A stretch of DNA of 64,000 bases from Orbus hercynius (GTDB lineage: Bacteria > Pseudomonadota > Gammaproteobacteria > Enterobacterales > Orbaceae). Of the stretch, positions 1-64,000 are shown piece by piece. Position 1 is the stretch's first letter, and each line of letters opens with the position of its first letter. The notes beneath the pieces are model-generated. The model searched no databases and was not told where the DNA came from. It saw only the letters and a program-made list of their open reading frames with translations. A program made the translations under genes and the position numbers. The DNA lies in contig NZ_RBWY01000001.1 in the NCBI RefSeq assembly GCF_003634275.1, positions 248,001 to 312,000 on the forward strand, given 5' to 3'.

Positions 1-660
1 TCTTCAGGTATTCATCAAGATGGCGTGTTAAAAAATCGTGAAACTTACGAAATTATGACGCCAGAATCGATTGGTTTAAATCAAGTACAGTTAAATTTAA
101 CATCCCGTTCTGGTCGTGCCGCAGTAAAACACAGGTTACAAGAATTAGGTTACCGTGATGAAGATTATAATTTAGATGCGATTTATGCAGCGTTTTTAGC
201 CTTAGCAGACAAAAAAGGCCAAGTGTTTGATTATGATTTAGAAGCTTTAATTTTTATGAATAATCTAAAAGATGATGAAGAGCACTTTGCCTTAGATTAT
301 TTTAACGTACAATCGGGTACGACGGTGGTATCAACTGCGTCAGTTAGTTTAACCGCAGGGGATGAGAAAAAATCAGACGCAGCAACGGGTAATGGTCCTG
401 TCGATGCGGTTTATCAAGCTATTAATCGTATTACAAATATTCCGGTTTCTGTTGTAAAATATCAATTAGCCTCTAAAGGGCAAGGTGAGAATGCATTAGG
501 TCAAGTCGATATTGTGGTTGAATATAATAGCAGACGTTTTCATGGTGTGGGTTTAGCAACGGACATTGTAGAAGCATCAGCTAAAGCGTTAATTAATGCG
601 TTAAATAATATTTATCGTGCTTCAATTGTTGCCGCAGCAAAGCAGCGTTTACACGGTTAA
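1..660 (+). CDS. leuA: 2-isopropylmalate synthase, C-terminal part (cut by window start)
   Basis: The open frame runs in from base 1 with no start codon, so only the C-terminal ~219 residues are present. They cover the end of the catalytic/linker region (SSGIHQDGV, a stretch typical of bacterial LeuA) and the regulatory domain ([15 protein letters not shown]; later [16 protein letters not shown]), which in this family binds leucine for feedback inhibition. LeuA condenses acetyl-CoA with 2-oxoisovalerate, the first committed step of leucine synthesis. It is followed 57 bp later by leuB, then leuC and leuD on the same strand, so this is the classic leuABCD order. Any leader peptide or attenuator would lie upstream of the window. 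Confidence 0.95.
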
Positions 661-708
661 TATGTAAAATTACCTAATTAGAAAATAACACAATAGAAAA
701 ACAATTGA

Positions 709-1797
<1,089 letters not shown>

Positions 1798-1821
1798 TAA
1801 AATTTATAAAGGAATACAGCA

Positions 1822-3234
1822 ATGTCGAGCAAACAACCTAAAACATTGTATCAAAAGTTGTATGATGCACATGTGGTGTATGAAGCACCCAATGAAACAC
1901 CTATTTTATATATCGATCGTCATTTAGTTCATGAGGTCACTTCACCACAAGCATTTGATGGTTTACGCGCGATGAACCGCACGGTTCGTCAGCCGCATAA
2001 AACATTTGCAACGATGGATCATAACACGTCGACCAAAAGTAATGAACTAAGTGCATGTAGTGAAATGGCTAGAATTCAGTTAACTGAATTGGCTAAAAAT
2101 ACCAAAGAGTTCGGTATTTCATTATATGATATTCAAAGCCCGTTAAGAGGGATTGTCCATGTTATTGGGCCTGAGCAAGGGATGACATTACCCGGTATGA
2201 CGATTGTATGTGGTGATTCACATACGGCAACGCATGGTGCTTTTGGTGCTTTAGCCTTTGGTATTGGTACATCTGAAGTTGAGCATGTGTTAGCGACACA
2301 AACCTTAAAACAAGGCCGCGCTAAAACAATGAAAATCGAAGTGAATGGTCAAGTTGCTGAGGGTATTACAGCAAAAGATATTATTCTGGCGATTATTGGC
2401 AAAACAACCAGTGCCGGCGGAACCGGTTATGTGGTTGAGTTTTGTGGTGATGCGATCAAAGCATTATCGATGGAAGGTCGCATGACGTTATGTAATATGG
2501 CGATTGAAATGGGCGCAAAAGCGGGTATCGTTGCACCTGATGACGTTACGTTTAACTATGTTAAAGGGCGTCAGTTTGCGCCAAAAGGCGAGGATTTTGA
2601 TCGTGCAGTTGCTTATTGGCAAACATTAAAAACTGATGATGGTGCGCATTTTGATAAAGTGGTCACTTTAGCGGCTAAAGATATTGCACCACAACTTACT
2701 TGGGGCACAAACCCAGGTCAAGTGACATCAATTGATGGTGTTGTACCCAATCCGCGTGATTTTGATGATTCAATTGAGCAACACTCTGCTGAGCGCGCTT
2801 TGGCCTACATGGGATTAAGCGCTGGTACCAAAATGACGGATATTAAAATTAATAAAGTGTTCATTGGCTCATGTACCAATTCACGTATTGAAGATTTGCG
2901 CGCAGCAGCAAGTATTGCCAAAGGCCGTAAAGTTGCTGATGGTGTGCAAGCATTAGTTGTGCCAGGTTCAGGTCCGGTTAAAGCGCAAGCGGAAGCAGAA
3001 GGATTAGATAAAATTTTTATCGAGGCTGGATTTGAATGGCGCTTACCGGGTTGTTCAATGTGCCTTGCAATGAATGACGACAAATTAGCACCGGGTGATC
3101 GCTGCGCATCGACAAGTAATCGTAACTTTGAAGGTCGTCAAGGTCGTGATGCTAGAACGCATTTAGTGAGCCCTGCAATGGCCGCAGCTGCTGCTATTAC
3201 GGGTCATTTCACCGATATCCGTCAACCATTTTAA
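1822..3234 (+). CDS. leuC: 3-isopropylmalate dehydratase large subunit
   Basis: 470-aa aconitase-family protein, the usual length for enteric LeuC (~466). It carries the family's [4Fe-4S] cysteines: one in FIGSCTNSR and a pair in [10 protein letters not shown]. The N-terminal MDHNTSTK and [13 protein letters not shown] blocks are also typical. With LeuD it isomerises 2-isopropylmalate to 3-isopropylmalate. The start is supported by AAAGGAATA just upstream. The gap to leuB is 24 bp and to leuD also 24 bp, so co-transcription and a balanced heterodimer are expected. Confidence 0.97.
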
Positions 3235-3258
3235 GGCTATTACTTTTGGGAAACAATC

Positions 3259-3861
3259 ATGGCTAAATTTACTAAACATCAAGGCTTAGTGGCACCTTTA
3301 GATGCTGCTAATGTTGATACAGATGCAATTATTCCTAAGCAATTTTTACAAAAAGTAACCCGCACCGGGTTTGGCCAACATGCCTTTCATGAGTGGCGAT
3401 TTTTAGATGATGCAGGGCAAAAACCGAATCCGGAATTTGTATTAAATAAACCGCGTTATAAAGGCGCAACTATTTTACTAACACGTGAAAACTTTGGTTG
3501 TGGCTCATCACGTGAGCATGCACCATGGGCGTTAGCTGATTATGGTTTTAAAACGATTATTGGTTCAAGTTTTGCTGATATTTTTTATAATAACTCATTT
3601 AATAACCAGTTATTGTTAGTTAATCTATCGGAAGATGAAGTGGATGAATTATTCAAATTGGTTGATGAAAACGAAGGCATTGAATTTACCGTTGATCTTG
3701 AAAAAGAAGTGGTTATTGCCGGCGATAAAACCTATTCGTTTAAGATTGATCCTTTCAAACGCCACTGCTTGCTAAATGGTTTGGATAATATTGGTTTGAC
3801 ATTACAGCACGAAAGCGCGATTAGTGACTTTGAGCACAAAGTTCCTCGCTTTTTAGCGTAA
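3259..3861 (+). CDS. leuD: 3-isopropylmalate dehydratase small subunit
   Basis: 200-aa swivel-domain subunit of isopropylmalate isomerase, full length. The [13 protein letters not shown] segment near the N-terminus and [15 protein letters not shown] in the middle are the conserved blocks of LeuD. It pairs with LeuC encoded directly upstream. A GGGA-containing ribosome site precedes the ATG. A hairpin followed by a T-rich stretch lies ~14 bp after the stop and probably ends the leu operon. Confidence 0.97.
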
Positions 3862-3874
3862 TACAATACGGTTC

Positions 3875-3911
3875 ATAGCCCATAAATGGATATTTTATGG
3901 GCTATTTTGTT
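3875..3911 (+). terminator. Rho-independent terminator after leuD
   Basis: Inverted repeat ATAGCCCATAAA / TTTATGGGCTAT with a ~6-7 nt loop, followed by TTTTGTTTT. It sits immediately after leuD and before the methyltransferase gene, as expected for the end of the leu operon. Confidence 0.8.
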
Positions 3912-3941
3912 TTATACCAGTGAAAGAAGTATGAGAGACTT

Positions 3942-4715
3942 ATGACACAATCAGATAGCCATCACGACAGAGTAAAGCTGCAATTTGGCGAGCAAGCAAA
4001 TGCTTATTTAACCAGTTCTGTGCATGCTCAAGGTGACGATTTAAAGCAACTTGCCGTATTATTAGCCAATTATCCTAATGCGAACTTATTAGATTTGGGC
4101 TGTGGGGCTGGGCATGTGAGTTTTTTAGCCGCACAAGCGGTTAAATCAGTCACTGCCTACGATTTATCTGACGAGATGCTAAATGTTGTTAGTAAAACAG
4201 CTAAAGAGAAAGCGTTGCATAATTTAGTGACTACGCAAGGCATCGTTGAAAAATTGCCATTTGCTGATAAAAGCTTTGATATTGTCACTAGTCGTTATTC
4301 ACTTCATCATTGGCGAGATGCTGGTGTGGCAATGCGCGAAGCGGTTCGCGTGTTAAAACCCGGTGGTAAACTTTTTTTAATCGATGTGACGTCACCAGGC
4401 CATCAGGTGCTTGATATCTGGTTGCAAACGGTTGAGGCATTACGAGATACGTCTCATGTTAGAGATTACTCGCCAGGTGAATTACTGACCTTTATTACCG
4501 AAGCTGGGCTAATGGTTGATAAGACCTATCGCTATCGCTTATTATTACAATTTGAAAGTTGGGTTAAACGGATGAGAACGCCTACGCATTTTATTGATGC
4601 GATCAAACAATATCAAGTTTCAGCTAGCAAAGAAGTCCAGCAATATTTTGAGCTTCAAGACGATGGCTCATTTACCAGTGATACACTCCTAATTGAGGCA
4701 ACTAGTCATGAATAA
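3942..4715 (+). CDS. yafE: YafE-like SAM-dependent methyltransferase
   Basis: 257-aa class I methyltransferase (Methyltransf_11 type). Motif I is LLDLGCGAGH at about residues 49-58, and the downstream PFADKSFDIV, SRYSLHHW and LKPGGKL blocks are standard for UbiE/YcgJ-type enzymes. The second half (IWLQTVEALRDTSHVR; VKRMRTPTHF) matches what I recall of E. coli YafE, a protein of unknown substrate, so the symbol is by resemblance. It overlaps the next gene by 8 bp (ATGAATAA), which indicates translational coupling with the HAD phosphatase. The substrate cannot be read from the sequence. Confidence 0.8.
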   Translation: MTQSDSHHDRVKLQFGEQANAYLTSSVHAQGDDLKQLAVLLANYPNANLLDLGCGAGHVSFLAAQAVKSVTAYDLSDEMLNVVSKTAKEKALHNLVTTQGIVEKLPFADKSFDIVTSRYSLHHWRDAGVAMREAVRVLKPGGKLFLIDVTSPGHQVLDIWLQTVEALRDTSHVRDYSPGELLTFITEAGLMVDKTYRYRLLLQFESWVKRMRTPTHFIDAIKQYQVSASKEVQQYFELQDDGSFTSDTLLIEATSHE

Positions 4716-5379
4716 ATTATTTTTAACCAAAGCTGTTTTGTTTGATATGGATGGTGTCTTGCTCGACTCAGAGCCATTATGGGATGAGGCGGTTAAAGAC
4801 GCGCTAGCCATTTACGGTGTTGATTATGATGAGTTACACCGAAAATATGAATTATCATTGACTGGGGTACGTATTGATCAGGTAGCAAATTTATATTGCC
4901 AGCTTGTGCCGGAAAAAAATATGCACAGCGAAACGCTGGTAAACAAAATTATCGACTTAGTTATTGAGAAAGTCTCTGCAACTAAGCCCATTTTTGCAGG
5001 GGTAGAAGAGGCATTAATGCTCTGTCGTGAATTAGGTTTGAAAGTTGGCCTTGCATCGTCTTCACCAATGCGCGTTATTGATGCGGTAACGGATTGTTTG
5101 AATCTCACCCATTATTTTGATGTGCGCGTATCAGCTGAAAAGTTGGCTTATGGCAAACCAAATCCAGACGTGTATTTACTGGCTGCCCAAAAATTGGGTG
5201 AAAGTCCGTTTAACTGTTTGACGATTGAAGATTCTATTCCAGGTATGATTGCAACGAAAGCGGCGCAAATGAAATCGATCGTGATTCCAGCCGCGCATGA
5301 GCGCACTCTTCCACAGTGGTGCCTTGCTGACTATCAATTTAAATCACTATTGGAACTGTCTCGAGCACATTTAAAATAA
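4708..5379 (+). CDS. hxpB: HAD-family sugar phosphatase, HxpB/YniC type
   Basis: 223-aa haloacid dehalogenase-like phosphatase. The nucleophile motif is FDMDGVLLDSEP near the N-terminus, motif II is the SSS of GLASSSP, and motifs III/IV are K in YGKPNPD and EDSIPGM. The overall sequence, including the conserved IDxV block and SAEKL, resembles E. coli YniC (hexitol/2-deoxyglucose-6-phosphate phosphatase). The start was set at the ATG at 4708, which has GAGG 10 nt upstream; an in-frame TTG at 4693 would only add five residues. It overlaps the methyltransferase gene by 8 bp. Confidence 0.85.
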   Translation: MNKLFLTKAVLFDMDGVLLDSEPLWDEAVKDALAIYGVDYDELHRKYELSLTGVRIDQVANLYCQLVPEKNMHSETLVNKIIDLVIEKVSATKPIFAGVEEALMLCRELGLKVGLASSSPMRVIDAVTDCLNLTHYFDVRVSAEKLAYGKPNPDVYLLAAQKLGESPFNCLTIEDSIPGMIATKAAQMKSIVIPAAHERTLPQWCLADYQFKSLLELSRAHLK

Positions 5380-5491
5380 TCGAAAAGTGCTGATTAAGTT
5401 TGGAATTTTGTCTACTTTAAGTTATAACTAGTATATACTTATTAGTAGTTTGATAATTTATATATTCACAATTTGATATAAGGGGTTATTC

Positions 5492-5812
5492 ATGGAAAAG
5501 GATAAAGTAGTAAAACCTTCATTCCAGAACGTATTAGAGTATGTTCGTCTATCTCGTCGTTTAAATAAACTCAAACGCGAAATCACTGATAATGAGAAAA
5601 AAATTCGTGACAACCAAAAACGTGTGTTGCTACTTGAAAATTTAAGTGATTATATTAAACCTAATATGACGTATGATGAAGTTCAAGCAATTATTGCCAA
5701 TATGAAACTTGATTATGAAGATCGTGTTGATGACTTTATTATTAAAAATGCTGAAATCTCAAAAGAGCGTCGTGAAATATCATCAAAAATGCGTGTAATG
5801 AGCTGCAGCTAA
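5492..5812 (+). CDS. tmaR: TmaR (YeeX/DUF496), PTS system regulator
   Basis: 106-aa DUF496 protein, highly similar over its length to E. coli YeeX/Tma[10 protein letters not shown](Y/F)[17 protein letters not shown] and NLSDYIKP are all present. In E. coli TmaR clusters at the cell pole and holds enzyme I of the phosphotransferase system there, tuning sugar uptake. The sequence is strongly charged and predicted to be largely helical or coiled-coil, without membrane segments. It has its own unit: ~110 bp AT-rich upstream region (a weak TTGTCT-18-TATATA promoter candidate at 5408-5437), AAGGGG before the ATG, and a strong terminator right after. Confidence 0.93.
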
Positions 5813-5828
5813 GCTTTAGCGAGTTACT

Positions 5829-5859
5829 AAAAAACCAAAACAACTGTTTTGGTTTTTTT
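5829..5859 (+). terminator. Bidirectional terminator between tmaR and yciH
   Basis: Perfect stem AAAAAACCAAAAC / GTTTTGGTTTTTT with a 4-nt loop. The A-rich and T-rich arms make it work on both strands, as suits the convergent tmaR and pyrF-yciH units. Confidence 0.85.
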
Positions 5860-5877
5860 ATGCTTAAAACAATCTAA

Positions 5878-6198
5878 CTATCCACCAGCGAATTTGACTC
5901 TAAAGCCTTTTGATTCCAGTAACTCTTTGAGTAGTTCTCGTTTATCGCCTTGAATCTCAATGGTACCCTCTTTGACGCTGCCACCACAACCACAGCGTTT
6001 TTTTAACTCAGCGGCAAGCTTAGTCAATTCTATATTCTCTAAGTCTAATCCGGAGATGACACAAACTCCTTTGCCTTTTCTACCCGCCGTTTGTTTTTGT
6101 ATACGAACAATGCCATCGCCTTTGGAACTGATAGATTTATTGGGTACTGGTTTTATTCGACCTGTTTCAGTCGAATAAACAAGATGATTTTCTGACAT
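5878..6198 (-). CDS. yciH: SUI1-family translation factor YciH
   Basis: 106-aa eIF1/SUI1 domain protein. Signature blocks: LVYSTETGRI at the N-terminus, GDGIVRIQ, AGRKGKGVCVI, LAAELKKRCGCGGSVK and the C-terminal FAGG. YciH is the bacterial homologue of initiation factor SUI1; it has been linked to start-site fidelity and to global translational control. The start is the ATG at 6198: an upstream extension of 29 residues is open but unlike the family and would overlap the end of pyrF. It follows pyrF by about 10 bp, the usual enteric pairing. Confidence 0.92.
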   Translation of the reverse strand: MSENHLVYSTETGRIKPVPNKSISSKGDGIVRIQKQTAGRKGKGVCVISGLDLENIELTKLAAELKKRCGCGGSVKEGTIEIQGDKRELLKELLESKGFRVKFAGG

Positions 6199-6208
6199 AA
6201 GACAAACC

Positions 6209-6907
6209 TTAAACGGGCTCGAGTGTTGATAATATATCTCGTAGTGTTTGCTCAGGCTGATCAGATTGGGTAATTGGGCGACCAATAACTAAATAATCTG
6301 ACCCTGCTGCTTGAGCACGTTGCGGGGTCATTATTCGGCGTTGGTCATCTGGATCCGTGCCAACTGGACGGATGCCTGGTGTTACTAATTTGAAATCGCT
6401 ACCTAAGCGAGTCCTAAAACTTTGTACTTCTTTAGCTGAGCACACAACACCATCTAAACCACAGTTTTTAGCAAGTACTGCCAGCCTTGTCGCTTGCTCT
6501 AATGGTGACACATTGATGCCAATTTCATTTAAATCAGCTGATTCCATACTAGTTAACACGGTAACGGCAATTAGCATGGGTGCATCTTTACCATAAGAAT
6601 AGAGCGCATCTTTAGCAGCTTGCATCATGCGTGAGCCACCACTTGCGTGAACATTCGTCATCCAAACACCGAGATCCGCTGCAGCGGTCACTGCTTTTGC
6701 AACTGTATTTGGAATATCATGAAATTTTAAGTCAAGGAAGACTTCAAAGCCTTTATTATGAATTTGTTTAATAAATTCGGGACCTGCTATTGTAAATAGC
6801 TCTTTACCGATTTTTAAACGGCAATCTGTTGGTTCAACACGATCAATAAAATTCCATGCTGATTTAATATCGGCAAAATCGACAGCAACAATAATTGGTG
6901 ATGGCAT
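6209..6907 (-). CDS. pyrF: Orotidine-5'-phosphate decarboxylase
   Basis: 232-aa OMP decarboxylase, the last step of UMP synthesis. The catalytic D-x-K-x-x-D signature is DLKFHD at residues 59-64, and the C-terminal phosphate-binding loops VTPGIRP and LVIGRPIT are present. Length matches enteric PyrF (~245). It heads a two-gene unit with yciH. The ATG follows an AAGGGAATTA ribosome site. lapB, which precedes pyrF in E. coli, is not next to it here; holB lies upstream instead. Confidence 0.97.
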
Positions 6908-6999
6908 GATATAATTCCCTTGTATAAATGCACTATTCTAGCAATTCATCGAAATATAACTGAGTGCTATTATAGCAATACTTACACTCTATTTTGAAG

Positions 7000-8019
7000 T
7001 TAATTAGCCGAAGAATAGAGGATTATTTCCGATTGAGCTAGTAGATTACTTATGATTAAGTCTTGATTCAAACTTGTGATGGTGGCAAGTTGTTTACGGG
7101 TACTTTGCCACCGCTCATAAAGCTCAATGATTTTTTCAACTTTATATGTAGCAATTAATCTAATGAGTGGCACCTGATCGCGGTTAATAATGAATCGACC
7201 TGATTTCTGTTTAGCTTTGAGCGCATCGCTAATGAGTGTACAAAACCAGTCTAAGTACATGAAGATATTGTCTTGATGAATTAATATCTCACGCAACGCC
7301 CACATCTCTTTTTGCATCATATTATGTTGTAATTGCTGATTAAATTGCTCACGTGCTTGCCAGCACTCGGTCGTTAATAGCGATAATGCAGCCAAAGGAG
7401 CATTACAACTTAGTAACAAGGCGGTTGCCAATTGATTGTCATTATACTGACCGCAATCGCACTTTGTTTTTAGCCAAGAGATTGATGTTTCAATATCAGG
7501 AACCGCTAAAAAATAAAATTGACAACGACTGCGAATTGTCGGTAATAGTTGACCATTATTTTTGTCTGAAAGTAGAAAATAGGTATTTTCTGGTGGTTCT
7601 TCTAATGTTTTTAGTAACGCATTGGCTGCGGCTTCTGTCATCTGTGAAGCGGCTTTTATCCAAATAACTTTATTGCCACCTTGCTGAGCACGTTCATATA
7701 TTTTTTTTGTTATTTGTCTAATTTGATCAACGCCAATCAACAATTTATTTTTTTCGGGTTCAATCACATCATAGTCAGGATGATTATTTGCTAAGAATAG
7801 CTGGCAGTGATGGCATTGTTGGCATGGTTGGTTATGCTTTGGCGTTAAGCACAGCAAACGCATTGCCAGCTGACTCATGAGGAGATCTTCACCCGAGCCA
7901 GGCAGATAATGAATTAAGCGCGCATGGTGAGCTCGTCCTTGATTTAAAGGTAGCGTTAAATCCCGATAGCCATTTAGCAACCAAGGATAAGCTGCAATAG
8001 TCGAATTAGTCGATTCCAT
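7000..8019 (-). CDS. holB: DNA polymerase III delta' subunit
   Basis: 339-aa clamp-loader subunit. Conserved blocks include YPWL at the start, the zinc-binding [48 protein letters not shown] and the SRC motif in TIRSRCQF (sensor 1 region of delta'). There is no Walker A motif, as expected for delta'. I set the start at the ATG at 8019 ([14 protein letters not shown]), because the family begins just before YPWL; an ATG at 8058 would add 13 residues. The gene overlaps the 3' end of tmk by 14 bp, giving the normal tmk-holB coupling. Confidence 0.93.
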
Positions 8020-8644
8020 TTGAGTGCAACCAAAGATTAAGGACGTGTTGAAGATCATGTGTTACGTGTTCTAGCGATTGTGAAGCATCAATTGTGATGA
8101 TACTTTTATCACGACGGGCTAGTTCTAAATAACGAGCACGAATGCGCTCGAAAAATGGTAAGGATTCTTGCTCGATACGATCAAGTGCACCACGGGATCT
8201 TGCGCGTTGTAAACCTAATTCAGGTGAGATATCCATATAAATGGTTAAATCGGGTTTAAATCCTGCCAATACACCTTCTCTTAACATTGAAAGGAATTGT
8301 GGATCGATTTGCCTGCCGCCACCTTGATAAGCTTGGGTTGACAGATCATGGCGATCACCAATCACCCATTTATTGGCCTGTAATGCTGGTTTTATGACGT
8401 TTTCGATGAGTTGAATACGAGCGGCATAAAACATCAATAACTCTGCTTTATCAGTGAGTGGCTCATCGTTGAGACCCTTTTTTATAATAGTTCGTAATGC
8501 TTCTGCAATCGCAGTGCCACCAGGTTCTCTTGTATAGACAAGTTCAGTAATATTTTTCTTGATTAAAATATGGGTAACAGCATTGATGGCGGTTGTTTTT
8601 CCTGCGCCTTCAAGACCTTCAATAACAATAAACTTACCAAGCAT
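8006..8644 (-). CDS. tmk: Thymidylate kinase
   Basis: 212-aa dTMP kinase converting dTMP to dTDP. The P-loop is GLEGAGKTT at residues ~10-18, followed by YTREPGGT (DRX-type substrate loop), [16 protein letters not shown] and the lid-region arginines [12 protein letters not shown]. Length is standard. It is translated together with holB (14-bp overlap), linking nucleotide supply and replication. The yceG gene that usually precedes tmk in enterics is not present; upstream is a 270-bp AT-rich spacer. Confidence 0.96.
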
Positions 8645-8922
8645 AAGATCAATCCTTCGTTTTTAACAATCAGAATTATACGCTATTATCATATAAAATA
8701 CTTATCAATTTATTTATCTTTAGTATGATTTTTAATCATTTTATTTGTTTTTTTAGTTATCGATATATTTTTTAAAATTTATTTGTTTTTAAAAAAGAAA
8801 TAAATAAACGTAAAAAATTAGATAATTGTGTTTTTTGTGTTGAAAAGCAAAAAAAAGCCATCATAATAACACTAAATGAGTAATCTATTTAATATTATAA
8901 TTTGCAAGTGGGAGATGAAAAA
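8645..8922. other. AT-rich spacer between tmk and the small ORF
   Basis: 278 bp, very AT-rich, with runs of A and T. An imperfect inverted repeat TTTATTTGTTTTT / AAAAAAGAAATAAATAAA lies around 8778-8812. No reading frame with a ribosome site was seen on either strand. It should hold the divergent promoters for tmk (minus) and the 62-aa gene (plus). Confidence 0.5.
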
Positions 8923-9111
8923 ATGGTTAACGATATGACACTAGAACAGCTTGAAGTTGTACTACGTAAAATAAATTGGGCTCAAGAAATTCTTAATTCA
9001 GCACAAAATAGTGCTGAAGATTCGAAAATTATTGATATTTTATCTGGTATTTCATTTATTATTGGCTCAGCATCATGTGATGTCGAAAATTTATATAGTG
9101 CTTTACGATAA
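8923..9111 (+). CDS. Small hypothetical protein (62 aa)
   Basis: I do not recognise this family. The 62-residue protein is acidic and predicted helical: an N-terminal amphipathic part (LEQLEVVLRKINWAQEIL) and a hydrophobic second half (IIDILSGISFIIGSASC). It has no obvious signal peptide. Start chosen at the ATG at 8923 because GGAG lies 8 nt upstream; a TTG at 8902 would add seven residues. It forms a transcription unit of its own, ended by a strong terminator, which supports it being real. The two-helix shape would suit a dimerising regulator or a small structural protein, but that is speculation. Confidence 0.65.
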   Translation: MVNDMTLEQLEVVLRKINWAQEILNSAQNSAEDSKIIDILSGISFIIGSASCDVENLYSALR

Positions 9112-9138
9112 TAAAAAATGAATGTTTAACTCAAAATG

Positions 9139-9163
9139 ATCCCGCTGAGTGCGGGATTTTTTT
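9139..9163 (+). terminator. Terminator of the 62-aa gene
   Basis: Stem ATCCCGC / GCGGGAT with loop TGAGT followed by seven T. The T-run overlaps the stop codon of the convergent nitroreductase gene. Confidence 0.85.
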
Positions 9164-9812
9164 ATAGATAAGTGGTTATTTCTTCTTTAGACCATCTAAA
9201 TTGTGTTGATTGCGGATTTTTACGATATCCAAAGGCAAGACATAAGGCAATACCAAAATTGTGTTCATTAATCTGAGGGCTAGCTTTAGCAAGTTCTGCG
9301 AGCAATTTATCTGCTTGAAAACCACCGATCGCACACGAGTCAATTTGACGATAAGCCGCTGCGGTCATCATATTTGCGCACGGGATGTAGCATTGCATTT
9401 CAGACCAATTATCTACACTTACGCCATGCGATAATCCGTTATTACAGTAATTGATAAAATATTGACAGGCGGCATCAAGATCAAAAGAAGCACCATCAGT
9501 TGGTAATGAACGTTGGACGGTTTGCCTTAAATATTCACTTTGCATTGTAAATTGTGTTGATTTACGATATAGGACGACGATGAAATGAGAGCAGGTTGTT
9601 ACTTGCTGCTGATTATAACAGGCTGTTTTTAATTTTTCTTTCAGTGAGTCATTCGTAGTCACAACAAAGTGCCAAGGTTCCATGCCAAATGAAGAGGGTG
9701 AAGTTCGTCCTGCTTCCAAAATATAATCAATATCTTGTGCGGATATTTTTTTTGCCTCGTCGAAAACTTTGCAAGCATGACGAAAATTAAAAGCTTGAGT
9801 GAGCTTATCCAT
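9162..9812 (-). CDS. NAD(P)H-dependent nitroreductase (NfsB-like)
   Basis: 216-aa flavin nitroreductase. It shows the family's FMN-binding pattern: FRHACKVFD at the N-terminus (R-x-S/A type), AGRTSPSSFGMEPWHFVV, and the C-terminal FGYRKN preceded by CAIGGF. Such enzymes reduce nitro compounds or quinones with NAD(P)H. Length fits NfsB/Rdx-type proteins (~215-220). It lies 17 bp downstream of ampG on the same strand and is probably co-transcribed with it. The physiological substrate cannot be told from the sequence. Confidence 0.85.
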   Translation of the reverse strand: MDKLTQAFNFRHACKVFDEAKKISAQDIDYILEAGRTSPSSFGMEPWHFVVTTNDSLKEKLKTACYNQQQVTTCSHFIVVLYRKSTQFTMQSEYLRQTVQRSLPTDGASFDLDAACQYFINYCNNGLSHGVSVDNWSEMQCYIPCANMMTAAAYRQIDSCAIGGFQADKLLAELAKASPQINEHNFGIALCLAFGYRKNPQSTQFRWSKEEITTYL

Positions 9813-9829
9813 GTTGTCTCCAGTCTAAA

Positions 9830-11098
9830 TTATTTTGATTGCCACGGTGCTACTTTATATAGTAGCAACATTCCGGGAATAGCAAGTATCGTACATAACC
9901 CAAAAAAATTTGTCCATCCCACATTTTCGACAATAACACCAGTTGATGCATTGATCAGTGTTCGAGGAATTGAGGCAAAACTAGTGAAAAGTGCAAATTG
10001 GGTTGCGGTATATAATGGATTGGTTGTTTTGGCAATAAAAGCGACAAAAGCTGCCGTCCCTAAACCCACACCTAACGCTTCAAAGCCAATGACGGCTGCC
10101 AATAAAATAAGCTGGGCTGATCGAATGTTTTCAAATGGTCCTTCAATTGATAACCACAAAAATCCGAGTATTGATAACAATTGCACAATTCCAAATAACC
10201 ATAATGCACGATTAATTCCAATTTTAATCATCGTAATGCCGCCGATTAAGGCACCAAATACACTTGGCCATAGTGAGGCATTTTTGGCAATTAATCCGAT
10301 ATCTATGCGGGTAAATCCCATTTTAAGATAAAAGGGTGTTGCAAGGGATGTTGCCATGCTATCGCCTAATTTATACAGGAAAATAAATGCCAGAATCGTT
10401 AGCGCTGATTTTATGCCATTACGCTGAATAAATTCAACAAATGGTTTTGTGATGATATTTTCAATTTTATACGGTTTAGCAGTGAATTTATTGGGTTCTT
10501 TAACCAATAATGTCATAACGATGGCTGGGAACATAAAACACGCGGTAATCATAAATACAATGTCCCAAGCATAAAAATTAGATAAGATTAATGAAAGCGA
10601 TCCCGGTACTAAACCAGCAATGCGATAAGCGTTAATATGAATACTATTACCGAGTCCTAGCTCTTTATCTGAAAGTAGCTCTCGCCGAAAGGCATCAAGC
10701 GCAACATCTTGGGTAGCTGAAAAAAGTGCTATTGCAAAGCTGAGAATGGCGATAAGCATAATATTGAGCTGGGGTGAAATAAATCCTAATACTGCGATAC
10801 TAAAGAATAATAAAATTTGTGTGCAAATCATCCATCCTCGTCTACGCCCCATATTAAATAATGAAATATTATCCATGAACGGTGCCCAGAGGAATTTCCA
10901 TACATAGGGTATTTGAGTAAGTGTAAATGCACCAATTGTTTTGATGTTAACACCTTCACTTTCTAACCAAGCAGGCATTAGTTGAATTAAAAGATAGAGT
11001 GGTAATCCAGATGCAAAACCAGTAAAAACGCAAATGAGCATTTTAGTTGTTAAAATGGTGCGGATGATCGATTCAGTATTTTGTGCTTTATTATTCAT
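9830..11098 (-). CDS. ampG: AmpG-type muropeptide permease (MFS)
   Basis: 422-aa polytopic membrane protein with about 12 hydrophobic segments. AmpG hallmarks: FASGLPLYLL in the first segment, KTIGAFTLTQIPYVWKFLWAPFMD, GRRRGWM in the loop after segment 2, SATQDVALDAFRRELL, LYKLGDSMATSLATPF and GTAAFVAFI. AmpG imports anhydro-muropeptides from the periplasm for peptidoglycan recycling. E. coli AmpG is ~490 aa with two extra C-terminal segments; this copy ends earlier, as in shorter AmpG relatives. The downstream nitroreductase gene is 17 bp away. No clear ribosome site is visible before the ATG. Confidence 0.88.
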   Translation of the reverse strand: MNNKAQNTESIIRTILTTKMLICVFTGFASGLPLYLLIQLMPAWLESEGVNIKTIGAFTLTQIPYVWKFLWAPFMDNISLFNMGRRRGWMICTQILLFFSIAVLGFISPQLNIMLIAILSFAIALFSATQDVALDAFRRELLSDKELGLGNSIHINAYRIAGLVPGSLSLILSNFYAWDIVFMITACFMFPAIVMTLLVKEPNKFTAKPYKIENIITKPFVEFIQRNGIKSALTILAFIFLYKLGDSMATSLATPFYLKMGFTRIDIGLIAKNASLWPSVFGALIGGITMIKIGINRALWLFGIVQLLSILGFLWLSIEGPFENIRSAQLILLAAVIGFEALGVGLGTAAFVAFIAKTTNPLYTATQFALFTSFASIPRTLINASTGVIVENVGWTNFFGLCTILAIPGMLLLYKVAPWQSK

Positions 11099-11267
11099 GT
11101 CAATCGCATATGCTATTTTGTATTTTTATCTATAGGCTATATTGATTATACCACAGCTTGCGTGTAGGAATATCATCTGTTTTAAAAACCATGAATATAG
11201 AACTTAGTATCAATATTTTAGTCTCTATCATCATGCTAAATCAGAAAATTGCAGCAATAGCTATCTA

Positions 11268-11295
11268 TTGATTTATATTTAGAAAGGATTATGCT
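11268..11295 (+). promoter_or_regulatory. Candidate sigma-70 promoter for ldhA
   Basis: TTGATT (11268-11273), 16-nt spacer, TATGCT (11290-11295), about 45 bp before the ldhA ATG. Match is moderate and only seen by eye. Confidence 0.35.
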
Positions 11296-11340
11296 AATAA
11301 GAATAGTCGGGGTTAATATGCAATTCAATGAGGTTATACG

Positions 11341-12339
11341 ATGAACAATAAAATTAAAGTTGCTGTGTTTAGTAGTAAGCACTACGATCGTGAACATTTA
11401 GAAATGACAAACAAATCATTTGGTTTTGATATTGAATATTATGAGCATAAACTCAGTTGTAAAACGGCCGTGACGGCAGATGGTTTCGATGCTGTCTGTA
11501 TTTTTGTTAATGATGAAGCTGATGAAAAAACCTTACAGCAGCTTGCTGCATCGGGCGTAAAGATTTTAGCATTACGCTGTGCCGGTTTTGACAATGTTGA
11601 CCTAGACGCAGCTAAAAAATTGGGCATCACAGTGGTTAGGGTACCTGCATATTCACCAGAAGCTGTTGCTGAGCATGCTATGGCTTTAATGATGACACTA
11701 AATCGTCGTACTCATAAGGCGTATCAACGCACTCGAGATGCTAATTTCTCTTTAGAAGGATTAACGGGTTTTAATATGCATAATCGTACTGCTGGTGTGA
11801 TTGGTACCGGTAAGATTGGGCAAGCGATGATTCGTATTTTGAATGGTTTTGGCATGAAAATCTTAGCGCATGATCCATATCCAACTGATAAAGCTATTGA
11901 ACTTGGAGCAAATTATGTCAATTTAGATGAGTTGTATGCGCAATCTGACCTGATTACACTACATTGCCCAATGACGCCAGATAACTATCATTTATTGAAT
12001 GCACAATCATTTAGTAAAATGAAAAATGGGGTAATGATTATTAATACTAGTCGAGGTGGGCTACTTGATGCTGCAGCCGCAATTGATGCACTTAAAACCT
12101 CAAAAATTGGTGCATTAGGGATGGACGTTTACGAAAATGAACGAGACCTGTTTTTTGAAGACAAATCAAATGATGTTATTCAAGATGATGTATTTCGTCG
12201 CTTATCGTCATGCCATAATGTGATTTTTACGGGACATCAGGCATTTTTAACGCAAGAAGCATTACTCAATATATCTGAAACAACGTTATCGAATATTCAA
12301 CACGTATTTGAAAATCAAGAATGCCATAATATAGTATAA
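11341..12339 (+). CDS. ldhA: D-lactate dehydrogenase (fermentative)
   Basis: 332-aa member of the D-2-hydroxyacid dehydrogenase family. It has the NAD-binding GTGKIGQAM, the catalytic arginine in NTSRGGLLD, the glutamate region GMDVYENE, and the catalytic histidine in GHQAFLT. The conserved VAVFSSKxYD N-terminus and YSPEAVAEHA are typical of LdhA. It reduces pyruvate to D-lactate, re-oxidising NADH in anaerobic growth. ATG preceded by GAGG at 8 nt spacing. A hairpin after the gene separates it from convergent yceF. Confidence 0.96.
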   Translation: MNNKIKVAVFSSKHYDREHLEMTNKSFGFDIEYYEHKLSCKTAVTADGFDAVCIFVNDEADEKTLQQLAASGVKILALRCAGFDNVDLDAAKKLGITVVRVPAYSPEAVAEHAMALMMTLNRRTHKAYQRTRDANFSLEGLTGFNMHNRTAGVIGTGKIGQAMIRILNGFGMKILAHDPYPTDKAIELGANYVNLDELYAQSDLITLHCPMTPDNYHLLNAQSFSKMKNGVMIINTSRGGLLDAAAAIDALKTSKIGALGMDVYENERDLFFEDKSNDVIQDDVFRRLSSCHNVIFTGHQAFLTQEALLNISETTLSNIQHVFENQECHNIV

Positions 12340-12384
12340 ACGGATGTCATACTCGATTTAAATCGTTGGCGTGATATTAATAAG

Positions 12385-12412
12385 ATAATCCGATGTTACG
12401 TCGGGTTATTTT
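12385..12412 (+). terminator. Hairpin between ldhA and yceF
   Basis: Imperfect stem AATCCGA / TCGGGTT with a 7-nt loop (one G-T pair), followed by ATTTTAAC. It lies between convergent genes and overlaps the yceF stop codon. Confidence 0.5.
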
Positions 12413-12990
12413 AACAATAATGGATTAAAGCCCATTTGAATCAGGATTTGATTGAGTTTAATCAGCGGTAAACCAACTAAGGCGTTAATATCATGGCCTT
12501 CAAATTTTTCAAATAGTGTAATACCAAGCTCATCGCATTTAAAGCTACCAGCACATTGTAGCGGCCTCTCTTTTTGCACATAAGATTCAATTTCGGCTAA
12601 GGTTAATTGCCTAAATGTGACTTTGAAGGGTTCATATAAGGTCGTTATTTGCTGTGAAGATTGATGAATGACGCAAAGCCCCGTATAAAAGTAAAATGTT
12701 TTACCACTACTATTTAATAATTGTGCTATCGCATTATCTGTTGAATGCGGCTTGCCAATAATTTTACCATCTAGTACGCCTACTTGATCTGAGCCAATCA
12801 CAATATCATTGGGGTGATGCGCGGCAACTGACTCGGCTTTAATTTGTGATAAACGCAGCACCAAATCGATTGCACTCTCATTAGGTAAGGGAGTTTCATC
12901 ACATTGTGGCGCAACACAGTCGAAAGGTAAGGCAAATTTTTTGAGAATCTTTTTCCGAGATTCCGATGTTGACGCTAAAATGAGTTTCAT
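12406..12990 (-). CDS. yceF: Maf-family m7GTP pyrophosphatase YceF
   Basis: 194-aa Maf/YceF nucleotide pyrophosphatase. The N-terminal LILASTSESRKKIL, the DET in CDETPLPNES, IGSDQVGVLDGKIIGKP and the C-terminal AGSFKCDELGITLFEKFEGHDINALVGLPL are diagnostic; DINALVGLP and the FKCDE variant point to the YceF subgroup rather than MafA. It hydrolyses m7GTP and related modified nucleotides, clearing them before incorporation. It begins one base after the stop of the frameshifted GNAT gene, as third gene of a galE unit. Confidence 0.92.
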   Translation of the reverse strand: MKLILASTSESRKKILKKFALPFDCVAPQCDETPLPNESAIDLVLRLSQIKAESVAAHHPNDIVIGSDQVGVLDGKIIGKPHSTDNAIAQLLNSSGKTFYFYTGLCVIHQSSQQITTLYEPFKVTFRQLTLAEIESYVQKERPLQCAGSFKCDELGITLFEKFEGHDINALVGLPLIKLNQILIQMGFNPLLLK

Positions 12991-12991
12991 A

Positions 12992-13392
12992 TCAATCTTT
13001 AATTAATGTCCAGGCTGATGGATGAGGGCTAAATCCAATATGAGGATAATAGTTTACGGCTTGCGGGGCTGATAATAAAACAATTCTGCATTCCGGCGTT
13101 GTCTTGTTTTGTACTTCTTTAATCAATTGTTTACCAATGCCTTGATGTTGATAATCTTCATCAACCGCCAAATCCGATAAATAGGTTGTAAAGACAAAAT
13201 CTGTCATACAGCGGGCAATACCGGTAAGTTTGTCGCCATCCCAGGCAGTAATAAGCAAGTTAGCGTTATCAAGCATGGCTTGAAAACGAGGGGCATGAGT
13301 GGGCGCCTTTCTCCTAAGGAACAGCGAGAGTATAAACGGATTGTTTCTTCTAATTGTGGTTTAATATCCGCACGATAAATCAGGTTATTCAT
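12992..13392 (-). pseudogene. GNAT acetyltransferase broken by a one-base frameshift
   Basis: Two overlapping frames together make one ~133-aa GNAT N-acetyltransferase. The 5' part (from ATG 13392, with AAGGA upstream) reads MNNLIYRADIKPQLEETIRLY through SLGERRP; the 3' part reads FQAMLDNANLLITAWDGDKL to the acetyl-CoA loop QHQGIGKQL and the C-terminal YYPHIGF. Adding one base in the GGG/GGCGCC tract at 13301-13306 restores RRP-THAPRFQAMLDN, which fits the family. Without it the 5' frame ends early. This could be a true disruption or a base-call error in a short homopolymer. The ATG overlaps galE by 8 bp and the stop is 1 bp before yceF. Confidence 0.85.
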
Positions 13393-14401
13393 TTGGATAT
13401 CCTTCAGGATTTTTTGCCTGCCAGTTCCAACTATCCTTTGCCATATCATCAAGGCTGCACTCGGTTTGCCAATTCAGTTCTTGCTTCGCTTTTGATGCAT
13501 CAGCCCAGAAAGCGGCAATATCTCCGGCTCGCCTGTCAACAATTTGATAAGGTAGTTTTTTTCCACAAGCTTTTTCATAAGCAGCAAGTACCTCTAGTAC
13601 ACTACTGCCTTGCCCTGAACCGAGATTATAAATATGTACACTAGGTTGGTCCATTTTTTGTAAGGCCGCAACATGACCTAAGGCTAAATCTTCAACATGA
13701 ATATAATCACGCACACCGGTGCCATCTTTGGTTGGATAATCATTACCATAGACAGAGAGCTTGTCACGTTTGCCTATCGCAACTTGTGATAGATATGGCA
13801 TCAGGTTATTGGGAATACCTTTCGGGTCTTCACCCATTAAACCTGACGGATGGGCGCCAACTGGATTGAAATAACGCAGTAATGCGATGCTCCAATCTTG
13901 CTGTGCGTTATATAAGTCGATATAGCTTTGCTCAACCATAAATTTACTCCAACCATATGGGTTGGTAATATTACCTGTCCGATAGCTTTCTAAATAAGGG
14001 GTTGGATTTTTTTCGCCATATACCGTTGCTGAAGAGCTAAAGATCAAATTTTTTACCTGATGCGCTTGCATAACTTGTGCTAGGCAAATAGATCCATAAA
14101 CATTATTTTCGTAGTATTCTAAGGGTTTAGTAACCGACTCACCAACAGCTTTTAAACCTGCAAAATGGATGACCGCAGCAATTGTGTGTTGTTGAAAAAT
14201 AGTGTTTAACAACGCTTTATCTCGAATATCACCATAATAAAATAAAGGCGTTTTACCTGTAATGCGTTCAATGCGCTGTAAAACGCTTTTTTTACTATTA
14301 TACAAATTATCAATAATAATTGGATGATAGCCTGCTTCAAGCAATTTGACACAGGTATGACTACCAATATAGCCTAAGCCGCCAGTGATCAGAATGTTCA
14401 T
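13385..14401 (-). CDS. galE: UDP-glucose 4-epimerase
   Basis: 338-aa short-chain dehydrogenase/reductase-type epimerase. NAD-binding GGLGYIGSHT at residues ~7-16, the catalytic Ser in FSSSATVYG and the Tyr-x-x-x-Lys in NPYGWSKFMVEQ are intact. Also typical are HFAGLKAVGES and GVRDYIHVEDLA. It interconverts UDP-glucose and UDP-galactose for galactose use and for surface polysaccharides. It stands without galT/galK; downstream are the GNAT gene (8-bp overlap) and yceF. Confidence 0.97.
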   Translation of the reverse strand: MNILITGGLGYIGSHTCVKLLEAGYHPIIIDNLYNSKKSVLQRIERITGKTPLFYYGDIRDKALLNTIFQQHTIAAVIHFAGLKAVGESVTKPLEYYENNVYGSICLAQVMQAHQVKNLIFSSSATVYGEKNPTPYLESYRTGNITNPYGWSKFMVEQSYIDLYNAQQDWSIALLRYFNPVGAHPSGLMGEDPKGIPNNLMPYLSQVAIGKRDKLSVYGNDYPTKDGTGVRDYIHVEDLALGHVAALQKMDQPSVHIYNLGSGQGSSVLEVLAAYEKACGKKLPYQIVDRRAGDIAAFWADASKAKQELNWQTECSLDDMAKDSWNWQAKNPEGYPNE

Positions 14402-14527
14402 TTTATTTACTTAATACAGTCAAATATGCTTTAAGTATAACGTGAATCAATCGATAAATATAGCTTAAAAATATTGAGATCATTTGATTAAATAGGGGAA
14501 AATTTGGCTCCATTGATACTATTGTTG

Positions 14528-14556
14528 TTGTCTTTTCGCTATTTTTAGTGGATAAT
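14528..14556 (+). promoter_or_regulatory. Promoter of the 4.5S RNA gene
   Basis: TTGTCT, 17-nt spacer, GATAAT (14551-14556). The mature RNA begins 14 nt after the -10 box, consistent with a short 5' leader that RNase P would remove. Confidence 0.6.
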
Positions 14557-14570
14557 TAGTCCTCTTCTAT

Positions 14571-14684
14571 GGAGGCCCTATGGGTCCTCCTGCAACATTT
14601 GCTTGCTCACTAGGTCAGGTCCGGAAGGAAGCAGCCAAAGTAAGTTATATGTGTGTGGGATGTGGCTGATAGGGACTCCTCCAA
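14571..14684 (+). ncRNA. ffs: Signal recognition particle 4.5S RNA
   Basis: About 114 nt, the length of enteric 4.5S RNA. The universally conserved apical domain GGTCAGGTCCGGAAGGAAGC is present, followed by AGCC, and the ends pair (GGAGG-CCCT with AGGG-CTCC). 4.5S RNA binds Ffh and targets nascent membrane proteins to SecYEG. Ends were set by the terminal pairing and are good to a few nucleotides. A clear T-run terminator was not seen. Confidence 0.96.
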
Positions 14685-14856
14685 TCTTGTTTGATGCATT
14701 TTTATTGTTAAAACATGCATGATAATTGCCTTCTTGCACTTTAATTCGTTTATATCGCCAATTTTGCAGTATTTTATATAATATATGACTTTAAAATTGT
14801 GTTAATTGTCCATATATTATGAGTAGATATGTCTGTTATTAATAAGGAATAATCAT

Positions 14857-15753
14857 ATGATGCGAATAGGTCTTTTTATTCTGACTAACTTAGCTGTTAT
14901 GTTTGTATTTGGTCTTGTTTTAAGTATTTTTGGCGTTGATGCGCGTAGTACCTCTGGTTTACTTATCTTTGCGGCCATTTTCGGTTTTGGCGGCTCAATT
15001 ATTTCATTATTGTTATCGAAAACGATGGCATTACGTGCAGTTGGCGGTACCGTTATCAAACAACCCCGCAATGCTCAAGAACAGTGGTTGTTTGATGTTG
15101 TGCGTCGGCAATCAGAGCAAGTAAATATTAAAATGCCAGATGTTGTTATCTATAAAGCGCCAGATATGAATGCTTTTGCAACCGGCGCTCGCCGTGATCA
15201 CTCATTAGTTGCAGTGAGCACTGCATTACTCGAATCAATGAGCCAAGATGAAGCAGAAGCGGTGATTGCCCATGAAATAAGCCATATTGCCAATGGCGAT
15301 ATGGTCACTATGACCTTATTGCAGGGAGTATTAAATACTTTCGTCATTTTTATTTCAAGAATATTAGCATCTGTAGTAGTACAAGCAATGTCAGAGCGTA
15401 ATCGAGGAATGTCGACTATGGTCTATTTTTTAATTGTGATGGTGTTTGAATTTGTGTTTGGTATATTAGCGAGCTTGATTACGATGTGGTTTTCACGTCG
15501 ACGTGAGTTTTATGCTGATGCAGGATCGGCAAAAATTGTCGGTACGCAAAAAATGATAGCGGCCTTAGAGCGTTTAAAAGTAAGTTATGAACCAAAAGAA
15601 GATGTATCTATTATGGCCTTTTGCATTAATGGTGTTAAAAAAGCAAAAATGTCAGAACTATTTATGTCCCATCCCCCACTTGATAAACGTATCGAAGCAT
15701 TGCGTAATGGGACGTATTTATCTCAATCAACCGATGGCCGCTTGATTAGCTAA
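14857..15753 (+). CDS. htpX: Membrane zinc protease HtpX
   Basis: 298-aa M48 metallopeptidase. Two N-terminal membrane segments (about residues 5-25 and 35-55), the zinc motif HEISH at 139-143, two more membrane segments (about 157-180 and 190-212), and the third zinc ligand Glu in [14 protein letters not shown]. The active site faces the cytosol; HtpX works with FtsH in turnover of misfolded inner-membrane proteins. MNAFATGA is a typical family block. In E. coli the gene is Cpx-regulated; no clear CpxR box was recognised here. A hairpin after the stop separates it from convergent ydiK. Confidence 0.97.
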
Positions 15754-15762
15754 CTTTTATTG

Positions 15763-15793
15763 ATTAAAAGGTAGCAATTCGCTATCTTTTAAT
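15763..15793 (+). terminator. Bidirectional terminator between htpX and ydiK
   Basis: 13-bp stem ATTAAAAGGTAGC / GCTATCTTTTAAT (one G-T pair) with loop AATTC; A/T-rich outer arms suit both strands. It overlaps the ydiK stop codon. Confidence 0.7.
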
Positions 15794-16838
15794 CTTGTTC
15801 TTCAATCCAAGCATGAATAATGTTATAAGATAATGCTAAAATTACTGGGCCAATAAAGAGTCCCATTGCACCAAATCCGAGTAGTCCACCTATGACACCA
15901 AATAAAATCAATAAGAAAGGTAAATCGACTCCTTTTTTGATTAAATATATTCTCATAATACTATCAAGGGTTGTGAGAATAATAGTGACAGTCAGTAGAA
16001 TAAAGCCCGAAACAAGGTGACCATCCCAAAATTGCCAAATAGTACATATTGCCATGATTAATGTTGGGCCAATCTGTACTACGCAACAAAGGAAAAGGAG
16101 TAAAGTTAAGAAGCCTGTAAATGGCATGGATGTGATTGCCAGACTCAGTCCACCAATTAATGTCAAAGTTACAGCCGTGACGACTACACCGAGTGCTACG
16201 GCTCTAATTGATTTACCCGCTAAGGTAATGGTATTTTCACCATGTTGTTTAGATAGTTTATAGGCAAAGTGATAAACATATTTTTTAACATCTTCACCCT
16301 TAAGAAATAATAGGGCACTAAACACTATCATGACCGCACAGTGAAAAACAAATACACTAATGTTAGTCAGTTGTTCAATCATCCAAGATACGACAGTACC
16401 AAAATAAGGTTGTATTTCTTTAACTAATTCGCTGCCATCATTGTTGATGACTTCTTGCCATTTGGTATAGAGTTCGTTTCCAATTAGTGGGATTCGAGCT
16501 AACCAGTCAAAAGAGGGCAGACTTTGTTGAGAAAGATTTTTGGCTAGATCGAGTAAAAAACCACTGTTTTTAGTAATACTCATAATGATGAGCATAAATG
16601 GAATAATAAAAAATAATGATAAAATGATGGTCATCACTAGCACAGCTAATAGGCGTCGATTGAACAGTTTATGTTGAAGTTGTATCATTAGTGGCCAAGT
16701 GGTGATAACCACCATGACTGCCCAAAAGAAACCAAATAAAAAGGGTTCTATTACTCTGTAAGTAATGATAATAAATAAACCCATGATAATCAGGTTTAAA
16801 ATTAATTTTAATAAATCATTATTTTTTTCTATAGGCAT
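15789..16838 (-). CDS. ydiK: AI-2E family permease YdiK
   Basis: 349-aa membrane protein of the AI-2 exporter superfamily (PF01594). Hydrophobic segments cluster near residues 10-30, 35-50, 60-85, about 155-175 and four or five more from 205 to the end. The block SIRAVALGVVVTAV and the C-terminal LLGFGAMGLFIGPVIL are characteristic. The N-terminal VIEPFLFGFFWAVMVVITTWPL and the whole length resemble E. coli YdiK, whose substrate is unknown. It appears monocistronic. Confidence 0.85.
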   Translation of the reverse strand: MPIEKNNDLLKLILNLIIMGLFIIITYRVIEPFLFGFFWAVMVVITTWPLMIQLQHKLFNRRLLAVLVMTIILSLFFIIPFMLIIMSITKNSGFLLDLAKNLSQQSLPSFDWLARIPLIGNELYTKWQEVINNDGSELVKEIQPYFGTVVSWMIEQLTNISVFVFHCAVMIVFSALLFLKGEDVKKYVYHFAYKLSKQHGENTITLAGKSIRAVALGVVVTAVTLTLIGGLSLAITSMPFTGFLTLLLFLCCVVQIGPTLIMAICTIWQFWDGHLVSGFILLTVTIILTTLDSIMRIYLIKKGVDLPFLLILFGVIGGLLGFGAMGLFIGPVILALSYNIIHAWIEEQD

Positions 16839-16996
16839 AGTGTTTGCATCATCGAATTAAAAACAGTGATATGATAGCTGATAACAATCTTTGCGGCTAT
16901 TAATTTATTTACGTTAAACTTGCAATGATTGCGCTAGTATTTATGATAGAGAAAACCAAAATTGTTGATATTAATTGTTGATAAATAGGAGGATAA

Positions 16997-17500
16997 ATGA
17001 AAAAAATTATTGTGTTAACATTAAGTGCATTGAGCTCATTTCTTGTTGCATGCTCGGGAGTATCTCATCAATCTGATGCAGTGAATAAAGAAACTATCGC
17101 GCCTTTCCCTGCCGCAAAAAGTGGTGAAGTGCGTTCTGTTATTTATTTGCCTCAACTTAAAGATGAACAAAATGCCAAAGTTGAATTAATTATTGGTAAA
17201 GACATGCTAGTTGATTGTAATATTCACCGCTTGTCTGGGCAAATCAAGCAAGAGGATTTAAAGGGCTGGGGATATTCATATTATGTCGTTGAAAATGTAG
17301 GAAGCGGTATTTCGACGATGATGGCATGCCCTTCTGATGAGCAAAATAAAATGGCATTTGTGACGATGAATAACGATATTGGACTTATTCGTTACAATAG
17401 TAAGCTACCGATTGTGGTTTATACGCCGAGCAACGTACAAGTCAAATACCGTGTTTGGTCAGCTCAAACACCATTAAAGGCTGCAATTATCGATAAATAA
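16997..17500 (+). CDS. eco: Ecotin, serine protease inhibitor, with a lipobox
   Basis: 167-aa ecotin. The protease-binding loop STMMACP (P1 Met) is identical to E. coli ecotin, and the two disulfide cysteines lie in VDCNIHRL and MMACP; GWGYSYYV, LRYNSKLPIVVYTP-like and VKYRVWSA blocks follow. Ecotin dimers inhibit trypsin-fold proteases such as host gut or neutrophil enzymes. Unlike the textbook soluble periplasmic form, the signal peptide ends in a lipobox LVAC with the cysteine at residue 19 and Ser at +2, predicting an outer-membrane lipoprotein. ATG preceded by AGGAGG. A terminator follows. Confidence 0.93.
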   Translation: MKKIIVLTLSALSSFLVACSGVSHQSDAVNKETIAPFPAAKSGEVRSVIYLPQLKDEQNAKVELIIGKDMLVDCNIHRLSGQIKQEDLKGWGYSYYVVENVGSGISTMMACPSDEQNKMAFVTMNNDIGLIRYNSKLPIVVYTPSNVQVKYRVWSAQTPLKAAIIDK

Positions 17501-17521
17501 GTACAGATGAATTGCTGATAT

Positions 17522-17553
17522 AAAAAAACCTGTCTATTAAAGGCAGGTTTTTT
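17522..17553 (+). terminator. Terminator between eco and tolC
   Basis: AAAAAACCTGTC / GGCAGGTTTTTT stem with a ~7-nt loop and T-rich 3' side; serves the convergent eco and tolC genes. Confidence 0.85.
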
Positions 17554-17581
17554 ATTTTTGAGTAATTAAAACTCGAGTGTG

Positions 17582-18931
17582 TTAATCAATTGTTACTATT
17601 GTGCTGGTTTCTTTACCTAACATGTTATTTAACTCGATTAGATCATTCGCATTTAATGTACCAATGGCACTTTTTAATTTTAACAAGCTAATGAGATAAT
17701 CATACTTTGCATCAGACAGTTGTTGTTTCGCATCGTAAAGCTGTGTCGTGGCAGTAAGCACATCAACAATAGTACGAGTACCGACTTCATAACCAGATTG
17801 CGTTGCGTCTAATGAACTTTGCGCTGAAATTACACTTTGTTCATACGCTTTAATAGAACTAATTGATGCTGAGATATCATTATATGATGAACGAACCAAA
17901 TTAATCACTTTTCGATTGGTTGTTTCAAGTTGTTCACTAAAGCTGACATAATTATATTGGGCTTGTTCAACTTGTGACATGGTGGCTCCACCAGAAAATA
18001 TTGGCATGCTAAAGGTGATACCAATCGAATTTTGCCCAGATATTTTGTTACTGTGACCATAGCTTGGCCCTGCGTTGAGTTTGTCACCGTAAGACTCATT
18101 TTTATTCAGCGCCGTAGATGCATTCAAAGTGAGCGTTGGTAAGTGGCCAGCTTGTGCTAATCTAATTTGATCTTTCGCGACATCTCGGCTTAAGCGGGCA
18201 GTTAGTAAATCTAAATTAGAATTTTCAGACTGTTGCAATAGTTTGTTTACTTGATCTGGTTTTTGCGTGGTGAAAACTTTAATATCAATCGTGGCTAAAT
18301 TGCTATAGAACCGACCACTAATTTGTCTAAGATCTTCTAACGCATTATTGAGATTATTTGACGCAGTTACTTCTTGTGCGATTGTTAAATCATAGTTAGC
18401 TTGTGCATTTTGTACATCAGTAATCGCCACTAAACCAACCTTATGCTTTTGGCGAGTTTGTTCAAGTTGGCGGTAGATTGATTTTTTTTGCGCTTCAATA
18501 TAACTTAGGGTATCAAGTGCTTTTAACACATTAAAATAATAAGTTGAAGTATTTAAAATCAATGCTTGTTCTTGTGATTGATAGGCAATATCGTAAACAC
18601 TAGCTTGTTTCTTAGCAATATCGAGATCTTTCCATTTTGAATAATCAAATAGGCTTTGGCTGAGGTTTAGCCCTAAGTTACCTGTTTTTTGATTTTGATC
18701 ATCACTATCTCGGTAACCATAATTAAGGCCATAAGATGCTGTTAAACCTAATTGTGGTAGCAAACTTGCTCGTTGGCCTGCAATTGCTGAGTAGACTTTA
18801 TCTTTGTTAGCCAATGAACTTTTTAGTTCAGGGTTTGTCTGCCTTGTTTGCTCATAAACTTGGATTAAATTTTCAGCAAATGCTGAAGGCGCTATGATTA
18901 AACTGATTAAGAATGGTAATACTTTTTTCAT
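17582..18931 (-). CDS. tolC: Outer membrane efflux channel TolC
   Basis: 449-aa outer membrane factor. A signal peptide (MKKVLPFLISLIIAPSAFA) is followed by two repeats of the OEP domain. Family blocks: LIQVYEQTRQTNPEL, SLLPQLGLTASYGLNYG, LNLSQSLFDYSKW, KVGLVAITDVQNAQANYD, the second repeat's GHLPTLTLNAS, and YEVGTRTIVDVLTATTQLYDA. It forms the trimeric exit duct for RND pumps and type I secretion. E. coli TolC is 493 aa with a longer C-terminal tail; this copy stops soon after the fold. It is divergent from nudF, as in enterics. Confidence 0.95.
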   Translation of the reverse strand: MKKVLPFLISLIIAPSAFAENLIQVYEQTRQTNPELKSSLANKDKVYSAIAGQRASLLPQLGLTASYGLNYGYRDSDDQNQKTGNLGLNLSQSLFDYSKWKDLDIAKKQASVYDIAYQSQEQALILNTSTYYFNVLKALDTLSYIEAQKKSIYRQLEQTRQKHKVGLVAITDVQNAQANYDLTIAQEVTASNNLNNALEDLRQISGRFYSNLATIDIKVFTTQKPDQVNKLLQQSENSNLDLLTARLSRDVAKDQIRLAQAGHLPTLTLNASTALNKNESYGDKLNAGPSYGHSNKISGQNSIGITFSMPIFSGGATMSQVEQAQYNYVSFSEQLETTNRKVINLVRSSYNDISASISSIKAYEQSVISAQSSLDATQSGYEVGTRTIVDVLTATTQLYDAKQQLSDAKYDYLISLLKLKSAIGTLNANDLIELNNMLGKETSTIVTID

Positions 18932-19070
18932 CGAGATTCCCTAAGAATGCAACATTTATTTTGACAAAATAGATTGCGCAATTTTAACAGATAATTAGTA
19001 TATACATAAGAGCTAGTTTTTCACTATTAGCACTTTTTATTAAAAATTAATTCCATATGGACGCTAAATT

Positions 19071-19709
19071 ATGAAAAATAGTAAATCTAATCCAATACAA
19101 TTTGGTTATCAAGACGTCTTAAATTTGACCAAAAAAGTGCTATACAAAGGCTTCTTTTCGTTATCAGAGTATCGATTTCAGTATCGAAAATTTGATGGAT
19201 CTATCAGTGAAACTGTTACGCGTGAAATTTTAGAAAGGGGTAATGCGGTCGGGTTGCTCGCATACGATGCGAAGCGCGATCAAGTCGTTTTAATTGAGCA
19301 AATTCGTATTGCAGCCATCGAGACTCAGTCAACACCATGGATGCTTGAGTTGATTGCCGGTATGGTTGACCACCAAGATGAATCAATAGAAGAAGTAGCA
19401 CGTCGTGAAGCCAAAGAGGAAGCCGGAATTGAGATTGGTCGTTGCAAACCAGTATTAAGTTATCTCTCTAGCTCAGGTGGATTAACCGAGCAATTGCACA
19501 TATTTTTGGGTGAAGTCGATTCATTAACTGCAAAAGGTATTCACGGCCTAACTGAAGAAAATGAAGATATTAAAGTGCATGTTGTTAGTCGAGAACAGGC
19601 TTATCAATGGGTTTGCGATGGAGTAATTGCAAATGCCGCATCTATTATTGCTTTACAGTGGTTACAGTTAAATTATCGCACTGTGCAATCTGCGTGGAAT
19701 CGTGTGTGA
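19071..19709 (+). CDS. nudF: ADP-ribose pyrophosphatase
   Basis: 212-aa Nudix hydrolase. The Nudix box reads as G-x5-E-x7-REAKEEAGI around residues 102-124 (GMVDHQDES..RREAKEEAGIEI), followed by YLSSSGGLTEQLHIFLGEV, the ADP-ribose pyrophosphatase signature. It splits ADP-ribose to AMP and ribose-5-phosphate. Divergent from tolC and followed by cpdA, the conserved enteric arrangement tolC-nudF-cpdA. The gap to the cpdA start is ~120 bp, larger than usual. Confidence 0.95.
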   Translation: MKNSKSNPIQFGYQDVLNLTKKVLYKGFFSLSEYRFQYRKFDGSISETVTREILERGNAVGLLAYDAKRDQVVLIEQIRIAAIETQSTPWMLELIAGMVDHQDESIEEVARREAKEEAGIEIGRCKPVLSYLSSSGGLTEQLHIFLGEVDSLTAKGIHGLTEENEDIKVHVVSREQAYQWVCDGVIANAASIIALQWLQLNYRTVQSAWNRV

Positions 19710-19828
19710 CTTTATTCACATTTTAAACATGACCTCATTAATTTTTGAAAAAATGTGCGCTATCTGACAGAAATACAGATATTTTTATCATAGACTACAA
19801 TAAAATAATTAACACTATGAGGTCAGTA

Positions 19829-20656
19829 TTGGAAACGCATTTGAGTATTTCGCTTAGTCAACGCGATAATAACGCGAAAATTTTGCATATTACTGACACG
19901 CATTTGTTTGCGAATAACGATGCACTTTTGGGTGTTAGAACCAATGAAAGTTTTCAAGCGGTGATTGATGAGATTAAACACCAATCGGATGATTATGATT
20001 TGATTGTAGCGACAGGTGATTTTGTTCAAGATGGCAGTAGGGCTGCATATACACGGTTTGTTCAAACGATCAAACAGTTACCCACTCCTTGTGTTTGGTT
20101 GCCAGGTAATCATGATGTGTATGCAGAAATGAAAGCTGTTTTTACACAACATGGACTACCGGAAAAAAAGGTTATTTTAGTGGGTGAGCACTGGTTAATT
20201 GTGCTATTAAATAGTCAAGTCGTTGGCAAACCTTACGGGTATTTACCGCCTTCTGAACTGGAATTTTTGGCTGCAACATTAGCAAATTACCCTGATCGTT
20301 ATGTTGCCGTGTTTTTGCATCATCATCCGATTAGGTCAAATTGCGACTGGTTGGATCAGCATTGTTTAAAAAATAGTGACACACTCGGCGAAATCGTTAG
20401 TCAACATCACAATATCCGCTCGATTGCTTGGGGACATATCCATCAAGCGATAGAAAAGACTTGGTATCACTGTCATGTGTTTTCGACCCCTTCAACCTGT
20501 GTCCAATTTAAGCCTGCATGTCACAATTTTACGCTAGCTGATGATGGGCCAGGTTGGCGTGTTATTGAGCTCAGCGATAATGGAGGTGTGAAGTCTATGA
20601 GTTATTCACTGGAGAATGATTCATTTCTTCCTGATATTTCACAGCAAGGCTATTAA
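19829..20656 (+). CDS. cpdA: 3',5'-cyclic AMP phosphodiesterase
   Basis: 275-aa metallophosphoesterase that hydrolyses cAMP, lowering CRP activity. Binuclear metal motifs: ITDTHLF, ATGDFVQDG, LPGNHDVY, LHHHPI and GHIHQ; then STCVQFKP. I set the start at TTG 19829 because GAGG lies 6 nt before it and the resulting protein (METHLSIS..) has the length and N-terminus of E. coli CpdA. An in-frame ATG at 19817 lacks a ribosome site, and the open frame upstream to 19745 is unlike the family. A TTG start would keep expression low. It follows nudF. Confidence 0.92.
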   Translation: METHLSISLSQRDNNAKILHITDTHLFANNDALLGVRTNESFQAVIDEIKHQSDDYDLIVATGDFVQDGSRAAYTRFVQTIKQLPTPCVWLPGNHDVYAEMKAVFTQHGLPEKKVILVGEHWLIVLLNSQVVGKPYGYLPPSELEFLAATLANYPDRYVAVFLHHHPIRSNCDWLDQHCLKNSDTLGEIVSQHHNIRSIAWGHIHQAIEKTWYHCHVFSTPSTCVQFKPACHNFTLADDGPGWRVIELSDNGGVKSMSYSLENDSFLPDISQQGY

Positions 20657-20677
20657 TTATCGGGAAACATGCTTGAT

Positions 20678-22147
20678 TTAGAGTAGTGGCGCAAAAAAAT
20701 AAAACAACCGTTCAATGACATGATACCAATAAGGTCTTTTTTGCCATTTGATTGCCGATATCTCGGTGGATTGACTCAAATAGCTTTTGAGTAAATTATT
20801 TAGCTTATTTGCAAACTCAGTATCATCAATTACAGCCGTGAGTTCAAAATTGAGCCATAAGCTTCGCATATCAAGATTTACGGTACCTACAAGGCTGAGT
20901 TGATTGTCAATGAAAACACTTTTTGTATGTAGTAAGTTATGTTCGAATTGGTAGAGTTTGACGCCGCTTTCTAATAGATCACTGAAAAAAGCACGACTAG
21001 CCCATTTTACCATTACGGAATCATTTTTTTCTGGAATGATAATCGAGACGTTGACACCGCGTTGTGCAGCAGTACAAATTGCTTGCAATAAATCATCACT
21101 TGGCACTAAATAAGGAGTTGTAAAGATGATTTCTTCTTGGGCGGAATAAATCGCGGTCAACAAGGCTTGATGAATCATATTTTCAGTATAACCAGGCCCT
21201 GATGGAATAAGCTGCATAATATGTTTTTGGGCTTCCGGCGGTTCGGCAAACACAGTGACTTTTGGCAGCAATATTTTTTTCCCGGTTTCTAGCTCCCAGT
21301 CACTGGCAAAAATCGTACTCATTAAAGCAGTGATAGGGCCATCCATACGAATCATAATATCGACCCATTCGCCCACATTTTTATCTTGTTTGAAAAAACG
21401 AGGATCAACAATATTCATACTGCCAGTATAGGCGATATGGTTATCAATAATCGCAATTTTACGGTGCTGGCGTAAATCAAGCCGACGAAACATAAAACGT
21501 AGTAGGTTCACTTGCAAAGATTCAACAATTTCAATTCCAGCTTGTTTCATTTTATGGTTTTCATCGGTTTTCAAAAATTGTCTACTTCCTGCAGAGTCAA
21601 GCATTAATCGGCATGTTACTCCACGTTTTGCAGCTTGAATTAATGCCTCTTCAACATCATTTGCCCTGCCTCCTTTATACCAAATATAAAATACCATTTC
21701 GATATTAGAGGTGGCTTGGTTGATATCATTAATGAGGTGATCGAAGATTTCATCTGGCGTACAAATTAAATCAATGTGATTGCCTCGGATTCCATCCAAA
21801 CCTGTTTGATTCTTACATAACTGAAATAATGGCTTGGCAACACTACTAACATTGTTGGTAAAGATGAACGGGTAGTCGTGTAGTTGTTTGACAAAATTAT
21901 CAACAACGGGCCTCATCTCTTGTGCTCTTTTGACTCTACGTTGGCCTAGCCGGGTTTCACCCAATAAAAAATAGAGAATAATTCCCACAATCGGTAAAAT
22001 ATAAATGATTAGCATCCAGGCAACAACAAAGGTTGTTGGCCGTCTTTTAGTTACAATTCTTAATGTGGTGGCGACAATTAAACACCAATAGCTAAAAAGA
22101 ATGAGATAACTCATCCAATCATAAATAGAGATCCATGAAATTGTCAT
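20678..22147 (-). CDS. cls: Cardiolipin synthase
   Basis: 489-aa phospholipase-D superfamily enzyme, ClsA type. Two N-terminal membrane segments (about residues 10-30 and 38-60), then two HKD motifs: HRKIAIIDNHIAYTGSMN in the first half and HTKSVFIDNQLSLVGTVNLD in the second. It joins two phosphatidylglycerols into cardiolipin plus glycerol at the inner membrane. The start codon overlaps the yciA stop at base 22147, suggesting a yciB-yciA-cls unit, close to the enteric cls/yciA/yciB neighbourhood. Confidence 0.95.
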   Translation of the reverse strand: MTISWISIYDWMSYLILFSYWCLIVATTLRIVTKRRPTTFVVAWMLIIYILPIVGIILYFLLGETRLGQRRVKRAQEMRPVVDNFVKQLHDYPFIFTNNVSSVAKPLFQLCKNQTGLDGIRGNHIDLICTPDEIFDHLINDINQATSNIEMVFYIWYKGGRANDVEEALIQAAKRGVTCRLMLDSAGSRQFLKTDENHKMKQAGIEIVESLQVNLLRFMFRRLDLRQHRKIAIIDNHIAYTGSMNIVDPRFFKQDKNVGEWVDIMIRMDGPITALMSTIFASDWELETGKKILLPKVTVFAEPPEAQKHIMQLIPSGPGYTENMIHQALLTAIYSAQEEIIFTTPYLVPSDDLLQAICTAAQRGVNVSIIIPEKNDSVMVKWASRAFFSDLLESGVKLYQFEHNLLHTKSVFIDNQLSLVGTVNLDMRSLWLNFELTAVIDDTEFANKLNNLLKSYLSQSTEISAIKWQKRPYWYHVIERLFYFFAPLL

Positions 22148-22608
22148 TAAGCATTACTTAAGGCTAATTTGCTAATATCGTCCATCTCGCAATTGTAGTG
22201 TTGAATTTGTTCTGGTAACGGACGTGGTTTGTTGTGCTTATCAACAGAAACATAGGTATAAATAGCTTCGGTAATGCAATAACGTTGACCAATTGTATTA
22301 CTTTCATCAGAAATTTTCTTGACCCAGATTTCAATAGAGATTGTGATGGATGATGTCCCAGTTTTCAAACAATGTGCATAGCAGCATACAACATCCCCCA
22401 CCATTGCAGGTTTATGAAAAGTAATACTACTTGCATTAACAGTCACAATTCTTCCTCGCGCGATTTCTTGTGCTAAAATACTACCACCAAGATCCATCTG
22501 TGACATAATCCAGCCACCAAAAATATGGCCGTGTGGATTAGTATCACTTGGCATTGCGAGTGTACGTAGGACAAGTTGCCCTTTTGGGGCAATAAATTCT
22601 TTTTTCAT
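22147..22608 (-). CDS. yciA: Acyl-CoA thioesterase YciA
   Basis: 153-aa hotdog-fold thioesterase. The catalytic region is DTNPHGHIFGGWIMSQMDLGG, with the TVNASSITFHKP and VGDVVCCYAH strands after it; these are YciA signatures. YciA hydrolyses a broad range of acyl-CoA esters. It is ~20 aa longer than E. coli YciA at the C-terminus. It lies 18 bp after yciB and touches cls, so the three genes are probably one transcript. Confidence 0.94.
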   Translation of the reverse strand: MKKEFIAPKGQLVLRTLAMPSDTNPHGHIFGGWIMSQMDLGGSILAQEIARGRIVTVNASSITFHKPAMVGDVVCCYAHCLKTGTSSITISIEIWVKKISDESNTIGQRYCITEAIYTYVSVDKHNKPRPLPEQIQHYNCEMDDISKLALSNA

Positions 22609-22626
22609 TTTTAATATTCCATATAA

Positions 22627-23166
22627 CTATTTATCGTTATTTTTATCCATGTGGCTATAGATATATATACCTGATACTAGGGCTAATAGTAAAGAGGCGC
22701 CAGGTAAAATAAATGCCTTGAATATACCAAAAAATTCGGTAGACATGTGATAAGTAACATATAAGCTAATGAGCCCGCATAAAATAAAAAATATTGCCCA
22801 TAATATATTAAGTTTATTCCATACCGATAGTGGTAATTGTATCTCTTTACCCATCAATTTTTGGATAAGGTTTTTTTTGAAGCCAATTTGACTTATGAGT
22901 AAAATAATAGCAAATAAAAAATTAATCAGTGTTACTTTCCATTTTATAAAATTTTCGTTATGTAGGTAAAGTGTCAAAGCACCAAAGACGAGTACCATCA
23001 AATAAGAAAATAGCTCTATTTTTTCAATTTTTTTATAAGTCAACCAGATTATAATAAAGACAATGGTTGATGAAATAATTAAGGCTTTAACACCAGCAAA
23101 AATATCGTACATCATTAGAAAAACAAAGAAGAAAACGAGGGGAATAAAATTAAGTAATTGTTTCAT
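22627..23166 (-). CDS. yciB: Inner membrane protein YciB (septation protein A family)
   Basis: 179-aa protein with five to six membrane segments spread over its length. Typical blocks are LLNFIPLVFFFVFLMMYDIFAG at the N-terminus, W-x-V near the middle segment (KWKVTLINFLFA), and LPLSVWNKLNILWAIFFI. YciB is linked to cell envelope synthesis and division (IspA/IspZ in Shigella). The protein is more hydrophobic and AT-codon-rich than neighbours. It heads the yciB-yciA-cls group. Confidence 0.9.
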   Translation of the reverse strand: MKQLLNFIPLVFFFVFLMMYDIFAGVKALIISSTIVFIIIWLTYKKIEKIELFSYLMVLVFGALTLYLHNENFIKWKVTLINFLFAIILLISQIGFKKNLIQKLMGKEIQLPLSVWNKLNILWAIFFILCGLISLYVTYHMSTEFFGIFKAFILPGASLLLALVSGIYIYSHMDKNNDK

Positions 23167-23250
23167 GCTAACGCAAACCTATGCAAAACGCGATATGAAT
23201 ATTAATGATAAAAACCCGACGATTCATCAGGTTTTCCATACGTTATGTGA

Positions 23251-23700
23251 TTATTTTTTGTGATGGAGAGAAGGCGTTTGTTTACAATCACCACCGGCAC
23301 AGTGTCCATAAAGATATAAACTATGGTAAGTCAGTTTTATACCATGTTGCTCAGCGATTTCTTGCTGTCTTTTATTGATTACATCATCACTAAATTCAAA
23401 TACATCTCCACAATCTAAACAGATCAAGTGGTCATGATGATTTTGTGAGGCCAGTTCAAAAACCGCTTTACCACCTTCAAAATTGTGTCGTGTCACAATA
23501 CCTGCATCATCAAACTGATTTAATACACGGTAGACAGTTGCTAACCCAATTTCTTCGCCTAATTCTAATAGCTTTTTATAAAGATCTTCCGCAGTTACAT
23601 GCTGATATTGTGGATTTTGCAATAATTCTAAAATTTTTAGCCGCGGTAGCGTAATCTTTAAACCCGCATTTTTCAACGCAGTATTATTTTCTTGAGTCAC
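23251..23700 (-). CDS. fur: Ferric uptake regulator Fur
   Basis: 149-aa Fur. The N-terminal winged helix shows NNTALKNAGLKITLPRLKIL and the recognition helix EEIGLATVYRVLNQFDDAGIV; metal ligands are in HHDHLICLDCGDV and in the C-terminal HSLYLYGHCAGGDC. Fur with Fe(II) represses iron acquisition genes. Start set at GTG 23700 (MTQENNTALK..), the position that aligns with the family; an ATG at 23730 would add ten residues and has AAGG close to it, so it cannot be excluded. fldA follows further upstream on the same strand, an enteric-like pairing. Confidence 0.95.
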   Translation of the reverse strand: MTQENNTALKNAGLKITLPRLKILELLQNPQYQHVTAEDLYKKLLELGEEIGLATVYRVLNQFDDAGIVTRHNFEGGKAVFELASQNHHDHLICLDCGDVFEFSDDVINKRQQEIAEQHGIKLTYHSLYLYGHCAGGDCKQTPSLHHKK

Positions 23701-23864
23701 TATATAAAATCCCGATACACGATTATTCATTAACCTTATTATAGGAAATAATTGCTAAAAATACAGCAATCATTTTAAAAGGATATTCCAATCTACTTAT
23801 TTTAACGCGTTATCGCGAGAATTAAGCCGATTAGAACGCCCTTGTATGTTAGCAAAAAGGGTAC

Positions 23865-24377
23865 TTAGATTGCCATCTCTTTTTTCACTTGTTCAACCCA
23901 GTTAGCAATACGCTCTTCGGTCAATTCTGCTTGTCTATCTTCATCAATAGCAAGGCCTATAAAGTGGTTATCATCAACTAAGCCTTTTGACGATTCAAAG
24001 TGGTATCCTTCAGTTGACCAGTGACCAACAATTTTAGCGCCTTTAGGTTCAATGATGTCTCTTAATGTTCCCATTGCATCACAAAAGTATTCAGCATAGT
24101 CTTCTTGATCGCCACAACCAAAAATAGCCACAACTTTATTAGTGAAATCAATTTGTTCTAAATTCGGGAAAAAGTCATCCCAGTCACATTGTGATTCGCC
24201 ATAATACCAAGTTGGAATACCTAAAAAGAGCAAATCATATTTTTCAATCTGTTCTTTTGTGCTTTTAGCAATATCATAGAGATCAGCGTTATCGCTACCC
24301 AATAATTGCTGAATTTGTTCTGCTACTTTCTCTGTGTTTCCAGTATCGCTGCCGAAGAAAATTCCAATTTTGGACAT
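23865..24377 (-). CDS. fldA: Flavodoxin
   Basis: 170-aa long-chain flavodoxin. The FMN phosphate loop is GSDTGNTEKVA at the N-terminus; the W-containing loop is GIPTWYYGESQCDWDDF and the second is FGCGDQEDYAEYFCDAMG. It carries electrons at low potential, for example to pyruvate-formate-lyase activase and IspG/IspH, replacing ferredoxin when iron is short. It is upstream of fur on the same strand with ~160 bp between, so fur likely has its own promoter plus readthrough. Confidence 0.96.
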   Translation of the reverse strand: MSKIGIFFGSDTGNTEKVAEQIQQLLGSDNADLYDIAKSTKEQIEKYDLLFLGIPTWYYGESQCDWDDFFPNLEQIDFTNKVVAIFGCGDQEDYAEYFCDAMGTLRDIIEPKGAKIVGHWSTEGYHFESSKGLVDDNHFIGLAIDEDRQAELTEERIANWVEQVKKEMAI

Positions 24378-24403
24378 ATTTTTACCTTATTTTTATGGTT
24401 ACT

Positions 24404-24422
24404 TATAAAATGAGAATTATAG
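24404..24422 (-). promoter_or_regulatory. fldA -10 region with a weak Fur-box-like match
   Basis: On the minus strand TATAAT (24422-24417) is followed by TCTCATTTTATA; read on the plus strand TAAAATGAGAATTATA resembles half of a Fur box (TGAGAATnATT). fldA is Fur-regulated in several bacteria, so a site here makes sense, but the match is partial. Confidence 0.3.
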
Positions 24423-24584
24423 CATCACGCCATAAAAAAACAGCAATAATGCTGCATTTATTATAGATTTTTTTTATGAAAGGGTGACAAGACTACCCAA
24501 TCGTTAAATATTGGATTACACTTTCCAAATATTAACTCTATCTATTTGGTGTAAGTTTATAACCAATTTTTTTGGAATCCATTT

Positions 24585-25757
24585 ATGAATCTGCATGAGT
24601 ATCAATCAAAACTTTTATTTAAAAAATATGAATTACCTGTTCCTATTGGATATATTTGTCATTCTATAGATGACGTTGTTGAAACATTGGCTGAACTCAC
24701 AGTACAAAATGTATCGGCTAAATGGGTGGCAAAGTGTCAGGTTCATGCGGGCGGCCGTGGCAAAGCTGGTGGGGTTATTTGCACGGACAAATTGTCAGAA
24801 ATTAAACAGTTTAGTGAACATTGGTTAGGCAAGCATTTAGTGACTTATCAAACAGATAGTAACGGTCAGCCAGTAAATAAAATTTTGATTGAACAAGCTT
24901 GTGATATCCATAATGAGATTTACCTTGGCGTGATCGTTGATCGCTGTTCTCGGAGGATTGTGGTGATGGCTTCAACAGAAGGTGGAATGGAGATTGAAGC
25001 GGTTTCGGTGAATACACCTGAGCTCATTTTTAAAGTCGATATTGATCCATTAGTTGGTCCTTGTGCATATCAAGGACGAGAGCTGGCTTTTAAACTTGGT
25101 TTAAGTGGTAAGCTCATTAATCAATTTACCAAAATTTTTGTTAATTTAGTCAAACTATTTATTGAAAATGATTTATCAATAGCTGAAATTAATCCATTGG
25201 TGGTGACTCAGCAAGATTCATTAGTATGTCTAGATGCTAAAGTTATACTCGATGATAATGCTTTATATCGTCATCCTGATCTTAGTGTACAACGAGATAT
25301 TACTCAGGAAGATGAACGCGAGTCTATTGCCACTAAACAAGGGATTAGCTATGTGTCATTAAATGGTAATATCGGTTGCATGGTTAATGGTGCGGGTTTA
25401 GCGATGGCAACGATGGATATTATTAAATTATATGGTGGTGAGCCGGCCAATTTTCTTGACGTCGGTGGTGGGACTACAAAAGAAAGAGTGTGTGAAGCAT
25501 TCAAACTTATTTTATCAGATAGTCATGTCAAAGCTATTTTAGTCAATATTTTTGGTGGCATTGTACGCTGTGATCTCATTGCAGATGGCATTATTGCAGC
25601 AATTAAAGAAATTGATCTAAGTGTACCCGTTGTTGTTAGGCTTGAAGGAAATAATGCTGAAATTGCACGACAGATATTAGCGGATAGCAAACTCAATATC
25701 ATTAGTGCACAAAGTTTAGCTGATGCGGCACAAAAAATATCTACAGTGGCTAAATAG
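24585..25757 (+). CDS. sucC: Succinyl-CoA synthetase beta subunit
   Basis: 390-aa ATP-grasp subunit. [20 protein letters not shown], the ATP-binding [36 protein letters not shown] and the C-terminal [15 protein letters not shown] and [13 protein letters not shown] / [11 protein letters not shown] blocks are all in place. With SucD it makes ATP (or GTP) from succinyl-CoA, or succinyl-CoA from succinate. Codons and N-terminal residues diverge a little from enteric SucC ([10 protein letters not shown]). sucAB (2-oxoglutarate dehydrogenase), which precedes sucCD in enterics, is absent; fldA lies upstream instead. sucD begins 16 bp after. Confidence 0.95.
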
Positions 25758-25772
25758 GGTAATGGAGTCAAT

Positions 25773-26642
25773 ATGTCAATTTTAATTAATAAAGATACTA
25801 AAGTGATTTGCCAAGGCTTTACGGGTAGCCAAGGAACATTCCATTCTAAACAGGCACTTGAATATGGGACGCAATTAGTCGGCGGGGTAACGCCTGGTAA
25901 AGGCGGTACAGAGCATTTAGGTTTGCCTGTTTTTAATACGGTCAAAGAAGCAATTGATGCAACAGGTGCAACGGCGAGTGTTATTTATGTACCGGCTGCA
26001 TTTGGTAAAGATTCAATCCTAGAAGCCATAGATGCTGGTATTAAACTTATCGTCTGCATTACAGAGGGGATTCCGGTCTTAGATATGTTGTTAGTAAAAT
26101 ATAAATTACAGCAGACTGACACGATAATGATTGGACCAAACTGTCCAGGTATTATTGTGCCCAATCAATGTAAAATTGGTATTATGCCTGGGCATATCCA
26201 TCTAGCTGGTAAGGTTGGAATTGTGTCTCGCTCAGGAACGCTCACGTATGAAGCCGTTAAACAAACTACAGATATTGGCGTTGGACAATCCGTATGTGTT
26301 GGAATTGGTGGTGATCCCATTCCTGGCAGTGATTTTATTGCAATACTTGCTTTATTAGAGCAAGATCCACAAACTGAAGTGATTGTCATGATCGGTGAAA
26401 TTGGCGGGACAGCTGAAGAAGCCGCTGCAGAGTATATTAAAAAACATGTTTCTAAGCCTGTTATAGGCTATATTGCAGGTGTCACTGCACCTACCGGTAA
26501 ACGAATGGGACACGCCGGGGCGATTATTTCTGGCGGTAGAGGGACGGCTGCAGAAAAAATAAAAGCATTAGAAGAAGCCGGAGTGACCGTTGTATCTAGC
26601 CTTATTGGTATCGGTGAAGCAGTAAAAAAACAATTTAATTAA
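25773..26642 (+). CDS. sucD: Succinyl-CoA synthetase alpha subunit
   Basis: 289-aa subunit with the CoA-binding N-terminal domain ([19 protein letters not shown], then [18 protein letters not shown]) and the active-site histidine in [14 protein letters not shown], which is phosphorylated during catalysis. [20 protein letters not shown] and [11 protein letters not shown] are also conserved. GGAG-like site (AATGGAGTC) before the ATG. It completes the sucCD pair; the cydABX operon follows after a ~108-bp promoter region. Confidence 0.96.
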
Positions 26643-26648
26643 ATTTTT

Positions 26649-26690
26649 TTGATTATTGTCAATTTTTATTGTTGAATTTTAGTGTACAAT
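26649..26690 (+). promoter_or_regulatory. FNR-like site and promoter of the cyd operon
   Basis: TTGATTATTGTCAA (26649-26662) matches the FNR consensus TTGAT-N4-ATCAA with one mismatch. TACAAT (26685-26690) is a good -10 box. The presumed start near 26697 places the centre of the site at about -41.5, the class II activator position. No good -35 box is present, as expected of an activator-dependent promoter. CRP sites look similar, but the TTGAT half favours FNR. Confidence 0.5.
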
Positions 26691-26750
26691 AGCACGAATT
26701 TATTTTTATCATTCATTGTAGGCTTTAATGGCAGTCTTTAGGGAGTTAAT

Positions 26751-28328
26751 ATGCTAGATATTGTTGAACTATCCAGACTCCAGTTTGCACTTACCGCAAT
26801 GTATCATTTCATATTTGTCCCACTCACGTTGGGAATGGCATTTCTTCTTGCTATTATGGAAACTGTATATGTTGTTAGTGGGAAGCAAATCTGGAAAGAT
26901 ATGACCAAATTTTGGGGTAAATTATTTGGTATCAATTTTGCGCTAGGTGTTGCAACAGGATTAACCATGGAGTTCCAATTTGGAACAAACTGGTCTTATT
27001 ATGCCCATTATGTTGGGGATATTTTTGGTGCACCGTTGGCGATTGAAGGGCTAATGGCCTTTTTCTTAGAGTCAACAATGGTTGGCTTATTCTTTTTCGG
27101 CTGGGACCGAATGAGTAAAGGTAAGCACTTGATGGTAACGTGGTTAGTTGCTATCGGTTCTAACTTATCAGCGCTTTGGATTTTAGTTGCTAATGGTTGG
27201 ATGCAGTTCCCTGTTGGTTCTGAGTTTAATCCGATCGTTTCTCGTATGGAAATGAGTAATTTTCTTGATTTGATTTCAAGCACCGTTGCTCAGTATAAAT
27301 TTTTACATACTGTTTCGGCTGGTTATGTCACGGGTGCGGTATTCGTTTTAGGTATCAGCTCTTATTACTTACTGAAAAATCGTGATGTTGAATTTGCCAA
27401 GCGTTCATTTGCCGTTGCAGGGGTTTTTGGTTTAGTAATGTCCGTTAATTTAATCATTATGGGTGATGATGCGGGTCATGAAATGGCGACTATTCAGCCT
27501 ACTAAACTAGCAGCGATTGAAGCTGAATGGGACACAAACCCTGCACCAGCAGCATTTAATTTAATTGCTTTTCCATCGCAATCTAAAGAAGAAAATCTTT
27601 TTGCTATTGAAATTCCTTATGTCATGGGAATTATTACGACACGATCTTTTGATACGCCAGTAAAAGGTTTGAAAGAAATTATGGCTGAGAATGAAGTTAA
27701 AATACGTAATGGTATCTTAGCATATAGCAGCCTTGAAAAAATCAAAGAAGGTAATACAGATCCCGAAGTTCGTCAAATGTTCAATGAGTATAAAAATGAC
27801 TTGGGTTATGGTTACTTAGCACAACGTTTTACAGATAAAGACAATGTTAAGCTTTCTGATGCAAACGAGGTTCATATTCAAGCGGCTGTTCAAGATTCTA
27901 TTCCAGCAGTTGCACCATTGTTCTGGGCATTTAGAATCATGGTTGGCTTAGGTTTCTTAATGTTGCTTGGTTTTGTCATCGCAGTTTGGTTAACTTGTAA
28001 AAATAAAATTGGTGAAAAACGTTGGTTCCACCGCTTCTTATTGTTTAGCATTCCTTTTCCATGGATTGCGGTTGAATGCGGTTGGTTTGTTGCTGAATAC
28101 GGTCGTCAACCGTGGGCAATCCAAGATATTTTACCAACAAGTGTAGCCCATTCATCACTATCTGCTGGGGAAGTTCTGTTTACATTGCTACTTATTTGTG
28201 GGTTATATACGTTGTTCTTGGTAGCTGAAATGTTCCTAATGTTCAAATATGCGCGTTTGGGCCCAAGCTCGTTAGAGACGGGTAACTACCATTTTGAAAA
28301 TACAACCCCACAAGCAGAAAAAGAATAG
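26751..28328 (+). CDS. cydA: Cytochrome bd ubiquinol oxidase subunit I
   Basis: 525-aa subunit with nine membrane segments. Haem ligand positions are recognisable: His in [16 protein letters not shown], the His of [14 protein letters not shown], and the Met in the segment following; the quinol-binding loop lies in [14 protein letters not shown]; the [14 protein letters not shown] block is diagnostic. CydA carries haems b558, b595 and d. High oxygen affinity makes this the terminal oxidase for microaerobic growth. Start ATG has GGGAG 7 nt upstream. cydB and cydX follow. Confidence 0.97.
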
Positions 28329-28347
28329 GGCTCAAGGAGAATACACT

Positions 28348-29493
28348 ATGTTTGATTATGAAGTTTTACGTGTGATCTGGTGGGTGATTATTGCTGCCGT
28401 GTTAATTGGTTTTGCTATCACAGATGGTTTTGATATGGGCGTTGGAATTTTACTCCCTATAATTGGCAAGACCAATAATGAGCGTAGAATTATGATCAAT
28501 TCTATTGCCCCACACTGGGATGGCAACCAAGTTTGGTTAATTACTGCTGGTGCGGGTTTATTTGCTGCTTGGCCAATGGTATATGCAGCATCATTTTCTG
28601 GGTTTTATATTGCGATGATTCTCGTACTTTGTGCGTTATTCTTCCGACCACTTGGTTTTGATTATCGAGGTAAATTAGAAAGCTCAAAATGGCGAAATAT
28701 GTGGGATGCCGGTATATTTCTTGGTAGCTTTGTTCCTGCATTAGTTTTTGGTGTTGCCTTTGGTAATTTATTGCAAGGTGTACCATTTGAGATCGATCTT
28801 TTCCAACGCATTTTTTACCATGGTAATTTCTGGGGTCTACTTAATCCATTTGCTTTACTTGCAGGTATTGTGAGTTTAATGATGATTGTAACTCATGGCG
28901 GTGCTTGGCTACAGCTGAAAACAACAGGTGAACTGTATTTGCGTGCTCGCAAAGCAACGCAAGTTGCAGCCTTAATCATGGTAACCGTATTTATTATTAC
29001 TGGCTTATGGATTACTTTTGGTTTATGGGGATTCCATGGTTATGAAATAACAAGTGCTATCGATCATAATGCTGTTTCTAATCCTTTAGCTAAAACTGTA
29101 ACGGCTGATGGGAGTTGGTTAACCAACTTTAATACCTATCCTATTTTATGGGCAGTCCCATTGTTTGGTATCATTTTCCCATTTTTAACGGTTATACTGT
29201 CTGGTTTAAATAAAAATGTATTGGTATTTCTGACTTCTTCATTAACGATTATTTGTGTATTACTTACATTTGGTATTGCTACATTCCCATTCATTATGCC
29301 GTCAAGTTTGATGCCCAATGTTAGTTTAACTATCTGGGATGCGACCTCTAGCCAGCTAACATTAACAATTATGTTTTGGGTTGTGGCGATATTTTTGCCG
29401 ATTGTTTTACTCTACACTATTTGGGCTTATGCCAAAATGTTTGGTCGATTAAACAAAAACTACATTGAAAAGCACGATCATGGGCTTTACTAA
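28348..29493 (+). CDS. cydB: Cytochrome bd ubiquinol oxidase subunit II
   Basis: 381-aa membrane protein, matching E. coli CydB (379). MFDYEVLRVIWWVIIAAVLIGFAITDGFDMGVGILLP is the typical N-terminus in two pieces, followed by PHWDGNQVWLITAGAGLFAAWP. CydB scaffolds CydA and carries no haem ligand of its own in most forms. Start at ATG 28348 with AAGGAG 8 nt upstream; an open frame reaching back into cydA is not the start. The gap to cydA is 19 bp and to cydX 25 bp. Confidence 0.97.
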   Translation: MFDYEVLRVIWWVIIAAVLIGFAITDGFDMGVGILLPIIGKTNNERRIMINSIAPHWDGNQVWLITAGAGLFAAWPMVYAASFSGFYIAMILVLCALFFRPLGFDYRGKLESSKWRNMWDAGIFLGSFVPALVFGVAFGNLLQGVPFEIDLFQRIFYHGNFWGLLNPFALLAGIVSLMMIVTHGGAWLQLKTTGELYLRARKATQVAALIMVTVFIITGLWITFGLWGFHGYEITSAIDHNAVSNPLAKTVTADGSWLTNFNTYPILWAVPLFGIIFPFLTVILSGLNKNVLVFLTSSLTIICVLLTFGIATFPFIMPSSLMPNVSLTIWDATSSQLTLTIMFWVVAIFLPIVLLYTIWAYAKMFGRLNKNYIEKHDHGLY

Positions 29494-29518
29494 ATAAAAT
29501 ATAAACGGGGAAAAACGC

Positions 29519-29623
29519 ATGCATTATTTTTTCTGGGTTGCTATAACGGCAGCGGCAAGCCTTCTTTCAGTGGTCATTGGATTATGGATTGACCGAAAGA
29601 TTGATGAGAAGAAAGTAGATTAG
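29519..29623 (+). CDS. cydX: Small cytochrome bd subunit CydX
   Basis: 34-aa single-span protein, MHYFFWVAITAAASLLSVV at the N-terminus then GLWIDRKIDEKKVD. Position directly after cydB, one membrane helix, Tyr3 and Trp6 as in CydX (MWYFAW) and a charged C-terminal tail support the call. CydX binds CydA and stabilises the haem pocket. GGGG lies upstream of the ATG. Residue 2 is His instead of the usual Trp, and the rest of the helix is diverged. Confidence 0.78.
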   Translation: MHYFFWVAITAAASLLSVVIGLWIDRKIDEKKVD

Positions 29624-29636
29624 TTTTTAGGTGAAA

Positions 29637-29667
29637 TAAAAAGCGGATATGATATCCGCTTTTTTTA
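29637..29667 (+). terminator. Terminator of the cydABX operon
   Basis: Stem AAAAAGCGGATA / TATCCGCTTTTT with loop TGA and a run of seven T, directly after cydX. Confidence 0.9.
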
Positions 29668-29729
29668 TCTTATTACTCACTGGTTTACATTCATAATCGT
29701 ATTGTTATGTGACTACAAATATTGAATAC

Positions 29730-31079
29730 TTAGGAATGATTAAGTTCCTCTTTTGCTTGTTCACTGATTTCATTTTTTATTGGTTTTTTCACTTCAATAC
29801 CCATTTCCCTGAACTGTTCTAACTGACCGACGATATTACCGCGTCCCTTTGTTAATTTATTCATTGAGCTATGATAAGTCTGTTGTGCTTTATCTAAACT
29901 ATTCCCAAGTACTTCCATATCTTCTATAAAACCACGAACTTTGTCATACAGTTTGCTTGCTCGCTCGGCGATTAATTCTGCATTACGATTTTGATATTCA
30001 TAGCGCCATAAGTTATTAATGGTTCGCAGTGCAACCAATAAGGTTGTAGGGCTGACAATCATGATATTGTGTTTTAATGCATCATTAATCAATGATGGAT
30101 CTTGGTCAATCGCCGCAAGGAAAGCGGGCTCAACAGGAATAAACATTAATATATAATCAAGTGATTTCACACCGTTGAGTTTATGGTAATCTTTTTGGCT
30201 GAGCTGTTTAATGTGATTACGAACAGCAATAAGATGCTCACTCATCGCTTTGAATTTTTCTTGCTCATCGTCACTATTAAAATACCGTTCATATGCAATT
30301 AACGTCATTTTAGCATCAATAATTACATCATTACCTTGCGGTAAATGAACAATAACATCGGGCTGCATGCGTTGATTATTGTCGTTATTTAAACTGACTT
30401 GTAACTCATACTCATAGCCTTCTCGCAAACCAGAATTTTCTAAAATTCGGTTAAGAATCACTTCGCCCCAGTTACCTTGAGTTTTATTATTACCTTTGAG
30501 TGCATTAGTCAGATTGATAGCTTCTTTCGCCATCTGGTCATTAAGTTTTTGCAGATTGCGAATTTCAAATGTGAGGGTATGCCGCTCTTTTGCTTCTTGT
30601 CCGAAGCTATCTTGAACTTGTTTTTTAAACCCTTCTAACTGTTCTTTAAGTGGCGTTAAGAGATGATTTAAGCTTTGCTGGTTTTGTTGTTCAATTTTTT
30701 TACCACTTTGATCAAAAATTCGATTTGCTAGGTTTTCAAACTGTTCATTTAATCGTTGTTCGCTTTGAATTAAGATTTTTTGTTTTTCATCCGCTAAGAT
30801 TCGACTCTCTTCAAGGCGTGTTTTTTGTTCGCTGTTTTCAATACTAAGCTGCAAGTTTTGTTGTCTTATTTGCGATAATTCATTTTGTAATAGGGATATT
30901 TCAGCTAGTAATACCTCATTATCCGTTTTTTTTTGTTCAAGTTGTAAATCAAACAGCTGCTGTTGATTATTGAATGTTAGGCGTAGTTTAACAATCCAGA
31001 CAATAAGGACTAGTAGAATTAATAAGGTGATACCACCGAGTGGCAGTACGAGCAGATCAAGTAGCGTGGTATCTGGCAT
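29730..31079 (-). CDS. rmuC: DNA recombination protein RmuC
   Basis: 449-aa RmuC. One N-terminal membrane segment (GGITLLILLVLIVWIV), a long coiled coil (about residues 35-190), then the conserved nuclease-like core: KGNNKTQGNWGEVILNRILENSGL, PDVIVHLPQGNDVIIDAKMTL and SPTTLLVALRTINNLWRYE. The PD/DAK residues resemble a PD-(D/E)XK fold. RmuC limits inversion at short inverted repeats. The start codon shares one base with the epmA stop (TAATG), indicating coupling. Confidence 0.94.
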   Translation of the reverse strand: MPDTTLLDLLVLPLGGITLLILLVLIVWIVKLRLTFNNQQQLFDLQLEQKKTDNEVLLAEISLLQNELSQIRQQNLQLSIENSEQKTRLEESRILADEKQKILIQSEQRLNEQFENLANRIFDQSGKKIEQQNQQSLNHLLTPLKEQLEGFKKQVQDSFGQEAKERHTLTFEIRNLQKLNDQMAKEAINLTNALKGNNKTQGNWGEVILNRILENSGLREGYEYELQVSLNNDNNQRMQPDVIVHLPQGNDVIIDAKMTLIAYERYFNSDDEQEKFKAMSEHLIAVRNHIKQLSQKDYHKLNGVKSLDYILMFIPVEPAFLAAIDQDPSLINDALKHNIMIVSPTTLLVALRTINNLWRYEYQNRNAELIAERASKLYDKVRGFIEDMEVLGNSLDKAQQTYHSSMNKLTKGRGNIVGQLEQFREMGIEVKKPIKNEISEQAKEELNHS

Positions 31080-32065
31080 TAAGCATTCTCCAGATTGAAA
31101 CTCATTACTTGGCTAATCGTCATTTGATTGAGTGCTAACATAATAAGTCGATCTAACCCTACAGCAACTCCAGAACATTCAGGAAGTCCTGCAGCCATTG
31201 CTGCTAGCAAATATTCATCAATTATTTGAACCGGTAGCCCTTTACTGAGGCGATCTTGATTATCGCGCTCAAAACGTGCTCGTTGCTCTTTAGTATTAAT
31301 TAACTCTTTGAAGCCATTAGCCAGCTCAACACCTTTATAGTAAAACTCAAAACGTTTGGCTGTGCGGTGATCCTCGCAGCAGATTTCAGCTAGTGCCGCT
31401 TGTGTTGCAGGGAAATGGTAGATAGCGGTAGGTTTTTCCTGGCCGATATGTGGTTCAATACCAAAGGTGAATAAAAATTGTAATAGGGTATCGATATCAA
31501 CATCTTGGGTATTAAAGCTTAATTCGAGTTTATCTACCGCGTTGATGAGATCTTCTCGACTCGCTTCAAAAGGATCAAGGCTTAAGTATTTGATAAATGC
31601 GTTTTGATAACTTATATATTCAGCAGGCTGCGTGTCTAAAATAAGCTGTAACAGATCATCAACTTCGTTAATCATTTGCATCATATCAAATTGAATACGA
31701 TACCACTCTAACATGGTAAATTCTGGATTGTGATAACGTCCGATCTCTTCATGGTTACGAAAACATTTGCAAATTTGATAAATCGGCCCACTTCCTGCGG
31801 CGATAAGTCGTTTCATATGGTACTCAGGGCTAGTGATTAAGGATAATTTTTTCCCTAATAGTAAGTCCATATTACCCGGTTTAGTAAAGATAGTTTGGAA
31901 TGAACTTAAATGTAAATCGGTCACTGCTGCTGCGCTTAAAATTGGTGTTTCGACTTCGAGAATGCAACGATCGGCAAAAAATTCCCTGATTTTTTTAATA
32001 ATCTTAGCGCGCTTTAATAAAAGATCGATGGATGCTGTTGGTTGCCAATTTTCTGGGTTTATCAT
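31079..32065 (-). CDS. epmA: EF-P lysyltransferase EpmA
   Basis: 328-aa class II lysyl-tRNA synthetase paralogue without an anticodon domain. Motif 2 region [23 protein letters not shown] and motif 3 [12 protein letters not shown] are present; [16 protein letters not shown] at the N-terminus is typical. EpmA (PoxA/GenX) attaches (R)-beta-lysine to elongation factor P, which relieves ribosome stalling at polyproline. Length matches E. coli (325). Coupled to rmuC by a one-base overlap. epmB and efp are not in the window. Confidence 0.96.
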
Positions 32066-32318
32066 AACGTGGTTAGCTCGTGTGTAATAAAAATGTTAGG
32101 TTAAAATTGGTGACTAGTTTAAAGAAATAACCCCAATATTAAAAGCCAATAATGGCCGATAGCTTAAAAATCACCGGCTCTCTAGGCTGCTTGTTGTGAG
32201 TTCTTGTTTATTTTAACATCATTTTACGTGTTATATCGCAAATCGATCTGTTATTGTGCCCATTGCTACCGTTTTCACTTATTATTTTGATATTCGTATG
32301 ATGGCAGAGTTTTGCTAT

Positions 32319-32801
32319 ATGAAGTTCACTGGATTTTCATTATTAGAAATATTGGTCGTGATTTTGATGACATCCATCCTCTCTGTGGGAGGGATAAGCA
32401 GTTGGCGGGACTTAAGAGATCGTAATGAACTACTGACCGTTACACTAGCACTCACCTCATTTTTAAATGAGGTTAAGTCTGATGCTAACCGACACAATGA
32501 TAATTTAACGGTATACGTGATTAGATCGCATTCTCTGCCGTGGTGTATTGCTGTAAGCCGGCATCATCGGCCGGCTGATTGTCAGACCAAATTACGCTTT
32601 ATACCTGATCATAAGCAAGTTGATTTGATTGGTTTAACGACTGATTCGGCATTGATTTTTTATGGACGGCACAATTCGGCAACGCCGACCAGCATTCGCC
32701 TTAGCAATCGTATCGGTAATAGTCAGATTATTATTTCTATGCCGGGAAGAATTCGTTACTGTAGTTATCAGACCTATTTAAGCGGATTTAGCCCGTGCTA
32801 A
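32319..32801 (+). CDS. ppdA: Minor pseudopilin, PpdA type
   Basis: 160-aa prepilin-like protein. The type IV N-methylation signature is KFTG|FSLLEILVVILM: cleavage after Gly5 with Glu5 of the mature chain, then a hydrophobic helix. I start it at ATG 32319, which gives the short leader MKFTG; the open frame begins further upstream at 32256 but would make an unusually long leader. The remainder is a GspH/PpdA-like beta-rich domain with two Cys pairs (LPWCIAV..ADCQTK; YCS). First of four overlapping pseudopilin genes, the ppdA-ppdB-ygdB-ppdC order of enterics. Symbol by position and similarity in layout. Confidence 0.75.
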   Translation: MKFTGFSLLEILVVILMTSILSVGGISSWRDLRDRNELLTVTLALTSFLNEVKSDANRHNDNLTVYVIRSHSLPWCIAVSRHHRPADCQTKLRFIPDHKQVDLIGLTTDSALIFYGRHNSATPTSIRLSNRIGNSQIIISMPGRIRYCSYQTYLSGFSPC

Positions 32802-33358
32802 GACGTGGATTTTCATTGTTAGAGATGCTGCTAGCGTTGGCTCTAACATCATTTATTATGCTGAGTATTGTAGCTTTTTATCCTAAGTTTCATATGGGGA
32901 TGATGAATATTTATCAACAAAATCGTCTTGAGCAGTTAACTGAGCAAGCTTTATCTGGGTTATTTAAAGATCTCAAGCGTGCTGGCTTTATTGCCAGTTC
33001 CCCAAAGGATATTAAACAACCAGCGATAACGATTAATCCATCGGGTGATTGCATCATAATTCGTTATGATTCCACAATTAGTGGTATTTGGCGCGATCAC
33101 ACAAATTTGGGGCAACGATCTGATGTTTTCGCTTACCGTTATTATCAACATAATCTTAGCGCTCAAAATGGTGCGACGCATTGTGGCAAGGCTGTCACTC
33201 GTTGGGAAAAATTATTTGATCCCAATGAAGTTGCTGTATTGCAATTTGAGGCAAAGCAATACCGTTCTAGCACAAAAGTAACTATTTTGGTGGGATTAAT
33301 CCGTTTTCCTTCGATTAAGTATCAAGCGACTTATTATGTTAGGAATTATAATGTCTAA
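32795..33358 (+). CDS. ppdB: Minor pseudopilin, PpdB type
   Basis: 187-aa prepilin-like protein with leader MLRRG and FSLLEMLLALALTSFIM (Glu at +5 after cleavage). It resembles PilW/GspJ-type minor pilins (PpdB). GTG start overlaps the ppdA stop by 7 bp (GTGCTAA), so translation is coupled. These minor pilins probably prime assembly of a thin pilus, perhaps for DNA uptake; the function in E. coli is not settled. Confidence 0.75.
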   Translation: MLRRGFSLLEMLLALALTSFIMLSIVAFYPKFHMGMMNIYQQNRLEQLTEQALSGLFKDLKRAGFIASSPKDIKQPAITINPSGDCIIIRYDSTISGIWRDHTNLGQRSDVFAYRYYQHNLSAQNGATHCGKAVTRWEKLFDPNEVAVLQFEAKQYRSSTKVTILVGLIRFPSIKYQATYYVRNYNV

Positions 33359-33779
33359 ATTTATTTTAAAGAAAAGTGATGGGTTTAGTGCGATAGCGAT
33401 GGTGATGATGTTGTTTTTGTTGACGAGCGTTTTACTAACTGAGTTTCGCCGAACTTCATTATCGACTCAAAAACGCACGGTTGTTGACAAACAACATTAT
33501 CAAAACAAAAATTACGCTTTATCAGCGATTCAATGGGCATTAACATTGGAGTGGGAATTACCCGATAACACTTGGTATTGCAAAAAACATCCTACTAGCT
33601 TGTTTTATGCTTGTATCAAGTTAGCGACATTATCGAATAATAATTACACAGTGATTAAAGGGCAATCAGGGGAATTTACTTATTACCACTTGGCAAATTA
33701 TCGGCAAGGTCGGCTAAAAATTGAGCATGGACATTGGCTTGATTATTGCCCACAAAAAAGACAAGCAGATTGTGAATAA
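33351..33779 (+). CDS. ygdB: YgdB-like pilus assembly protein
   Basis: 142-aa protein: N-terminal leader KKSDG followed by FSAIAMVMMLFLLTSVLL, a hydrophobic helix without the canonical Glu5, as in YgdB/PilX-type proteins (DUF2509). The C-terminal domain has Cys residues (WYCKKH, FYACIK, LDYCPQK). Start ATG 33351 has AGGA at 6 nt and overlaps ppdB by 8 bp. Third gene of the cluster. Confidence 0.7.
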   Translation: MSKFILKKSDGFSAIAMVMMLFLLTSVLLTEFRRTSLSTQKRTVVDKQHYQNKNYALSAIQWALTLEWELPDNTWYCKKHPTSLFYACIKLATLSNNNYTVIKGQSGEFTYYHLANYRQGRLKIEHGHWLDYCPQKRQADCE

Positions 33780-34101
33780 TGATTTTAATGGGCAAAGTGG
33801 AATATCTTTGCTAGAGGTCTTGATAGCAATTTTATTAATCAATATTGTTATTTTAGGATTTCTGAATATGCAGTCTGTCTTACTCGCTAATCTATCACAG
33901 GCTAAAGAGCAACAACAGGCAGAACATATTGCTTTTCAGTTGCTAGACATATATCCCAATACTGACTTAATTGAGCTGCCATCTAATTGGCTTTATCGAA
34001 TTATGATTACACCTTATTTGGATCATTGTCATATTGTTCGTATAACAGTTCAACCTAACTTAGGTAATAGTGTTACCCAAGATAGGTGGTATTGCTATTG
34101 A
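33772..34101 (+). CDS. ppdC: Minor pseudopilin, PpdC type
   Basis: 109-aa prepilin-like protein with NGQSG|ISLLEVLIAILLINIVILGF. A GTG at 33772, overlapping ygdB by 8 bp, is the likely start, because upstream in-frame codons would give a long odd leader. It matches the PilV/GspI (PpdC) type. In E. coli recC follows ppdC; here the next gene is convergent rhlB. Confidence 0.7.
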   Translation: MNNDFNGQSGISLLEVLIAILLINIVILGFLNMQSVLLANLSQAKEQQQAEHIAFQLLDIYPNTDLIELPSNWLYRIMITPYLDHCHIVRITVQPNLGNSVTQDRWYCY

Positions 34102-34111
34102 TAAGGTTAAA

Positions 34112-35359
34112 TTAAGCCTTATTCATGGGTTTTTTAGTGCGGCGACCATTATTAAAAGGGCGTGGTGCTTTGGGTTTTGGTAGATCGCTCAACAACGCAC
34201 TAGAATCATAATGACTGACCGGAATTGAATGACCTATAACATTTTCGATTCCTGGTAAATTATGAGAATACCGATCGCACGCAAAGGAAATTGAAACGCC
34301 ATCATCACCAGCACGGCCAGTTCGACCGATACGATGACGGTAATCATCACAATCATCCGGTAGATCATAATTAAAAACATGTGTAACATGTGGAATATGC
34401 AAACCTCTGGCGGCAACGTCAGTTGCAACAAGGATATCTAACTCACCTTGAGTAAATTTTTCAAGTACTGTAAGTCGCTTTTTTTGCGCGATATCGCCGT
34501 TAAGTAAACCCACTCGATGCCCATCGGCAACTAAATGCCGCCAAATTTTATCGCAGGTAACCTTAGTGTTAGCAAATATGATTGCGCGCTCTGGCCATTC
34601 TTCTTCAATTAATGTTTGTAACAGCGGTAATTTTTCTTCATTTGATGGGAAAAACAGTTCTTCTTTAATACGATGGCCAATTTTTTGTTCGGGCTCAACT
34701 TCAATATACTGTGGTTCATTCATATATTCAAATGCAAGCTCTCTAACATTGTGCGATAGGGTCGCTGAAAATAGCATGGTAAAGCGTTTTTTAGCTGGCA
34801 CCATTTGGCGAAATAGCCAACGAATATCGCGGATAAAGCCTAAATCAAACATGCGATCGGCTTCGTCTAGTACAACAACTTGGACCGCATCTAAATTAAT
34901 ATATTTTTGTTTTGCATAATCTATTAATCGACCCGTTGTTGCAATGAGAATATCAACGCCTTCCGCTATTACTTTTAGCTGTTTATCATACCCATCACCA
35001 CCAAACGCTAATCCTAAATGTAAGCCAGTTTCAGCAGCGAGTATTTGAGCATCATGATGAATTTGTACAGCCAGTTCTCGTGTTGGCGCTAATATGATTG
35101 CCCTTGGCTGATTTTTTTGATGATTTTCAATTGGTTGGTGATTAAGTAAATAATTAAATGTTGCTGTTAAAAAAGCAATAGTTTTCCCCGTTCCTGTTTG
35201 CCCTTGTCCTGCTATATCAAGACCTTTCGTTGTATGATGCAATGATTTTTCTTGAATCGGTGTACAGTAGTGAAAGCCATTTTTGTGCAATGCACTCAAC
35301 ACTAACGGGTTTAATTCGAATTGATCAAATGATGTTTTTGTCAAATAAGATTGTGTCAT
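34112..35359 (-). CDS. rhlB: ATP-dependent RNA helicase RhlB
   Basis: 415-aa DEAD-box helicase. Motifs: Q-motif [63 protein letters not shown] and [39 protein letters not shown] is the RhlB-specific block. RhlB joins the RNase E degradosome. Start at ATG 35359 ([16 protein letters not shown]); a TTG ten codons upstream is less likely. It lies divergent from trxA, the usual enteric neighbour. The C-terminal tail is basic ([10 protein letters not shown]) and shorter than in E. coli. Confidence 0.96.
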
Positions 35360-35544
35360 AAAATTATAGTTTACTTCGTGTTTTTCCAAAATTGCTGTGA
35401 GTATAACACATCATGTAGAAATACAGCACTAATTATTCCTCCCTATTGTTTCAATTACTGGTGAAGAACTAAAATATAGCCTAATATGTTTGACAGTAAA
35501 ATCGAGTTTAATAACTTATAATTATCTAATAGGTGGAGAATAAA

Positions 35545-35871
35545 ATGAGTAATGCTATTGTCGCGTTAACAGAAGCTAATTTTGATAAAATCCTGGCTGA
35601 AACAACTAAACCTGTTTTGGTTGATTTTTGGGCTGAATGGTGCGGTCCATGTAAAATGATTGCACCAATTCTTGAAGAAATCGCACAAGATTATGCTGAT
35701 CAATTAGTTATTGCAAAATTGAATGTTGATCAAAATCCATCAATTTCTCCAAAATTTGGAATTCGTGGTATTCCAACATTACTCTTATTTAAAGAGGGTA
35801 AAGTAGTTGCAACGCAAGTAGGTGCTTTATCTAAACTACAATTAAAAACGTTTTTAGATAATCATCTATAA
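35545..35871 (+). CDS. trxA: Thioredoxin 1
   Basis: 108-aa thioredoxin with the active site WCGPCK (cysteines at 33 and 36), [20 protein letters not shown] before and the cis-proline in RGIPTLLLF. It reduces protein disulfides using TrxB/NADPH. Start at ATG 35545 after GGTGGAG. Upstream, TTGACA (35490) and TATAAT (35517) are 21 nt apart, too far to be a standard promoter pair together. Strong terminator directly after. rho, which follows trxA in enterics, is absent here; an eroded accessory region begins instead. Confidence 0.97.
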
Positions 35872-35881
35872 TTATATTACG

Positions 35882-35921
35882 CTTATTACTGCATCATTGA
35901 TGCAGTAATAAGTTTATTTTT
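35882..35921 (+). terminator. Terminator of trxA
   Basis: Perfect 14-bp stem CTTATTACTGCATC / GATGCAGTAATAAG, 3-nt loop, then TTTATTTTT. Confidence 0.92.
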
Positions 35922-36640
35922 GTCATTCTCTTTTATTCAAGATAAATATTGTTTACGCTGAGTTAATTATCTTTTTGATCATTGCAATTGCTAGTCTATT
36001 AATTGTTATTACTCTGCTGTTTTAACTTTCCCTTCTGATAAAAATTACTGTTTTTCATGTGTGCATCGAAATTAACACAGTTGGCTATATCTATCTGCTA
36101 GAATTAACATTATAGTCACATAAAATCGTCTTTTTACTGTTTGAGTTAATTGTATTGATTCTAATATATGCTAAGTGTTGGCAAAGAATCTATTCTGACA
36201 AATTAAAGGTTACCTATTTAGTCGTGCTCTTGTTGTTGGTAATAACGTCTGTGTGGCGGAATTTACTAACGCTAAAGCAACAGATGTACAGCAAGTATAT
36301 GCTTACTAGCGACTACAAATACCCTATTAACAATGGTTGATTTTCAAAATGAAGAGGCACGTGGTAAGTTGGCCTGTTTTGCTCCTTAAACCTCAAGGAA
36401 TAACAGTTTGTGTATTACTTGCAGATAGCTTGCTGCCATGGTTAATTTCAATAACTTGGGTACCGTAATCATGATCAGCTGCCATTATAATCTCCAAATA
36501 TTTAGCAATAGATTAGTGTAAGTGGTGGCATATGATAAATAAAGAAGATAGAAGTTTAACTTGAGAAATAGATATTTACAGATTGGCATTGTTGTTTGTA
36601 GAATTAAGAATAACCTTTAGTAACGTACTGCGAGAACTTT
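35922..36640. other. Intergenic scar region
   Basis: About 720 bp without an intact gene. It contains an alpha/beta-hydrolase tail on the minus strand (listed separately). On the plus strand, at 36199-36309, there is a short protein-like frame GYLFSRALVVGNN..VCVAEFTNAKATDVQQ ending in a stop; I could not assign it. The rest is AT-rich with no ribosome-site-plus-frame pairs. The picture is of decayed genes at the edge of an accessory zone. Confidence 0.5.
36393..36509 (-). pseudogene. Decayed alpha/beta-hydrolase C-terminal remnant
   Basis: Minus-strand frame reading SIAKYLEIIMAADHDYGTQ, then VIEINHGSKLSASNTQTVIP, then stop. It parallels the C-terminal part of the intact hydrolase at 39395-40633 (ITAKTLVICDEEDHGTP, then IEINKEISDAIANSQLVIL), including the acid-residue loop. 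Only this strand-loop-helix piece is left; the catalytic serine half is absent. A shifted frame just downstream (GAKQANLPRASSF) may be the histidine segment. It looks like the remnant of a second, related hydrolase in opposite orientation. Confidence 0.55.
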
Positions 36641-37468
36641 ATGGGATTAAGGAACTGGATATTTAATACAACAGGAATCTGTTTAAAAAAAACAGAGGGA
36701 CCATTTGTTTTTAATGAATTATATAATAAAAAGGTTCAGTTAAATGCAGTGAAAAAGCTAGAAATACTTGCTTTAGGTTCTTCTCATGGCGCTTACTCAT
36801 TTATTCCTGAAATAATAGGACGAAATTCATTTAATTTATGTTCTACCAGTCAAGATTTATATTATTCATACCAATTATACAAAAAGTTGAATAATTCTTA
36901 TGACGAGTTAAAAACTATCGTTTTATTTTACTCTATTTTTTCCAATGGTTTTGAAATCGAAAAAACTAAGGAAAAATCAATAAGTGCTTACTTTAAGTTT
37001 CTATATAATATCGAACCTAAATTTAATAATAACGAATTAATTTTAGAACAGAAGAAAATTAAAATTTTTAGAATGCAAACTAATATGTTTGAAAAAATTG
37101 ATAATGGATTCTTGTATCATAAAGATAAACCGCTAGACTGTTTTAATGTAAATGATCGAGTGAATATACACCTAAGAGAAAATAAACGAGAGAATGATCA
37201 ATTAGATTATGTTGTAAAGTTGATAAATGAATGTAATAAAAATAATCAAAAATTATGTATTATTCTATCGCCAGCTAGGCGTGATTATAAGCGACTAGTT
37301 CCTAATAACTCTTTTGAGAAAATACTTGAGTTAAAAAAACAATACAAGTTTGAAATGATTGACTTTTTTAACTCAAATCTCTTTAATGATGATGATTTTT
37401 TTGATTGCGATCATGTTAACTTAGTTGGTGCAAAAAAATTATCAAACCGTTTAAAAGACTATTTATAA
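36641..37468 (+). CDS. SGNH-hydrolase-like protein (275 aa)
   Basis: Not a family I can name. The N-terminal third has ILALGSSHGAYSF (residues 42-54), like block I of SGNH/GDSL hydrolases with Ser47/Ser48 as possible nucleophile, and the C-terminal DCDHVNLVGAKKLS (Asp255, His258) fits block V (D-x-x-H). These two blocks and the alternating beta/alpha pattern suggest an O-acyl-esterase or acetyltransferase-accessory (DltD/AlgX-like) fold. No signal peptide or membrane segment is visible, so it would be cytosolic or part of a split system. It is AT-rich and stands alone among decayed genes, which points to horizontal origin. The start has only a weak GAGA ribosome site. Confidence 0.6.
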   Translation: MGLRNWIFNTTGICLKKTEGPFVFNELYNKKVQLNAVKKLEILALGSSHGAYSFIPEIIGRNSFNLCSTSQDLYYSYQLYKKLNNSYDELKTIVLFYSIFSNGFEIEKTKEKSISAYFKFLYNIEPKFNNNELILEQKKIKIFRMQTNMFEKIDNGFLYHKDKPLDCFNVNDRVNIHLRENKRENDQLDYVVKLINECNKNNQKLCIILSPARRDYKRLVPNNSFEKILELKKQYKFEMIDFFNSNLFNDDDFFDCDHVNLVGAKKLSNRLKDYL

Positions 37469-37481
37469 ATAACTGTTTTAT

Positions 37482-37525
37482 GCGCTGGCGGGCCGTTGAG
37501 CCCCGCCTCACCTGCGCACTAACGC
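37482..37525. repeat. GC-rich inverted-repeat island
   Basis: 44 bp of about 75 percent GC in an AT-rich neighbourhood. It contains GGCGGG / CCCGCC arms around an ~9-nt loop, flanked by GCGC on both sides. It lies 13 bp after the SGNH-like gene and lacks a T-run, so it is not a usual terminator. It may be a piece of a foreign element end or an orphan repeat; I saw no second copy in the window. Confidence 0.4.
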
Positions 37526-37894
37526 TATGAGAAATTGTGCATTTTTTAAAACTGGCGAAACAGCCTTATTAACAACAAGTTTTGATACATTTTTGATTAA
37601 AAATATCTTTGTAAATCCTTGCAAGTCAGTATTGCAGGCTCATTTTAGTAAACAAAATAAGATAAGGTAAAATTTAGAATTAGGGGCGATTTCCAGAAAA
37701 GTTATTCAGTTACCATTTTATAACCTGCGAATTATCAAAATTACTTTTCTCCAGGTAACCTGAATTTTGGCGCTATATATTATATGGCTAAATATTAATC
37801 AATTTATTATCTATGATTATTTATACAATATTTGTGCTGGAATAATTGATTGAGTGCATGAACATGATGATACAGATAGGAATAAAATTGCTGG
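37526..37894. other. Intergenic stretch without recognised genes
   Basis: A 47-codon frame on the plus strand (37527-37670, MRNCAFFKTGETALLTT..) has no ribosome site and no recognisable match. Otherwise AT-rich, with no clear signals. Confidence 0.4.
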
Positions 37895-38337
37895 TTAAAA
37901 AATGAGCCTTATTCTTTTTGAGGTGATTTGGTTCGTTTTGTGTATTGCTGTTACGCCTTGGGAGAGAATGGCGGAAGCGCAGGACAAATAAAGTTTTGCC
38001 AACTCTGCATCTATGGTTTTGATTTTTTTACATATTTTCATATTGAAAATTCTCCATAAATTACTTGTTATACGTTTTAGTAGACGTTTAAATACTGGAC
38101 TGCTATGGACTAAAATAATATGGTGTACAATCAAAGTAAAATCTAATTTTTTTATTAAATACTTATACTTATTTTTTTGTGGCATTTTTATGAGCATAGC
38201 CATAATTCAGAACTAATTATGCACATTCTCGTTTAAATTCACTACTTAATTGTCTTGTCACGGGATAATCTCCTTAATTGATGGTTTATCATGTCGCTAA
38301 GAATGTCTCCAAGAAAAATATACCGTTACTGATTTTT
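37895..38337 (-). mobile_element. Decayed IS3-family orfA remnant
   Basis: On the minus strand GGAGATTATCCC precedes a GTG start and the frame (M)TRQLSSEFKRECA, the typical N-terminus of IS3-family OrfA, then a stop; after it the reading continues LVLNYGYAHKNATKK, as in OrfA, and then breaks up. Near 37900-37960 the frame QGVTAIHKTNQITSKRIR may be the later OrfA linker. No OrfB or intact ends are seen. The same 5' leader is repeated at 41155-41225. Confidence 0.6.
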
Positions 38338-38362
38338 ACTTTTTTATTTTATGAACATAAAA

Positions 38363-39253
38363 CTATATCGAATCAATTAATGTAGTTTCATTTAGTTCAT
38401 TAACTAAAAAATCTATCACGGCTCTTATATTATTTGATGAACGCAACTCAGGGTAAGATACAATCCAAAGCTCATCAAAGAAAATATGCTTTTTAATAGC
38501 GATTAATTCTTTATTATTTTTGACTAACATATCAGGTAATACTGCAATACCTAACCCAGCTTCCACAGAAGCAACTTGGTTAGCAACACTGGTTGTAACT
38601 AACTTAGATGCTGTATTCGGAATATTTACAGCTAACCACTTTGCACTGGGTAAATGGGAATAGCTATTACTCCAAGTAATAAAGCTATAGCGATCCATAT
38701 TATCGGCATAAGGCTTTTTAAAAGGTAATAGATAGTTTTGGTGTGCATAGAGACTGTATGACATTCGGCCTACTCGCCTAACTAATAAATTATTTTGCTC
38801 TGGCCGCACAAAACGCAATGCAATATCTACTTCATGCGTTACAAACCCCACACTATTAATACCCGAAACAATTTCTAATTGTAATTTAGGGTATTTTTGA
38901 TAAAGCTTAGGTAAAACAGGAATAATTAAGTGGTTAGCCAGACTTTCTGCCGTAGCTAATTTAACGTTCCCCTCCACATCCATTTGTAACGTTGCTGCCG
39001 TATGCTCAAGCCCCATAAACTTAGCTTCAATTTCCTCGGCATAATGAAAGATACTTTTTGCTTGTTCGGTTAAATAATACCCTGTTTGATGGCGAGTAAA
39101 TAATGTGACTTTTATATCTTTTTCGAGGGCACTAATTCTACGTGCAATTGTTGATTGGCTCACTTTTAAATCAAGTGCAGACTGTGTAAGGTTACCCGTT
39201 TTTGCAACATGCAAAAAATACTGTAAATCATCCCAATTTAATCGTCTATTCAT
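38363..39253 (-). CDS. LysR-family transcriptional regulator
   Basis: 296-aa LysR regulator. N-terminal winged helix: MNRRLNWDDLQYFLHVAKTG and NLTQSALDLKVSQSTIARRI SALEKDI type sequence (residues ~1-60), followed by a substrate-binding domain (about 90-290) with KLATAESLANHLIIPVLP and QVASVEAGLGIAVLPDMLV. It is divergent from the SnoaL-hydrolase gene with a 141-bp shared region that holds a palindrome, so it most likely controls that gene and its own expression. The ligand is unknown. Confidence 0.9.
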   Translation of the reverse strand: MNRRLNWDDLQYFLHVAKTGNLTQSALDLKVSQSTIARRISALEKDIKVTLFTRHQTGYYLTEQAKSIFHYAEEIEAKFMGLEHTAATLQMDVEGNVKLATAESLANHLIIPVLPKLYQKYPKLQLEIVSGINSVGFVTHEVDIALRFVRPEQNNLLVRRVGRMSYSLYAHQNYLLPFKKPYADNMDRYSFITWSNSYSHLPSAKWLAVNIPNTASKLVTTSVANQVASVEAGLGIAVLPDMLVKNNKELIAIKKHIFFDELWIVSYPELRSSNNIRAVIDFLVNELNETTLIDSI

Positions 39254-39266
39254 AATATTTAATACC

Positions 39267-39292
39267 TATATTTTTCATTTTTAGAAAATATA
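39267..39292. promoter_or_regulatory. Palindrome in the LysR/hydrolase intergenic region
   Basis: Inverted repeat ATATTTT(T)C-N7-GAAAATAT. It contains a T-N11-A arrangement as in LysR boxes and lies ~15 bp upstream of the LysR ATG and ~100 bp upstream of the hydrolase ATG. Likely operator by position; not a proven site. Confidence 0.4.
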
Positions 39293-39394
39293 TCTCTATT
39301 ATTTTGCATTTTTAAATTAATAGCAATGCCATATGATGCACTTATCAAGTTTCTAGCAAACTTAATAACCACCAATTAAATGGAGTAGTATAAA

Positions 39395-40633
39395 ATGTCG
39401 GATAAAGAAGAAATAAAACAAGTTAAAAACATTATTCAAAGCTATTTTAAAGCCTTTGCAGAATGTGATGTAGAAAAAGCAATTTCACTGCTTACAGATG
39501 ACATTGTTTGGCATGTTGATGGGGATACGAATATTTTTAGTATCGGGCTTATGTCCGGTAAGGAACAAATAGGCAAATGGATTAGTCATTTTCCAAAAAT
39601 GCTAACACCGACTGAATTTAATATTAATCATACCCTAATCAATGGTAATGAAGTTGTTACCTTGGGTAATTTTCGCTATCGTGTTAATAAGACAGGACAC
39701 CTAATCAGTAGTGATATGGCTATTCATTTTACTTTGCGCGATAATAAAATTGCCCGCTACCATATTTTTGAAGACTCTCTATTACTATCACAAAGTTTTA
39801 ATTATTACCAAGACTGCACAAAAAAAGAAATTAATCTCAACGGTACTCGATATGCCTATTCTGATCGAGGAAATGGTCCTACATTAATCTTTATGCATGG
39901 ATTGTTTGCAGATCGTTCAATCTTTGAGGCACAAGTTTCTGAGTTAGAAAAAAACTATCGCTGTATTACTTTCGACTTACCGGCTCATGGTATGTCAGAT
40001 TATCCTAAAGAGGGCTGGGAACTAAAAGATTTAGCTGAGGATGTTACTTTATTTATTAAAGAATTAAAACTCGATCCTGCTACCCTAATTGGACAGAGCC
40101 AAGGCGGGATGATTGCTATGTTAATGGCTGCTTTGAATCCATCGCTTATTTCAAATATGGTACTAATAGGTACTTCAGCACGGCAAGAATACAGTGAACG
40201 AATTGAACAATGGCAAAAAGCAAAAGAAACTATTATGCAGGGCAGCTTTAATGAAAAAGAATCTCTCTTCAAAACATTACAATCTTTCATCAATACACAA
40301 CACTGGTTAAAGGTTCATGATACAGAAGCTATAAGTGAACGCAAAAAAATGCAGCTCAATGATAATATTGGCTTATGCTTAGCTATTGATGCAGCAACCA
40401 TCAATAGACAAGATATTCGCGCCTATTTACCTAAAATTACGGCTAAAACATTGGTTATTTGCGATGAAGAGGATCATGGAACACCTATAGAAATTAATAA
40501 AGAAATCAGTGATGCAATCGCTAATAGCCAACTTGTGATTCTAAAAGGTGTGGCTCACCACCCACCAACGGAGTCTCCATCTGAGGTATTAGAACATATC
40601 CAATCATTCTTGCAAAAAGATAGTTGTAATTAA
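39395..40633 (+). CDS. SnoaL-like/NTF2 domain fused to an alpha/beta hydrolase
   Basis: 412-aa two-domain protein. Residues 1-135 form a SnoaL-like (NTF2-fold) domain: KNIIQSYFKAFAECDVEKAI, LLTDDIVWH, MSGKEQIGKWI, and the strand-rich end IHFTLRDNKIARYHIFED. From ~145 on there is an alpha/beta hydrolase: oxyanion HG in LIFMHGLFADRS (168-169), DLPAHGMSD, nucleophile Ser235 in GQSQGG, acid loop around Asp357 (VICDEEDHGTP), and His388 in GVAHHPP. Such hydrolases cleave esters, lactones or C-C bonds; SnoaL folds act as isomerases, cyclases or ligand pockets. The fusion suggests two successive steps on one small molecule. ATG follows a weak ATGGAG site. Divergent from LysR. Confidence 0.85.
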   Translation: MSDKEEIKQVKNIIQSYFKAFAECDVEKAISLLTDDIVWHVDGDTNIFSIGLMSGKEQIGKWISHFPKMLTPTEFNINHTLINGNEVVTLGNFRYRVNKTGHLISSDMAIHFTLRDNKIARYHIFEDSLLLSQSFNYYQDCTKKEINLNGTRYAYSDRGNGPTLIFMHGLFADRSIFEAQVSELEKNYRCITFDLPAHGMSDYPKEGWELKDLAEDVTLFIKELKLDPATLIGQSQGGMIAMLMAALNPSLISNMVLIGTSARQEYSERIEQWQKAKETIMQGSFNEKESLFKTLQSFINTQHWLKVHDTEAISERKKMQLNDNIGLCLAIDAATINRQDIRAYLPKITAKTLVICDEEDHGTPIEINKEISDAIANSQLVILKGVAHHPPTESPSEVLEHIQSFLQKDSCN

Positions 40634-40666
40634 TAAATTATTATTGTTTGATTGAATTTAAGTTTA

Positions 40667-41118
40667 GTACTGTCAAATTAACTTTCAATAACGAATTTTA
40701 ATTTGGCAGTTAACCTCTAATTCTGAATTTTAGATACAACTTAGGTGATCTCATTCCAATCTTTAAATCGACGTTCAGCTAAAATTCTAAATGTTTTAGC
40801 TGTGCATAAATACCTTGCGCAATTGAAATGGCCATAAATATTTTCAAAACACGATAAGAATAATTGGGCTTGTTTTAATGATTTAAATTTACGCATTTTC
40901 TTCTCTTTAAGCCGCGTTGGTTGATGTGAATGGATTCATAAGTAACAGAAATACCTTTTTGCATCATGATAAGTTCAATATCGCGATAACTTAACGTAAA
41001 ACGATAATAGAGCCAAACGCAATGACTGATAATGGAAGCTGGATAACGGTGACGCCGATAGATTTTACTTGTTTTCATCGGTATGATTATACTTAGGATT
41101 GGTTAAGTTGACAGTACC
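40667..41118 (-). mobile_element. IS6-family element remnant with internal deletion
   Basis: Minus strand. The transposase N-terminus is present (KTSKIYRRHRYPASIISHC, WLYYRFTLSYRDIEL, QKGISVTYESI; frame 41078-40875) and so is the C-terminus in another frame (MRKFKSLKQAQLFLSCFENI, NCARYL, ILAERRFKDWNEIT, ending at 40741). The DDE core between them, about 120 residues, is missing, so the element is dead. Ends: GGTACTGTCAACTTAACC (inverted, 41118-41101) and GTACTGTCAAATTAAC (40667-40682) form matching terminal inverted repeats. It is inserted in or fused to an IS3-type end. Confidence 0.75.
40671..40709 (+). repeat. 39-nt inverted repeat, left copy
   Basis: Reads TGTCAAATTAACTTTCAATA, continuing ACGAATTTTAATTTGGCAG. 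Its reverse complement, with two mismatches, is at 41228-41266. The two copies frame the IS6 remnant and look like terminal repeats of an IS3-type or MITE-like element. Confidence 0.8.
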
Positions 41119-41266
41119 ATTTTAGCTTCTCTTTGATGGGGATTAGTTGTCTTGTCACGGGATAATCTCCTTAGTTAATGGTTTATCATACCGCTAATAA
41201 TGCCTATAAAAAAAGTATACCGTTACACTGCCAAATTAAAATTCGTCATTGAAAATTAATTTGACA
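41119..41266 (-). mobile_element. IS3-family left end with orfA start (remnant)
   Basis: Reading the minus strand from 41266: the 39-nt terminal repeat, TGTAACGGTATAC, a leader with ATGATAAACCATTAACTAAG, GGAGATTATCCC, GTG and (M)TRQLI, after which it is interrupted by sequence leading into the IS6 end. The leader matches the one at 38240-38330 closely, so both come from the same IS3-like family. The right-hand copy of the 39-nt inverted repeat (41228-41266) forms its outer end. Confidence 0.6.
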
Positions 41267-41431
41267 GACCTATTTTTCGGTCTACCTTTTGAAAGTGGAT
41301 TGGTGTGGATTACTCTGGATGAGTATGGAATTAATAAAAAAATTGAGAGCAAAAAAAATCCACTCGAACCCTTTATAATAAAGGTTAGAATGGACATCTT
41401 TGTACTACTGTGGAATCTGCCACAAAATAAG

Positions 41432-41510
41432 TGGCGGAAGCGCAGAGATTCGAACTCTGGGAGGGTTTCCCCTCGCCGGTTTTCAAGACCGGTGCCTTCA
41501 ACCGCTCGGC
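41432..41510 (-). repeat. att remnant: 79-nt duplicate of the tRNA-Ser 3' part
   Basis: Identical over 79 nt to 50183-50261, in the same orientation. It contains the tRNA-Ser from the D-arm to the CCA end but lacks the first nine bases of the acceptor/D region, so it is not a functional tRNA. It marks the far attachment site of the island that entered the tRNA gene. Confidence 0.92.
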
Positions 41511-41985
41511 TATTTTATCTAAAAATCCTGTAAATACTTAGATTTACAAGAGATATCAATAACCTTTTCAACATTCTTCGAGCTATTCAATAAAATTGGA
41601 AATGACCAATGAAGTGTCAGTTAAGTTACACTAATTTATCTCATTATTGCAAGCTATTTTTGTACAAATTAATCAATTATTTTTTATCTATCTAACTGTT
41701 TAAAATAGATAAATCTTAAGGGTGGGTACAGGGGATTAGGAGTAAATATTCTATAATGCAATACTCCTTAAAATTTTCTCACAGAAATGTTTATAAACTT
41801 CTATGAGATCTTTTTTTTTCCATTTTAATTGCTAAGCTATAGGTATATATATTAGTTGGGTATAGAGAGTTGCACAGTGGATTTCTAAGATAGTTTTATT
41901 ACATATACTATTAAATATAAACAAATACTAAAATTTATCATACAATAGCGGTATATCAATAATCATTAATTGGCAGATTTCTTCT
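41511..41985. other. Leader region of the restriction-modification genes
   Basis: 475 bp of AT-rich DNA inside the island without a plausible gene. It contains the terminator-like hairpin at 41778-41819 (listed) and the presumed mod promoter somewhere after 41820; no strong -35/-10 pair stood out. Confidence 0.4.
41778..41819 (+). terminator. Terminator-like hairpin upstream of mod
   Basis: CTCA-AGAA-GTTTATAAAC-TTCT-TGAG hairpin with small internal bulges, followed by ATC and nine T. On the plus strand it would stop transcripts entering from the left. It could insulate mod or be part of a leader RNA. Confidence 0.55.
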
Positions 41986-43968
41986 ATGCAAACTGAATTA
42001 ATAAAACAACTTAATCAAATATTAAAAGAATTTCCTGAATATTGGGAAGGTGAAACATTACAACGTTCAGTTGTTATTAATGATATTAAAAATAAAAAGC
42101 CCATTTTGATTAAAGCATTAATAAGCAACCCTAAAATAAAAGAACTATATGGCTCAGAAATTGAGGGTGTATTGATATTTGATTTTGAATCATTAATTAG
42201 TTTATTACGTTATAAAGAATATTGGGCAAATAGTTTTACTAAATATCGTAATAGTGTAGGGCTTACTAGTGAAGGAAAATACTTAAATTATAATTCGGAT
42301 GTTGTACTAGATTTTCCTTTTAAAGATTGTGTACTTGAAGGCGGAATGACTAAAGAAGAACAAGGTAAGAATGAAGTTTATTATAATGAAATCATCGCGC
42401 GTGATGAAATAGATAGGCTATTTTCTCCTAAGGCACTAACTAATGTTAAACGTTACAGTAAAGATGGAGTGGAAGACAACATAACAGATTTTAAAGATAG
42501 TGATAATCTCATTATCAAAGGTAATAACTTAATTGCATTGCACTCTTTAAAAGAACGTTATGCGGGTAAAGTTAAATTAATTTATATAGATCCTCCTTAT
42601 AACACAGGTAATGATAGTTTTAAGTATAACGACCGTTTTAATCATTCCACATGGCTTACGTTTATGAAAAGTAGACTTGAAGTGGCTAGTGAATTGTTGA
42701 GGGATGATGGTGTAATATTTATTCAATGTGATGATAATGAAAGCGCCTATCTTAAAGTGCTAATGGATAATATTTACGGAATAGATAATTTTATTAATAC
42801 TATTATTGTGAAATCATCGACACCAAGTGGAACAAAAACAGCTCATCGAGAAAAAACGATAATCAAACTTAAAGATTGTATACTTGTTTATAAAAAAAAT
42901 AATGTTAAATTTAATCCGCAATTTATAGTGAAAGATAAATGGGATTCTCATTATTCTTTATTTTTAGAAAAAATTGATAATCAATGGGTATTAAAAAATT
43001 TAATAGATATATTAATTGAGAATAAAATAATTGATAGAAAAATATCACTAAAGGATTTAGATATTAATAATAAAGACTTTAAAAAATTTTATTTAGAAAA
43101 TTGCGAAAATATTTGTAGATTACAATCACATAAAAATATTGACGCGAAGCAAGCCTCTAATAACATAGGGAATAGAGTTTATGAACATTTTAATGAGAAA
43201 GGTGACTTGTTAGGGCTATACTATAATGGACAAGTAATTACGCCGTTAAAACAGGGAATTCAAAAGGTTATTATTAATCGGCGATTTACAAATGACTTAG
43301 GAATGTTACTTTGTGATTTTTGGGATGATATTGATTTTCAAAATACTCAAAATGAAGGAGGTGTAAGCTTTCCAACAGCTAAGAAACCGGAAATGCTCAT
43401 ATCAAGAATAATTGAAATGACTACAAACAAAGATGATATTGTTCTCGACTTTTTTTTAGGTAGTGGAACAACTGCATCTGTTTGTATGAAATCAAGTAGA
43501 AAATTTATTGGTATTGAACAGATGGATTATGGGACAGATGATAGTGTTAAACGTCTTACAAATGTTATTGGTGGTGAGCAATCTGGAACTTCAACATTAT
43601 ATGCTTGGAGAGGTGGTGGTAGCTTTGTTTATGCTGAGTTAATGGAGTTTAATTATCGTTATATTCATGATATTCAAAAAGCACAAAACTATGATGAATT
43701 AGTTAAACTGTTTGAGCGAATGAAGGAGACTGCGCATCTTAATTACCTAGTTGAATTGGATAAAATTTTAGCTACTGAATATGAGACTGATGGTATTAGT
43801 CAAATGGTTGGATTTAATGAATTAGCACTAGAGGAACAAAAACAACTTTTAATTGAGTTACTTGATAAAAATCAACTGTACGTTAATGTTAGTGAAATGA
43901 ATGATAGCGATTTAAATGTTTCTGAGCCAGATAAAGCATTTACGAAAAGTTTTTATGGGAATGATTAA
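41986..43968 (+). CDS. mod: Type III restriction-modification methyltransferase (Mod)
   Basis: 660-aa beta-class N6-adenine DNA methyltransferase. Motif IV is DPPYNTGND (Asp202-Tyr205), motif I-type SAM loop is LDFFLGSGTT (487-496), and the target recognition domain lies between them (about 260-470), the order of the beta class used by Type III Mod subunits. Mod forms a dimer that reads the short asymmetric site and methylates one strand; it is also needed for cleavage. The recognition domain is AT-rich and lysine-rich, which is common for these variable parts. The stop is 2 bp before res, so both are co-translated. No simple repeats for phase variation were seen. Confidence 0.93.
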   Translation: MQTELIKQLNQILKEFPEYWEGETLQRSVVINDIKNKKPILIKALISNPKIKELYGSEIEGVLIFDFESLISLLRYKEYWANSFTKYRNSVGLTSEGKYLNYNSDVVLDFPFKDCVLEGGMTKEEQGKNEVYYNEIIARDEIDRLFSPKALTNVKRYSKDGVEDNITDFKDSDNLIIKGNNLIALHSLKERYAGKVKLIYIDPPYNTGNDSFKYNDRFNHSTWLTFMKSRLEVASELLRDDGVIFIQCDDNESAYLKVLMDNIYGIDNFINTIIVKSSTPSGTKTAHREKTIIKLKDCILVYKKNNVKFNPQFIVKDKWDSHYSLFLEKIDNQWVLKNLIDILIENKIIDRKISLKDLDINNKDFKKFYLENCENICRLQSHKNIDAKQASNNIGNRVYEHFNEKGDLLGLYYNGQVITPLKQGIQKVIINRRFTNDLGMLLCDFWDDIDFQNTQNEGGVSFPTAKKPEMLISRIIEMTTNKDDIVLDFFLGSGTTASVCMKSSRKFIGIEQMDYGTDDSVKRLTNVIGGEQSGTSTLYAWRGGGSFVYAELMEFNYRYIHDIQKAQNYDELVKLFERMKETAHLNYLVELDKILATEYETDGISQMVGFNELALEEQKQLLIELLDKNQLYVNVSEMNDSDLNVSEPDKAFTKSFYGND

Positions 43969-43970
43969 TT

Positions 43971-46595
43971 ATGGCAAAAGAAATTAAGACGAATAAATTG
44001 TTATTCAATCAATTTAAGGAGTTTGATAAATTCGGATTGTTTACCGAGGTTTATCAAGTGCCTAGTTATATTAAAAATAACTTAAAAGATACATTACGAG
44101 CATATCAAGAAGAGTCCTTGCGTTATTTACATTATGCACAAAGTAGCCCTAGTGCGAGTGAACAATATAATCATTTACTGTTTAACATGGCAACGGGTGC
44201 AGGTAAAACCATGGTGATGGCTGCGACAATACTTTACATGTTTAAAGAGCAAGGTTATCAAAATTTTATTTTCTTTGTACACACTGATGCTATTATCCAA
44301 AAAACTAAAGAAAATCTATTAAATACGTTATCATCTAAATATTTGTTTACGCCGTCAATTGAAATTGATGGTGAAAAAATTCAGATTGAAGCGGTTGAAA
44401 CATTTCCGGTTACGCCAAATAAAAATACAATTTATTTAAAATTATCGACTATTCATAAGATTCACGATGAACTAAATAATTATAAAGAAAATACTGTGAC
44501 GTATGATGACTTAAAAGAGTTACCATTAGTGTTATTAGGTGATGAGGCTCACCATTTTAATGCCGAGACAAAGGCGAAAGGTAAAGCGAAAAATTCATCA
44601 GAAAATGAAGAACTCACTTGGGAAAGGACGATTGAAAAAATCCTTGCTCTACAGCTTAAAAATCGACTATTTGAATTTACCGCCACTATTAACTTAGATA
44701 GCAAAGAGATTTATCAGAAGTATAAAGATAAGATTATTTATCAATATGACTTGAAACAGTTTATGGATGATGGTTATTCTAAAAAAGTGATGTTACTTGA
44801 GGCTAATCAGAATGATAATGAAAAAATGCTTGATGCAGTATTATTAAGCCAATATCGTAAGTTAGTTGCAATAGATAATAATATCATTGGGTTTAAACCG
44901 ATTATTTTATTCAAATCAAATCAGATTGCGATATCTAAAGCAAAACAAGATGACTTTATCCAGATTATTGATAATTTAACGCCAGAGAAAATCACCACGC
45001 ATTTAAATAATAAGAAGACACAATTAAGCTCAGTAAATAGTATTTGGCATAAAGTGATAACGCGTTATAGTCAGAGCGATTTAATTGTTATTGTTGAGAT
45101 GATTAAAGATGACTTTAATGAAATGAATCTTCTTAATGTAAACAAAAGTGATTTAATGGAGGAGCAACCAGTATTACTTAATACGTTAGAGGAAATTGAT
45201 AACCCGATTCGTGTTGTATTTGCGGTTGCTAAAGTTAATGAAGGATGGGATGTTCTTAATCTCTATGATATTGTCAGAATTAGCGAAAAAGCGTCATCGA
45301 CGAAAGCCAATACTGACAGTGAAGCCCAGTTAATTGGACGTGGAGCTCGTTACTATCCATTTATTTATGATAGTGATAAAAGTTATACACGTCGTTTTGA
45401 TAAAAACAATCACGAACTAGCGATACTTGAACAGCTTCATTATCACACAATCAATGAGCCATCATATATTAAAGTCTTACACGCCTCGTTAAAGCAAGCG
45501 GATATCGATTTTAATTCCGATGGTAATGGTATTGTTTATCATGCCAAATTAAAAGATAACTTTAAAAAATCAAAAACCTATCAATATGGTAAGTTGTATT
45601 TTAATAAAGTTGAAGAAATTACGAGTGAACAGCGCTCATGGAGCTCATACTCGCTTGAGACACATTTTGAAGAGGAATATAAAACAGCTAATGAAACATC
45701 ATTAAGTGAATTAAGTGATACTAATCTTAATGGGCAATATAAACTTGAGCCATTGAAGTTGGATAAGCGATTTATTAATAAGGCAATGGCAAAACAATCA
45801 TTTTATTCATTTAACAATCTTCAATATTACTTTCCTAAATTAAAAAGCATGACTGAGTTTATCGATAAAGACAGTAATTATTTAGGTAAGATTCAAATTG
45901 ATATCAAATTACCATCATCTTTAAGTGTTGATGACTTTACACCGAAAGAAAAGCTACAATGCCTCGAAAATGTATTAAGTAAAGTAGCGGATAACATCCG
46001 TCGTAATTATCGTAAGTATAAAGGAACGTATGAGTTTATTAGTCAACCTTTAAAAAATATTATTATGGATTATAGCGCCTATATAGATTCTTCAATTGCC
46101 ATCAATCAAAAAATCACAGCAAACAGTACAATAGGTAAACCGTGGTATGTGTTTGATACAGCAATTTTAAATCAATTAGAGCACCGATTAGTTGAATTAC
46201 TTGATAAGTTTATCGTTAAACTGAAAGAAAAATATGATGATATTTACCTTATTCGTAATGATGAACAGTCAACACGTTTTAAATTGACAGAGTTTGATGG
46301 TGTAAGAGGGTTCATGCCTGATTTTATTTTACTTATGAAAAATAAGCATGAAGATGCTTATTATCAAGTGTTTCTTGAGCCTAAAGGCGATGACCGTTTA
46401 TTGGGTGATAAATGGAAAGAAGATATGCTTGAAGCAATTAACGAAGAAAATATTATTTTCTTAGACGGTGATGATAACATTCGTTTAATTGGAATTAAAT
46501 TCTTTGCAGATAGTCGACGGAATGAGTTCGTTAAGGATTTCTCTAACAAGCTTTATGATGGGAAACCACTTGAAGATGATTTATTAATATCTTGA
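43971..46595 (+). CDS. res: Type III restriction endonuclease subunit (Res)
   Basis: 874-aa SF2 translocase/nuclease. Helicase motif I ATGAGKT (residues ~74-80), motif II DEAH (191-194), later VNEGWDVLN and the QLIGRGARYYPF motif VI. The C-terminal nuclease has MPDFILL (Asp784) and LEPKG (Glu803, Lys805), a PD-(D/E)XK arrangement. Together with Mod it cuts DNA 25-27 bp from unmethylated head-to-head sites after ATP-driven sliding. Length and motif order are those of Type III Res. All catalytic residues appear intact, so the system should be active. It starts two bases after mod. Confidence 0.94.
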   Translation: MAKEIKTNKLLFNQFKEFDKFGLFTEVYQVPSYIKNNLKDTLRAYQEESLRYLHYAQSSPSASEQYNHLLFNMATGAGKTMVMAATILYMFKEQGYQNFIFFVHTDAIIQKTKENLLNTLSSKYLFTPSIEIDGEKIQIEAVETFPVTPNKNTIYLKLSTIHKIHDELNNYKENTVTYDDLKELPLVLLGDEAHHFNAETKAKGKAKNSSENEELTWERTIEKILALQLKNRLFEFTATINLDSKEIYQKYKDKIIYQYDLKQFMDDGYSKKVMLLEANQNDNEKMLDAVLLSQYRKLVAIDNNIIGFKPIILFKSNQIAISKAKQDDFIQIIDNLTPEKITTHLNNKKTQLSSVNSIWHKVITRYSQSDLIVIVEMIKDDFNEMNLLNVNKSDLMEEQPVLLNTLEEIDNPIRVVFAVAKVNEGWDVLNLYDIVRISEKASSTKANTDSEAQLIGRGARYYPFIYDSDKSYTRRFDKNNHELAILEQLHYHTINEPSYIKVLHASLKQADIDFNSDGNGIVYHAKLKDNFKKSKTYQYGKLYFNKVEEITSEQRSWSSYSLETHFEEEYKTANETSLSELSDTNLNGQYKLEPLKLDKRFINKAMAKQSFYSFNNLQYYFPKLKSMTEFIDKDSNYLGKIQIDIKLPSSLSVDDFTPKEKLQCLENVLSKVADNIRRNYRKYKGTYEFISQPLKNIIMDYSAYIDSSIAINQKITANSTIGKPWYVFDTAILNQLEHRLVELLDKFIVKLKEKYDDIYLIRNDEQSTRFKLTEFDGVRGFMPDFILLMKNKHEDAYYQVFLEPKGDDRLLGDKWKEDMLEAINEENIIFLDGDDNIRLIGIKFFADSRRNEFVKDFSNKLYDGKPLEDDLLIS

Positions 46596-47278
46596 TGACA
46601 AGTACAGTATAGAACTTTAGCCTAAGTGCGGTATTGGTAGTTGTACATAGAGTGTAATCTATAACAAAATTAATCATTAATGATTTAATTTGCGTATTTT
46701 AATTTATTGTTTTAACGTAAGAAATAAATTATATTTCTATATTTTATTTTCATAGAAAATAATATAACTAGTTATTCTATTTTTTAATCGTAAACGTTAG
46801 ATATTTTTAGTATCAACAAATACGGAAGTATGAGTTAACGTTGTGTTACGCTATATAATGCGTAGCATTAATTAAACTTAATAATTAACTTAGTTATGAT
46901 ACATAAATAATAACACTTAAAAAGATAGTAAATTGAAATAGGATGATAGATTTAAATATAACATTAAATTCAATCTTAATTTAAGTAATATCAATGAATA
47001 ACATAAAGAATTGATAATAACATTGATTAAATGATAACGATAAAATGTATTACCTAAACTAAGTAAATTAATGTTATTAAAAAATACTGTAACAATGTTT
47101 AATCTTAGTAAGCGTAAGATTAATAATATAGGCTTACTTACTTTTTTAGGTAAATACACTTATGTTATCATTATTGAGTTAATTTATTTTCTGTCTTAAC
47201 TGTATCTCATTTTCAATGAAAATATTTGAATATCACATATATAGACGTAATTTAAGAGAAAAAAGTGCAATTTATTTT
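46596..47278. other. AT-rich spacer between convergent res and sigma gene
   Basis: 683 bp, extremely AT-rich. A reading frame on the minus strand (46917-47159) lacks a ribosome site and looks random. At 47099-47145 two overlapping stem-loops occur (see finding). I see no protein signature or tRNA. Confidence 0.5.
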
Positions 47279-48091
47279 TTAGTTTTTGAATACTTTTTGC
47301 AATTTATTTTTCAATGTGTCCAATTCGTACTTAATCGTTCTTTCAGACATGTTAGCCCTATTTGATGTTTCTTTTATTGTATATCCATCAATTAAATGAG
47401 GTATGAGTATTTGAGGATAATGTCTTCTAATTGTTGATTCAATTAATTCATCCTCTTTATTGTTTAGAACAAAGTCATCTAATTCACTACTAAAATAATC
47501 ATTATCAGTCATTTCTTTAGTGCAGATAACATCTGATGGTATAAAGTTTTCAAGCGCTAGTCTTTTTATATTTTGATTTTTTCTTAGCTCGTCATTAATA
47601 AGATTGGTAATGGTTGTTTTCATATAAGGCATTAGCTCATAAACAGGTTTAGTAAGTTTTCTATCGAGTAATTTTAAAAAAGCTTGTTGAACAATATCCT
47701 CACAATCTATATGACTTACATTTAGGTGATTTGTGTACATTTTGTTTTTCGCAAACTTACGTAGCTTCTTATAATTCTCCTCATAAAATTTTTCTATGTA
47801 TTGTTTTGCGTATTTGAGCGAGGTAAATACACCTTTATAATTCACGTCTGATTGACTAATTGTAACCGTCTCTTTTAACTCGTGGTACTCACCAATATTG
47901 AATCCATACATTCTGTTAAGGTGTTGTTCAGCCGTTTTTATATCAAGGTGAATAGATGTTGTTGTATCTATTTTTCCTGTTACATGTAGTTCATCCATGT
48001 AATGAGTGACAAATCCAACCCCACATAAATAACTCGCAGTTTGCTGATTGTCACAGGTAATAGTATGTTTTCCGTCGTAGAAAAAATCCAT
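47279..48091 (-). CDS. Sigma-70-like (ECF-type) factor with N-terminal extension
   Basis: 270-aa protein. Residues ~102-172 look like sigma region 2: FYEENYKKLRKFAKNKMY, then HIDCEDIVQQAFLKLLDRKL and MPYMKTTITNLINDELRK. Residues ~216-268 look like region 4: YPQILIPHLIDGYTIKETS and RANMSERTIKYELDTLKNKL, with a helix-turn-helix. A ~100-residue N-terminal part (MDFFYDGKHTITCDNQQ..) is not known to me and may sense or bind something; it holds two cysteines and several histidines. A sigma factor is a rare cargo for such a small island and might direct island genes such as integrase or restriction genes. It ends convergent with res and lies ~250 bp downstream of the small membrane-protein gene. Confidence 0.7.
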   Translation of the reverse strand: MDFFYDGKHTITCDNQQTASYLCGVGFVTHYMDELHVTGKIDTTTSIHLDIKTAEQHLNRMYGFNIGEYHELKETVTISQSDVNYKGVFTSLKYAKQYIEKFYEENYKKLRKFAKNKMYTNHLNVSHIDCEDIVQQAFLKLLDRKLTKPVYELMPYMKTTITNLINDELRKNQNIKRLALENFIPSDVICTKEMTDNDYFSSELDDFVLNNKEDELIESTIRRHYPQILIPHLIDGYTIKETSNRANMSERTIKYELDTLKNKLQKVFKN

Positions 48092-48291
48092 TGTAATATT
48101 CCTTATTTTTATTCTTTTGAGTAAAGAAGCAAATACTTTTATGTTTGCTCTCTATCAATATGATAGTAATAAAGTTCATGACTAGAATTCCGAAAATAAT
48201 TTATAACTACTTTGACGTTTATTATCTAGCTAAAAACTTTTTGTTTTTAAAATAATGGAGATATTTTATCAAAAACAAAACAAGAAGTACA

Positions 48292-48336
48292 ATATGTAGT
48301 ATCTATTAATGGGATTTTATACTATATGTTGTATCT
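48292..48336. repeat. Two direct repeats upstream of the sigma gene
   Basis: ATATGTAGTATCT (48292-48304) and ATATGTTGTATCT (48324-48336), 12 of 13 bases alike and exactly 32 bp apart (about three helical turns). They lie in the 247-bp interval between the membrane-protein and sigma genes, ~200-245 bp before the sigma start. This spacing suits a regulator binding one face of the helix. Confidence 0.5.
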
Positions 48337-48338
48337 TG

Positions 48339-48638
48339 TTAGTTTTTGAATCGAGATAAACTAAACAATGAAAAGACTGATGGAATGCCATTGACGATAA
48401 TAGTGAAGGCTAATGGCCACATAACGAGTAAGATAGCCCCCCAGATTGGCCATTCCCATGCATTGACAGCTCCATATAAAGCTGCAACAGCTAATATGAT
48501 AGGAAATTCCAATAATATGAGCGCTATAATAAAAGCTATAACCTTATTCATGTCGAAAGCTATAATTATTCCATCCCAGCCAGCAAAGAAGACAACGGCA
48601 CTAATTGAAAGCATGACACCTCTTATTATGAATATCAT
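48339..48638 (-). CDS. Small integral membrane protein (99 aa)
   Basis: Unknown family. Three or four hydrophobic segments: about residues 2-20, 30-60 and 65-88 (VMLSISAVVFFAGW; FIIALILLEFPIILAVAALYG; WGAILLVMWPLAFTIIV). A strong ribosome site AAGGAG lies 7 nt before the ATG, which favours this strand over an overlapping frame on the other. It is between integrase and sigma gene, same strand. It might be a membrane partner of the sigma factor (anti-sigma-like) or an unrelated small inner membrane protein. Confidence 0.65.
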   Translation of the reverse strand: MIFIIRGVMLSISAVVFFAGWDGIIIAFDMNKVIAFIIALILLEFPIILAVAALYGAVNAWEWPIWGAILLVMWPLAFTIIVNGIPSVFSLFSLSRFKN

Positions 48639-48747
48639 ATGATAACTCCTTATTTATGTTGAATTTTAAAAATATTTTAATTAGATACCATTCAATGGAA
48701 GACTTCAAATCGTTTACATCGATCCATTGATGGGTTATTGATCGTTT

Positions 48748-50100
48748 TTAAAGATCAATCCTTTTTAACGATTTTACTAAAGCCATTTCAAGTGAATGAT
48801 GCAGGGTTTCTATATGAATGGCTTTTCCATAAGTATCATAAGCAAGGCTATTAGAACTATGCCCTAGGATTTGCTGAGCCGTTGATAGTGGCGTTCCGCT
48901 GTTCTTTAATACGGTGGCCAGGCTATGCCTAAAAGAGTGGAAGGATAAGCCATTAACGTTGTTTAATGTATGCTTTAATAAGGTGCGATTAAACCATTTA
49001 CTGACTTTATCACTATATCGTCCTTTATCAGTCCAAGTGACATCAAAGAGTAAATTATCTTGATGTCCACGAGAAGAAACATAGTCCATAAACTCATTAC
49101 AATCAAAACCAAAGGCATGATTGACTAAAGGAATAGTACGAGCACTGTATTGGTTTTTTAAGCTCTTTCCTTCAACCCCGTGAGCATTGATATCTAGGTA
49201 AATAATGTTGTTATCTGTTTTTATTACATCTTTGACTTGTAATTGGCAGATTTCATTCAGTCTAGCGCCTGTTATTGCTGAAATAAGAGGGATGTAATAT
49301 TGCCACGCTAAGCCGTTTCTAGCGTAGTGAATTTTACATGATGATAGTATTAGCTCTATTTGTTTTAGGCTAAAGGCGTTACGTTTATCCGCTTCTTTTT
49401 GGCTATCCTTTAACAATAAGTCTGTTGCTAAATTCTTTTTGATAAGGTCATTCTTCTCAGCCCAGTTAAATACTGAGGATAAAAAGATTAGGTGTCCATT
49501 AATGGTTCTGATTGATAGTGTTTTATCATAGGATTGGCTTAATACTTCGGCTAATGACTGGTCTTTAAATACCTGTTTTCTGTTTACAGGGAGTCGTTTA
49601 ATCACTTCTCTAACTTCTAACATATCTTTGCGAGTAATACTGCCCACATCATTTAGCTTTAAGTAATCAAATATTTCAATGAGTAGGGCTTTATTCGCTT
49701 GTGAGCTTAGCTGTGTCGCATATTTCCAGTTACTCCCTTTTTCCTGAATGTAGTTATTACAAAGCTCACTGATTGAGGTGATAGCTTGTGAGGGAGAGAA
49801 TAAATCAGTTGGTGATGCTTGAGTGATAAAGCATACAGGTTTAATTTGATTATCTAATTCTACAGTTGATTTGAAATATCTCTGTAGCTCTTGATATGAA
49901 TTAAACTCGGAGATTAACTGTTGTAATTCAAGTTCCTGTTTAACCATCTGTAACTTGGATAATGCTGTTTTCTTATGTTTAGTTCTTAGTGATAATGAGT
50001 AGATAGAGTCTTGATATTTTAATCTGATGTAATAGACAGGTTTTCTAAGATAAAGTGAAATAGAATAGTTTAAAAGTTGTTGTGATGTAAGCTGATTCAT
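48748..50100 (-). CDS. int: Tyrosine recombinase/integrase of the island
   Basis: 450-aa phage-type integrase. Catalytic residues are visible: Arg280 (TGARLNE), His388-x-x-Arg391 (HSFRH), His414 (LGHSS) and the nucleophile Tyr424 (DTYGK). The N-terminal ~110 residues form an arm-type and linker region (YYIRLKYQDSIYSLSLRT), then a core-binding domain (about 110-215). It lies 82 bp from the CCA end of tRNA-Ser, where it would catalyse integration and excision at the 79-nt repeats. It appears intact. Confidence 0.92.
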   Translation of the reverse strand: MNQLTSQQLLNYSISLYLRKPVYYIRLKYQDSIYSLSLRTKHKKTALSKLQMVKQELELQQLISEFNSYQELQRYFKSTVELDNQIKPVCFITQASPTDLFSPSQAITSISELCNNYIQEKGSNWKYATQLSSQANKALLIEIFDYLKLNDVGSITRKDMLEVREVIKRLPVNRKQVFKDQSLAEVLSQSYDKTLSIRTINGHLIFLSSVFNWAEKNDLIKKNLATDLLLKDSQKEADKRNAFSLKQIELILSSCKIHYARNGLAWQYYIPLISAITGARLNEICQLQVKDVIKTDNNIIYLDINAHGVEGKSLKNQYSARTIPLVNHAFGFDCNEFMDYVSSRGHQDNLLFDVTWTDKGRYSDKVSKWFNRTLLKHTLNNVNGLSFHSFRHSLATVLKNSGTPLSTAQQILGHSSNSLAYDTYGKAIHIETLHHSLEMALVKSLKRIDL

Positions 50101-50182
50101 AATAACCTTCTGTATACAGTTATGTTACAGTTTAATTAGGTCATTTGAAATTTCTGAATGGAATCAAAAAATTTGTTGAAGA

Positions 50183-50270
50183 TGGCGGAAGCGCAGAGAT
50201 TCGAACTCTGGGAGGGTTTCCCCTCGCCGGTTTTCAAGACCGGTGCCTTCAACCGCTCGGCCACACTTCC
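50183..50270 (-). tRNA. serT: tRNA-Ser (anticodon UGA)
   Basis: 88-nt class II tRNA with long variable arm: starts GGAAGTGTGGCCGAGCGG, anticodon loop CTTGAAAA with TGA, T-arm GTTCGAATC and an encoded CCA end. It is almost identical to what I recall of E. coli serT. It is the intact copy regenerated by the island; its 3' 79 nt are duplicated at 41432-41510. Confidence 0.97.
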
Positions 50271-50461
50271 GCAATGGCTGTGCATATTAAAGTAGTGTGT
50301 TAGATTTGTAAATAGGTAAGTATCATTTTTTTTTCGTTTGCTTTAAATTTCACCAGCTCCCCTGATTGAAGATATATCGGCATGATATATTTCAAACGCA
50401 AAGATGTTGTATTTTCTTTATTATTGTATAATGAAGAATATTTTATTACGGTTAGTTAATT

Positions 50462-50791
50462 ATGCTAGTATTAAATGGTAAAACAATCGCTACTGATGAA
50501 AGTGGATATTTGAAAGATTGGCAAGTATGGTCACCTGAATTAATGAATCTAATTGCGCAAAATGAGCGAATAGAATTAACCGATGCACATCTTGAAGTCA
50601 TCTATTTTGTACGTGAGTTTTATTTAGAATATAAGACATCACCAGCTATTCGTGCTTTAGTTAAGGCGATGGAAAAAAAATTGGGTCCAGAAAAAGGTAA
50701 TAGTCGTTATTTGCAGCGCTTGTTTCCTGATGGACCTGCTAAGCAAGCAACAAAATTAGCAGGTTTGCCGAAACCTGTTAAATGCATATAA
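50462..50791 (+). CDS. tusE: Sulfurtransferase TusE
   Basis: 109-aa DsrC/TusE family protein ending in the conserved PVKCI with the active Cys penultimate. [35 protein letters not shown] is typical. It relays sulfur from TusBCD to MnmA for 2-thiouridine in tRNA. Short gap to ftsB (13 bp). Start ATG preceded by TTAGTTAATT, a poor ribosome site. Confidence 0.95.
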
Positions 50792-50804
50792 GAGTGGTTA
50801 TAAC

Positions 50805-51110
50805 ATGTTAGCCAAGTGGAAATTGCCAATTTTACTCTGTGCCATATTGGGATATTTACAATATGATTTTTGGTATGGCAAAAATAATTTTTTTGATTAT
50901 AAACAGAATTTAGATTCAGTCCAAATTATGCATGCTGAGAATGAAAAATTAAAGCTACGTAATGAGCGAATGTTTGCTGAAATATCCAATCTTTATGATG
51001 GTTCTGATGCAATAGAAGAGCGCGCAAGAAGCCATTTAGGTATGATTGCTCCCGATGAACACTTTTATCGAATCGTTTCGGAATCTTCGTCCTTATGGGG
51101 ACAGGAATAA
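50805..51110 (+). CDS. ftsB: Cell division protein FtsB
   Basis: 101-aa bitopic protein. Short cytosolic N-terminus, membrane helix about residues 6-22 (LPILLCAILGYLQYDFW), then a periplasmic coiled coil (NLDSVQIMHAENEKLKLRNERM) and the conserved EERARSHLGMI. FtsB joins FtsL and FtsQ to activate septal synthesis. ispD follows with a 1-bp gap, the enteric order ftsB-ispD-ispF-truD. Confidence 0.94.
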   Translation: MLAKWKLPILLCAILGYLQYDFWYGKNNFFDYKQNLDSVQIMHAENEKLKLRNERMFAEISNLYDGSDAIEERARSHLGMIAPDEHFYRIVSESSSLWGQE

Positions 51111-51111
51111 T

Positions 51112-51825
51112 ATGGTTAGCCAGTCTATTATTGCTATCGTTCCTGCTGCAGGTGGTGGCCAAAGAATGAATATGTCATTACCTAAACAGTATATTAAAAT
51201 TGGCCAGGCGACTATTTTAGAACACACATTGCACAAGTTGCTATCTTTGCCATTGATTAGTCGTATTATTGTGGTGATAAGTCCGGATGATCATTTTTTT
51301 ACCACATTAGCGATTGCCAGCAACCCGCGAATCTCTTTTACTCATGGTGGCAGTACGCGGGCTCAATCCGTACTTGCTGGATTAACACTTGTCAATGATG
51401 ATAGCTGGGCATTAGTCCATGATGCGGCAAGGCCTTGCGTCACTCATGCTGATATCAAAAAATTAGTTGATGCCGTGATTCAGGCTAATTGTGGTGGTAT
51501 TTTAGCAACCAAAGTAACCGATACTATTAAACAGTCATCACATCAATCTAATATTGACTTTCCTACCATTATAAAAACATGTGATCGTGAATATTTATGG
51601 GCGGCAGCAACGCCGCAAATGTTTAAAGCTAAATTGCTAAAAGAGAGCATGCTAAAAGCAAAAGAAGATGGAGTGAGCTTAACGGATGAAGCATCAGCGA
51701 TCGAGTACTGTCACGGGCAGCCATTACTCGTTGAGTGCCAGCGCGATAATATTAAAGTCACGCGCCCAGAAGACTTGCCACTGGCAACGCTATATTTGCA
51801 AGAACAAGGTTATATCACAAAATAA
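51112..51825 (+). CDS. ispD: 2-C-methyl-D-erythritol 4-phosphate cytidylyltransferase
   Basis: 237-aa IspD of the MEP isoprenoid pathway. CTP-binding IVPAAGGGQRMNMSLPKQY, then VHDAARPCVT, ATKVTDTIK and TDEASAIEYCH. Start ATG at 51112 with AGGA upstream; a start at 51046 lies inside ftsB and does not fit. Adjacent ispF codes for the fifth enzyme of the pathway. Confidence 0.97.
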   Translation: MVSQSIIAIVPAAGGGQRMNMSLPKQYIKIGQATILEHTLHKLLSLPLISRIIVVISPDDHFFTTLAIASNPRISFTHGGSTRAQSVLAGLTLVNDDSWALVHDAARPCVTHADIKKLVDAVIQANCGGILATKVTDTIKQSSHQSNIDFPTIIKTCDREYLWAAATPQMFKAKLLKESMLKAKEDGVSLTDEASAIEYCHGQPLLVECQRDNIKVTRPEDLPLATLYLQEQGYITK

Positions 51826-51875
51826 TTTTTACCAGTAATTGGCAACATGATTAAAAACGAAATGATAGGGTTGAT

Positions 51876-52361
51876 ATGATAAGAATCGGACATGGTTTTG
51901 ATGTGCATCGTTTTGGTGGTGAAGGGCCATTAACATTAGGTGGTGTTAAAGTGCCTTATGAACAAGGGTTTATCGCTCATTCTGATGGGGATGTAGTATT
52001 ACACGCGGTGACTGATGCGATTTTAGGTGCTCTGGCGCTGGGTGATATTGGTAAACATTTTCCTGATACAGATAATCAATATAAGGGCATTGATAGCCGT
52101 ATTTTATTGCAAAAAGTATTCGGCTTAATTCAGACCAAAGGTTATGCATTATCAAACCTTGATGTCACCATTATTGCGCAAGAACCGAAAATGCAATCTC
52201 ACATACCACAAATGCGAATTAATATTGCCGAAGACTTACAGGCACATTTTGATTTAGTGAGCGTGAAAGCAACGACGACCGAAAAATTGGGCTTCACTGG
52301 CCGTAAAGAAGGTATTGCTTGCGAAGCAGTAGTGTTACTCAAAAAAATAACCGACAAATAA
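51876..52361 (+). CDS. ispF: 2-C-methyl-D-erythritol 2,4-cyclodiphosphate synthase
   Basis: 161-aa trimeric IspF. Metal and substrate motifs: GHGFDVHRF at the N-terminus, [28 protein letters not shown] and the C-terminal [20 protein letters not shown]. It forms the cyclic diphosphate of the MEP pathway. The gap to ispD is 50 bp with a GGGTTG before the ATG; truD starts 12 bp after. Confidence 0.97.
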
Positions 52362-52373
52362 AGAGATTTTAGC

Positions 52374-53390
52374 ATGTTAGACGCATTACAATATTTACAC
52401 GGCAAGCCAATTGTATCAGGTTTGTATAAAGAGCAAGATAGTGATTTTTTTGTTAAAGAGGATCTTGGCTACGAGCTTGAAGGTGAGGGTGAGCATGTGT
52501 TTGTTAATGTGCAAAAACAAAATTGTAATACACTTTTTGTTGCCGAGCAGCTTGCTAAATTTGCTGGTATCTCGCCTAAGTTAGTTGGTTATGCGGGATT
52601 GAAAGATCGTAATGCCGTTACACAGCAGTGGTTTGGTTTGCATATTCCCGGTAAATTTACTCCGGATTTTTCGACCTTTGAGCTGGAAGGATGTAAAATT
52701 TTGGCGGTAAAACGACATAATAAAAAACTGCGTATTGGTAACTTAAAAGGTAACTTTTTTTCATTAATACTGCGTAATATTGATAATCAAACCGAAGTTA
52801 ACGATCGTTTAGCGTTAATTAAAGCACATGGTGTGCCGAACTACTTCGGTGAACAGCGTTTTGGCAAAGAAAATAATAATATCGAGCAAGCAATTTTGTG
52901 GGCGAAAGGTGAGCTAAAGGTTAAGGATCGTAAAAAACGAAGTTTTTACCTGTCAGCGGCTCGTAGCGCGATTTTTAATCATATCGTCAGTGAACGAATT
53001 GTTAAAAAATTGAATGATACGGTGTTAAATGGCGATATTTTACAATTTGCTGAGCGTGGTAGCTGGTTTGTCGCACAAGCGGATGAATTAGCGCTATTAC
53101 AACAACGCCTTGAAAGTGCTGAGCTGAATATTACCGCACCAATGCTCGGGGATAATGGCGCGCAAACTAAAGATGATGCACTGCGCTTTGAACAGCAATC
53201 TATTGATGATTACTGGGCGGATTTTCTACCGTTATTTCGTCAAGAACGCGTTGAGACAGCGCGTCGATCCGCGCGATTAAGAGCAAAGAACCTCGATTGG
53301 CAGTGGCAAGATAAGGCAACATTAACTCTCGATTTTTGGTTGCCAGCAGGGAGCTATGCGACAGCTGTTTTGCGAGAGCTTATATCATAA
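52374..53390 (+). CDS. truD: tRNA pseudouridine(13) synthase
   Basis: 338-aa TruD. The catalytic Asp lies in AGLKDRNAVTQQWF; GNLKGNFFSLILRN, YFGEQRFG and ARSAIFNHIVSER are family blocks. It modifies U13 in tRNA-Glu. In enterics surE follows truD; here the next gene is pcm 24 bp on. Confidence 0.96.
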   Translation: MLDALQYLHGKPIVSGLYKEQDSDFFVKEDLGYELEGEGEHVFVNVQKQNCNTLFVAEQLAKFAGISPKLVGYAGLKDRNAVTQQWFGLHIPGKFTPDFSTFELEGCKILAVKRHNKKLRIGNLKGNFFSLILRNIDNQTEVNDRLALIKAHGVPNYFGEQRFGKENNNIEQAILWAKGELKVKDRKKRSFYLSAARSAIFNHIVSERIVKKLNDTVLNGDILQFAERGSWFVAQADELALLQQRLESAELNITAPMLGDNGAQTKDDALRFEQQSIDDYWADFLPLFRQERVETARRSARLRAKNLDWQWQDKATLTLDFWLPAGSYATAVLRELIS

Positions 53391-53414
53391 CCTGAGCATA
53401 AAGGATTTATATTG

Positions 53415-54041
53415 ATGGCAAATATAAAAATGAAGTCTTTAATTTCTCAGTTAGATGCTTTGGGAATAAAAGATGCTCGCGTTTTACAAGCGATTTCGGC
53501 TGTGCCAAGGGAACATTTTATCGATCAGGCATTATCACATCAAGCATACGATAATCGTTCATTACCTATTGGCTCAGGGCAGACTATCTCTCAGCCTTAT
53601 ATTGTCGCTAAAATGACTGAATTGCTACAATTAAGACCCGATTCAAAGATTCTTGAAATCGGCACTGGGTCGGGATATCAAACCGCAATCTTGGCTAATT
53701 TGGTCGAGCATGTGTGCTCGATTGAACGTATTAAAGGATTGCAGTGGAATGCTAAGCGCCGGCTCAAACAGTTAGATATTCATAATGTGTCAACGCGTCA
53801 TGGTGATGGTTGGTTGGGGTGGCCAGAGAGAGCCCCTTTTGATGGCATTATTGTCACTGCCGCTGCGGCGGAAATTCCCCAAGCCTTAGTTTATCAGCTT
53901 GCTGATAAAGGGCGGTTAGTTATCCCTGTTGGTGAACATGATCAATCATTACAAGTCATTGAACGAGAGAATGATAAATTTAGATTAAACATTATTGAGT
54001 CGGTCAAATTTGTGCCTTTGGTGAAAGGCGAATTACTATAA
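53415..54041 (+). CDS. pcm: Protein-L-isoaspartate O-methyltransferase
   Basis: 208-aa [13 protein letters not shown], the [22 protein letters not shown] block, the SAM loop [15 protein letters not shown] and [13 protein letters not shown] are intact. It repairs isoaspartyl residues in damaged proteins. Start at ATG 53415; a TTG three bases earlier is also possible given AAAGGA spacing. In enterics nlpD and rpoS follow pcm; neither is here, and nagK follows instead. Confidence 0.95.
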
Positions 54042-54107
54042 TGCGATTGTTAGCCATTAACCGTACTTGCACATGATAGCGCTGCATTAATTATTAAAGG
54101 AGAGAAT

Positions 54108-55028
54108 ATGCTGTACGGTTTTGATATTGGTGGCACAAAAATTGAAATCGTTGTCTTTGATGAATCGCTCACACCATTATGGCATAAACGGATAGCCACA
54201 CCTTTAACTAGCTATACGGCATTTTTAACTAGCCTAATTGAATTAATTCGCGAAGCTGACGAGAAATTTTCGGTGCAAGGTCGTGTCGGTATTGGCATAC
54301 CGGGCTTAGTTAATCATCACACTGGAACGGTTTACTCGACGAACATTGCCATATTACATGATAAACCCTTTATACGCGACTTCGAACACGCCATTGCAAG
54401 GTCTGTATTCATTAATAATGATGCCAATTGCTTTGTACTGTCAGAGGCGTTTGATGATGATTTTAAGTCTTATCAGAGTGTGCTTGGTATTATTTTAGGT
54501 ACCGGTGTCGGTGGTGGCATTGTTGTTAATCAGCAGATTATTTCTGGCGCCAATGGCTGCGCTGGTGAAGTTGGACATATACGATTACCGATTGATGTTT
54601 TCGATATTCTCGGTAAAGATATTCCTTTACTGAAATGTGGCTGTGGATTGGTTGGCTGCTGTGAGCAATATTTATCAGGTCGTGGATTCGAATGGTTATA
54701 TACGCATTTTTACCACTATACACTCGATGCCCCAAGTATTATTGAGCGATACTATCAAGGTGATAAAAGTGCCAAGCAACACGTTGATCGTTATTTAGAA
54801 TTATTATCGGCCTATTTAGCACACTTAATTATGATCATCGATGCTGACTTGATTGTATTTGGTGGTGGATTATCGCATTTTGAAGCGATTTATCAGCATG
54901 TTCCAACGCGTATGAGTAAGTATTTATTAAAGCAGATGGTTGTGCCTAGACTTGCAAAAGCCCGATATGGTGATGCAGGAGGTGCTCGAGGTGCCGCTTT
55001 ATTATGTTTGAATCAAAATAATGAATAG
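54108..55028 (+). CDS. nagK: N-acetyl-D-glucosamine kinase
   Basis: 306-aa ROK-family kinase. ATP loop MLYGFDIGGTKIEI, catalytic Asp in INNDANCF, ILGTGVGGG, zinc-binding CGCGLVGCCEQYLSGRG and GDAGGARGAALL. The sequence resembles E. coli NagK throughout, which phosphorylates GlcNAc from peptidoglycan recycling. GGAGAG before the ATG. The stop overlaps a possible start (ATGAATAG) of the next gene. Confidence 0.92.
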   Translation: MLYGFDIGGTKIEIVVFDESLTPLWHKRIATPLTSYTAFLTSLIELIREADEKFSVQGRVGIGIPGLVNHHTGTVYSTNIAILHDKPFIRDFEHAIARSVFINNDANCFVLSEAFDDDFKSYQSVLGIILGTGVGGGIVVNQQIISGANGCAGEVGHIRLPIDVFDILGKDIPLLKCGCGLVGCCEQYLSGRGFEWLYTHFYHYTLDAPSIIERYYQGDKSAKQHVDRYLELLSAYLAHLIMIIDADLIVFGGGLSHFEAIYQHVPTRMSKYLLKQMVVPRLAKARYGDAGGARGAALLCLNQNNE

Positions 55029-55041
55029 AGGGAAATCTATT

Positions 55042-56655
55042 ATGCAACTTAAAAAAGTAATTGTGTTTCTGTTTGTGTGCTCAATACCAACCATAACTCT
55101 GCAAGCTTTAGCAAGTGAATCGACTGCTAAAGTTGATTTGACTAAAGTTACCTTATATTTAAGCGGCGCTGAGTTACAGGGCACGTCAGTTGTGAAAGTC
55201 CCAAAAGGCGAGAGTGAGATTTTATTAATTGGTTTAGCTAAAACGATCAATCCAAATTCGATTAACGTCGGATTGAATAATAAAGCCATGATTTTATCAA
55301 CCACATTAGTTGATGATTATATGGTACAAAAATCTAGCTCGGACAAGCAAATGGCATTGACTACGGCATTAAAAAAATTAGAAGACGAAAAAGCAGTCCT
55401 ATCGATAAAATTAGCGGCAGTTAATGAAGAAATTGCGTTATTGAAGGGTAACCGAATTGATACGATTATCAAACCAAATGGCTCTATTAATGATGCAAAA
55501 CAGGTAATGGGATTTGTAAAAGAGAACTTGATTACTGCTTTAACGGAGCAGAGAGCAATAGAACTTAAACAAGCTGAACTCCAAAAGTCAATCAAACAAT
55601 ATCAGCTGCAAATTAATCAAGAAGATCGAGGTGACAATTTACCACAAAAAGCAATTAAAGTGAAAATTTATAGTGATGAATCAATTGAACTGCCAATTTC
55701 GCTCTCATACATCACGCCAGAGGCTGGTTGGGAACCGATTTATGATGTAAGAGTAAAAGATATTAGCTCACCAGTTGGTTTAACGTACAAAGCAAATGTG
55801 TATCAATATAGCGGCTTAAATTGGAATAATATTGATTTAACATTATCGACAGCAAATCCAAGTCAAGGTATTACTGCACCAGAGCTCGCTCCCTGGAATA
55901 TTTCCTTGTACGATAGCAAAAGATATGGTGTATCTAATGCAAAAACAGTGCTTTATGAGGCGAAACAAAGCGAGGTAAATTATGATGTTCTCCAGCAAAA
56001 AAATAACGTTATAAATTATATTGTAACTGATAATAATGGTTTAAATTTACAATTTAATATCAAGCTACCTTATACAATCACAGGTTATAGTAATGATAAT
56101 ATCTTAGTTTTACAGCAGCGGGATGCTGCGGCTCAATATCGTTATATTGCCATTCCTAAATTAGATAATCATGTATTTTTACAAGCGCAAATTACCCATT
56201 GGGATACCCTTGCCTTATTACCAGGCAAATCAACAGTCTTTTATGCCGGCAATTATGTGGGTGAAGGATATCTAACAACACAAGGCGTCAAAGATACGCT
56301 TAATATCTCACTTGGTCGTGATAATGAGATCATTGTTGCGCGTAATCAGGATCTAAATGAAACATCTAAGCCATCTTTTTTTGGTAATGAAGTATCGCAA
56401 AAATTTGCTTACACCATTGATGTTAAAAACCTGAAAGAGCGTGAGATTAACATGACGGTTTATGATCAATTACCGGTTATCGAAAATAAAACGATTACCT
56501 TAGACGATACAAAATATTCAGGTGCTAGTTATGATAAAGATACAGGATTACTCACCTGGCAAATACATTTGGCAGCTAAAGAGACCAAGCAGCTACCATT
56601 TAGTTTTAAAATAACCTACCCAAAGGATAAAGCTGATAATATCATCGGCTTATAA
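55042..56655 (+). CDS. Secreted DUF4139/MuiA-like protein
   Basis: 537-aa exported protein. Signal peptide KKVIVFLFVCSIPTITLQALA; an N-terminal DUF4140-like strand region (KVTLYLSGAELQGTSVVKVPKG), a coiled coil (about 105-185) and a C-terminal DUF4139 domain (about 200-535) with YDVRVKDISSPVGLTYKANVYQYSGLNW and LSTANPSQ. This matches the mucoidy-inhibitor MuiA family in layout; the function is unknown. Start ATG 55042 has AGAGGG upstream; an ATG at 55021 overlaps the nagK stop. recD follows 23 bp on. Confidence 0.8.
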   Translation: MQLKKVIVFLFVCSIPTITLQALASESTAKVDLTKVTLYLSGAELQGTSVVKVPKGESEILLIGLAKTINPNSINVGLNNKAMILSTTLVDDYMVQKSSSDKQMALTTALKKLEDEKAVLSIKLAAVNEEIALLKGNRIDTIIKPNGSINDAKQVMGFVKENLITALTEQRAIELKQAELQKSIKQYQLQINQEDRGDNLPQKAIKVKIYSDESIELPISLSYITPEAGWEPIYDVRVKDISSPVGLTYKANVYQYSGLNWNNIDLTLSTANPSQGITAPELAPWNISLYDSKRYGVSNAKTVLYEAKQSEVNYDVLQQKNNVINYIVTDNNGLNLQFNIKLPYTITGYSNDNILVLQQRDAAAQYRYIAIPKLDNHVFLQAQITHWDTLALLPGKSTVFYAGNYVGEGYLTTQGVKDTLNISLGRDNEIIVARNQDLNETSKPSFFGNEVSQKFAYTIDVKNLKEREINMTVYDQLPVIENKTITLDDTKYSGASYDKDTGLLTWQIHLAAKETKQLPFSFKITYPKDKADNIIGL

Positions 56656-56678
56656 GTGCTAATTTAGAAGGGCTGTTG

Positions 56679-58565
56679 ATGGGGCATATTGCATTGTTAG
56701 ATAAATTAAAATCAAGTGGCATGATTATGCCACTTGATTATCATCTCGCGCTGTTTTTTATCCGGCAATCTAAATTAACCGATTCTTTGGCTTTGTCTCG
56801 ATTTGCTTTTTTAATTGTGTGGCTAAATATTGAAGTGAGAGCAGGTCATGTCTGTATAAATATCACTCAAATCACCAAACACAATTTAGAATATCGTTTT
56901 GGCCGCGAATATGTTACTCGAATTTTTTCTGATTTAGATGAACCAACATGGCATGATTGGATAAAATTATGTGAACGAGTTGGTCAAAACATAATCAGTG
57001 ATGGTAGCTGTTTATCCCCATTAATACGCAATGACAATCGAATCTACTTTCAGCGTATGTGGTTATATGAAAAACACGTGGCAGCATATTTTAATAGTGC
57101 ATTAACATGTCAGGTTGTAGAGCGGCAAGCAAATCAACTATTAAATGATTTATTTCCATCAACGAGTGCGTCACATGATATAGATTGGCAAAAAGTTGCT
57201 GCGGCTTTAGCGGTTATTCATCCCGTCGCAATTATTTCAGGTGGACCGGGTACGGGTAAAACCACCACCATTAGTAAAATTTTAGCCGTACTCGTTTCAA
57301 TGCATCAACATGATAGCTTATCGCCATTACGCATTGTTGCTGCAGCACCTACGGGCAAAGCCGCAGCTAGATTAACAGAATCACTATCTAAAGCAATATC
57401 GACATTACCGGTGCCTAAATCAATCAAGCAGCGTATTCCTATCGAAGCTTTAACATTGCACCGATTACTCGGCGCTAGTTCTAATAACCGTCAATATCGA
57501 TATCACCAAGGCAATCCATTAAGTATCGATATCTTATTAATTGATGAAGCATCAATGATTGATTTACCCATGATGTCGAGTGTGATTGCTGCCTTACCTA
57601 ATAATGCTAGATTGATTTTATTAGGCGATAAAGAACAGCTCTCCTCTGTTGAAGCTGGTGCGGTATTTGGTGATTTATGTGCACAATTACAGCGAGGCTA
57701 TAGTGAGCAGCAAGTACAGATGATTAGTCAATTGACCGGATATGTTTTAGAAGCAAAATCTGCGCAGGTTTCTATTGCTGATCATGTGTGTTTGTTACAA
57801 AAAAGCTACCGATTTTCTAGCGAGTCAGGCATTGGTTTGCTAGCTAATGCTATCAAAGCGGGTCGATACCCGCATGTTATGACATTATTACAATCTAAAA
57901 ACTACTCGGATTTAACATTTCATGAAATAAGTTGTCGTGATCAATATCAGCAAGCGGTTGAACAATGTGCTAATAATTATTTAAATTATTTACAAATAAT
58001 AATATCCAAATCGAATGACATCAAAACCATATTAGACTCTTTTGCGCAATTTAGATTATTGTGTGCGTTAAGGGAGGGCCCGTTTGGGGTGCTTGGTTTG
58101 AATGAGATGATTGAGCGGCTATTAGCTCAAAAAAAAGTCATTAATCTTATTAAACGCGATGGTTGGTATATTGGTCGACCGATAATGATATTAAAAAATA
58201 GCTTTTCACTAGGACTATTTAATGGCGATATTGGTATTACGCTACCTTCTCTTGACGATGCTAATAAACTCAAAGTGTATTTTTTATTACCTAATGGCGA
58301 GATAAAAGGTGTTGCACCTTTTCGGCTTCCTGAGCATGAAACCGCGTATGCCATGACGATTCATAAATCGCAAGGTTCGGAGTTTGGATCGGTGAGCATT
58401 ATTTTACCAAACGAATATTCACCATTATTGACGCGTTCATTACTATATACAGCAGTTACTAGAGCAAAAAATCACATAACACTTTATTCACCTTATACCA
58501 TTATTGAAAAAACAATTAATACTCAAATTGAGCGGCAAAGTGGATTGGCTAATTTACTAATTTAA
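56679..58565 (+). CDS. recD: Exodeoxyribonuclease V alpha subunit RecD
   Basis: 628-aa SF1B helicase. N-terminal RecD domain (DYHLALFFIRQSK..), Walker A GGPGTGKTTTISK at ~185-197, LIDEASMID (motif II), GDKEQLSSVEAGAVFGDL, and the C-terminal TIHKSQGSEF and YTAVTRAK. RecD is the fast 5'-3' motor of RecBCD. recB and recC are not next to it, unlike the enteric recBD pair. Start at ATG 56679 with AGAAGGG at 6 nt; TTG 56676 is too close to it. Confidence 0.94.
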   Translation: MGHIALLDKLKSSGMIMPLDYHLALFFIRQSKLTDSLALSRFAFLIVWLNIEVRAGHVCINITQITKHNLEYRFGREYVTRIFSDLDEPTWHDWIKLCERVGQNIISDGSCLSPLIRNDNRIYFQRMWLYEKHVAAYFNSALTCQVVERQANQLLNDLFPSTSASHDIDWQKVAAALAVIHPVAIISGGPGTGKTTTISKILAVLVSMHQHDSLSPLRIVAAAPTGKAAARLTESLSKAISTLPVPKSIKQRIPIEALTLHRLLGASSNNRQYRYHQGNPLSIDILLIDEASMIDLPMMSSVIAALPNNARLILLGDKEQLSSVEAGAVFGDLCAQLQRGYSEQQVQMISQLTGYVLEAKSAQVSIADHVCLLQKSYRFSSESGIGLLANAIKAGRYPHVMTLLQSKNYSDLTFHEISCRDQYQQAVEQCANNYLNYLQIIISKSNDIKTILDSFAQFRLLCALREGPFGVLGLNEMIERLLAQKKVINLIKRDGWYIGRPIMILKNSFSLGLFNGDIGITLPSLDDANKLKVYFLLPNGEIKGVAPFRLPEHETAYAMTIHKSQGSEFGSVSIILPNEYSPLLTRSLLYTAVTRAKNHITLYSPYTIIEKTINTQIERQSGLANLLI

Positions 58566-58591
58566 ATTTATTTTGTAATTATTGAATTGAT

Positions 58592-58611
58592 AAAGGGTCT
58601 TTCGACCCTTT
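58592..58611. terminator. Hairpin between recD and gltL
   Basis: Stem AAAGGGTC / GACCCTTT with loop TTTC between convergent genes. No T-run on either strand, so termination is plausible but unproven. Confidence 0.5.
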
Positions 58612-58620
58612 AAGAGATTA

Positions 58621-59346
58621 TTAGTGGATAATTTTGGCAAGGAAGTCTTTCGCTCTATCAGACTGCGGATTATTAAAAAATTGTTCTTTTGACGTATCTT
58701 CAATAATTTCACCCGCATCCATAAAGATAACGCGATTAGCGACCTTTCTAGCAAATCCCATTTCATGAGTAACAACCATCATAGTCATTCCTTCATAAGC
58801 GAGTTCAACCATAACATCTAGCACTTCATTAACCATTTCAGGATCAAGGGCGGATGTTGGCTCATCAAATAACATCACCACCGGATCCATACATAATGCT
58901 CTCGCAATTGCAACACGTTGTTGCTGACCACCTGATAGTTGACTTGGTAGCTTATTAGCATGGTCAGATAGACCGACTCGCTCAAGTAAAGAACGCGCTT
59001 TTTCTTTTGCTTCTTTATCAGAACGACCAAGCACTTTGATTTGCGCTAATGTTAAGTTCTTCAATATTGTTAGGTGTGGAAATAATTCAAAGTGTTGAAA
59101 TACCATCCCCACTTTAGATCGTAAATTAGCTAAATTAGTTGATTTATTCGTGACTTCAGTGTCGCCAATAAAGATTTGCCCCATTTGCACCGGTTCAAGC
59201 CCATTAACAGTTTTGATTAATGTTGATTTACCAGAGCCTGATGGGCCACAAACAACGACGACTTCACCTTTTTTAACATCTGTTGAGCAATTTTTTAATA
59301 CTTGGAATTTGCCATACCATTTTGAAACATTTTTTAAGGAAATCAT
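58621..59346 (-). CDS. gltL: Glutamate/aspartate ABC transporter ATP-binding protein
   Basis: 241-aa ABC ATPase. Walker [12 protein letters not shown]-loop [10 protein letters not shown], signature [15 protein letters not shown], Walker [13 protein letters not shown]-loop VTHEMGFAR. Nearly the same as E. coli GltL by eye. Last gene of the gltIJKL unit, energising uptake of glutamate and aspartate. gltK ends 2 bp upstream. Confidence 0.95.
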
Positions 59347-59348
59347 TT

Positions 59349-60041
59349 TTAGTCCTTTTTCAAATAACTAACTAAACGTGATGCACTAAAGCTGATAATA
59401 AAGTAACAGATAGCGGCAAAAATGATCATTGAATATTCAGCTGTGCCGCCTTGTCCTTTACCGATGATAGTGACGCTTGCACCAAATAGATCCGTCAGAC
59501 TCATCACATAAACTAATGAGGTATCTTGGAATAAGATAATACCTTGTGTTAATAATAGTGGTACCATTGCCTTGAATGCTTGCGGTAGTATAATCAAACG
59601 CATTGTTTGGCTTTTTGTCATACCTAAGGCAAAAGCTGCATGATACTGGCCTTTGCTTACTGCATTAATACCTGCTCGAATTATCTCAGAATAATAAGCC
59701 GCCTCAAACAGCGCAAAAGCGATCATAGCGGATGCAACGCGCACATCAGCATAGGGTGGCAGATTAAACACGTGTTTAATGACTTGTGGTAGCACAAAAT
59801 AAAACCAAAGTAACACTAATAGTAATGGTATGGAACGGAAAAGATTCACATAACATTTAGCAAAGACACGTAATATTTTAATATTTGATAAACGCATTAA
59901 AGCTAATGCAGTACCAATGATAATCCCAAAAATAATGGCAGTAATCGTAATTTTGAGTGTTAATCCTAAACCACTGAGTAATAAATCTGTATTATCCATT
60001 ACAAGTGACGGAATATTAATAATCCATTCAAATAACTGCAT
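59349..60041 (-). CDS. gltK: Glutamate/aspartate ABC transporter permease GltK
   Basis: 230-aa inner-membrane permease with five helices. EAA loop: [56 protein letters not shown] is conserved in GltK. The gene starts TAATGATG: GGAGG is 6 nt before the second ATG, so I take 60041. It overlaps or abuts the gltJ stop. Confidence 0.93.
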
Positions 60042-60043
60042 CA

Positions 60044-60778
60044 TTAACCTCCACTCATCATGTTAGGTAAGCGAGTTTTCTTTTCAACTCTACGCATAAT
60101 CAAAATAACCGCATAATTTACAATCGCAAAGGCTAGGGTCACACCGCATAGTATCTCAACGATACTATTTGTTTGCTCATTGATACGGTCAATTTGCCCA
60201 GTCAAATCAAGCAGGCCTATTGTTGAGGCAACGGATGAGTTTTTAATAATATTGGTCATCTCTGAGGTTAACGTTGGGATAATTTTACGATAAGCATTAG
60301 GCAGCAATATATGATAATACGTCTGTACTTGCGTAAGTCCTAATGCGGTAGCGGCGTATTTTTGCCCAACAGGTAATGTTTGGATACCGGTTCTTACTTG
60401 TTCTGCAATACGTGCAGAAGTAAATAGGCCTAGTGCTACCATTGCTAAAACAAAGCATTGAATATTGGGATCAAGATCTTCCATAAACCAGACTTTAAGC
60501 GATCCACTTAATATCTGTGGCAGCAATGTATACCACAGAAACATTTGCACTAATAGTGGAATATTACGGAAAATATCGACGTAATAGATAGCAAACTTTC
60601 GTAAAAATTTACTATTCGACGTGCGCATAATACCGACTATAGAACCAAATATAAAGGCAATAATCCATGCTGATATGGCCAGAGAAAGGGTGACAGTCAA
60701 CCCACTCAAAAGCCAATTAAGGTATATTCCATCACCATAAGGTGTGGGTTCAAAAAATAGTGTCCAATTAAAATTCAT
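60044..60778 (-). CDS. gltJ: Glutamate/aspartate ABC transporter permease GltJ
   Basis: 244-aa permease, five helices. Start [22 protein letters not shown] and EAA loop [37 protein letters not shown] match GltJ. Pairs with GltK in the membrane. Located 76 bp after gltI; in E. coli the gap also holds a hairpin regulating expression of the binding protein, but none was clear here. Confidence 0.93.
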
Positions 60779-60854
60779 ATTATCAATTTATCAGTTTTGT
60801 ACTGAGTATTTACTATACTCAGTACATTAATGAACAAAATAAGCGAGACTAAAA

Positions 60855-61775
60855 TTAGTCTAATGCGTTATCGTTAGGGGCAGCAAAAAGCTCTACCATT
60901 TTAGATGAAATCTCTAAATCCATGTTAGCCCCTCTAGGTGGTACGGGTTGAGTAAACCAACGATTATAAGATTCTAATGCTTGCCCTGATGTTTGAGCAT
61001 CTGCGATGGCTTTATCCATGAGTTGCTTAAATTGAGTATCGCCTTTGCGAAGCATACAGCCATAAGCTTCATAAGATAGTGGTTCGCCGACAATAGTCCA
61101 TTGTGTTGGGTCAATAGCTCTTGATCGTTCGCCCGCGAGCAAGGCATCATCCATCAAAAATGCAGCGGCACGGCCCGTTTCAAGTGCCTTAAACGCATCA
61201 CTGTGATCTTTAGGAGTAATGATACGCATTTTCAAATTATCTCTATTATTAATTTGATTTAAGCGAATTTCTGAGGTTGTACCTGCTGTTGTAACAACAT
61301 TTTTACCTTTTAAATCGTCAATACTGTTAATCTTTCCATCGTTTTTGACAAGGAAGCGGGTACCTACGATATAAATAGTATCTGAAAAGTCGACCACTTT
61401 TTGGCGTTCAAGGTTATTGGTGGTTGAACCGCATTCAAAGTCATAAGTATAGTTATTAAGTAACTGAATACGTGTTTTTGAAGTTACTGGTAAATATTTC
61501 ACCTGTAAATTTGGCATGTTTAACTCTTTTTTTACTGCATCGACAATCAGGTTAGAGTAATCCTGAGAATATCCCACAACATTTTGATCATTATCATAAT
61601 AAGAAAAGGGAATCGAGGATTCTCTGTGACCAACAACAATGACACCTGAGTCTTTAATTTTAGCTAATGTCCCGGTTAGTTCTTCTGCGTTTGCCACTGA
61701 TTGAACTAATCCAAGTAAAGCAAAAGATAAAATTAACTGGGTCAATTTACCTGTAGGTTTTTTTTGATTAATCAT
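60855..61775 (-). CDS. gltI: Glutamate/aspartate-binding protein GltI
   Basis: 306-aa periplasmic binding protein. Signal peptide to about VANA|EEL. Type II fold blocks: GVIVVGHRESSIPFSYYD, VGYSQDYSNLIVDAV, DFECGSTTNNLERQKVVDFS, and GRAAAFLMDDALLAGE. First gene of the transporter. Start at ATG 61775 because GAGGAG lies 6 nt before it; an ATG two codons earlier sits directly on that site. Confidence 0.93.
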   Translation of the reverse strand: MINQKKPTGKLTQLILSFALLGLVQSVANAEELTGTLAKIKDSGVIVVGHRESSIPFSYYDNDQNVVGYSQDYSNLIVDAVKKELNMPNLQVKYLPVTSKTRIQLLNNYTYDFECGSTTNNLERQKVVDFSDTIYIVGTRFLVKNDGKINSIDDLKGKNVVTTAGTTSEIRLNQINNRDNLKMRIITPKDHSDAFKALETGRAAAFLMDDALLAGERSRAIDPTQWTIVGEPLSYEAYGCMLRKGDTQFKQLMDKAIADAQTSGQALESYNRWFTQPVPPRGANMDLEISSKMVELFAAPNDNALD

Positions 61776-61965
61776 ACTCATCTCCTCTTTCTTTAGATTG
61801 TATTGCCTTTAAAATAAAGAATATTTTATTGGCAGCTGAACATTATAACTGATTTTTGATTATAAATGTATTATTTTTGCATACTTATGCTATTGCTAGC
61901 ATTTGGTTGAGCTTAATTCACGACATCTTTTTAATGATTAAGCAAGAAATATGCCATAACTTTAT

Positions 61966-63525
61966 TTAGCGTTTTTTACCGATAAAAAGGATAATAATTA
62001 GCGCAAGTAATAGAATGTAATAAAGATAGTTTCCCCATCTTGCATACGGCGTAAGTCCGATACTTGGATTAAGCGTTGTCGTGAGCGTTGTGGTTTCAAA
62101 CTGTGGGATTTGATTACTGATTAGACCTTGCGGAGTAATGACGGCTGTAATACCGTTATTTGTACTTCGCAGTAGTGTTCGGCCAAATTCCAATGCTCTT
62201 GCTCTGGCCATTTGTAAATGCTGCCAAGGTCCAATACTATCGCCAAACCAAGCATCATTGGAGACAGTTAATAAAAAGTCAGTATTCCCATCAAAGTTTT
62301 GTAAGATGAGATCAGATAAAACCACTTCATAGCAAATCACCGTTGAAAAGCGGAATCCTTTCATGACCAATGGTTTTTGGATAGTTGGGCCAGATGACAT
62401 TGATGACATTGGAATATTTAGTATCGATGCTATCGGTTTTAATAATGACTCTAATGGCGTGTATTCGCCAAATGGCACCAAGTGATGTTTGAGATAGCGG
62501 TTTGTAGTTGGATATTGATAAGGCTGAGTATCGCCCAATACAATTAATGAATTATAAATCTGAGTTTGATCCGCTTGACGGACAAGATCAATAATGCCGA
62601 CGGCAACCGCTGTATTATTGGCTATTGCCAGCTCATCAAGCGATATGAGGTAACTTTGTTGATTGATCTCTAAATCAGTGATCGCCGCTTCCGGCCAAAT
62701 AACGATATCACTTGTCTTAATATGCTGCTGAGTTAAATCACTGTATGTTTGACGTGTGGTATTTAATTGTTCTCTACTCCAGCGTATAGACTGGGGGATA
62801 TTACCTTGTACCAACGAAATATTAGCTTGACGAGTGCTATCAATCTGTGTCCAATGAATCGTTTTGAACCAAAATGAGGCGGTAAATATCACTATTATGG
62901 TGCAAATGGCACTGTAAATATGCCACTTACCACACATATTATAATGCTGCCAATTTATGACAATTCGGTAATATACATAGGCAAAAATACCACTACAAAT
63001 GGTAAAAGTCAGTGTCACACCATTAATACCTAGAATTGGAAATAATCCGCCTAAAGGCGATTCTAATTGGCTATAGCCAAATATTAGCCATGCAAAGCCA
63101 TTTAATAATGTACCGCGAATATATTCGGTGAGCTGCCAAAATAATGGCGCTAAAATGATAAACTGTTTAAATGAGTAAGGCTGACAGTGTTTTCTTAATA
63201 GCCGCAATAATAGCGCAAATATCATGGGGTATAATGCAAGATATGCAACCAATAGGAACAAGATACCAATTGATAAGATAGTTGGAACATCACCGTATTG
63301 TTTAATACTAATATAAACCCAGTGAACCCCAGATAAAAAATAACCAAAACCCCAACTAAATGCGACCAATGCAGTTTGTTTGGCTGTTTGTTGATTGATA
63401 AATAACAAAAGCCCAACGAATGAGATAAACGCAAGTGGCCAGTAGTCAAAAGGGGAATAGCTAAAAACCGCTATTCCACCGAAGATAAAACTTAGCAGGC
63501 ATTTTATGGATAATTTTTGTCTCAT
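61966..63525 (-). CDS. lnt: Apolipoprotein N-acyltransferase
   Basis: 519-aa inner-membrane enzyme that adds the third acyl chain to lipoproteins. About six N-terminal membrane helices (1-210), then a nitrilase domain with the catalytic triad: Glu in [10 protein letters not shown], the Lys region after VPFGEYTP, and Cys in TVICYEVV, followed by SNDAWFGDS. One more helix at the C-terminus. The start overlaps the corC stop by 4 bp (ATGA), the usual corC-lnt order. Confidence 0.95.
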
Positions 63526-64000
63526 TCGTGCTCGGTATGTTCTAAATCAGGTTCAGCAGCACCGGTTGGTAAAGTGACATGCAATTGAATAATGCGACGT
63601 TTATCGACCAAAACAACTTTAAATTGGTAGCCTTTTATCGTGGTTGTTTCACCTTTGACAGGTAAGCGGCCAAATTGCTGCATGACTAATCCGCCAACAG
63701 TATCGACGTCTTCATCACTAAAGTTTGTATTAAATATTTCATTAAAATCTTCTATATTGGTCAGTGCGCGAACAGTATAGACAAAAGGGGCTAGTTTACG
63801 AATGTCACGATCTTCAATTTCGTCATACTCATCCTCTATATCACCAACAATGAGCTCTAACACGTCTTCAATTGTCACTAGACCGGAAACGCCACCAAAT
63901 TCATCAATTGCGATTGCCATGTGATACCGATGCATACGGAACTCTTTTAACATATGATCAACACGCTTACTTTCGGGCACCACAACTGCGGGTCTAAGAA
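63522..64000 (-). CDS. corC: CorC, C-terminal part (cut by window end)
   Basis: The frame runs off the window end with no start, so only the last ~159 residues are present: end of the CBS-pair domain ([47 protein letters not shown]) and the CorC_HlyC domain ([17 protein letters not shown]). CorC is linked to Mg/Co resistance and precedes lnt in enterics (also after ybeY/ybeZ). A GTG at 63983 is not the true start. Confidence 0.93.

Follow-up and report, generated by a model that had tools for sequence, protein, structure and literature searches.

Why does a small genomic island built around an integrase and a Type III restriction-modification system carry its own sigma factor, and which promoters would such a sigma factor serve? 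The locus lies in a 64,000-nucleotide stretch of DNA from Orbus hercynius (the window, whose coordinates are used throughout). The gene is a 270-amino acid open reading frame at 47279-48091 on the minus strand, with an ATG start. An earlier note on this DNA had its position exactly right without stating the strand, and the open reading frame has been confirmed as real. The gene and its surroundings contain the following features, listed by position:

41432..41510, minus strand: distal copy of the attachment site, 79 bp identical to tRNA-Ser, lacking its first 9 bases
41986..43968, plus strand: mod, Type III DNA methyltransferase, 660 aa (Pfam N6_N4_Mtase and TypeIII_RM_meth; PADLOC MTase_III, 782 bits)
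43971..46595, plus strand: res, Type III restriction subunit, 874 aa (Pfam ResIII; PADLOC REase_III, 817 bits)
46596..47278, no strand assigned: noncoding DNA separating the convergently oriented res and sigma genes, with a core at 46800-47030 that is unusually conserved between species
47279..48091, minus strand: predicted ECF-type sigma factor gene, 270 aa
47285..47446, minus strand: predicted sigma region 4 with helix-turn-helix, about residues 216-269 (TIGR02937, PF07638, profile alignment)
47573..47788, minus strand: predicted sigma region 2, residues 102-173 (PF04542, 28.1 bits)
47798..48091, minus strand: N-terminal domain, codons 1-98 (no family match; dN/dS 0.28; conserved Cys/His)
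48100..48104, minus strand: Shine-Dalgarno-like AAGGA ahead of the sigma start codon (from the sequence; kept in the sister-species relative)
48123..48153, minus strand: possible leader hairpin upstream of the sigma ribosome site (predicted in both species; weak, from two sequences)
48339..48638, minus strand: 99-aa membrane protein with three hydrophobic segments (PHROG 3075, of unknown function; hydropathy)
48748..50100, minus strand: tyrosine recombinase (integrase), 450 aa (Phage_integrase, 71 bits)
50183..50270, minus strand: tRNA-Ser(UGA), attachment site (ARAGORN; repeat)

The element measures 8.8 kb (41432-50261) between two tRNA-Ser(UGA) copies, with a 79-bp exact direct repeat at 41432-41510 and 50183-50261. 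The integrase gene starts about 80 bp downstream of the tRNA-Ser and runs in the same direction. With an integrase beside a tRNA, direct repeats, and an empty site in a relative, the element is a tRNA-integrated genomic island, and the sigma gene, lying between the tRNA-Ser(UGA) copies together with the integrase, is island cargo, as had been proposed.

Three other genomes of the genus, G403, G157 and G212, were available for comparison. The sister species, G403, has the same island with the same gene order between two tRNA-Ser copies, and its sigma is 71% identical, so that the search suggested earlier for the same gene beside integrases in other genomes did find a syntenic counterpart. G157 has an island at the same tRNA with the integrase and the membrane protein, different cargo, and no sigma gene; in G212 the tRNA-Ser site is empty. 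The known distribution of the sigma is thus narrow, comprising two species. Three side observations came from the same comparison. The central part of mod (42750-43650) has strongly diverged between the otherwise similar islands, to 47-67% DNA identity, as would be expected if the target-recognition region had been exchanged. In G157, the island without a sigma contains tandem genes of 558 and 142 amino acids with no family match (L014, 8763-10867), which by their arrangement resemble a putative toxin and partner gene. G403 also has, about 25 kb away, a further integrase gene that is truncated and interrupted by an insertion sequence (L013, 10091-10837).

Is the protein a sigma factor at all? 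The earlier note had recognized regions 2 and 4 of an ECF-type sigma factor, and profile searches bear this out. Region 2, for which an HMM match had been set beforehand as the check, was matched by the Pfam model Sigma70_r2 (PF04542) over residues 102-173 with a score of 28.1 bits, the cut-off being 24. Two full-length models also scored above their cut-offs: Sigma70_ECF (PF07638) over residues 100-266, at 29.1 bits against 21.1, and the NCBI model TIGR02937, sigma70-ECF, over residues 99-266, at 55.5 bits against 42.9 (E 4.9e-15). Both reach across region 4, whose own single-region model remained below cut-off in the island sigma (11.9 bits, E 0.19) as in its sister-species relative (17.2 bits, E 0.004), so the same check on region 4 succeeded with the full-length models only. 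No Pfam match to region 3 or region 1.1 was found in the protein, and the linker from region 2 to region 4 is about 43 amino acids; this short linker and the absent region 3 match indicate an ECF architecture. A profile alignment of the sigma with the host's RpoE and two ordinary ECFs gave an E-value of 2.2e-7 over residues 124-268. In the region 2.2 motif (D..VQE), D132, V134 and Q135 are kept and the glutamate is replaced by Q136 in both sequences; the core-polymerase contact motif is thus partly preserved, and the complete lack of contact residues named earlier as grounds for rejection was not seen. A low-confidence AlphaFold model had as its top PDB matches the Mtb SigH initiation complex, RpoE-NepR, and E. 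coli SigmaE, with the best E-value only 2.6e-3 and the model itself weak; the structure prediction proposed earlier thus returned ECF sigmas, while leaving residues 1-98 unusable. PADLOC matched nothing in any part of the protein. Judged from its sequence, the protein is an ECF-type sigma factor, one of four proteins with a sigma-70 region 2 in the host genome.

The unfamiliar N-terminal part of about 100 residues, also pointed out in the earlier note, has kept its novelty. Residues 1-98 gave only chance-level matches in Pfam, NCBIfam and PHROGs, and no PDB match either by sequence or by fold. Two scans of genome_contigs and searches of viral contigs, phages and plasmids gave no relatives of this domain, nor did the genomes drawn from the order, class and phylum; the order-level sample was one without the sister species, whose sigma was recovered by the family-level search. 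Several weak matches were judged to be chance: IGPD (E 0.08-0.13), an isochorismate-synthase-like protein and eIF-5, and phrog_36332, which matches phage 121Q at a tblastn E-value of 3. By these searches no other relative of the N-terminal domain was found outside the genus. The domain is soluble by hydropathy. Its predicted structure was unusable, with a pLDDT of about 25-55 in both the whole-protein and the N-domain runs, because the prediction rests on the only two sequences known.

The two sequences nevertheless allow selection to be compared along the protein. Between the sigma and its G403 relative, dN/dS is 0.28 for residues 1-98, 0.22 for region 2 and 0.32 for the rest; residues 1-98 are 71% identical, and region 2 is the most constrained part, with 61 of its 74 residues identical between the species. 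By this measure selection has held the N-terminal part as firmly as the remainder of the sigma, and it is a real part of the protein. The cysteines and histidines previously noticed there are conserved as well: both N-terminal cysteines, C13 and C23, recur in the relative, as do histidines 9, 30, 36, 48 and 70, while cysteines elsewhere do not. These conserved residues suggest a metal or redox site in the N-terminal domain. Two conserved cysteines alone do not make a metal site, and the canonical HxxxCxxC zinc motif is absent from the sigma protein.

ECF sigmas without a neighboring anti-sigma often have regulatory extensions, and at least 26 ECF groups have such extensions at the N- or C-terminus (PMC8999054). 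At this locus there is no adjacent dedicated anti-sigma gene. The only neighboring membrane protein, of 99 amino acids, matched none of the anti-sigma models, and as a dedicated anti-sigma it was ruled out by its occurrence without a sigma in the G157 island. Its presence alongside the integrase in each of the three islands hints that it may be part of the mobility module. What the sigma gene does have is an extra domain under selection, residues 1-98, beside regions 2 and 4.

The role first proposed for the sigma was that of an island switch, which on a given signal would turn on integrase or restriction genes, and with the former perhaps excision. The same element has been kept in two species with the same neighbors, and SigN of plasmid pBS32 in B. 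subtilis exemplifies element-encoded sigmas whose action is mainly on the element itself (PMC6751061); the accompanying remark that a sigma factor is a rare thing to find on a small island was reasonable, but SigN is a precedent. Against a role in mobility, the integrase and membrane-protein genes persist without a sigma at the same tRNA in G157, where their upstream DNA is recognizable and conserved. Against a role in restriction, relatives of res covering at least 80% of the query are carried by at least 205 plasmid records (66.7-68.2% identity, about 67%, among the best matches listed, with some of the 205 below 60%), whereas tblastn of the sigma found no relative in the plasmid collection; three of the res-bearing plasmid records have no sigma gene annotated near res, in a PLSDB annotation that is incomplete. 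Nor do the island promoters speak for common control: two-box motifs conserved in the intergenic regions of both species were shared between island genes only at chance-level counts, and LexA-like boxes were likewise at chance level, with none upstream of the sigma gene. An integrase and membrane protein without a sigma, res relatives without a sigma and the lack of a shared motif together indicate that sigma control of the integrase or restriction genes is not required; the evidence leans against it, and we consider the island switch unlikely.

A more interesting candidate target or partner, indeed the most interesting one, is the 0.68-kb noncoding stretch lying between the sigma gene and res, which converge on it. 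Its core (46800-47030) is identical to the sister-species copy at 210 of 230 positions (91%), against 57-68% identity at four-fold degenerate sites of the island genes in the same two species; for the intergenic DNA ahead of mod and ahead of the sigma gene, the figure is 54-75%. Local recombination could also raise the identity of the core, but constraint appears more likely, since the core contrasts with silent sites on both sides. An 80-aa open reading frame within the stretch (46917-47159) was rejected as coding, because indels break it in the relative and the mismatches have no third-base pattern. The main product of the sigma might be an RNA or a DNA-borne function of this stretch, for example a small RNA gene transcribed by it. 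In favor of this, besides the conserved core, both sigma-bearing islands have the stretch, whereas searches of the G157 island, which lacks a sigma, did not find it; searches of plasmids, phages and viral contigs were likewise negative. However, nothing in Rfam exceeded the gathering score over the region, no covariation was seen (between two sequences only), and neither a terminator nor a promoter-like excess was detected. The stretch also adjoins res, and could belong to res or be a replication or transfer site. On balance this assignment is improbable. Distinctly improbable, too, is that the protein is a degenerate or repurposed sigma relative that does not bind RNA polymerase, acting for example as a DNA-binding regulator. 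The weak region 4, the change from E to Q at a core-contact position and the low similarity to other ECFs would all fit such a protein, but region 2 is precisely where constraint is strongest, as if polymerase binding had been kept.

The reading that we favor, with moderate confidence, is that of a functional ECF sigma to which a regulatory domain is fused at the N-terminus, and which travels as cargo on a tRNA-Ser Type III island. As no anti-sigma gene lies beside the sigma, we infer that the N-terminal domain would itself serve the module formed by regions 2 and 4 as a built-in sensor or inhibitor; this gating role is tentative, two sequences being known. With two cysteines and several histidines conserved in this domain, the signal changing it may be a metal or redox one. 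On such a change the sigma would bind RNA polymerase and initiate transcription at its own promoter as well as at those of a small regulon. The candidate targets would be the conserved noncoding stretch and host genes, with the integrase and restriction genes not obligate. It is a long shot, but conceivable, that the protein founds a new group of ECFs, being a one-component sigma with a sensor domain of a new type at its N-terminus and with the adjacent noncoding element as its main target; if so, the defense island that carries it would sense a signal and respond while its integrase and restriction promoters stay uninvolved.

It is unusual for a minimal defense island to retain a sigma. Since the host has only four region-2 sigma proteins, a mobile sigma would be a large change to its transcription. 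Should the N-terminal domain prove to be a sensor, the gene would be a compact, portable switch from signal to promoter, and would illustrate how a mobile element can bring along promoter specificity of its own.

How does this sigma compare with known systems? With the host's RpoE it shares the ECF fold and alignable regions 2 and 4, although identity to the set of RpoE and ECFs is only about 15% in the profile alignment, and RpoE has no N-terminal extension. Like SigN, it is encoded on a mobile element; SigN is LexA-induced and drives a plasmid regulon (PMC6751061), whereas no excess of LexA boxes was found here. OrbS is an ECF sigma with a demonstrated on-board cysteine sensor of Fe(II) (PMC9023288). 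Both proteins have cysteines outside the sigma core, a possible sensor in the island sigma, but those of OrbS are four and C-terminal, while the island sigma has two conserved N-terminal ones with at most a conjectural metal role. There is also a likeness in architecture: as in ECF41, ECF238/CorE, ECF42 and ECF36 (group 4), regions 2 and 4 are joined by a short linker, there is no neighboring anti-sigma, and an extra domain lies in line with the sigma core (PMC8999054). Known ECF extensions are mostly C-terminal, unlike that of the island sigma; the extension of ECF36 is N-terminal but has transmembrane helices (PMC8999054), whereas the one described here is soluble by hydropathy and matches no family. 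ECF sigmas with built-in sensor domains are known, and it is the soluble, N-terminal kind, to which this protein would belong, that has been little described.
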